Program-made: the position numbers and the translations under genes | In this document: positions 1 to 33,450 of the stretch, piece after piece | Layout: each line of letters starts with the position of its first letter | Position numbering within the stretch: position 1 is the first letter of the stretch | Notes under the pieces: model-generated | Database searches by the model: none | Seen by the model: the letters and a program-made list of their open reading frames with translations, nothing else | What the model was told of the DNA's origin: nothing | Assembly (NCBI RefSeq): GCF_001187915.1 | Contig: NZ_LGIU01000016.1 | Span: forward strand, 1 to 33,450 | Reading direction: 5' to 3' | Source: Arthrobacter sp. RIT-PI-e | GTDB lineage: Bacteria; Actinomycetota; Actinomycetes; Actinomycetales; Micrococcaceae | Length of the DNA stretch: 33,450 bases

Positions 1-1251
1 GTGACCAGGTTGCCCGACGGCTCGGCCGTCAACGCCCCGGCCGCCCAGGTGTCGCGCCCCAATGCACCCCCGGTGCGTCGGCATCTCCTCGCGGTCGCCG
101 TCGAGCTGACCGACGGCGCCGGTGCCCCGGGGACCGGCCCTGACGGGGGTGGGCAGCCCACGACCCTCCCCGTCCTCACCGAGGAGGCGGTGGTGGGGCT
201 CGCCTCCTGGCACCGGCCGCGCCTGCACCGGCGCTTCACGCGGTTGGTCCCCGGCATGCTGGAGGAGGCCGCGGCCCTCGGGCTGATCGGGGGCGGCGCC
301 CTCACGGACCCGGGACGGTCGATCGCCGGGGAACGCTTCGAGGAGGCTGCCGCGCTCGTCCGTGATGCCCTGCCGGCCCCGGTGACCCAGGTGGTGCTGC
401 AGGCGGACCTGACCGCCGTCGCTCCCGGCTACCTGCTGCCCGAGGTGGCCCGGGGTCTCGCGCGGCCGGCCACCGCCGAGGGGCAGGGCCCGGCCACCCC
501 CTTCCGGTTCTCGGCCGGGTCGCTCCGGGCCGCCCTCGCTGCCGGGGAGGATGCCGCGTCGATCCTCGTCTTCCTCCGTGAGCACTCCGCCACGGAGGTG
601 CCGCAGGCCCTCGCGTACCTCATCGAGGACACCGCGTCCCGGCACGGCGCGGTGCGGGTGGGGCGCGCGGGCAGCTATCTGCGCACGGAGGACGACGCCG
701 TGATCGGCGCCGTCCTGTCGGATCCACGCGCCCGCACCCTGGGCATCGTCCAGCTGGCGCCCACCGTGCTCGTCTCCCCGGCATCGCCGCAGGAACTGGA
801 CCGGCTGCTGGGCGATCTCGGCTTCGCCGCGGCCTCGGACACGATGGTGCCCGCGGCACCCGCCGGCGCTCCTGCGGGGGAGGCCGCACCGGCGGCTCCC
901 CGGACCTCGCCGCGCTCCAGGCTCGACCCGTGGTCGGTGGCCGAGGAGGAGATCACCGCGCAGCTCGGCACGCTCCGGTCCGGCTCCCCGGGTCCGGTGG
1001 ACGGGGCGGCGTACGACGGCGGGACGCTCCTGGGACTCGAGACCCTGCGATCGGCCATCCGCTCGCGCAGCCGGATCCTGCTCGGCACCGCGGACGGGGA
1101 GGGGAATCACGTCCGTCAGGTCCTCGTTCCACTCTCCGTCTCCGGTGGGCGCCTGCGCGTGTTCGACCCGGAGAAGCAGGTGGAGCGAGTCGTGTCCGTA
1201 CACCGCGTCATGGACGTGGAGATCCTCGAAGGGAGTCCCGCAGATGACTGA
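1..1251 (+). CDS. Helicase-associated domain protein (XPB/Ssl2-like N-terminal domain), probably 5'-truncated
   Basis: The reading frame is open from base 1, so the visible 416 residues are probably the C-terminal part of a longer protein; family members I know of are clearly longer. Residues about 185-275 resemble the XPB/Ssl2-like N-terminal domain found in actinobacterial 'helicase-associated' proteins: FLREHSATEVPQALAYLIED, then VRVGRAGSYLRTED and a 'LAPTVLVSP' strand. After an Ala/Pro-rich linker (about 280-310), residues 345-410 look like a WYL-type ligand-binding module (RSRILLGTADGEG, then GGRLRVFDP). The gene overlaps the XPB helicase start by 8 bases, so the two are probably translationally coupled and work together in DNA repair or transcription-linked unwinding. 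The role is inferred from context. The GTG at base 1 is unlikely to be the true start. Confidence 0.75.
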   Translation: MTRLPDGSAVNAPAAQVSRPNAPPVRRHLLAVAVELTDGAGAPGTGPDGGGQPTTLPVLTEEAVVGLASWHRPRLHRRFTRLVPGMLEEAAALGLIGGGALTDPGRSIAGERFEEAAALVRDALPAPVTQVVLQADLTAVAPGYLLPEVARGLARPATAEGQGPATPFRFSAGSLRAALAAGEDAASILVFLREHSATEVPQALAYLIEDTASRHGAVRVGRAGSYLRTEDDAVIGAVLSDPRARTLGIVQLAPTVLVSPASPQELDRLLGDLGFAAASDTMVPAAPAGAPAGEAAPAAPRTSPRSRLDPWSVAEEEITAQLGTLRSGSPGPVDGAAYDGGTLLGLETLRSAIRSRSRILLGTADGEGNHVRQVLVPLSVSGGRLRVFDPEKQVERVVSVHRVMDVEILEGSPADD

Positions 1252-2902
1252 CGGGCCACTGATCGTCCAGAGCGACAAGACCATCCTGCTCGAGGTGGAC
1301 CACGAGCGGGCCACCGAGGCCCGGCACGCGATCGCCGCGTTCGCCGAGCTGGAGCGCGCACCGGAGCACGTCCACAGCTACCGGCTCACCCCGCTGGGGC
1401 TCTGGAACGCCCGCGCAGCGGGGCTGGACGCCGAGCAGGTCCTCGACACGCTGCTGGAGTACTCGCGCTTCCCGGTGCCCCATGCGCTGCTGATCGACAT
1501 CGAGGACACCATGTCGCGCTACGGGCGCCTGAGGCTGGAGAAGGACCCCCAGCACGGCCTGGTGCTGCGCACCACCGACTACCCCGTGCTCGAGGAGGTG
1601 CTCCATGCCAAGAAGATCGAGCCCCTCCTCGGGCCGCGGATCGACGGCGAGACCGTGGTGGTGCACTCCTCGCAGCGTGGGCAGCTCAAGCAGCTCCTGC
1701 TGAAACTCGGTTGGCCGGCGGAGGACCTCGCGGGGTACGTGGACGGCACACCGCACCCGATCGTGCTGCGGGAGGACGGCTGGGCGCTGCGCCCCTACCA
1801 GCAGCTCGCGGTGGAGAACTTCTGGTCGGGCGGATCCGGTGTCGTGGTGCTGCCCTGCGGGGCGGGCAAGACCCTCGTGGGTGCAGCCGCCATGGCCATG
1901 AGCCGGACCACCACGCTCATCCTGGTCACCAACACCGTCTCGGCCAGGCAGTGGAAGGACGAGCTGCTCAAGCGCACGTCGCTCACCGAGGAGGAGATCG
2001 GGGAGTACTCGGGGTCGGTGAAGGAGGTGCGTCCGGTGACCATCGCCACCTACCAGGTCCTCACCACCAGGCGCGGCGGTCTCTACCCGCACCTGGAGCT
2101 GCTGGATGCGAACGACTGGGGCCTGGTGGTCTACGACGAGGTGCACCTGCTGCCCGCGCCGATCTTCAAGATGACCGCCGATCTCCAGGCCCGCCGGAGA
2201 CTCGGGCTCACGGCCACGCTCGTGCGCGAGGACGGACGCGAGGGCGAGGTGTTCTCCCTGATCGGCCCGAAGCGCTACGACGCCCCGTGGAAGGACATCG
2301 AGGCCCAGGGGTACATCGCCCCCGCGGACTGCGTGGAGGTCCGGGTGGACCTCCCGCGGGACGAGCGGGTGGCCTACGCCATGGCCGACGACGCCGACAA
2401 GTACCGTCTGTGCGCCACCTCCGACACGAAGTCGGAGGTGGTGGAGAAGCTGGTGGCCTCGCACCGGGACGAGCAGCTGCTCGTGATCGGGCAGTACATC
2501 GACCAGCTCGACGACCTCGCCGGGCGGCTCGACGCCCCCGTGATCAAGGGGGACACCTCGGTGAAGGAGCGCCAGCGGTTGTTCGACGCGTTCCGCTCCG
2601 GTGAGGTCAGGGTCCTGGTGGTGTCCAAGGTGGCGAACTTCTCGATCGACCTCCCCGAGGCGTCCGTCGCCGTCCAGGTCTCGGGTTCGTTCGGCTCACG
2701 GCAGGAGGAGGCGCAACGCCTCGGCAGGCTGCTGCGGCCGAAGTCCGACGGGCGGGCCGCCCGCTTCTACACCGTCGTCGCCCGGGACACCCTGGACCAG
2801 GACTTCGCGGCCAAGCGGCAGCGGTTCCTCGCGGAGCGGGGGTACGCCTACCGGATCCTCGACGCGACGGCGATACCGGATCCGAACCCCAGCGCGCAGT
2901 GA
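1244..2902 (+). CDS. XPB-type DNA repair helicase (SF2)
   Basis: A 552-residue superfamily 2 DNA helicase related to archaeal/eukaryotic XPB. Visible motifs in order: an N-terminal damage-recognition-like region (1-180), Q-like 'ALRPYQQLAV' near 181-190, Walker A 'PCGAGKT' (204-210), motif Ia 'LVTNTVSARQW', motif II 'DEVH' (298-301), motif III 'LTATLVRED' (about 322-330), and in the second RecA lobe 'VVSKVANFSIDLPEA' and motif VI 'QRLGRLLRP'. The start was chosen at ATG 1244 because GAAGGGAG lies a few bases upstream; the frame is open further upstream, but that part only shadows the previous gene. The family unwinds DNA by ATP-driven 3'-5' translocation in the cytoplasm. The 8-base overlap with the preceding gene suggests a two-gene operon. 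Confidence 0.92.
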   Translation: MTDGPLIVQSDKTILLEVDHERATEARHAIAAFAELERAPEHVHSYRLTPLGLWNARAAGLDAEQVLDTLLEYSRFPVPHALLIDIEDTMSRYGRLRLEKDPQHGLVLRTTDYPVLEEVLHAKKIEPLLGPRIDGETVVVHSSQRGQLKQLLLKLGWPAEDLAGYVDGTPHPIVLREDGWALRPYQQLAVENFWSGGSGVVVLPCGAGKTLVGAAAMAMSRTTTLILVTNTVSARQWKDELLKRTSLTEEEIGEYSGSVKEVRPVTIATYQVLTTRRGGLYPHLELLDANDWGLVVYDEVHLLPAPIFKMTADLQARRRLGLTATLVREDGREGEVFSLIGPKRYDAPWKDIEAQGYIAPADCVEVRVDLPRDERVAYAMADDADKYRLCATSDTKSEVVEKLVASHRDEQLLVIGQYIDQLDDLAGRLDAPVIKGDTSVKERQRLFDAFRSGEVRVLVVSKVANFSIDLPEASVAVQVSGSFGSRQEEAQRLGRLLRPKSDGRAARFYTVVARDTLDQDFAAKRQRFLAERGYAYRILDATAIPDPNPSAQ

Positions 2903-2958
2903 GCGTGTTCCAGGTACCCGTCCAGCGACCTCCCAGGCAACGCGCGGATACTGGGGCC

Positions 2959-3669
2959 GTGAACAGAACAGGCTATGAAGCGAAACTGTTGGTGGTCGAC
3001 GACGAACCGAACATCCGGGAGCTGCTCTCGACGTCGCTGCGGTTCGCGGGGTTTGACGTCGTCGCCGCCGGCAACGGTCGCGAGGCCCTCGCCGCCGCCG
3101 AGACCCACAACCCCGATCTCGCCGTCCTGGACGTCATGCTGCCGGACATGGACGGCTTCACCGTCACCCGCCGTCTGCGCGCCGCCGGCCGGCACTTCCC
3201 CGTGGTGTTCCTGACCGCCCGGGACGACACCGAGGACAAAGTCACCGGCCTGACGGTGGGCGGCGACGACTACGTCACCAAACCCTTCAGCCTCGACGAG
3301 GTGGTGGCGCGGATCCGCGCGGTGCTGCGGCGCACCCATCCGATGGACGACGACGACGCCGTGATCCGCGTGGACGACCTCGAGCTCGACGACGACGCCC
3401 ACGAGGTGCGTCGGGCCGGGGAGACGATCGACCTCTCCCCCACCGAGTTCAAGCTGCTGCGCTACCTCATGATGAACCCGAACCGCGTGCTGTCCAAGGC
3501 CCAGATCCTCGATCACGTCTGGGAGTACGACTTCAACGGTGACGCGTCCATCGTGGAGTCCTACATCTCCTACCTCCGCCGCAAGATCGACCGGAACCCG
3601 GACGCGGTGGCGCTCATCCAGACCAAGCGCGGGGTGGGCTACCTGCTCCGCACCGCCGGCAAGCGCTAG
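2959..3669 (+). CDS. OmpR/PhoP-type response regulator
   Basis: A 236-residue two-component response regulator. The receiver domain (about 9-122) shows the acidic pair D14-D15, phospho-acceptor D58 in 'LAVLDVMLPDMDG', and the conserved lysine in 'YVTKPFSLDE'. The C-terminal winged-helix Trans_reg_C domain (about 140-235) contains 'LSPTEFKLLRYLM' and 'VESYISYLRRKID'. The overall pattern is closest to the actinobacterial PhoP/MprA/TcrX group. The GTG at 2959 was chosen because the receiver domain starts directly after it; a GTG at 2899 overlaps the helicase stop codon but has no ribosome site and adds 20 non-conserved residues. The sensor kinase follows after a 9-base gap, so they form one operon. 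The target genes cannot be read from the sequence. Confidence 0.92.
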   Translation: MNRTGYEAKLLVVDDEPNIRELLSTSLRFAGFDVVAAGNGREALAAAETHNPDLAVLDVMLPDMDGFTVTRRLRAAGRHFPVVFLTARDDTEDKVTGLTVGGDDYVTKPFSLDEVVARIRAVLRRTHPMDDDDAVIRVDDLELDDDAHEVRRAGETIDLSPTEFKLLRYLMMNPNRVLSKAQILDHVWEYDFNGDASIVESYISYLRRKIDRNPDAVALIQTKRGVGYLLRTAGKR

Positions 3670-3678
3670 TGCGGGCCT

Positions 3679-5229
3679 TTGGTCACGCGCTGGAACGCGG
3701 CGTCGCTCCGCTCACAGCTGGTCGCCATCATCATGGCCCTCATGATCGTGACGGTGGGCATCACGGGTCTCGCCACGGTGTCGCTGCTGCGCCAGGGGCT
3801 GCTGGACCGGGTGGACGCCGACATCGCGGGCAGCGCCTCCACCGTCTCCTCGACGTTCTACTCGCAGGACCCGGCGAACGACGGCACGATCCTGCGCTAC
3901 TACGCGGCGATCCTCGACCAGGACGCCTCGATCGTCCGCGAGAACCAGTCGCCCGACGTCGCGGACCGGCCCCGGCTCGACACCCTCACCCCCGACCGGA
4001 TCGCCGAGCTGCGCCGCGCCGGCACCAGCGTCCCGGGGACGGAGGCCACCAGTCAGGGCTGGCGCGTACGGGTGTTCCCGTTCACCAACGAGGACGGCTA
4101 CCTGGCGATCGCGACCCGGCTCAACACCGTCGACGAGTCCGTCCAGGAGGCCACGGAGATCACGATCACCGCCGGCTTCGTGACCATCGCACTGGCGTCG
4201 CTGATCGCGTACGTGGCCGTCACCCGGCAGTTCGCCCCGCTGGCGCGGGTGGAACGCACGGCGGCGGCCATCGCCGCCGGTGACCTCTCCCGCAGGGTGA
4301 CCGTGGAGCGCCCCGCCACGGAGGTGGGCCGGTTGTCCCGCTCCCTCAATGCCATGCTCGCCCACATCGAGGAGGCCTTCGCGGCGAGGACGGCGTCGGA
4401 GACCAAGATGCGCCGCTTCGTCTCCGACGCCTCCCACGAGCTGCGCACGCCGCTCGTGACCATCCGCGGCTACTCGGAGCTCTACCGGCACGGGGCCCTC
4501 CAGAAGGAGGAGGACGTCGCCACGGCGATGGGACGGATCGAGAGCGAGGCGATCCGGATGGGTCAGCTCGTGGAGGACCTGCTCACGCTCGCCCGGATCG
4601 ACGAGCAGCGTCCCCTCGACGTGAGACCCGTCGACCTGATGGTCCTCGGGCACGACGCCGCGTTCGACGCGCACGCCACCGCCCCGGACCGCACCGTCAC
4701 CGTGCTGGGGCTCGACGGCGGGACACCCCGTTCCGCCCCGACACGGGGGGACGAGGCCCGGCTCCGTCAGGTGATCGCGAACCTGATGACCAACGCGCTC
4801 CGCTACACCCCCGAGGGCTCCCCCATCGAGATCGCCGTGGGTGTGGCGCCCGTGCTGCACGGCCACAGCGACTCGGTCCTCGAGATCCGCGACCACGGAC
4901 CGGGGATCTCCGAGGAGGACGCCGGCAAGGTCTTCGAACGCTTCTACCGGGCGGACTCGTCACGGTACCGGGAGACCGGCGGTACGGGTCTCGGCCTGGC
5001 GATCGTCGCGGCGCTGGTGGCCCAGCACGACGGCACGGGGCGCCTGGAGGAGACGGCGGGCGGGGGCGCCACGCTCTCGATCCGGCTCCCGCCCATCCCC
5101 CCTCCGGCACAGGGCGAGGAGGAGATCCCGGATGCCGACGGCGAGGTACGCGTTCCGTCCGGTGCCATCACTCCTCCGCAGGCGCCTTCCGTGAAACCGG
5201 TTATCCACAAAGGCGGAGCCGAGCACTGA
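3679..5229 (+). CDS. Two-component sensor histidine kinase
   Basis: A 516-residue membrane histidine kinase, partner of the upstream response regulator. Order of parts: TM1 (about 14-37), an extracytoplasmic sensor loop (about 38-160), TM2 (about 163-183), a HAMP linker (about 182-233) and HisKA with phospho-acceptor H253 in 'SDASHELRTPLVTIRG'. The HATPase_c domain follows, with N-box 'NLMTNALRYTP', G1 'DHGPGISEEDAG', F-box 'ERFYRADSS' and G2 'GGTGLGLAIV'. The C-terminal 45 residues are Pro/Ala-rich and probably disordered. The likely start is TTG 3679, ten bases after the regulator stop; no good ribosome site is seen, so translational coupling is probable. The signal sensed is unknown. Confidence 0.92.
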   Translation: MVTRWNAASLRSQLVAIIMALMIVTVGITGLATVSLLRQGLLDRVDADIAGSASTVSSTFYSQDPANDGTILRYYAAILDQDASIVRENQSPDVADRPRLDTLTPDRIAELRRAGTSVPGTEATSQGWRVRVFPFTNEDGYLAIATRLNTVDESVQEATEITITAGFVTIALASLIAYVAVTRQFAPLARVERTAAAIAAGDLSRRVTVERPATEVGRLSRSLNAMLAHIEEAFAARTASETKMRRFVSDASHELRTPLVTIRGYSELYRHGALQKEEDVATAMGRIESEAIRMGQLVEDLLTLARIDEQRPLDVRPVDLMVLGHDAAFDAHATAPDRTVTVLGLDGGTPRSAPTRGDEARLRQVIANLMTNALRYTPEGSPIEIAVGVAPVLHGHSDSVLEIRDHGPGISEEDAGKVFERFYRADSSRYRETGGTGLGLAIVAALVAQHDGTGRLEETAGGGATLSIRLPPIPPPAQGEEEIPDADGEVRVPSGAITPPQAPSVKPVIHKGGAEH

Positions 5230-5254
5230 CCCCCGGGCCGGGGTGCCCTAGCGT
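5226..5254 (+). promoter_or_regulatory. Candidate promoter of the WXG100 gene
   Basis: CTGACC (5226-5231), a 17-base spacer and TAGCGT (5249-5254) resemble a sigma-70 type promoter overlapping the end of the kinase gene. The same -10 sequence with a 17-base spacer occurs before the catalase gene in this window. It lies 36 bases upstream of the WXG100 start. Confidence 0.4.
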
Positions 5255-5290
5255 CGGAGGCACCAGGGCACGTCACACAAGGGAGCAGAC

Positions 5291-5581
5291 ATGGCAATGT
5301 TCAACGTAGACACCGACAGCCTCGCGGCGAAGAGCAGCCAGGTGCAGGGCACCATCGCGCGGCTCCAGGCGGAGGTCAACTCGATGCAGGCCGGCCTGCG
5401 GGAGCTGGAGGGCATGTGGACCGGGCAGGCGGCCACGAACTTCCAGCAGCTCATCCTGCAGTGGCGGGCCACCCAGCAGCAGGTCGAGGAATCCCTCACC
5501 GGGATCAACGGGGCGCTCGACGTGGCCACCGTGCAGTACGCCGAGGCCGAGCAGAGCAACGCCCGGATGTTCATGAGCTGA
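5291..5581 (+). CDS. WXG100-family (ESAT-6-like) small protein
   Basis: A 96-residue helical-hairpin protein with the family hallmark W43-T44-G45 at the turn ('EGMWTGQAATNFQQ'), flanked by two amphipathic helices rich in Q, A and E. Length and motif position fit WXG100 proteins, which form dimers and are usually exported by a type VII (ESX) secretion system. AAGGGAG lies just before ATG 5291. No EccC, EccB or other ESX gene and no second WXG partner is in the window, so it is an orphan that may use a secretion system encoded elsewhere. A strong hairpin terminator follows. The C-terminal YxxxD/E export motif may be represented by 'YAEAEQ'. Confidence 0.88.
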   Translation: MAMFNVDTDSLAAKSSQVQGTIARLQAEVNSMQAGLRELEGMWTGQAATNFQQLILQWRATQQQVEESLTGINGALDVATVQYAEAEQSNARMFMS

Positions 5582-5613
5582 TCCTCATGGGTTCCGCCCT
5601 CCGGGAGGCAGCA

Positions 5614-5647
5614 GGAAGGGCGGCACCCCACAGGGTGCCGCCCTTCC
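5614..5647. terminator. Bidirectional terminator between WXG100 gene and groL
   Basis: A perfect 15-base-pair inverted repeat (5614-5628 with 5633-5647) with a 4-base loop lies between two convergent genes. There is no clear U-tract, which is common for GC-rich actinobacterial terminators. Confidence 0.75.
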
Positions 5648-5689
5648 CGTAGTACGCCGTGCCCGGCAGGGCCCGGACGGTGCCGGGGG

Positions 5690-7333
<1,644 letters not shown>

Positions 7334-7487
7334 TTAGGTCCTTTCGGGACGGTTGCATCTCAGCGAATGAATGCTTGCCTGCGTATGGTGCCCGCGACGG
7401 CCGGGCAGCGCCCAGGACGATCTCTTTCACGTCCAGGACCCCACCCCCACCACAGAGGTTCGCCTGCTTCACCCATCGCGCGCGGCC

Positions 7488-7514
7488 TTAGCAGTCGGCG
7501 CGCATGAGTGCTAA
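7488..7514 (-). promoter_or_regulatory. CIRCE operator, proximal to groL
   Basis: TTAGCAGTC - 9 bases - GAGTGCTAA. This matches the HrcA-binding CIRCE consensus (TTAGCACTC-N9-GAGTGCTAA) with one mismatch in the left arm. It lies just downstream of the expected transcription start of groL. Confidence 0.88.
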
Positions 7515-7519
7515 CTCAA

Positions 7520-7548
7520 TAATTAGCACTCACACCACGCGAGTGCAA
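7520..7548 (-). promoter_or_regulatory. groL promoter
   Basis: Read on the minus strand: TTGCAC (7548-7543), a 17-base spacer and TAATTA (7525-7520). This sigma-70 type promoter is embedded in the distal CIRCE and just upstream of the proximal one, as expected for HrcA repression. It predicts a leader of roughly 185 bases. Confidence 0.75.
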
Positions 7549-7549
7549 C
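7523..7549 (-). promoter_or_regulatory. CIRCE operator, distal to groL
   Basis: TTAGCACTC - 9 bases - GAGTGCAAC. The left arm is perfect; the right arm has two or three mismatches at its end, where it doubles as the -35 box. It is separated by 8 bases from the first CIRCE, with centres about 35 bases apart. Confidence 0.78.
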
Positions 7550-7626
7550 CTTCCCGGCCCTCCGGTGGACTGCCGGGGCACGGCCGGACGATCGACCCCG
7601 GCGGCCTCCGAACCGGTCCGCTCGGC

Positions 7627-8231
7627 CTACTCGAACTCGGGTCCGAGCACCACGGAGATCTCGGACGCCACGTCCGCGCCGTCGATCAGGTCCGTGATGC
7701 CGAGGTCCGCGGCCACGGCCTCGGCAGCCGCCCGCTGGTCCTCACCGTTGAAGAAGACCACGGAGTTCTCCACCGGCGCACCCACCCAGTTGCCGGGCAG
7801 CGTGCCGGTCCATCCTTCGACCGCGAGCCGATTCGCGCCGATCGTCGCGAGACCCGGGGTCCCGGCACCGTTGAGCACGTTCACCGTCTGCTCCCGGTCG
7901 ATGCCGCCCCCCGTACCGCCCACCGCGCCGGTCCCGTCCGGATCGGCGCCCCCGCCGCCGGCAGAGGCCTCCGGGGAGGCGCCGGCCCCTCCGTCGGGCT
8001 CCGGGTCCGCCGCCGGGGCGGACTGCGACGCGCCCCCGTCCCCCGCCTCCGCGAGGTCGAGGCGGGGGGGGAGGAGGGAGGACCCGAGGCCGATCAGCAG
8101 TGCGGGCACCGCGGCCGTGGTCTTGGGGCCCAGGCCGCCCGACGGGGCGGGGTCGGGTTGTCCCGGTGGACACCCTGGCGGTCCGAGGACTCCGGGGCGG
8201 CGGCGAACCCGTCCCGCGGATGGTGGGTCAT
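7627..8231 (-). CDS. LytR C-terminal (LytR_C) domain protein, apparent frameshift
   Basis: The C-terminal part (minus frame ending at 7627) is a LytR_C domain: 'VNVLNGAGTPGLATIGANRL', 'VVFFNGEDQRAAAEAVAADL', preceded by a Gly/Ala/Pro linker and a short hydrophobic stretch. Its frame has no credible start: the first GTG, at 8109, has no ribosome site and sits inside the membrane segment. A good start lies at ATG 8231 with AAGGA upstream, giving 'MTHHPRDGFAAAPESSDRQG', an N-terminus that looks authentic for this family, but in another frame that stops near 8094. One lost base between about 8140 and 8195 would join the two. The expected product is a single-pass envelope protein with an extracellular LytR_C domain. 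The break may be a true mutation or a base-calling error (see findings). DUF3263 lies 35 bases upstream in the same operon. Confidence 0.72.
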
Positions 8232-8266
8232 GGGTAGGAGGGTCCTTCGGTTCTCGGGCGGTGGAC

Positions 8267-8578
8267 CTAGATGTCCGCGCCGAGCCTGCGGGCGGAACGT
8301 GCCTTCTGGCGTGTGGAGCGCAGTCGTCGCAGGCGCTTGACGAGCATCGGGTCGTGGGCCAGCGCCGCCTCGGTGTCGATCAGGGCGTTGAGCGCCTGGT
8401 AGTAGTGCGTGGCGGACAGGTTGAACAGGTCCCGGATGGCCTGTTCCTTGGCGCCGGAGTACTTCCACCACTCCCGCTCGAGGGCGAGCATCCGCTGGTC
8501 CCGGTCACCGAGCGCCGGCTCGGCCTCCGGTCGTGCGGTACCCGGATCCGCCTGCCGGGGTGTCCCGGTCATCGTCAC
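8267..8578 (-). CDS. DUF3263 family protein
   Basis: A protein of about 103 residues. Its core 'LALEREWWKYSGAKEQAIRD' followed by 'FNLSATHYYQALNALID' is typical of the actinobacterial DUF3263 family, a small helical protein with a helix-turn-helix-like look and a basic C-terminus ('RLRRLRSTRQKARSARRLG'). The function is unknown; DNA binding is only a guess from the fold-like pattern and basic tail. The frame is open to 8641, but GGAGGAAGG at about 8592-8584 points to one of the starts GTG 8581, GTG 8578 or ATG 8572; 8578 has the best spacing. It is divergent from the uracil-DNA glycosylase gene and precedes the LytR_C gene. Confidence 0.85.
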   Translation of the reverse strand: MTMTGTPRQADPGTARPEAEPALGDRDQRMLALEREWWKYSGAKEQAIRDLFNLSATHYYQALNALIDTEAALAHDPMLVKRLRRLRSTRQKARSARRLGADI

Positions 8579-8682
8579 CACCGCCTTCCTCCGTACGACA
8601 CAGTGTCTTTCCATGGTAGTGGGCGGTGCGGACCGTGTCATACGTGCCCGTCGTGTCGGACGACCTCACCACAATGGAGGGT

Positions 8683-9507
8683 ATGACACATGACGACGGC
8701 ACCCTCTTCGACCTCCCGCCCTCCTCCGGCGCTGCGCCTGGGCTTCACCTGAAAGGCAGCAGGAGGCCCGGCACCCCCGTGTCGCCGAACGAGGCGGTCT
8801 TCCCGTTCTCGGCCCCCGCCCGAGCCTCGGACCTCGTCCCCGCGGACTGGGCTGCTGCGCTCGGACCGGTGGAACCGGTGCTCCACCGGCTCGCCACGTC
8901 GCTCGCGTCGGACCTCGACGGCGGGCCACGGGTCCTGCCGGGCCCCGCGCAGATCCTGCGCGCCCTCGGGACACCGCTCGACCGGATCCGGGTGGTGATC
9001 GTCGGGCAGGACCCGTACCCCACGATCGGTCACGCAGTCGGTCTGAGCTTCGCCGTCGATCCCCGCACCCGGCCCGTTCCCCGCAGCCTCGCGAACATCT
9101 ACCGTGAGCTCTCCTCGGACCTCGGCATCGCCGTGCCGTCCACCGGTGACCTCTCGGGCTGGGAGGAGCAGGGCGTCCTCCTGCTCAACCGGGTCCTCAC
9201 CGTCCGGGCCGGGGAGGCCGCCTCGCACCGCGGACTCGGCTGGGAGGAGGTCACCGACGCCGCGATCCGTGCCCTCGTGGAGCGGGGCGGGCCACTGGTG
9301 GCCGTGCTGTGGGGGAAGGACGCCCAGCGGCTGAAGCCCCTGCTCGGGTCCGTACCCACCGTCGAGTCCGTCCATCCGAGCCCGTTGTCGGCGGCGCGGG
9401 GGTTCTTCGGTTCGAGACCGTTCAGCCGCGCCAACCAGCTGCTGACCGAGCAGGGCGGCGAGCCCGTCGACTGGTCACGCACCGTGGCGGCGCGCGACAC
9501 TGCCTGA
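8683..9507 (+). CDS. ung: Uracil-DNA glycosylase, family 1
   Basis: About 274 residues. It removes uracil from DNA as the first step of base excision repair. Motif A is 'VIVGQDPYP' with catalytic D110 and Y112; the residue after Tyr is Pro instead of the usual His, a variant I recall from actinobacterial sequences. Further parts are 'GLSFAVD' (the Phe that stacks on uracil), '[12 protein letters not shown]' with N169, and the DNA-intercalating loop '[20 protein letters not shown]' with H231. The start is ATG 8683; the frame continues upstream to 8626, and ATG 8674 is an alternative. GGAGG ends only two bases before 8683, so initiation at either ATG is uncertain. It is divergent from DUF3263. 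Confidence 0.93.
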
Positions 9508-9550
9508 GCACCCGTTCCTGCCGGCTCCGGCGCAGGGTGACCGGGCGGGA

Positions 9551-11236
9551 TCAACGACGGCGGTTGCGCTGCCGCTCCTGGGCGCTCAGCCTGCGGGTGA
9601 AGGGACGTGCGAGGTTGTCGCCGAGCACCACACCGGCGGCGATGGCCAGCACCACGGTGAGCGCGTTGAACAACCCCGCCGCTCCCCCGGACACCACGTC
9701 GACGTCGATGGTCAGCTGGTACATGGAGCGGAACACCATCAGTCCGGGGTAGAGGAACATCACCGCGGGTACCGCCACCACCAGCTGCGGTGCCCCCATC
9801 CGCAGCGCCACGACCCGGGAGAGCGCACCGATGAGGACGGCCGCGAGCGCCGGGGCCAACCGGTAGCCCACCCCTGCCGACATGGCGCCGATCAGCAGCA
9901 GGTATCCCGCCACCGCCACGAGCGAGGTGGGGATCACGAGCTTCACGTCCGTCTGCTCGGCGATGCAGATCATGGCGATCGCGACGAACACGAACAGGGC
10001 CACCAGGGGCCAGGGGTACCTCGATTCGACGGGGTCGAGGACCTCGAGCTCCGGCACACCCAGTGAGGTTCCGGCCACCAGGGCCACGGCGATCCCCGCC
10101 ACCAGGGCGGCGAACACGAGTAGCCCGGACACGAAACGCCCGGCAGCGGTGACCGGGAACCCGTTGATGGCGTCCTGCATGGCGGAGATCAGCCTGCCGG
10201 TCGGCAGGAGCAGCAGGATCCCGCCCACCACCACGAGCGCCGGCGTGATGGGGACCCGGAGCCACCAGAACAGGGTGGCCATCAGTGTCACGAGGGCGGC
10301 GGAGGTGGCCACCGAGAAGAACTCGGGGACCCGCCACTCGCCGAGCTTCCTGCTCACCAGTTCCACGAGGATGCAGCTGACGAAGCCGATGAGCGATCCC
10401 GGGGGCCCCCCGCCGATGAAGGCCACGATCGCGGCGGCGAAGATGCCGAACGCCGCGGTGACCATCCAGCGCGGGAACGGTTTGGGGCGCCGGGTGATCT
10501 CCTCGAGACGCTGCGCCGCCTCGGTTCGGGAGACGCCGCCGTCGGCGATGTCGGAGACGAGCCGGTGGATCGCCGTGAGCCCGGCGTAGTTGTTGGTCCA
10601 GGACCGCACAACGCGCAGCACCGTGGTGGGCGTCTGGTCCTTCACCGAGTAGTTGAGCACCACCGACTGGTTGGTGATGTCCACCTCGATGTTGTCGAGC
10701 CCGAAGGCGGCGGTCACGGCGATGATGCTGGTCTCCACCTCCAGCGCACCTGCACCGTACCGGAACATGGCCTCGGCGAGACTCAGCGAGAAATCCAGCG
10801 CCTTCCGGGCACCGGCGTCGGGACCGGCCACCTGGATGGTGGGATTCGCGTAGGGACTCCCCGCCAGCCGCTCCACGATGGTCATGGCCTGCGTGGGCGG
10901 GGCCTCGCCCTGCACGAGGCGGCGGAGCATACCGCGAGCGGCGGCATTGGGCCGGTTCGAGGACGGGACGGACTGCGGGGTACCGGGCAGCGCGTCGGCC
11001 GGACGTGTCATGGGGTGCCGCTGCCGCCCGGCCCTGGCGCTCTTCGCCGCGGGGGCCTGTCCGGGTGGCCGCGCGGGGCGGTCACCGCTGACGGCGTCCC
11101 CCTGACCCGCGGAGATCTTCTTCTTCTCGTCCGGGGTGGGGTCGAAGGGCCTCCGGATGACGGGGAGCGCTTCTGCCACCGGGGACGGGTTGGTGGCCGG
11201 GGTGGAGCTCCGCTCCGGGGTGGGACCGTCTTTCAC
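9551..11236 (-). CDS. ThrE-type threonine/serine exporter family protein
   Basis: About 561 residues. The first 110 or so are charged and Pro-rich (probably cytoplasmic and disordered). Then comes the ThrE domain (DUF1212) with 'RYGAGALEVETSIIAVTAAF' and 'VVLNYSVKD', followed by about ten hydrophobic segments from 'WMVTAAFGIFAAAIVAFIGG' to 'ALTVVLAIAAGVVLG'. Corynebacterial ThrE exports threonine and serine using the proton gradient; the same activity is inferred here. The start is GTG 11236, chosen for GAGAGG five bases upstream and because it avoids overlap with the upstream gene; ATG 11011 is internal and lacks a ribosome site. It lies 47 bases after a FemX-like gene, probably in one operon. 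Confidence 0.87.
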   Translation of the reverse strand: MKDGPTPERSSTPATNPSPVAEALPVIRRPFDPTPDEKKKISAGQGDAVSGDRPARPPGQAPAAKSARAGRQRHPMTRPADALPGTPQSVPSSNRPNAAARGMLRRLVQGEAPPTQAMTIVERLAGSPYANPTIQVAGPDAGARKALDFSLSLAEAMFRYGAGALEVETSIIAVTAAFGLDNIEVDITNQSVVLNYSVKDQTPTTVLRVVRSWTNNYAGLTAIHRLVSDIADGGVSRTEAAQRLEEITRRPKPFPRWMVTAAFGIFAAAIVAFIGGGPPGSLIGFVSCILVELVSRKLGEWRVPEFFSVATSAALVTLMATLFWWLRVPITPALVVVGGILLLLPTGRLISAMQDAINGFPVTAAGRFVSGLLVFAALVAGIAVALVAGTSLGVPELEVLDPVESRYPWPLVALFVFVAIAMICIAEQTDVKLVIPTSLVAVAGYLLLIGAMSAGVGYRLAPALAAVLIGALSRVVALRMGAPQLVVAVPAVMFLYPGLMVFRSMYQLTIDVDVVSGGAAGLFNALTVVLAIAAGVVLGDNLARPFTRRLSAQERQRNRRR

Positions 11237-11283
11237 AGCCGCCTCTCGTTCTCGATCCACCGCCCCGGGAGGCGGCTTCGTGC

Positions 11284-12357
11284 TCAGTAGAACGGTTGGT
11301 GCGTCCGCCGCCAGTGGATCTGGCGTGCCACCCGTTCGGCAACCGTGTTCCACACACGATACTTCCAGCCGCTGACCACGAGGTCGTAGCAGCCCGAGAA
11401 GTCGGTCACGGTCTTGGTGAAACTCGTCTTGAACAGACCGAGCCCGTGGTGCGGGTGGTCCTTGTCCTTCAGCCGGTCGCTCGGCGGCGTACCGCAGAAG
11501 TCGTACTCCACGATGCCGAACTCGTCCTTGAGATCGGTGATCGCCCGCCACTGCACCAGATGGGAGTCCCCGTACTGCGAGCGTGCCGGGCGCGAGCCGC
11601 CGTCCTTGTAGGTGCCCTTGGACCCGTAGTTGATCACGAAGGCACCCACGGAGGGCTCGCCGTCCTCGTACACGAAGTAGAACCGGCCCTGACCGGCGTC
11701 CACGAAGTTCTGCCAGAAGCGGCTGTAGTACTCGAAGGACCGCATGCGCGCGGCCGAGCGGTCCTCGATGTGCGACATCAGCGAGTACATGGCCCGGAAG
11801 GTCTCCTGCGTGGGTTCCATGCGCCGCACCTCCACCCCCTCACGGATGGCACGGCGTACCGCGTTGCGGCCACGCGCGTGCAGGTTCCGCAGCAGCTGGT
11901 TCGCCTCCGGCGTCGTGTCCAGGAGGGCCGTGCTGTCATTGGGCTGCAGGTTGAAGGTCTTGACCAGCCCGGCGGCACGGAAGCTCTCGCGGAGTCCGGG
12001 GTTGTCGATCAGGTCCGGTTCCACCTTGACGGCGAAGACGCGGTGGCCTTCCCTGCGGGCGAGCTCCGCGACCGCGCGGGCGGCTGCCGGGACGTGGGAC
12101 GCCTCGCCGACCCCCGGCCCCTTGATGAGGTACCAGAGTGCCCCGATGCCGGGCACCTTCTTCTCGAGGACTAGGTTGTGGCTCGTGTACCCGGGGCCGT
12201 CCAGCACCACGAAACGGGGCCGCCACCCGTGGTGCGACTTCACCTCCGCGAACGCCATGGACTGCAGCAGATTGCCACCGCCCGGATTCGCGGTCACGAG
12301 GGCATCCCAGTTCTGCTGCTCCGTCCCGGTGGCGAAACGGGCACTGAAATCGACCAA
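11284..12357 (-). CDS. FemAB/FemX-family peptidoglycan interpeptide bridge enzyme
   Basis: A 357-residue protein with the tandem GNAT-like fold signature of FemX/FemAB enzymes, which use aminoacyl-tRNA to add amino acids to the stem-peptide lysine of lipid II. Visible features: 'NLLQSMAFAEVKSHHGWRPR', 'LWYLIKGPGVG', 'NLHARGRNAVRRAIREGVEV', 'FYFVYEDGEPSVGAFVINYG', and 'HLVQWRAITDLKDEFGIVEYDFCG', which is typical of the second half. The C-terminal 'GLGLFKTSFT' matches the conserved end. The start is TTG 12357 preceded by GAGGA; no ATG is available nearby. It is followed by the ThrE-type gene. Micrococcaceae interpeptide bridges often contain Ala, Ser, Thr or Gly; the amino acid used here cannot be told. 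Confidence 0.88.
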   Translation of the reverse strand: MVDFSARFATGTEQQNWDALVTANPGGGNLLQSMAFAEVKSHHGWRPRFVVLDGPGYTSHNLVLEKKVPGIGALWYLIKGPGVGEASHVPAAARAVAELARREGHRVFAVKVEPDLIDNPGLRESFRAAGLVKTFNLQPNDSTALLDTTPEANQLLRNLHARGRNAVRRAIREGVEVRRMEPTQETFRAMYSLMSHIEDRSAARMRSFEYYSRFWQNFVDAGQGRFYFVYEDGEPSVGAFVINYGSKGTYKDGGSRPARSQYGDSHLVQWRAITDLKDEFGIVEYDFCGTPPSDRLKDKDHPHHGLGLFKTSFTKTVTDFSGCYDLVVSGWKYRVWNTVAERVARQIHWRRTHQPFY

Positions 12358-12477
12358 GATTCCTCATTCACTGGTGGGTGACTACCGAAGGACGCCCACC
12401 AGTCTAAAGGCTGGCATCCCCTCCCCCGAGCGGCGCGATGCACAAGTTGCTTCAGGAAACGGAAAGGTCTGTACTCG

Positions 12478-12499
12478 GATGCTCAGCATGGTTAGCATC
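12478..12499. promoter_or_regulatory. Inverted repeat upstream of the aldo/keto reductase gene
   Basis: GATGCT - 10 bases - AGCATC, ending 6 bases before the reductase ATG. It could be an operator or a small RNA hairpin over the start region. The remaining 120 bases up to the divergent FemX-like gene show no clear promoter. Confidence 0.3.
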
Positions 12500-12505
12500 G
12501 GGATC

Positions 12506-13510
12506 ATGGACTTCAGATACCTGGGAAACAGCGGCTTCAAAATTTCGGAGATCACCTACGGCAACTGGCTGACGCACGGCTCGCAGGTCGAGAACGACGT
12601 CGCCACCCGGTGCGTCCGCGCCGCGCTCGACGTCGGCATCACCACGTTCGACACCGCGGACGTGTACGCCAACACGGCGGCCGAGACCGTGCTCGGCGAG
12701 GCGCTGAAGGGTGAGAGGCGCCAGTCCCTCGAGATCTTCACGAAGGTCTGGGGACCCACGGGGCCCAAGGGGCACAACGACGTCGGACTCTCCCGCAAGC
12801 ACATCATGGAGTCGATCGACGGCTCCCTGGAACGTCTGCAGACGGACTACGTGGATCTCTACCAGGCGCACCGGTACGACCACGAGACGCCCCTCGAGGA
12901 GACCATGCAGGCCTTCGCGGACATCGTCCGGCAGGGCAAGGCCCTCTACATCGGTGTCAGCGAGTGGACCGCCCAGCAGATCCGGGACGGGCACGCCCTC
13001 GCGAAGGACCTCGGCTTCCAGCTGATCTCCAACCAGCCCCAGTACTCGATGCTGTGGCGCGTCATCGAGGGCGAGGTGGTTCCCGCCTCGGAGGAGCTCG
13101 GTCTCTCCCAGATCGTCTGGTCGCCCGTGGCGCAGGGTGTGCTCACCGGGAAGTACACGCCGGGACAGCAGCCCGAGCAGGGCACACGTGCCTCGGACAG
13201 CAAGGGCGGCGCGGACATGATCAAGCGCTGGATGGACGACGACGTCCTCACGGGGGTGCAGAAGCTGGCGCCGATCGCCGACGGGCTGGGACTGACCATG
13301 GCGCAGCTGTCCATCGCCTGGGTGCTGCAGAACCAGAACGTGGCCTCCGCGATCATCGGAGCATCCAAACCCGAGCAGGTGGAGTCGAACGCCGCCGCCG
13401 CGGGCGTGAAGCTGGAGGACGACGTCCTGAAGGCGATCGACGACGCCATCGGGCACCTCGCGACCACCGATGTCGCGAAGACCGTCTCCCCCGACACGCG
13501 CCCCGCCTGA
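12506..13510 (+). CDS. Aldo/keto reductase
   Basis: A 334-residue NADPH-dependent oxidoreductase of the aldo/keto reductase superfamily, closest in look to the Kv-beta/YghZ branch. The catalytic tetrad is visible: D49 ('TTFDTADVYANTAAE'), Y54, K80 ('IFTKVWG') and H122 ('YQAHRYD'). The cofactor region includes 'LISNQPQYSML' and the C-terminal 'IIGASKPEQVESNAAA'. The start is ATG 12506, where homology to 'MDFRYLGNSG' begins; the open frame upstream to 11744 is only antisense to FemX. Its stop codon overlaps the start of the epimerase gene (TGATG), so the two are translationally coupled and may act on related sugar or carbonyl substrates. The substrate is unknown. Confidence 0.92.
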   Translation: MDFRYLGNSGFKISEITYGNWLTHGSQVENDVATRCVRAALDVGITTFDTADVYANTAAETVLGEALKGERRQSLEIFTKVWGPTGPKGHNDVGLSRKHIMESIDGSLERLQTDYVDLYQAHRYDHETPLEETMQAFADIVRQGKALYIGVSEWTAQQIRDGHALAKDLGFQLISNQPQYSMLWRVIEGEVVPASEELGLSQIVWSPVAQGVLTGKYTPGQQPEQGTRASDSKGGADMIKRWMDDDVLTGVQKLAPIADGLGLTMAQLSIAWVLQNQNVASAIIGASKPEQVESNAAAAGVKLEDDVLKAIDDAIGHLATTDVAKTVSPDTRPA

Positions 13511-14364
13511 TGGGTGCACTGACGGTCGCGGTCACCGGGTCCAACGGCAAGCTCGGCCGCAGCGTGGTCCGCGGGCTGCGCGAGGCGGGGCACACGGTCT
13601 TCGAACTGGACCAGTTCGGCGAGCGCAGCCCCGAGTTCCTGCGGATCGACCTGCGGGACTACGGCCAGGTGGCCGACGCCCTCGCCGGCGTGGACGACAA
13701 GTACGCGGGGCTCGACGCCGTGGTGCACCTGGGTGCCATCCCGGCACCAGGGCTGCAGGCGGACGCCGCGACCTTCCACAACAACATGATCTCCACGTAC
13801 AACGTGTTCCAGGCATGCCGCCGGGCCGGGATCAAACGGGTGGTCTACGCCTCCAGCGAGACGGTGCTCGGACTGCCGTTCGACACCCCGCCCCCGTACA
13901 TCCCGGTGGACGAGGAGTACGCGGCGCGACCGGAGAGCACCTACTCGCTGGTCAAGCACCTCGAGGAGCAGCTGGCCATCGAGCTGACGCGGTGGGATCC
14001 CACCCTGAGCATCACGGCCCTGCGCTTCTCCAACGTGATGGACCCGGAGGACTACGCGCAGTTCCCGTCCTTCGACGCCGACGCGAGCGCGCGCAAGTGG
14101 AACCTCTGGGGATACATCGACGGACGCGACGGCGCCCAGGCGGTGCAGCGGGCCCTCGAGAATGCGGGCCCGGGCTTCGACCGCTTCATCATCGCGGCGG
14201 CGGACACCGTGATGAGCCGGTCCAGTGCGGACCTCGCCGCCGAGGTGTTCCCCGGCGTCGGGCTCACGCGTGAGGTGACCGAGCACGAGACGCTGCTGAG
14301 CATCGACAAGGCCCGGCGCGTCCTCGGGTACGCCCCGCGCCACAGCTGGCGCGACCACGTCTGA
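13510..14364 (+). CDS. NAD-dependent epimerase/dehydratase family protein (extended SDR)
   Basis: 284 residues. The Rossmann motif is at 'VTGSNGKLGRS' (G10-x-x-G13-x-x-G16). The catalytic triad is in 'YASSETV' (S115/S116) and 'STYSLVKHLEEQ' (Y145, K149). This is the extended short-chain dehydrogenase/reductase fold used by nucleotide-sugar epimerases and uronate dehydrogenases. The length and the 'FSNVMDPEDY' and 'WGYIDGRDGAQAV' segments fit bacterial sugar-epimerase-like enzymes without giving the substrate. ATG 13510 shares its A with the stop codon of the reductase gene. A strong hairpin terminator follows the stop. Confidence 0.9.
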   Translation: MGALTVAVTGSNGKLGRSVVRGLREAGHTVFELDQFGERSPEFLRIDLRDYGQVADALAGVDDKYAGLDAVVHLGAIPAPGLQADAATFHNNMISTYNVFQACRRAGIKRVVYASSETVLGLPFDTPPPYIPVDEEYAARPESTYSLVKHLEEQLAIELTRWDPTLSITALRFSNVMDPEDYAQFPSFDADASARKWNLWGYIDGRDGAQAVQRALENAGPGFDRFIIAAADTVMSRSSADLAAEVFPGVGLTREVTEHETLLSIDKARRVLGYAPRHSWRDHV

Positions 14365-14378
14365 GGACAGCACAGGGA

Positions 14379-14416
14379 TTCCGGGGCGGGTGCCGTGACT
14401 GTCACCCGCCCCGGAA
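14379..14416 (+). terminator. Terminator of the reductase-epimerase operon
   Basis: A perfect 14-base-pair inverted repeat (14379-14392 with 14403-14416) with a 10-base loop, starting 14 bases after the epimerase stop codon. Confidence 0.75.
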
Positions 14417-14422
14417 GATCAG

Positions 14423-14444
14423 TAGGCTGATGATCGAACGATCA
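14423..14444 (+). promoter_or_regulatory. Candidate -10 box and palindrome before the acidic-protein gene
   Basis: TAGGCT (14423-14428) in the context GTAGGCTGATG is followed by the perfect palindrome TGATCGAACGATCA (14431-14444), 22 bases before the ATG. No good -35 is visible. A very similar GTAGACTGATG lies before the small gene at 16915. Confidence 0.4.
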
Positions 14445-14466
14445 GCACCGACGAAAGGCAGAGCAG

Positions 14467-14913
14467 ATGACCGAGAATCTTCCCGACGAGGAACTCACCG
14501 TCGTGGGCGAGGACCCCGAGGTGCCGAACGACTCGATCGCCCCCGAGGCGCTGGACCCGGTGCTCGAGGGGCAGCCGGACAGCTACGCGGATGCGGCGGA
14601 GGAGAACCCCGACCGCTGGCAGGAGGACCCCCTCCTGCAGGACGAGCCCGGCGTCGACTCGATCGACGACGAGAACAGTGTGCCCGTGATCGGCGAGGAG
14701 GGGATCCTGAGCGATCAGACCCTCCGTGAGGAGACCGCCGAGGCACGGTACGAGAGCGGTGACGAGCAGATCGTGACGGAGGAGCCCCGCATGGGCCAGG
14801 CCGCGGCGGACGTGGACTTCGGCATGATGGAGGACGACGTCGACGGCAGCGACGACCCCGCGAACCGCGGCGGTGCGCCACTGAACGCGATGGACCAGGA
14901 CGACGTCCGGTAG
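14467..14913 (+). CDS. Acidic hypothetical protein
   Basis: A 148-residue, very acidic protein (many D and E, few K or R) without Cys, membrane segments or a signal peptide. Short motifs such as 'EENPDRWQEDPLLQDEPGVD' and 'DEQIVTEEP' recall actinobacterial proteins of the DUF5709 kind, but I cannot assign it firmly. GAAAGG sits upstream of ATG 14467. It is a single-gene unit between two terminators, with a palindrome and a -10-like box upstream. It is probably soluble and intrinsically disordered; stress or osmotic roles have been suggested for such proteins, but nothing here proves it. Confidence 0.8.
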   Translation: MTENLPDEELTVVGEDPEVPNDSIAPEALDPVLEGQPDSYADAAEENPDRWQEDPLLQDEPGVDSIDDENSVPVIGEEGILSDQTLREETAEARYESGDEQIVTEEPRMGQAAADVDFGMMEDDVDGSDDPANRGGAPLNAMDQDDVR

Positions 14914-14929
14914 GTACGGAGCACGGTGA

Positions 14930-14964
14930 CAGGAGCCCCGGGGAGCGCATCCCCGGGGCTCCTG
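14930..14964 (+). terminator. Terminator of the acidic-protein gene
   Basis: A perfect 15-base-pair inverted repeat (14930-14944 with 14950-14964) with a 5-base loop, 16 bases after the stop codon. Confidence 0.78.
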
Positions 14965-15108
14965 CACGTCCTACGAAGACCTCGCACCCGCGATCCTCGA
15001 AGGACCACCGGCAGCAACCATCGTGACGCCGGACACAGCCGGAATACCCCCTCCCGGCACCCGGTTACCGCTCGGTAGGACATACCCCGATCCAGGAAGC
15101 AGGACCAC

Positions 15109-16200
15109 GTGAAGCTGTTCTCCCCCCTCACCCTCGGCTCGCTCGAGCTCTCCAACCGTCTGGTCATGGCACCGCTGACGCGCGTCCGCTCCGGCCGGGA
15201 CGGCATCCCCGGCGACATCGTGGTGGAGCACTACCGCCAGCGGGCGTCCCTCGGCATGATCGTGAGCGAGGGGACCTACCCGAGCCACGCCGGCCAGGGC
15301 TTCCCCGGCCAGCCGGGCCTGGTCGAGGACGAGCAGCTCGCGGGCTGGAAGCGCGTCACCGACGCCGTGCACGCCGAGGGCGGACGCATCGTGGCCCAGG
15401 TCATGCACGCCGGCCGGGTCACGCACCCCGGCACCAACGGCGGGTACGAGGTGGTGGCGCCGAGTGCCATCGCCATCGAGGGCACCACCCGCACCTATAC
15501 GGGCAAGGAGCCCTACCCGGTTCCCCACGCGCTCACCGCGGAGGAACTCCCGGGGATCATCGAGGAGTTCGTGACGGCATCGCGCAGGGCCATCGACGTC
15601 GCGGGTTTCGACGGCGTGGAGCTCCACGGCGCCAACGGCTACCTGCTCCACGAGTTCCTCTCCCCGGCATCGAACCAGCGTGACGACAGCTACGGCGGCT
15701 CCCCCGAGAACCGGGCGCGCTTCGTGGCCGAACTCGTCGCCGCGGTCGCGGCCGAGGTGGGCGCGGACAAAGTGGGCCTGCGGATCTCCCCGGCACACAA
15801 CATCCAGGACGCCCTCGAGACGGATGCCGAGGAGGTCCACGAGACCTACGGCGCCCTGGTGGACGCGATCGCCCCGCTCGGTCTCGCCTTCCTCAGCGTG
15901 CTGCACGCCGAGCCGACCGGCGCGCTCATCCAGGACCTGCGCTCCCGCTTCGGCGGACCGTTCCTGATCAACAGCGGTTTCGGCGTGATCACCAACCGCG
16001 AGGAAGCCATCGCGGTGCTCGAGGACGGCGTGGGGGACGCCGTGGTGGTGGGTCGCCCCGCCATCGCGAACCCCGACCTCGCACGCCGCTGGAACGAGAA
16101 CCTGCCGGAGAACGAGCCGGACGCGTCCACGTTCTACGGCGACGGGCCCGAGGGGTACATCGACTACCCGTTCTACGACAGCTCACCCAGCAGCAACTAG
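15109..16200 (+). CDS. Old Yellow Enzyme family alkene reductase (NemA-like)
   Basis: A 363-residue FMN-dependent ene-reductase. The TIM-barrel start 'LFSPLTLGSLELSNRLVMAP' includes the FMN-binding region. The substrate-binding pair H173/N176 is in 'ELHGANGYLLHEFL', followed by 'SPASNQRDDSYGGSPENRAR', and the phosphate-binding end is 'GVGDAVVVGRPAIANPDL'. The family reduces activated C=C bonds and nitro compounds with NAD(P)H. The start is GTG 15109 with AGGAAGCAGGA upstream. It is a single transcription unit bounded by terminators on both sides. A role in electrophile or oxidative stress defence is inferred from the family. Confidence 0.93.
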   Translation: MKLFSPLTLGSLELSNRLVMAPLTRVRSGRDGIPGDIVVEHYRQRASLGMIVSEGTYPSHAGQGFPGQPGLVEDEQLAGWKRVTDAVHAEGGRIVAQVMHAGRVTHPGTNGGYEVVAPSAIAIEGTTRTYTGKEPYPVPHALTAEELPGIIEEFVTASRRAIDVAGFDGVELHGANGYLLHEFLSPASNQRDDSYGGSPENRARFVAELVAAVAAEVGADKVGLRISPAHNIQDALETDAEEVHETYGALVDAIAPLGLAFLSVLHAEPTGALIQDLRSRFGGPFLINSGFGVITNREEAIAVLEDGVGDAVVVGRPAIANPDLARRWNENLPENEPDASTFYGDGPEGYIDYPFYDSSPSSN

Positions 16201-16220
16201 CCGCGCAGAGAACCATCGGA

Positions 16221-16254
16221 CGAAGGCTCCCCCGCACAGGTGGGGGAGCCTTCG
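16221..16254. terminator. Bidirectional terminator between OYE and membrane-protein genes
   Basis: A perfect 13-base-pair inverted repeat (16221-16233 with 16242-16254) with an 8-base loop, between two convergent genes. Confidence 0.8.
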
Positions 16255-16267
16255 TGCATCCGCCACG

Positions 16268-16789
16268 TCACCTGCCGAGGAGGCCGTGGGCGAGGCGGGG
16301 AACCAGGCGCGTGGACCAGGCACGGATCACGGGGAACCGCACCACCGCCCATCCGGCCAGGAGCGCGGCCGCCAGATGGGCGTGCAGCATCAGCATCATC
16401 TCCGGGGAGTGACCCGGCACCGCGGCCTCCCCGGCCGGGACCTCCACCTCGGCGTGATGGCCGAGGGAGGACCCGAGGAACGAGGACGAGGGTCCACCGC
16501 CCAGACCACCGAGCACCCAGTGCAGCACCTGCTGCGCAGCACCGAGCGCCACCAGCACCCCCCAGACGGGCAGCCGCACCTGCGCCACGAGGGTGGCCAC
16601 CAGGACGGCGAGCGCGGCGAGGGCCACGAGGATGGGGGCGCCGGGGAGGGCGCCTCCGGACACCGCGTGCGCCAGGAGGCCGAGGCAGAGGCTCAGGAGA
16701 CCCACGAGTGCCGCGCGGAGAACGGATCTCTGCCGTCGTCCGGCTGCCGACGAGGCCTGAGGGTGCATGAGCTCACTGCCGGCGTCCAT
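16268..16789 (-). CDS. Four-helix membrane protein of unknown function
   Basis: 173 residues with four hydrophobic segments: about 25-45, 52-72, 73-95 and 128-150. A loop with His and Glu ('GHHAEVEVPAGEA') and a Met/His-rich patch ('MMLMLHAHLAAALL') lie between TM3 and TM4. I do not recognise the family. The His/Met content would suit a metal, for example copper, but this is speculation. The start is ATG 16789; no strong ribosome site is visible. It is convergent with the OYE gene and divergent from the small acidic gene at 16915. Confidence 0.75.
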   Translation of the reverse strand: MDAGSELMHPQASSAAGRRQRSVLRAALVGLLSLCLGLLAHAVSGGALPGAPILVALAALAVLVATLVAQVRLPVWGVLVALGAAQQVLHWVLGGLGGGPSSSFLGSSLGHHAEVEVPAGEAAVPGHSPEMMLMLHAHLAAALLAGWAVVRFPVIRAWSTRLVPRLAHGLLGR

Positions 16790-16840
16790 GCTCGAATCCT
16801 AGGTGCGCCGACGGTTCTCCGTCATGCTCCCCGCCGAGGG

Positions 16841-16887
16841 TTATGCTCCGGCGCCGAGGTTTGTAGACTGATGGTAAGGGAGCTTAC
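16841..16887 (+). promoter_or_regulatory. Candidate promoter and palindrome before the 46-codon gene
   Basis: TTATGC (16841-16846), a 17-base spacer and TAGACT (16864-16869), then GTAAG-N4-CTTAC (16874-16887) around the likely transcription start. The stretch GTAGACTGATG matches GTAGGCTGATG upstream of the acidic gene at 14467 in all but one base. Confidence 0.45.
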
Positions 16888-16914
16888 TTTTCCCGGTACC
16901 GAGAGGACGAGTTG

Positions 16915-17055
16915 ATGACAGACCAGCCCAGCGACGAGCGCATCCACAGCGAGGCCCCGGCGGAAGGGGACACCTCCGCCGCCGCCGAGGACATCCGGGA
17001 GCACGCCGAGGATCCCGCCGAGGGAGCCGACCCCGAGGACCAGCCGAATATCTGA
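16915..17055 (+). CDS. Small acidic protein (46 residues)
   Basis: ATG 16915 follows GAGAGG (16901-16906) at good distance. It gives 46 residues starting MTDQPSDERIHSEAPAEGD and ending 'DPEDQPNI'. Acidic and Ala/Glu-rich, with no Cys and no hydrophobic segment. A promoter-like element with a palindrome lies upstream and a hairpin terminator downstream, so it forms a complete unit. The codon pattern is G/C-ended as in neighbouring genes. The function is unknown. Confidence 0.66.
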   Translation: MTDQPSDERIHSEAPAEGDTSAAAEDIREHAEDPAEGADPEDQPNI

Positions 17056-17094
17056 GTCCGCCGTCATGATCCGCTCGCACGACCTCGCCGACCA

Positions 17095-17127
17095 AGGAGG
17101 CGCCCACCTCTGGGGTGGACGCCTCCT
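17095..17127. terminator. Terminator after the 46-codon gene
   Basis: A 14-base-pair inverted repeat with one mismatch (17095-17108 with 17114-17127) and a 5-base loop. It can also serve the convergent 69-codon gene. Confidence 0.68.
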
Positions 17128-17228
17128 GCGTGTCCGGGGTCCGATTCTGGCCGCCCCGGGTGCCTGCCGGCCGTACGGATCCCGCCCACAGAGGCACAGG
17201 ACCGGGCGGGAGGAGGCCCGGCGAGGGC

Positions 17229-17438
17229 TCAGCGCACCCCGTCGACCACTTCCCCGTACGGGACCTCCTCGGACGTCTCGGCCCCGCGGTCGGTGGCCTG
17301 GCTGCTGACCAGGATGCCGTGCTTGCCCTCGGCGACCGACTGCTTCATGACCATGAGGAGCACCTCGGCGAAGCCCTCGTCCTGGGCCTCGAGGAAGCTG
17401 ATGTACTTGGGCGGGAAATTCTCGGGAACTGTGAGCAT
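17229..17438 (-). CDS. Small hypothetical protein (69 residues)
   Basis: ATG 17438 is preceded by GAGG in GTGAGGGC. The product starts [20 protein letters not shown] and continues '[20 protein letters not shown]'; it is amphipathic, with no membrane segment or Cys. Codon use matches the genome, and it sits between a terminator and the catalase promoter region in the opposite direction. I do not recognise the family. It looks like a genuine conserved small actinobacterial protein rather than a shadow, because no other gene covers this stretch. Confidence 0.62.
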
Positions 17439-17566
17439 GCCCTCACGCTACCCGCCACCACCCACGCCCGCCGAGTGTTCTCGCGTTCGAGGATCGATCG
17501 CACGGTCACCGCCGGGCCCCCGGCGGACCGGGAAGTCCACCTCCCGGTACCGACCCGTTAGTAAGG

Positions 17567-17632
17567 TTGCTGTGTACCTGCCCCTTGGGTAGCGTCGTGA
17601 GCAGGCACGGGGCAGGCTGCCGCACCCCGTGC
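17567..17632 (+). promoter_or_regulatory. Catalase promoter and leader hairpin
   Basis: TTGCTG (17567-17572), a 17-base spacer and TAGCGT (17590-17595) form a plausible promoter. Downstream, GCACGGGG (17605-17612) pairs with CCCCGTGC (17625-17632) to form an 8-base-pair hairpin in the leader. The catalase ATG is 36 bases further on. Confidence 0.5.
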
Positions 17633-17668
17633 CCCACGACTTCCAGAGCACGCTGTGAGGAGCATTCC

Positions 17669-19330
17669 ATGACAGACGTTTCCAGTCAGCCACCGGCCGA
17701 GGGCGACGACCGCCCGGTCCTGACCAATCGTCAGGGCCACCAGGTCTACGACAACCAGAACTCACGGACCGTCGGTGCCCGCGGGCCGGCCACCCTCGAG
17801 AACTACCAGTTCCTCGAGAAGATCAGCCACTTCGACCGCGAGCGCATCCCGGAGCGGGTGGTGCACGCGCGTGGTGCCGTGGCCTTCGGCGAGTTCGAGG
17901 CCACGGGCACCTGGGGCGACGAACCCATCGCGCGGTACACCCGGGCCAAGCTCTTCTCCGAGGCCGGCAAGAAGACCGACGTCGCCATCCGTTTCTCCAC
18001 CGTGATCGGCGGCCGCGACTCGTCCGAGGCCGCACGTGACCCCCGCGGGTTCGCCGTGAAGTTCTACACGGAGGACGGCAACTGGGACCTCGTGGGCAAC
18101 AACCTCGCGGTGTTCTTCATCCGCGACGCCATCAAGTTCCCCGACGTCATCCATTCCCTGAAGCCGGACCCCGTCACGTTCCGCCAGGAACCGGCGCGCA
18201 TCTTCGACTTCATGTCGCAGACGCCCGAGTCCATGCACATGCTGGTGAACCTCTTCAGCCCCCGTGGCATCCCCGCCGACTACCGTCACATGCAGGGCTT
18301 CGGCGTGAACACCTACAAGTGGGTCGACGCCGACGGCGGCACCAAGCTCGTCAAGTACACGTGGCAGCCGCACCAGGGCGTGAAGAGCCTCACCGAGGAG
18401 GACGCCGCGAACATCCAGGCCACCGATCTGGGTCACGCCTCGAAGGACCTCTATGAGGCCATCGAGCGCGGCGAGTACCCGAAGTGGGACCTGTACGTGC
18501 AGCTGATGGAGGACGGCGACCACCCGGAGCTCGACTTCGACCCGCTGGACGACACGAAGACCTGGCCGGAGCAGGACTTCGTGCCGAAGCTGGTGGGCAC
18601 CATGACCCTGAACCGGAACGTCACGGACCACCACAACGAGAACGAGCAGCTCTCCTTCGGTACCGGCGTGCTGGTGGACGGGCTGGACTTCTCCGACGAC
18701 AAGATGCTCGTGGGACGCACCTTCAGCTACAGCGACACGCAGCGTCACCGCGTGGGTCCGAACTACCTGCAGCTGCCGGTGAACGCGGCGAAGAACGCCC
18801 CCGTGGCCACCAACCAGCGTGGCGGGCAGATGTCCTTCGGCACGGACCTGGGGCCGGGGCAGAACCCGCACGTGAACTACGAACCGTCCGTCACCGGTGG
18901 GCTCCGTGAGGGCACCTACCCCACCCACGACGACCAGGGCCCCGAGATCTCGGGCCGTCTGACACGCAAGCGCATCCCGCTGACCAACGACTACCTGCAG
19001 GCCGGTCAGCGCTATCAGCTGCTGGAGCAGTGGGAGAAGGACGATCTCGTGGGCAACTTCGTGACGCTGATCGGTCAGGCCACCCGCGAGGTCCAGGAGC
19101 GCATGGTGTGGCACTTCCACCTCGTGGACGACGAGCTCGGTGCCCGCGTGGGCGAGGGGCTGGGCATCGGGGTGGAGGAGGTCAAGGACCTTGCGCCGCT
19201 GGCGAGCCAGACGTTGTCCGAGGACGAACTGGCCCGGCTGGAGAACCTCGGCAGCAACGGGCCGCGGAACGTGGACGGCCTGACCATGACGCACTGCGTG
19301 CCGAACGAGCACGTGGTGGTCACCCGGTAG
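17669..19330 (+). CDS. Monofunctional haem catalase
   Basis: A 553-residue cytoplasmic catalase that splits hydrogen peroxide to water and oxygen. Catalytic H66 is in '[19 protein letters not shown]', N138 in '[13 protein letters not shown]', and the haem-ligand Y354 in '[18 protein letters not shown]'. The NADPH-binding/haem core runs to about residue 480, and a C-terminal helical part ('[20 protein letters not shown]') closes the protein. The start is ATG 17669 with GAGGAG seven bases upstream; the open frame back to 17567 has no ribosome site. A promoter-like element lies about 75 bases upstream. It is a single gene, and a terminator follows. It protects against oxidative stress. Confidence 0.96.
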
Positions 19331-19351
19331 TCCTGCAACCCTGCGGTGCGG

Positions 19352-19380
19352 GGAGGCGTCGGCTCAGCGCCGGCGCCTCC
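19352..19380. terminator. Bidirectional terminator after catalase
   Basis: A 12-base-pair inverted repeat with one G-T pair (19352-19363 with 19369-19380) and a 5-base loop. It lies 21 bases after the catalase stop and overlaps the 3' end of the convergent small membrane gene. Confidence 0.65.
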
Positions 19381-19636
19381 TCGCACTCTGGCGCCAGAGC
19401 TCCATGACGGCTGCCGCGGTGACCACGAACGAGAGCACGACGAGGGCCAGCATCACGTACAGCAGCACCAGCGTGGTCAAGGGGGACGCCGCACCGTGCA
19501 GGACCTGGAGGCCGCCGAGCAACCCGACCACCCAGAAGAGCGCCACCGCGGCGAGCGCATAGCCCGCCCGCCTGCGTCCACGATCGAGACCCATGAGGCG
19601 GGCGAACCGCTCGAGGACGCCCTGCCACTGATTCAT
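19364..19636 (-). CDS. Small two-helix membrane protein
   Basis: 90 residues: a basic cytoplasmic start ('RFARLMGLDRGRRRAG'), TM1 about 26-46 ('ALAAVALFWVVGLLGGL'), TM2 about 52-78 ('TTLVLLYVMLALVVLSFVVT'), and a basic tail ending in five Arg. Both ends are predicted to be inside. The start is ATG 19636. No family is recognised and no partner gene is obvious; it is convergent with catalase and lies downstream of the short-chain dehydrogenase on the same strand, 109 bases away. Confidence 0.72.
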   Translation of the reverse strand: MNQWQGVLERFARLMGLDRGRRRAGYALAAVALFWVVGLLGGLQVLHGAASPLTTLVLLYVMLALVVLSFVVTAAAVMELWRQSARRRRR

Positions 19637-19745
19637 AGGACCATCATCCGCGCACGGAGGTCCGCAGCGGGCGGGCGCCGCCTATCGTGTCCCTCACACG
19701 GACGGCCCGGAGCCGATCCCATGATGGGCACGCCGCGGATCAGCG

Positions 19746-20645
19746 TCACCGGGTACGCCGGAAGCGCCCGAGCACACGCCACCCACCGGTGACCCCCGTG
19801 CGCTCCCGATCGGCGTCGAAGAGGTTGCCCGAGGATGCGGGTACGGAACCGCGGCGCACCGCGATCATGCTGTACACGCGGACCACCATCGGCTCGTACA
19901 CGGCCGGCGCAAGGGCCCGGACGAGGACGAACAGGGACTGCACGCGCCCCACCTGCACCAGCCGCCGTGGCCGGTGGGCCACCTCGACGACGGCGCGCGC
20001 GACGCGGACGGGGTCCACGACCGGCGGCAGAGGGCGGACGGGCTGCCCCGCGTAGTTGGCCGCATGCTGGTGGATGGGCGTGTCCACAGTGGCGGGCAGC
20101 ACGGCGCACACGTCGATCCCGGGAGTGTCCCTCAGCTCGAGCCGGAGCACCTCGAGGAAACCGAGCAGGCCGAACTTGCTGGTCACGTAGGGGCTCACGA
20201 AGGGCGAGGTGATCCTGGAGTACACCGAGGCCACGGAGACCAGGACGCCGTGACCCTGGTCCCGGAAGACCCGCAGCGCCGCACGGGCCCCGTACACCTG
20301 GCCCCGCAGGTTCACGTCGATGATCCGGTCGAAGGCCTCCGACGGCGTCTGCTCGAAGGTACCGAAGCTGTACAGGGAGGCATTGCCCACCCAGACGTCG
20401 ATCCCCCCGAACCGTTGCACGGCGGCATCGGCGAGCCGCTCCACCTCCTGCTCGACCGCCACGTCGGTGGGCACGGTCACCACCGCTGCACCACGGTCGC
20501 GGCACTCGGTGGCTACCGCGTCCAGTGTGCCTGCATCCCGCCCTGCGAGGACCAGGTGCGCGCCCTCCTCCGCGAACAGGCGGGCAGCGGCCCGTCCGAT
20601 GCCGCTCGCCGCACCCGTGATCACCACGGTGATCGCTCCACTCAT
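19746..20645 (-). CDS. Short-chain dehydrogenase/reductase (classical SDR)
   Basis: 299 residues. The cofactor motif is 'TGAASGIG' (10-17). Other parts are 'GNAS' (in place of NNAG) near 87-90, catalytic N112, S140 ('VSVASVYS'), Y153 and K157 ('SPYVTSKFGL'). The C-terminal part after about 190 includes 'LPPVVDPVRVARAVVEVAHR' and a hydrophobic stretch, as in SDRs that act on lipid-like or unknown substrates. The start is ATG 20645 with GGAGGG eight bases upstream; the longer frame to 20702 has no such site. It is an NAD(P)-dependent oxidoreductase; the substrate is unknown. The 230 bases upstream, before the next gene on the same strand, contain only that gene's terminator as a recognisable element. 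Confidence 0.92.
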   Translation of the reverse strand: MSGAITVVITGAASGIGRAAARLFAEEGAHLVLAGRDAGTLDAVATECRDRGAAVVTVPTDVAVEQEVERLADAAVQRFGGIDVWVGNASLYSFGTFEQTPSEAFDRIIDVNLRGQVYGARAALRVFRDQGHGVLVSVASVYSRITSPFVSPYVTSKFGLLGFLEVLRLELRDTPGIDVCAVLPATVDTPIHQHAANYAGQPVRPLPPVVDPVRVARAVVEVAHRPRRLVQVGRVQSLFVLVRALAPAVYEPMVVRVYSMIAVRRGSVPASSGNLFDADRERTGVTGGWRVLGRFRRTR

Positions 20646-20825
20646 CGTCCCGACCCTCCGTCGCGCCCCGATCGCCCGGGTACCTTCCGAGTCTCGGTGC
20701 ACCCGGCCCCGCTTGTCACCTGTTCCCTGGAATCAGTTGCGGGACCCGGCGATGCTGTTCTTTGCCGCGTACGTGTGCTTGCCCCCACCGTAGGTCCGAA
20801 CGACGGAGCCGTCACCCGGACATGA

Positions 20826-20859
20826 AGGAGGGAGCCCACCTGACCGCGGGCTCCCTCCT
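20826..20859 (-). terminator. Terminator of the 63-codon gene
   Basis: A perfect 12-base-pair inverted repeat (20826-20837 with 20848-20859) with a 10-base loop, 18 bases past the stop codon on the minus strand. Confidence 0.72.
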
Positions 20860-20877
20860 GAGATCGAGGGTCCTGCG

Positions 20878-21069
20878 TCAGTTGCCGAAGCCTCCGAAGC
20901 CGGGGAGCTTGCCCAGCAGGTCCTTGGGGTTGATGCCGAACTTCGCGAGGAGGTCCGAGTGCTGCTCCGGGTCCACCTGGTCGGGCAGCTGGGACCGGGC
21001 GTCGTCCGCGGAATCGTTCTTGCCCTGGGACTTCAGGAGGTCGATGATCTGCGACTTGTCGATGTTCAT
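20878..21069 (-). CDS. Small conserved actinobacterial protein (63 residues)
   Basis: It starts MNIDKSQIIDLLKSQGKN and continues 'LPDQVDPEQHSDLLAKFGIN' and 'PKDLLGKLPGFGGFGN'. The pattern of a short helix, a 'LPDxVD' segment and a Gly/Phe-rich tail is one I recall from small conserved actinobacterial proteins of unknown function. GAGGAAG lies well placed before ATG 21069. It has its own terminator and a palindromic element upstream. No membrane segment or Cys. Confidence 0.82.
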   Translation of the reverse strand: MNIDKSQIIDLLKSQGKNDSADDARSQLPDQVDPEQHSDLLAKFGINPKDLLGKLPGFGGFGN

Positions 21070-21095
21070 GTGCTTCCTCTTCCATGCTCGGGCGA

Positions 21096-21110
21096 AGTAG
21101 TAAGCCTACT
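21096..21110 (-). promoter_or_regulatory. Palindrome with -10-like box before the 63-codon gene
   Basis: AGTAG-N5-CTACT (21096-21110) contains, on the minus strand, GTAGGCT, the same -10-like string seen before the acidic gene at 14467. It lies about 27 bases before the start codon. Confidence 0.38.
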
Positions 21111-21164
21111 GATCACAGGGTGGCACATGCCGCCCGGTGTTGTCACGGGCCGGAGAATGGGGGC

Positions 21165-21668
21165 ATGCCGCTCACGCTGACCATCCTCGCCGACACCCAC
21201 CTCCCCCGACGCGCCAAGGGACTGCCCGCGGAGGTGTGGGCGGCGGTGGAGGCCGCCGACGTCGTCCTCCACGCCGGTGACTGGGTGGAGGAGGCCCTCC
21301 TCGACGAGCTCTCGGCACGGTCCTCACGCCTGATCGCGTGCTACGGGAACAACGACGGCGCCGGGCTGCGGGCGCGCCTGCCCCTCGTGGCCCGGGCCGA
21401 GCTCGGCGGCCTGCGCTTCGCCGTGGTGCACGAGACGGGGCAGAAGCAAGGCCGCGAGGCGCGTATGGCGGCCCTCCACCCCGACGTGGACGTGCTGGTC
21501 TTCGGGCACAGCCACATCCCGTGGGACACGCGGGCGGAGAACGGCCTCCGTCTCCTCAACCCGGGCTCCTCCACGGACCGCCGTCGCCAACCGCACTGCA
21601 CCTACATGACGGGCGTCGTCGACGCCGGGGTCCTCGACGTGGAGCTCCACCGGCTGCCACCACGGTGA
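21165..21668 (+). CDS. Metallophosphoesterase, YfcE/MJ0936 type
   Basis: 167 residues. The metal-binding motifs of the calcineurin-like phosphoesterase fold appear in order: 'DTHLP' (about 10-14), 'HAGDWVEEA' (about 36-44), 'YGNNDG' (about 60-65), 'VVHETGQ' and 'FGHSHIPW'. The length and compact motif spacing fit the YfcE-like group, which cleaves phosphodiesters in vitro; the natural substrate is unknown. The start is ATG 21165 after CGGAG; the frame upstream to 21084 lacks a ribosome site. Confidence 0.92.
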   Translation: MPLTLTILADTHLPRRAKGLPAEVWAAVEAADVVLHAGDWVEEALLDELSARSSRLIACYGNNDGAGLRARLPLVARAELGGLRFAVVHETGQKQGREARMAALHPDVDVLVFGHSHIPWDTRAENGLRLLNPGSSTDRRRQPHCTYMTGVVDAGVLDVELHRLPPR

Positions 21669-21825
21669 CGGCCTCCGTGCTGCCGCTGACGTTCCCCTCC
21701 CCCGCACTCCGTCGGTGCACACCTCGTCCGGTCCGAGCCGGTTCTCCACCCGTGATCGCCCACGAGGGACGAGGCGGGTGGGGCCGCTGCGGCCGGAGCC
21801 GCTGCGGACCCGCCCGCGGAGGGGC

Positions 21826-23016
21826 TCAGCCCTTCACGCAGAGGATGGTGCGCAGGTGCTGCACCACGGACACCAGGTCCGACTGCGCCGCGATCACCGC
21901 GTCCAGGTCCTTGTAGGCGCCGGGGATCTCGTCCACGATCCCGGCGTCCTTCCGGGACTCCACCCCTCGGGTCTGCTCGATCAGGTCCTCCACGCTGTAG
22001 GTGGCCCTTGCCCGGTTGCGGCTCATCCTCCGTCCGGCACCGTGGGACGCGGACCGGAACGACGCCGGGTTGCCGAGACCGCGCACGATGTACGAGCCGG
22101 TGCCCATGGACCCGGGGAGCAGGCCGAGGTCACCGGATCCCGCGCGGATCGCGCCCTTGCGGGTCACGAGCATCGCACGCCCGTCGATCTCCTCCTCCGC
22201 CACGTAGTTGTGGTGGCAGGAGATGGCGCTGTCGAAGCCGACGTCGGCCCCGGGCACGGCCGCCCGCACCGCGTCCTTGAACAGCTCCATCATGATCTCG
22301 CGCGAGCGCAGCGCGAACTCCTGGGCCCACTCGAGATCCCTGCGGTACGCGGCCATCTCGGGCGAGCCCTTCAGGAAGACGGCGAGATCCGGATCCGGCA
22401 GGTCCCGGTTCTGCGGCAGCTTCTTGGCGATGGAGATGTGCCGTTCCGCCAGCTCCTTGCCGATGTTGCGGGATCCGGAGTGCAGCGCCAGCCACACGCG
22501 GTCCTCGGCGTCGAGGGTGACCTCGAGGAAGTGGTTGCCCCCGCCGAGGGACCCGAGCTGCGAGTGTGCGCGCTGCTCGAGCTTCTGGACCCCGGGGTGC
22601 AGGTCCTTGAACCTCGACCAGAACACGTCGAGACCCTTCGTCAGGTCGAACGGCCGCAGGTCCAGCCACTCCTCATGCCCCCGGAACCCCACCGGGATGG
22701 CCGCCTCGACGGCCAGGCGCAGGGGTCTGAGGTCCTCGGGCAGGTCCGCGGCCGTCAGCGAGGTGCGGACGGCCGAGACACCGCACCCGATGTCCACGCC
22801 TACCGCGGACGGGGAGATCGCGCTCTCCATGGCGATGACCGATCCCACCGTGGCTCCCTTGCCCAGGTGGACGTCCGGCATCACCCGTACACCGTGGACG
22901 TACTCGAGAGCCGCGATGTTGCGGAGCTGCTGGAGTGCCGCCGGTTCGACGTCGTGCTCCGCGGTCCACATCAGCGTGGACGCCCGGGCCCCGCTCAGTG
23001 CGACGGGAAGTTCCAT
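21826..23016 (-). CDS. rtcB: RtcB-family RNA ligase (3'-phosphate/2',3'-cyclic phosphate splicing type)
   Basis: 396 residues from ATG 23016. It joins RNA 3'-phosphate or cyclic phosphate ends to 5'-OH ends using GTP and Mn. Residues visible: 'MPDVHLGKGATVGSVI', D75 and C78 in 'GVDIGCGVSAV', H162 in 'SLGGGNHFLEV', H179 in 'LHSGSRNIG', HH268-269 in 'SCHHNYV', 'GSMGTGSYIV' and the guanylate-accepting H325 in 'SASHGAGRRMSR'. The catalytic set is complete, so it should be active. GGAGG lies seven bases before ATG 23016. GTG 23049, in frame and with its own GGAGGG, would add 11 residues. No archease, RtcA or RtcR gene is nearby. A long structured leader precedes it. Confidence 0.95.
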   Translation of the reverse strand: MELPVALSGARASTLMWTAEHDVEPAALQQLRNIAALEYVHGVRVMPDVHLGKGATVGSVIAMESAISPSAVGVDIGCGVSAVRTSLTAADLPEDLRPLRLAVEAAIPVGFRGHEEWLDLRPFDLTKGLDVFWSRFKDLHPGVQKLEQRAHSQLGSLGGGNHFLEVTLDAEDRVWLALHSGSRNIGKELAERHISIAKKLPQNRDLPDPDLAVFLKGSPEMAAYRRDLEWAQEFALRSREIMMELFKDAVRAAVPGADVGFDSAISCHHNYVAEEEIDGRAMLVTRKGAIRAGSGDLGLLPGSMGTGSYIVRGLGNPASFRSASHGAGRRMSRNRARATYSVEDLIEQTRGVESRKDAGIVDEIPGAYKDLDAVIAAQSDLVSVVQHLRTILCVKG

Positions 23017-23048
23017 GGCATTGCCTCCTTCAAGGCTGGTATCAATCA

Positions 23049-23085
23049 CAGGAATTCCCTCCGATCGACGGCGGATGAATTCCTG
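23049..23085 (-). promoter_or_regulatory. Leader hairpin enclosing the upstream rtcB ribosome site
   Basis: CAGGAATTC pairs with GAATTCCTG (9 base pairs), with an inner TCCG/CGGA stem. The structure contains the GGAGGG that serves the GTG 23049 start and ends at that codon. It may limit initiation from the longer start. This is a prediction from pairing only. Confidence 0.45.
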
Positions 23086-23130
23086 CAGGTCCGGACAATG
23101 AATGATCGGACGAATTCGAGCGCGCCGACG

Positions 23131-23146
23131 GACCCGCGAACGGGTC
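23131..23146 (-). other. Small hairpin with UUCG loop in the rtcB leader
   Basis: On the minus strand GACCCG-UUCG-CGGGUC, a perfect 6-base-pair stem with a UUCG loop, lies between the upstream terminator and the rtcB start region. It is a candidate stability or processing element. The other bases from 23086 to 23255 show no convincing gene. Confidence 0.4.
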
Positions 23147-23255
23147 GCCGGAATATGAATGGGTACGTCGGGGAGATGGTCATGGGAAATCGCGCGGATA
23201 TGATCGGGGATATGCCGCTCGATCGCATCCGCGCCTGTCGTTTGAGGCAGAGAAA

Positions 23256-23292
23256 AGGCCACCTCGGGGGCTGGACTTACCCGAAGTGGCCT
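23256..23292 (-). terminator. Intrinsic terminator of the 47-codon unit
   Basis: On the minus strand a 13-base-pair stem with one U-G pair (23292-23280 with 23268-23256), an 11-base loop, then UUUCUCU. This is the most classical rho-independent terminator in the window, and it works for transcripts on the minus strand, 19 bases after the stop codon of the 47-codon ORF. Confidence 0.82.
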
Positions 23293-23311
23293 GGATTCCC
23301 CTGCTCTGCAG

Positions 23312-23455
23312 TCAGGATCCGGTTCTTCGATGCCAGGTCGGCTCGTCCTGCTGGTAGCAGGGCTTGTTCAGGTCTTGGAGCAGAGCCAGCGACTCGAGGG
23401 CAGGCAGGAAGGAGCGACTCGTGGCCGTAGCGTCGAGCATCGACGATGCGCTCAT
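23312..23455 (-). CDS. Unrecognised 47-residue protein in its own transcription unit
   Basis: ATG 23455 is preceded by GGAGGGG (23464-23458). The product starts MSASSMLDATATSRSFLPAL, continues 'ESLALLQDLNKPCYQQDEP' and ends 'TWHRRTGS'. It has one Cys, one Trp and a Ser/Thr/Ala-rich start, with no membrane segment. A promoter-like TTTACA-N18-TAAAGT lies upstream and a U-tract terminator downstream, so every part of a gene is present. Base composition is less GC-rich than the neighbours. I recognise no family. It could be a regulatory or leader peptide of rtcB, a modified-peptide precursor or a free microprotein. A 93-codon ORF in another frame covers the same bases but begins upstream of the promoter and has no ribosome site. 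Confidence 0.6.
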   Translation of the reverse strand: MSASSMLDATATSRSFLPALESLALLQDLNKPCYQQDEPTWHRRTGS

Positions 23456-23462
23456 TTCCCCT

Positions 23463-23494
23463 CCTGGGCGTGAATAGTCCTGGGCATGAATTGT
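23463..23494 (-). repeat. 16-base tandem repeat over the 47-codon ORF ribosome site
   Basis: Two head-to-tail copies (23463-23478 and 23479-23494) share 14 of 16 bases: CCTGGGCGTGAATAGT and CCTGGGCATGAATTGT on the plus strand. A weaker third copy may follow (23495-23510). The copy nearest the ORF supplies part of the ribosome site. Confidence 0.7.
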
Positions 23495-23495
23495 C

Positions 23496-23551
23496 GCGGC
23501 ATGATTCGTGCCGCTGGATAGACTTTAGAACCGGTGCCGGCGATTTGTAAA
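23496..23551 (-). promoter_or_regulatory. Promoter of the 47-codon unit with start-proximal hairpin
   Basis: Minus strand: TTTACA (23551-23546), an 18-base spacer and TAAAGT (23527-23522). The transcript would begin near 23515 with a GCGGCA/TGCCGC hairpin (23514-23496). It is the most sigma-70-like promoter in this AT-richer stretch. Confidence 0.55.
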
Positions 23552-23653
23552 GCCGCACCCTCGAATTACCCCGGAGAACTCGCGCGCGGTATTGCCATTC
23601 GTGCCTCTGTCGAGGACAACGCGTACGCTCGATCTGATGATCGAGGAAATGTC

Positions 23654-23710
23654 ATGAGCATCGAAGAACTGCGGCGGTCCGTCGCAGGAGGAAGGGGCGT
23701 GATCGCATGA
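23654..23710 (+). CDS. 18-codon upstream ORF overlapping the PH-like gene
   Basis: GAGGAAA is followed by ATG 23654, giving MSIEELRRSVAGGRGVIA. Its stop codon overlaps the next ATG (ATGA at 23707-23710). A GGAGGAAGGGG ribosome site for the downstream gene lies inside it. It may be a translationally coupled leader peptide or chance. Confidence 0.35.
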   Translation: MSIEELRRSVAGGRGVIA

Positions 23711-24186
23711 GTACACAGCAGGGAGCATCGGGCGCGGAGTTCCACGCGCGTATGCCGCGCCGGTACAGGGTGGGCCTGCTGTCCATCGGGGTCGTGGCAG
23801 TGGCGGTGGCGGTCCTGCCGCTCGCGCTCGGCGACGTCGGGCCCCTGGGTCTCGGTGTCGCGGCCGTGACGGCGGGGACGTTCCTCCTCTGCCTCCGGAT
23901 GCGGGCGGTGGTGCGGCTGGGCACGGAGGAGCTGAGCATCAGGGTGGCCGGTGTCTTCTCGACGTCCATCCCCTACCGCACGATCACGGGGACGGCTCCG
24001 GACGCGGACACCGGCTTCGTCCAGGGGATGGGGCTCCGGAAACTGCCGCACCGCACCACGGGGTACCTGGTGGGCGGGCCCACCGTCCGCATCGGCACCG
24101 GAGAGACCGCTGTGCTCGTCTCGACGGAGGCCCCGGAGGAACTGTCGAGGGCGATCGAGGAACGCCGGGTGCCCTTCAGCGGCTGA
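23707..24186 (+). CDS. PH-like (bacterial PH domain) membrane protein
   Basis: 159 residues: two adjacent hydrophobic segments (about 21-41 'VGLLSIGVVAVAVAVLPLAL' and 46-64), then a mostly beta C-terminal part with 'VRLGTEELSIRVAGVFSTSI' and 'VRIGTGETAVLVSTEAPEEL', which looks like a small bacterial PH domain. The charged linker 'IPYRTITGTAPD' is common in this family. The start is ATG 23707 with GGAGGAAGG just before it. The function is unknown; such proteins are often envelope-associated. A long-loop hairpin after the stop could terminate it. Confidence 0.75.
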   Translation: MSTQQGASGAEFHARMPRRYRVGLLSIGVVAVAVAVLPLALGDVGPLGLGVAAVTAGTFLLCLRMRAVVRLGTEELSIRVAGVFSTSIPYRTITGTAPDADTGFVQGMGLRKLPHRTTGYLVGGPTVRIGTGETAVLVSTEAPEELSRAIEERRVPFSG

Positions 24187-24192
24187 GCCGCC

Positions 24193-24232
24193 CCGGGAGG
24201 GACGACGCCGGTGGACGGGACGACCCTCCCGG
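24193..24232 (+). terminator. Possible terminator of the PH-like gene
   Basis: CCGGGAGGG pairs with CCCTCCCGG (9 base pairs) over a 22-base loop, directly after the stop codon. The loop is long, so the call is tentative. Confidence 0.4.
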
Positions 24233-24263
24233 CCGGCGGAGCCTGCACGGAAGGGTCGACGTG

Positions 24264-24337
24264 AGCCCCCTGTCGGATTCGAACCGACGACCCCCGCTTT
24301 ACAAGAGCGGTGCTCTGGCCAACTGAGCTAAGGAGGC
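24264..24337 (-). tRNA. tRNA-Thr (anticodon TGT)
   Basis: On the minus strand a full cloverleaf is present: acceptor GCCTCCT pairing with AGGGGGC (one G-T pair), D-arm 'TTAGCTCAGTTGG', and anticodon stem CCGCT/AGCGG around the loop CTTGTAA, giving anticodon TGT (reads ACA, threonine). The T-arm has the invariant GGTTCGAATCC. The 3' CCA is not encoded. The total is 74 bases including the discriminator T. Confidence 0.97.
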
Positions 24338-24448
24338 GTGCCGGGCCACCCCGGCGAGCGCCGTCGTCGTCCCGTATCGGATGATTCGTGCTGTACGGAA
24401 TGACGAGAACGACACCAAGGGTAGCCCAGCGCCGGCGGGGCCGGGTAA

Positions 24449-25309
24449 TCAGCTGCGCGCGTCGAGTGCCGTCTGCACCGTGGTGGCGAAGTCGGAGACG
24501 CCGTTCGCGACCATGGTCCCGTCCACGTACACCGTGGGGGTGCCGCCGACGGAGGCCGCCTGCGCCGCCTCCGTCGTGTACTTGACGAACGGACGGAAGG
24601 TGCCCTCCTCCACGCAGGAGGAGATGTCCCCGGCTCCGGACCGGTCGGCGAGCTCGATCAGGCCGGCGTCGTCGAGCTCGCCCTGCTCGAAGTGGGCGAA
24701 CAGGCCCTGGGTGAAGTCGAAGTAGCTCTGCGGAGCGGAGTCGGCCACGCACGCCGCCGCGTTCGCGCCGCGGGAGGAGTACGCGGTGCTGCTGTTGCGG
24801 TCCAGGTAGGCGACCGTGCGGTACTCGAAGGTGATCTCGCCGTCGTCGAGCCAGGAGCGGATCTGGTCGGCGTACCGTGCCTCGAAGTCCGCGCAGTGCA
24901 CGCAGTTGACGTCCACGTACGCGACCACCTGCAGCGGCCCGTCCGGGGAGGAGTCGATCCCGTCCGGGATCTCCCCCGCGGGTGCGGGCTCCTCGGGCAG
25001 ATCCGCGGTGTCCACGTCACCGGTCCGCGCAGGAGCCAGCTCGGTCCCGGACACCAGGGTGATACCGCCCTGGGCGTTGCCCGCCTGCGGTGCCGGCCCG
25101 GCGTCGGCGACCTGACCGCGCGCATTGCCCACCACCACGGCCACGATGACAGCGACGATCACCAGCGCCGCGAGGACCACCCCGCCCTTGGCCAGGAGAC
25201 CGTTCCTGCGCTCCTTGCGCCGCTGTTGCTCCTGCATCAGCCGGGCTCGTTCCCGGGCCTCCGCGGTGCGTTCGGCTTTGGTCGGCTTGCGTGCGGGTGT
25301 GGGCGCCAT
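24449..25309 (-). CDS. Membrane-anchored DsbA-like thiol-disulfide oxidoreductase
   Basis: 286 residues: a highly charged cytoplasmic N-terminus (1-38), one membrane helix (about 41-61), a Pro/Ala/Gly-rich linker, then a thioredoxin_4/DsbA-like domain with the active-site C136-V-H-C139 ('DVNCVHCADFE') and the cis-Pro loop 'GGTPTVYVDG'. Two more Cys ('AAACVADS' and 'SSCVEEG') probably form a structural disulfide. It is expected to face the outside and to oxidise or isomerise exported proteins. The start is ATG 25309 with AGAGGAC upstream. The frame extends on to 25714, but that part is antisense to otsA. Confidence 0.92.
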   Translation of the reverse strand: MAPTPARKPTKAERTAEARERARLMQEQQRRKERRNGLLAKGGVVLAALVIVAVIVAVVVGNARGQVADAGPAPQAGNAQGGITLVSGTELAPARTGDVDTADLPEEPAPAGEIPDGIDSSPDGPLQVVAYVDVNCVHCADFEARYADQIRSWLDDGEITFEYRTVAYLDRNSSTAYSSRGANAAACVADSAPQSYFDFTQGLFAHFEQGELDDAGLIELADRSGAGDISSCVEEGTFRPFVKYTTEAAQAASVGGTPTVYVDGTMVANGVSDFATTVQTALDARS

Positions 25310-25436
25310 CAGTCCTCTTCGTCGGCTTTTCGGTGCGACCAGTTTAGCGATCCCGGCTACGAGCTTCCTGGGTGGCCTGCGCAGGTCCCGGAGGGAAGGC
25401 GAACCGATAGAGTCGGCAGGGAGACCACCTACTGCG

Positions 25437-26936
25437 ATGGAGCCAGTTTTGAGCGCAGCACAACCTTCCACCACACCCGGCGTCACTCCCCCCTCCGCCG
25501 TCGACGGCCAGTACGGGGACTTCGATTTCATCGTCGTCTCCAACCGCCTGGCGGTGGACCGCGTGGTCGACGGCGACGGGGAGAGTTCGTGGCGACGCTC
25601 ACCCGGAGGCCTGGTGACCGCGCTCGCCCCGGTCATGGCGAAGGCCGACGGCGCATGGGTGGGCTGGCACGGCGCACCGGACGAGACGCTCGAGGCATTC
25701 GACGAGGCCAACATGCACCTCGTCCCGGTGCCGCTCAGCGCGGAGGAGGTGGAGCTGTACTACGAGGGGTTCTCCAACACCACGCTCTGGCCGCTCTACC
25801 ACGACGTCATCGCCTCGCCGGAGTTCCACCGCACCTGGTGGGACTCCTACCGGCGGGTCAACGAGCGCTTCGCGACGGCGACGGCATCCGTGGCCGCCGA
25901 GGGCGCCACGGTCTGGGTGCAGGACTACCAGCTGCAGCTGGTGCCCAAGCTGCTCCGGGAGCTGCGGCCGGATCTCCGGATCGGCTTCTTCAACCACATC
26001 CCGTTCCCGCCCCTGGAGATCTACGCGCAGCTCCCCTGGCGCCGTCAGGTCATCGAGGGGCTCCTCGGCGCGGATCTCATCGGGTTCCAGCGACCCAGCG
26101 ACGCCAGCAACTTCCTCCGCTGCGTGCGCCGCTTCAAGGGGTACACGATCAAGGCGCAGCAGGTCCAGGTCCCGGCGTCGGAGGACGGCGTCCCCGCCTA
26201 CGTGTCCCGCGCGGAGGCGTTCCCCATCTCGATCGACACCGCCTCCATCGCGGAGCTCGCGCAGCGACCGGAGGTGATCGCGCGGTCCGAGGAGATCCGG
26301 CGCGAGCTCGGGGATCCGCAGCACATCCTCCTCGGCGTCGACCGCCTCGACTACACGAAGGGCATCGGCCACCGGCTGAAGGCCTACGGTGAGCTCCTCG
26401 AGGACGGCGCCATCACGGTGGAGGACGCCGCGCTGATCCAGGTGGCGAGTCCCAGCAGGGAACGTGTGGAGCAGTACCGGCTCCTGCGCGAGGACATCGA
26501 GGGTGCCGTGGGGCGCATCAACGGCACGCACGACACCATGAAGAACACGGCCGTCCGCTACCTCCACCACAGCTACCCCGTGGAGGAGATGGTGGCCCTC
26601 TACCTCGCAGCCGACGTCATGCTCGTCACGGCACTGCGCGACGGCATGAACCTCGTGGCGAAGGAGTACGTCGCAGCACGGATCGGCAACACGGGCACCC
26701 TGGTGCTCAGCGAGTTCGCCGGGGCCGCGGACACGCTCCGTCAGGCGATCCTGGTCAACCCCCACGACATCGACGGGTTGAAGAGCTCCATCGTCCAGGC
26801 GATCGAGATGCCGAAGGCCGAGGAGACACGGCGCATGCGGCTCATGCGGCGCCAGGTGGTGCAGAACGACGTCGAGCGGTGGTCCCGGACCTTCCTGGAC
26901 GCCCTGCACGCGGGAAGTTCCGAGCATGACTCCTGA
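25437..26936 (+). CDS. otsA: Trehalose-6-phosphate synthase
   Basis: About 499 residues of a GT20 glycosyltransferase that makes trehalose 6-phosphate from UDP-glucose (or a related donor) and glucose 6-phosphate. Conserved parts: '[12 protein letters not shown]', '[11 protein letters not shown]', 'WVGWHG', '[17 protein letters not shown]', '[13 protein letters not shown]', '[19 protein letters not shown]', '[12 protein letters not shown]', '[20 protein letters not shown]' and '[10 protein letters not shown]'. Start choice: ATG 25437 has no well-placed ribosome site, while TTG 25449 has GGAG six bases upstream and may be the true start. It overlaps otsB by 11 bases. Together they form the OtsAB route to trehalose, used as osmo- and stress-protectant. 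Confidence 0.96.
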
Positions 26937-27702
26937 ACCTGACCTGCAGGCTGCACTGGAGAGCGTCGCAGGGACGCCGCACCTCCTGGTGGCACTGGAC
27001 TTCGACGGAACTCTCGCCCCGCTGGTGGGCCGGGCGGAGGATGCCCGCGCCCTCCCCGCGTCCGCCGCCGCCGTCCGTGCACTCGCCGGACTCCCCGGGA
27101 CCACCACGGGCCTCGTCTCCGGGCGCGCCCTGGACAGTCTGCGCCTGGTTGCCGATCCCGCACCGGAGACGCTCCTGATCGGCAGCCACGGCGCCGAGAC
27201 CTGGCTGGGCCCCGACGCCGCACCCCTCGAACTCACCGAGCCGCAGGCCGCCCTGCTCGCACGCGCCGTCGCCGTCGTCGAGGACACCGCCGCCGCCCAT
27301 CCCGGCACCCGGGTCGAGTACAAGCCCGCCGGCGTCGTCCTCCACACCCGCACGGCCGACGACGACGTGGCCGCGGACGCGGTCGCCGCGACGAGATCGG
27401 GGCTCGCCCCACTCCACGGACTGAGCATCAGCGAGGGCAAGCGGAACCTGGAGGTCTCCGTGATCCACGCGGACAAGGGGCAGGGGCTCGCCCTGCTGCG
27501 GGAGGCCACCGGTGCCACCGCGGTGTTCTTCGCGGGCGACGACGTCACGGACGAGAACGCACTGCGCACCCTGGGCACCGGTGACGTCGGCGTCCGGATC
27601 GGTGCCGGCCACACCGCCGCACGCTTCCTGGTCGGCACCCCGGAGGACTTCGCCGACGTGCTGACGGAGCTCGCCCGGTTGCGCGAGGATGCGCTCCGCT
27701 GA
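26926..27702 (+). CDS. otsB: Trehalose-6-phosphate phosphatase
   Basis: 258 residues of the HAD superfamily. The nucleophile motif is 'ALDFDGTLAPL' (D25 and D27), motif II is 'TGLVSGRALD', and later come 'GSHGAETW', the conserved lysine in 'HADKGQGLALLRE' and motif IV 'FFAGDDVTDENAL'. It removes phosphate from trehalose 6-phosphate. ATG 26926 lies inside the end of otsA (11-base overlap), so translation is coupled. Its length is normal for the family and the catalytic set is complete. Confidence 0.96.
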   Translation: MTPEPDLQAALESVAGTPHLLVALDFDGTLAPLVGRAEDARALPASAAAVRALAGLPGTTTGLVSGRALDSLRLVADPAPETLLIGSHGAETWLGPDAAPLELTEPQAALLARAVAVVEDTAAAHPGTRVEYKPAGVVLHTRTADDDVAADAVAATRSGLAPLHGLSISEGKRNLEVSVIHADKGQGLALLREATGATAVFFAGDDVTDENALRTLGTGDVGVRIGAGHTAARFLVGTPEDFADVLTELARLREDALR

Positions 27703-27748
27703 CGGACGTGTCATACTACGGATCACGTGGCCCCGGCCGGCAGTACTG

Positions 27749-27777
27749 CTGACCACCACGCCCCACAACTGAATATC
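27749..27777 (+). promoter_or_regulatory. Weak candidate promoter before the ABC ATPase gene
   Basis: CTGACC (27749-27754), a 17-base spacer and AATATC (27772-27777), 57 bases upstream of the ATG. The string ACTACGGATC occurs twice nearby (about 27715 and 27787). Tentative. Confidence 0.3.
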
Positions 27778-27833
27778 TTCCATTCACTACGGATCGTCGG
27801 GCACGTACCTGCCCGTGAAAAGGAACAAGAACC

Positions 27834-28916
<1,083 letters not shown>

Positions 28917-28939
28917 CCGTACTCCTCGAACGACGACGG

Positions 28940-28986
28940 CGGTGGCGCCCACCGGGCATCCTTCGGGAGCCTGGTGGGCGCCACCG
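28940..28986 (+). terminator. Terminator after the ABC ATPase gene
   Basis: A 14-base-pair inverted repeat (28940-28953 with 28973-28986), with a second small hairpin inside its loop, 24 bases after the stop codon. Confidence 0.72.
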
Positions 28987-29049
28987 CGTCGTTTGACGCC
29001 GATTACGCTTGACGCAGGTACGTTCCCGTCCTGACCCGGAGGCAGCACC

Positions 29050-30413
29050 ATGACCGAGACCACGAACGCCCAATGGCACGACGAGCCGACGGACTACGGC
29101 CAGACCGGGAAACTCCCCCGAATCCGCCCGGTGTCCGAGGAGAGCCCCGACTCCCTCGGCTCGCTCAACATCACCGCGGCCGCCACCGATCCGGAGCTGC
29201 TCGACCTCCCGTGGCACATCACCCTCGACCAGTGGCCGGCCAGTACACTCGCCGCCCTGCCCCGCGGCATCTCCCGGCACATCGTCCGCTTCGCGCACCT
29301 CGGCGGATCGGTCATCGCGGTCAAGGAGACCGGTGAGCACGTGGCGCGCCACGAGTACCACATGCTGCGCAAGCTCCAGCGGCTCGACGTCCCCTGCGTG
29401 GAGCCCGTGGCCGTCATCTCCGGCCGCACCACCCCCGAGGGCGGAGAACTCGACCCCGTCCTGGTCACCCGCCCCCTCCAATTCTCCCCCCCCTCCCGGG
29501 CGCTGCCCCCCCAGCCCCTGCGCCGGGCCCCCTTGGCCCGCCTCATCGACGCCCAGGCGCTGCTCCTCGTCGGCTCCCCCTCATCGGCTTCTACTGGGGG
29601 GACGTCTCGCTCTCCAACACGCTGTTCCGCCGCGATGCCGGATCCTTCGCCGCGTACCTCGTGGATGCCGAGACCGGTGAGCTGTACCCGGAGCTCTCCA
29701 CGGGTCAGCGCGAGTACGATCTCGAGATCGCGCGCGTGAACATCGCCGGCGAGCTGATGGACCTCGCCGAGGGCGGACTGATCGAGGAGAAAGTGGATCC
29801 GCTGGCCACCAGCGAGCTGATCATGGACAGCTACCGCCGGCTGTGGAAGGAACTGACGGAGAAGGAGTCCTTCGAGCTCGGAGAACGCTGGCGGGTCGGA
29901 GCGCGTATCCGCCGCCTCAACGAGCTCGGGTTCGACGTCGAGGAGTACGCGATCAAGACCGCCGCGAACGGCACGCAGATCCAGTTGCAGCCCAAGGTGG
30001 TCGACGCCGGCCATCACAGCCGCCGGCTCCTGCGTCTGACGGGTCTCGACGCCCAGGAGAACCAGGCACGGCGCCTCCTGAACGACATGGACGCCTACCG
30101 CGCGGACAACAACCCCACGCTCGACGAGGAGTTCAGTGCACACCTCTGGGTGAACGAGGTGTTCGAGCCGATCGTGCGGGCCGTACCGCGTGAGCTCGGC
30201 GGGAAGCTCGAGCCGGCCGAGGTGGTCCACGAGGTGCTGGAGCACCGGTGGTACATGTCCGAGCGCGAGGACCGGAACGTCCCCATGGCGGAGGCAGTGC
30301 AGTCCTATCTGGATGACGAGTTGCGCCACCGCCGGGACGAGGCCGAGATCATGCTGACCGCCGATTCGAAGACCATCGGCATCGACGGCGATTCGGAGTA
30401 TGCGGGGAACTGA
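29050..30413 (+). pseudogene. DUF4032 family protein, frameshifted around 29480-29585
   Basis: A kinase-like-fold DUF4032 protein split over two frames. The N-terminal part starts at ATG 29050 (GGAGG upstream) and includes 'HIVRFAHLGGSVIAVKET' and 'HEYHMLRKLQRLDVPC'. The C-terminal part, in the other frame, resumes at about 29580 with 'LIGFYWGDVSLSNTLFRRDA' and continues through 'TGQREYDLEIARVNIAGELM', 'GERWRVGARIRRLNELGFDV' and 'LQPKVVDAGHHSRRLLRLTG' to the stop at 30413. Missing one base near 29570-29580 would restore a protein of about 454 residues. Between 29480 and 29585 the sequence is C-rich (runs of 8 and 7 C), and several residues look wrong for the family. It may be a damaged gene, but a base-calling error is at least as likely. 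The exact function of DUF4032 is unknown. Confidence 0.8.
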
Positions 30414-30425
30414 GGGGCAAAGAGA

Positions 30426-30456
30426 AAGGACCGGCAGCCGATGACTGCCGGTCCTT
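30426..30456. terminator. Bidirectional terminator between DUF4032 and DUF4190 genes
   Basis: A perfect 12-base-pair inverted repeat (30426-30437 with 30445-30456) with a 7-base loop, a pyrimidine-rich tail on the plus strand and a purine-to-T-rich tail on the minus strand. It sits between convergent genes. Confidence 0.8.
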
Positions 30457-30470
30457 CTTCGCTCAGCGAG

Positions 30471-31019
30471 CTACGGGCACTGCGTGGGTACGCCCTGGTA
30501 TTCGACGGTTCCGCCGCTCGGTACGCCTTCGCACAGCTGAGCCACTTCGATGCCGACACTGACGATGAAGTAGATGATGACAGCACCGAGAATCGTGAAG
30601 AGAACGCCGATGATGATTCCGGCGAGGGCGAACCCGTTGCCCATCCTGGCCTTTCTCGACTTCACCATCCCGATGATGCTGATGATCAACCCGATCGGTG
30701 CCAGGAAGATGGCGAGGATGAACCCGACGATCCCGAGGGTCCGTCCCGGGTTCTCCGCCGGCTGTCCGGCATAGCCGCCCTGCTGCCCCGGGTACCCTGC
30801 GGCAGCATCACCGTACTGTCCCTGCTGACCGTAGGGTGATGCGCTCTGGTCACCGTAGGGTGATGCACCCTGCTGACCGTACTGCGACTGACCCTCGGAC
30901 GACTGTGATGCGCCCTGGCCGTACTGCGGGAGGTTCTGACCGTACTGCGGCTGGTTCTGGTCGCCGTACGGCGAGCTGCCCTCCGGTCCGCCTCGCGATC
31001 CTGAATTGTTCTCCGACAT
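30471..31019 (-). CDS. DUF4190-type membrane protein with Q/G/Y-rich tail
   Basis: 182 residues. The first 95 are low-complexity, rich in Gln, Gly, Tyr and Ser, with imperfect repeats such as 'YGQQGASPYGDQ'. Then comes a DUF4190 core with two membrane segments: 'TLGIVGFILAIFLAPIGLII' and 'FALAGIIIGVLFTILGAVII', separated by the conserved basic loop 'SIIGMVKSRKARMGNG'. A short C-terminal part carries two Cys ('AQLCEGV' and 'PTQCP'). The start is ATG 31019 with AGGGGG upstream. Proteins of this kind are common in actinobacteria; the role is unknown. Confidence 0.85.
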   Translation of the reverse strand: MSENNSGSRGGPEGSSPYGDQNQPQYGQNLPQYGQGASQSSEGQSQYGQQGASPYGDQSASPYGQQGQYGDAAAGYPGQQGGYAGQPAENPGRTLGIVGFILAIFLAPIGLIISIIGMVKSRKARMGNGFALAGIIIGVLFTILGAVIIYFIVSVGIEVAQLCEGVPSGGTVEYQGVPTQCP

Positions 31020-31116
31020 GCTGCCCCCTGAGATTGTTGGTACCACCGGCGATGACCGGCCCTTTCTTGAACAGTATCATCGGGCCTTCTCCGCGGGCCG
31101 GAGGTAGGGCGTACGG

Positions 31117-32484
31117 TCAGGAGCCGATCGCCTTGCCCGGGTTGAGGATACCGAGCGGGTCGAACACCTCCTTGATCCTGCGCTGCAGCTCGAGGACCGC
31201 GGCGGACTGCTCCCAGCCGAGCCAACGGAGCTTGTACTGACCTACGCCGTGCTCGCCGGTGATCGTGCCGCCGAGGTCGAGGGCCGTCCGTACCGAGTCG
31301 TCCAGCGCCGCCTCCAGCCGTCCTCGTGCATCCTCGCCGTCCGCGGCTTCCACCCAGAAGGTGGGATGCAGGTTGCCGTCCCCCGCGTGCGCCACCACCT
31401 TCAGGTTCACCCCGTGCCGCGCAGCCAGCTCCTCCAGCGCCGCCACGTACTGTACGAGCCGTGACTTCGGTACGGCGACGTCCTCCCCCACCCGGTGGAC
31501 GTCGTCCGCCGCATCCCCTCGGCTGTGTCTGCGGAGATCGATGAGTCTGTCCGCCTCCGCGGCTCCTTCGTCGCTGACGCTCGCCCCCAGTCCGACGAGC
31601 TCCCGGCGGATCATCTCCGCTTCCTCGGCTGCTCCGAATCCGTCCGTCTGCACCAGCAGGAGCGACCCTCCTCGCCGCCGGAGGTCGGACCCGTGGACAC
31701 TGTCCAGCGACTCAAGGGTCCTGCCGTCCAGGAGTTCGAGGATCGCCGGCTGGATCCGCGCACGGCTGATCGCCAGCACACCCTCGGCCGCCCTCGGGAA
31801 GTCGTCGAAGAACGCTGCCAGGGTCCGTACCGAGCGCGGCAGGTACCGCAGACGAACGGTGATTCCCACCACCACCCCGAGCGTCCCCTCGGAGCCGATG
31901 AGCAGGGCCGTCAGGTCGTACCCGGCCACTCCCTTGAACGTGCTGTGACCCGTCGAGACGAGCGTGCCGTCGGCCAGGACGACGTCGAGGGCGAGTACCG
32001 AGTCCCGTGTCACCCCGTACTTCGCACAGCGCAGACCGCCCGCGTTCGTCGCGACGTTCCCTCCGATGGTGGACCAGCGGTAGCTCGCCGGATCCGGCGC
32101 ATACATCAACCCGTGCTCGGCCACCGCTGCATTGAGATCTGCATTGATCACCCCGGGCTCGACGACGGCGGTCTCATCGTCCGCATCGATCCTGAGGATC
32201 CGGTTCATCTCCTCGAGCGAGAGGATGATGCAACCGTCCGTGGCGTGGGCACCGCCGGAGATCCCGGATCCGGCCCCGCGGCTGACCACCGGAATCGCGT
32301 GGCGCGTCGCCCAGCGGAGGATGGTCCGGACGTCCTCGATGCTCCGTGCGCGCACCACCGCTCGCGGGAGGATGTGCTCGAGCACCGGACCCTTGTCCCG
32401 GGCATGCAGTTCGAGATCCTCTGCAGCCGTACCCACCCGGCCGGGAAGAAGCTGTGCCAGTTCCTCGAGGTCTCCCGCCCCCAT
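31117..32484 (-). CDS. FAD-linked oxidase (glycolate oxidase GlcD / D-lactate dehydrogenase type)
   Basis: 455 residues. The FAD_binding_4 (PCMH) domain shows 'IPVVSRGAGSGISGGAHA', 'EPGVINADLNAAVAEHGL', 'WSTIGGNVATNAGGLRCAKY' and 'LIGSEGTLGVVVGITVRL'. The FAD-oxidase C domain shows 'VVAHAGDGNLHPTFW' and 'GGTITGEHGVGQYKLRWLGW'. The family oxidises 2-hydroxy acids such as glycolate or D-lactate, passing electrons to quinones or oxygen; the exact substrate is not readable. The start is ATG 32484, overlapping the stop of the SRPBCC gene (TGATG); the open frame upstream to 32742 lies within that gene. Translation is therefore coupled. Confidence 0.93.
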   Translation of the reverse strand: MGAGDLEELAQLLPGRVGTAAEDLELHARDKGPVLEHILPRAVVRARSIEDVRTILRWATRHAIPVVSRGAGSGISGGAHATDGCIILSLEEMNRILRIDADDETAVVEPGVINADLNAAVAEHGLMYAPDPASYRWSTIGGNVATNAGGLRCAKYGVTRDSVLALDVVLADGTLVSTGHSTFKGVAGYDLTALLIGSEGTLGVVVGITVRLRYLPRSVRTLAAFFDDFPRAAEGVLAISRARIQPAILELLDGRTLESLDSVHGSDLRRRGGSLLLVQTDGFGAAEEAEMIRRELVGLGASVSDEGAAEADRLIDLRRHSRGDAADDVHRVGEDVAVPKSRLVQYVAALEELAARHGVNLKVVAHAGDGNLHPTFWVEAADGEDARGRLEAALDDSVRTALDLGGTITGEHGVGQYKLRWLGWEQSAAVLELQRRIKEVFDPLGILNPGKAIGS

Positions 32485-33008
32485 CAGGATCCACCCATGA
32501 AACGGCGGTAACGGGACAGCGCCTCCGGCCAGAACTCCCGGTAGGACGTGTACAGCTCGGCAGGGTCCTCGGAGGTCCATCCACTGTGTGTCAGGGTCAG
32601 AGTGGAACTGGCTCCGTCCGTCTCCTCTGCTGACGCCTGCCGATCCATCTCGGGGGGCGGCTCCACAGCTCCAGCTCCTAGTTCCGCGCGGACTGTCGTG
32701 GTCGACGTCGACCCGGCATGCCTCCACCGGAGTTCGAGCCACTGTCCAGCAGCGCTGCTCGTGACCTCACCCCATACGTACTCGTCGTCCTCGGCGGAGG
32801 TCTCGACCAGGGCGTTGTCCTCCAGGTCGAAGAAACTGCTCTCCCCCCATCGGCTCAGCAGAGCGGCAGGCCACCACAGGTGCAGGTGCTCGGTGAACCC
32901 GGCCCAGGCATGCTCGCCCGGGGCGGGAACCACCACGTCGGACACCACGTCCGCACGGGAATCCACCGGGCTGTCGGGTGTGGGCGAATGCGAGAACAGT
33001 CCACTCAT
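32484..33008 (-). CDS. SRPBCC (AHSA1-like) domain protein
   Basis: 174 residues with the pattern of START/SRPBCC ligand-binding proteins of the Activator-of-Hsp90 ATPase (AHSA1) group: 'FTEHLHLWWPAALLSRWGES', 'YVWGEVTSSAAGQWLELRWR', 'SSTLTLTHSGWT' and the C-terminal helix 'YREFWPEALSRYRRFM'. A helix-grip pocket for a small ligand is expected. The start is ATG 33008, with AAGG a few bases upstream. It is the first gene of an operon with the FAD oxidase; the one-base overlap suggests the two products are made in fixed ratio, but a shared role is unproven. Confidence 0.85.
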   Translation of the reverse strand: MSGLFSHSPTPDSPVDSRADVVSDVVVPAPGEHAWAGFTEHLHLWWPAALLSRWGESSFFDLEDNALVETSAEDDEYVWGEVTSSAAGQWLELRWRHAGSTSTTTVRAELGAGAVEPPPEMDRQASAEETDGASSTLTLTHSGWTSEDPAELYTSYREFWPEALSRYRRFMGGS

Positions 33009-33062
33009 GATCCGACCTTACCGCCGGGCTCTCCCGGGCTGAGTCCAGTGCGCAGGTCTCCC

Positions 33063-33084
33063 GTGCCGGGAGCCTTCCCGGCAC
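33063..33084 (-). other. Strong hairpin upstream of the SRPBCC gene
   Basis: GTGCCGGGA pairs perfectly with TCCCGGCAC around a GCCT loop, 55 bases before the SRPBCC start. It could be a second terminator for rRNA read-through or a leader structure. The rest of 33009-33340 has no gene I can support. Confidence 0.5.
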
Positions 33085-33168
33085 ATGGAGCAGTGGTGTG
33101 ATAGTCGGATCCCTGATAGTGGCGCAGCGCAGTCGGCAGCCTGGCTTCTTCCATCAGCGTGGCTCTCG

Positions 33169-33198
33169 GTCGAATACGGCTGAGTCGAATCCGGCTGA
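33169..33198. repeat. 15-base tandem repeat
   Basis: GTCGAATACGGCTGA is followed directly by GTCGAATCCGGCTGA (14 of 15 identical), in the gene-free stretch between the rRNA operon and the SRPBCC gene. Confidence 0.75.
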
Positions 33199-33253
33199 GG
33201 ACTTACCGGCTTCCGCTACCCACTCGCCCCGTCGGCTCGGGCCCGCCGGCCAC

Positions 33254-33299
33254 GTTCAGTTGAGGCGCGGGGCCATCGCCCATATTCAGTCAAGGTGCG
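33254..33299. repeat. Imperfect direct repeat, 30-base period
   Basis: GTTCAGTTGAGGCGCG (33254-33269) and ATTCAGTCAAGGTGCG (33284-33299) share 12 of 16 bases. It lies downstream of the 5S rRNA terminator; meaning unknown. Confidence 0.5.
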
Positions 33300-33341
33300 C
33301 CCGGCTTGTTCTGCCGATGTGTTGGTGGGTGGTTATGTGGG

Positions 33342-33375
33342 TGAGGCCCCCGCACCGGGTGGTGTGGGGGCCTCA
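33342..33375 (-). terminator. rRNA operon terminator
   Basis: A 15-base-pair inverted repeat with one G-T pair (33342-33356 with 33361-33375) and a 4-base loop, 11 bases after the 5S 3' end on the minus strand. Confidence 0.8.
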
Positions 33376-33386
33376 GCCTAAGGGGT

Positions 33387-33450
33387 GTCCGGCGGTGTCC
33401 TACTCTCCCACACTCTCTCGGGTGCAGTACCATCGGCGCTGTGGGTCTTA
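33387..33450 (-). rRNA. 5S ribosomal RNA, 3' part (runs off the window)
   Basis: Reading the minus strand from the window edge gives TAAGACCCACAGCGCCGATG, then GGTACTGCACCC, GTGTGGGAGAGTAGGACACC and GCCGGAC, the conserved 3' half of actinobacterial 5S rRNA. The 5' half, and presumably the 23S and 16S genes, lie beyond base 33450. The exact 3' end is uncertain by one or two bases. Confidence 0.95.

Follow-up and report, generated by a model that had tools for sequence, protein, structure and literature searches.

The rtcB gene in the analysed stretch of DNA (33,450 nucleotides, referred to as the window) is preceded by a 5' leader that probably acts as a translation-dependent transcription attenuator. 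The parts of such an attenuator are present in the window, and they recur in front of the same rtcB clade in other genomes. This reading is based on the occurrence of the same anatomy in other lineages and on a complementarity between the leader end and the terminator arm in the genomes of group g45. The antiterminator is a prediction from RNA folding; which signal would induce the switch, and in which direction it would work, is proposed by analogy with the PA5471.1-armZ system of Pseudomonas aeruginosa. The initial annotation had offered two explanations for the short transcription unit, a leader or attenuator of rtcB and an independent microprotein. The former gained from the recurrence and from the g45 complementarity, while the latter lost ground for lack of homologues and because purifying selection on the analogous peptides was weak or absent.

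Parts of the leader unit

The features of the unit are compiled in the table. All signals that had been read directly from the sequence in the initial annotation were found again: the promoter-like site was recovered by a consensus scan, the hairpin at the likely transcript start was present in the predicted fold, the ribosome-binding site, start codon, stop codon and length of the ORF were correct to the base, and the 13-bp stem with its U-tract, which starts 19 bases past the leader stop codon, appeared in the folds.

Features of the leader unit and of rtcB in the window
Feature	Position	Strand	Basis
Promoter-like site TTTACA-18-TAAAGT	23522..23551	-	Sequence and consensus scan
6-bp hairpin GCGGCA-N7-TGCCGC near likely transcript start	23496..23514	-	Sequence and predicted fold
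Ribosome-binding site GGAGGGG of leader ORF	23458..23464	-	Sequence
Leader ORF, ATG 23455, TGA ending 23312, 47 codons and stop	23312..23455	-	Sequence, one near-identical database protein, analogous ORFs in the same position in g45 and elsewhere
Predicted antiterminator 5' arm (final leader-ORF codons)	23315..23330	-	RNAfold without terminator 3' arm
Predicted antiterminator 3' arm, overlapping terminator 5' arm	23281..23302	-	RNAfold
Intrinsic terminator, 13-bp stem (23292-23256), 11-nt loop, then TTTCTCT	23249..23292	-	Folds
rtcB, RNA ligase, proposed regulated gene	21826..23016	-	Pfam RtcB, RtcB sequence blocks, relatives

The promoter scan of positions 21500 to 24500 gave two sites, TTTACA-18-TAAAGT among them, compared to a mean of 0.2 in shuffled sequences. 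Across both strands of the 33 kb, no hairpin but the stem at 23292-23256 had -20 kcal/mol or below and was followed by TTTT (mean of 0.27 in a control of 30 shuffles, one strand each). It is omitted by the standard terminator scan, because the loop limit of that scan is 8 and the loop has 11 nt. The predicted fold of the leader RNA (23530-23240) had a z-score of -2.33, and 2 of 200 shuffled sequences folded equally well. The leader ORF taken alone means little, as 71 ORFs of at least 30 amino acids overlap the region from 19500 to 27500. Two features of an attenuator were found together: a short ORF with a ribosome site, predicted to be translatable, precedes rtcB in the same orientation, and an intrinsic terminator is located between this ORF and rtcB. 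At the gathering score of Rfam 15 the leader was unmatched, and the whole window gave only one tRNA and one msiK match. The msiK RNA motif, which belongs to a known cis-regulatory family, is located at 27771-27830 on the plus strand.

A minor observation concerns the leader end. Positions 23322-23333 and 23658-23669 form a perfect 12-nt inverted repeat: GCATCGAAGAAC from the end of the leader has a second copy on the plus strand, within a possible 18-codon ORF (23653-23709) with a stop codon overlapping the start of the neighbour gene (23707). The repeat may be due to chance.

The rtcB clade and its leaders in other genomes

The product of the downstream gene matched Pfam RtcB with an E-value of 5e-116. 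The best start codon, at 23016 behind AAGGAGG, lies about 230 nt past the terminator; the 478-aa ORF in the rtcB frame extends over the leader region because no in-frame stop codon interrupts it. The RtcB sequence blocks, which we take to be the catalytic blocks, are intact and align with those of solved RtcB. Matches to rtcB were present in 24 of 38 genomes of the genus, including that of the window, and the other RtcB proteins of the genus were 44-49% identical to the window's over the full length (51% in the best partial alignment). The window's clade was not recovered from the other 37 genomes of the genus that were searched. Judged by these identities, the window rtcB is different from the rtcB usual in its genus. 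Besides the window's genome, 12 of the 395 family genomes had the clade (63-71% identity), and among the best 80 of 556 relatives it was also present in named Kribbella, Nocardia, Amycolatopsis, Micromonospora and others. Five genomes of the genus retain a relative of the neighbour gene at 23707-24186. As neither a tRNA nor any of the other neighbours tested was present at these five loci (flanks of about 1.5 kb or less), the empty-site synteny comparison was uninformative.

The clade was carried by 6 of the 18 g45 genomes. In all six, rtcB is preceded at the same place by a promoter-like sequence, a ribosome site, an approximately 50-codon leader ORF and a terminator; the sequences of L130 and L131 are nearly identical. 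The g45 leader ORF ends with [HY]RLL[PL]A plus four residues, and the terminator has the form GGGAGTCGATGAAC..GTTCATTGGCTCCC (with variants), its T-run lying about 110 nt ahead of rtcB. When the six sequences were aligned as DNA, the ORF end and the terminator proved conserved and the ORF body variable, without an indel inside the ORF. Of the 12 family genomes with the clade besides the window's, the other six (L125-L129 and L133, among them the one with the closest RtcB at 71% identity) showed no such leader.

Own versions of the unit were present in Antrihabitans cavernicola (L070; 28 codons, terminator of -27.5) and in Micromonospora mirobrigensis (L112; 42 codons, terminator of -24.6). In family f23 the clade was carried by 52 of 121 genomes, and L142 plus 29 further loci were examined. 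The L112 peptide type was common to L142, L164, L171, L174, L176 and L177, and more loosely to L167; we infer that f23 is the family of Micromonospora, because the named locus L112 has this leader too. In L164 and L171 the hairpins, with their poor U-tracts, were missed by the terminator scan. Six loci had ORFs of 10-13 codons and no terminator by the scan, five of them of the type ..LAKPA..RG or close to it, and others had different ORFs. The analogous units in Antrihabitans, Micromonospora and part of f23 carry unrelated peptides.

The loci were also scanned with one rule: a short open frame holding an ORF of 12-80 codons behind a ribosome site, and a terminator of -15 kcal/mol or below before the gene. 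This rule matched 21 of 159 rtcB loci, including the window, versus 16 of 372 starts of other genes in the loci (Fisher 4e-4); five of the 21 matches (L107, L145, L148, L149, L155) are unchecked and may be due to chance. Within the window's family 7 of 13 loci of this rtcB clade matched (Fisher 1.4e-6), as did 8 of 31 loci from f23 plus L112 (Fisher 1.5e-4). Because the loci are related, all these Fisher values overstate the significance and serve as guides only. Scan matches in Nocardia, in Amycolatopsis and for the genus's own rtcB were few and weak. In genus g128 (L144-L154) a conserved stretch around GACAATGTGTATCGCACGC was present upstream of rtcB, and most of these loci had a leader of another kind with no clear leader ORF and terminator.

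Homologues of the leader peptide and selection

In line with the initial annotation, which recognised no family for the peptide, Pfam and NCBIfam gave no match. The search across the family recovered the peptide in its own genome and yielded no convincing homologue in 395 family genomes. Altogether, searches of 57 genomes, of 395 from the family and of 396 from the order (overlapping samples, the larger groups being drawn subsets) gave only weak, chance-level matches beyond its own genome. These matches, with E-values of 7e-4 to 0.1 in single genomes, were rejected because many genomes had been searched; four (L002, L003, L004, L117) were inspected in full and two (L005, L137) were judged on the E-value alone. 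One near-identical protein, of the same length and with one residue changed, was present in a set of 5.8 billion proteins, and it is encoded on two contigs, neither longer than 1566 bases. The leader DNA was not found in the 37 other genus genomes, where three matches of 22-38 bases (E 0.002-0.01) were taken as chance, and a search of a plasmid collection gave no match. Since it was found in its own genome and in one near-identical database protein, the peptide sequence is, as judged from this distribution, young or fast-changing. A homology to other leaders by way of shared KPC and HR motifs was too weak to claim, and a WhiB-like cysteine motif was dropped as it had no family match.

Pooled pN/pS ratios were 0.56 for the g45 leaders (0.74 with L136), 1.04-1.10 for the Micromonospora-type leaders and 0.85 for the 13-codon set. 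The leader peptides are therefore under weak or no purifying selection on their residues, which is expected if translation matters and the product does not. Outside g45 these ratios give no positive proof of translation; in g45 the reading frame is free of indels. The leader peptide probably has no task once it has been made.

Pairing of the leader end with the terminator

In all five distinct g45 sequences, nine bases of the leader end can form standard pairs with the terminator's 5' arm. Four cells of this alignment were changed, all on one side and with standard pairs kept, and compensatory changes amounted to zero. In the window, folding with RNAfold of the hairpin alone paired UCGAAG..CC.GGAU.CC of the final ORF codons with the terminator 5' arm. 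This predicted antiterminator hairpin had an energy of -18.4 kcal/mol versus -13.3 +/- 2.75 in shuffled sequences, 48 of 1000 of which were equally good. A longer nascent segment kept the antiterminator, but its energy was no better than that of shuffles (-22.9 versus -21.3; 280 of 1000 equally good), and the terminator outcompeted it at -41.1 once its 3' arm existed. In a duplex test 4 of 18 leaders reached p < 0.05 (window, p 0.094), so that the duplex statistics gave no general support for the pairing across the 18 leaders. As the pairing statistics were mostly insignificant, the window antiterminator is regarded as plausible and not as proven. Its 5' arm overlaps CGA AGA, both rare codons, which follow a further rare codon, CAT; the g45 arm also begins with CAT or TAT followed by CGA.

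Proposed mechanism and alternatives

According to the proposed mechanism, RNA polymerase would start at about 23515, transcribe the leader ORF and meet the terminator at 23292-23249. A ribosome reaching the leader stop codon would cover the final codons, i.e., the 5' arm of the antiterminator, so that the terminator would form and rtcB would be off. If the ribosome stalled or slowed upstream of the final codons, because of a translation inhibitor or of damaged or scarce tRNA, the end of the ORF would be free to pair with the 5' arm of the terminator, and transcription would continue into rtcB. The RtcB product would then reseal broken RNA.

The leader might instead sense whether particular tRNAs are charged or intact, for instance at the codons TGG CAT CGA AGA. 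The three consecutive rare codons CAT CGA AGA (3.2, 4.5 and 3.9 per 1000, calculated from 22 GC3-rich frames, some of which are perhaps not genes), the similar opening of the g45 arm and the Arg-rich ends of several other leaders would fit such charge sensing. However, the leaders contain no run of a single codon like biosynthetic leaders, their codons vary between lineages, and rare codons within the pairing arm may only slow ribosomes; we therefore consider the reading of particular tRNAs unlikely. It is also improbable that the hairpin merely ends a short unit which is just a neighbour of an rtcB gene with its own promoter. The gap of about 230 nt would offer room for such a promoter, and rtcB could be driven alone by one that differs from the scanned consensus, as actinobacterial promoters often do. 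But no promoter-like site at the scan threshold was present on the minus strand between the terminator and rtcB, as TTTACA-18-TAAAGT was the sole minus-strand site of the scan of 21500-24500, and the combination of ORF and terminator recurs before rtcB in other lineages.

That the unit encodes an independent microprotein with a function of its own is very unlikely, even though its gene signals are complete and a database protein of the same length differs from it by one residue. This single near-identical entry stands against the lack of a convincing homologue in the sampled genus, family or order; moreover, no family in Pfam or NCBIfam matched, and elsewhere the slot before rtcB is filled by unrelated peptides.

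Comparison with known systems

The closest counterpart of the proposed attenuator is armZ of P. aeruginosa, which is listed as an RtcB-like ligase and lies behind the leader peptide PA5471.1 (PMC12057347, PMC13041342). In the model given there, full translation of PA5471.1 leads to the terminator, and armZ is opened when ribosomes stall or the CCA-adding enzyme is lost (PMC12057347, PMC13041342). As in the window, a short leader ORF and a terminator precede an RtcB-like gene. The phylum is different, however, and the leader appears to be so as well; also, ArmZ is an anti-repressor of MexZ, whereas the window gene encodes an RtcB with intact sequence blocks. Leader-peptide control of an anti-repressor is said to appear unique to MexXY (PMC12057347).

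In actinobacteria, WhiB7/WblC is described as being controlled by uORF-mediated transcription attenuation that is induced by translation-targeting antibiotics (PMC7157823). This resembles the proposal for the window in kind and in phylum, but the controlled gene there is a transcription factor. The uORF toiL of the E. coli toiL-topAI system senses several kinds of ribosome stalling, similar to what is proposed here, but it acts by occlusion of a ribosome site and Rho, not by an intrinsic terminator (PMC12121999).

In the literature found, bacterial rtcB is induced through protein regulators: damaged tRNA acts through RtcR (PMC7790460), and translation stress relieves repression by TrcR (PMC10272220). 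Because RtcR and TrcR control rtcB by such signals, tRNA damage or translation stress would be a reasonable signal for the window attenuator as well. Both regulators are DNA-binding proteins, unlike the cis-acting leader ORF proposed here. No actinobacterial rtcB leader attenuator was found in a literature search with most subscription papers and all preprints outside its range. This kind of control is known; what appears to be new is the gene, the phylum and the fact that the arrangement recurs with unrelated peptides. With a leader ORF that reads the progress of ribosomes, the ligase would be coupled directly to the defect that it repairs and no sensor protein would be needed; such a leader would also show that the mode of control of armZ has a counterpart in another phylum. 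Such a short cis element also bears on the question of which signal calls RtcB into action in actinobacteria.

tRNA genes near rtcB

A same-strand tRNA gene within 450 nt upstream of rtcB was present in 7 of 10 Kribbella-type loci (a group that takes in one Streptomyces record) and in 8 of the 31 f23-plus-L112 loci, versus 1 of 75 other loci and none of 42 in the remaining groups. In seven loci (L142, L164, L171, L174, L175, L176, L182) the tRNA is located between the leader ORF and rtcB; no tRNA lies between the leader and rtcB in the window. It is conceivable, with chances we put a little below even, that some actinobacteria possess fast-evolving leader-ORF attenuators of rtcB which have more than one origin and gauge translation directly, and which in some lineages also release the intervening tRNA genes. 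If true, this would amount to a translation-gated emergency kit of replacement tRNAs and ligase in some lineages.

The tRNA genes just before rtcB are single or paired in the seven loci named above and in L184 and L141, and in these nine loci they specify Gly, Glu, Arg, Pro, Cys and Gln. In the Kribbella-type loci (L037-L040, L042-L045, L050, L051) rtcB is embedded in tRNA clusters, for which 7-13 genes per locus were predicted, and tRNA genes also follow downstream of rtcB in 8 of 10; these clusters are possibly units of spare tRNAs plus ligase. At L125, L126 and L127, where ARAGORN gave no tRNA, T-arm-like pieces GGGTTCGA..CCC were observed upstream of rtcB (in L127 by eye only).
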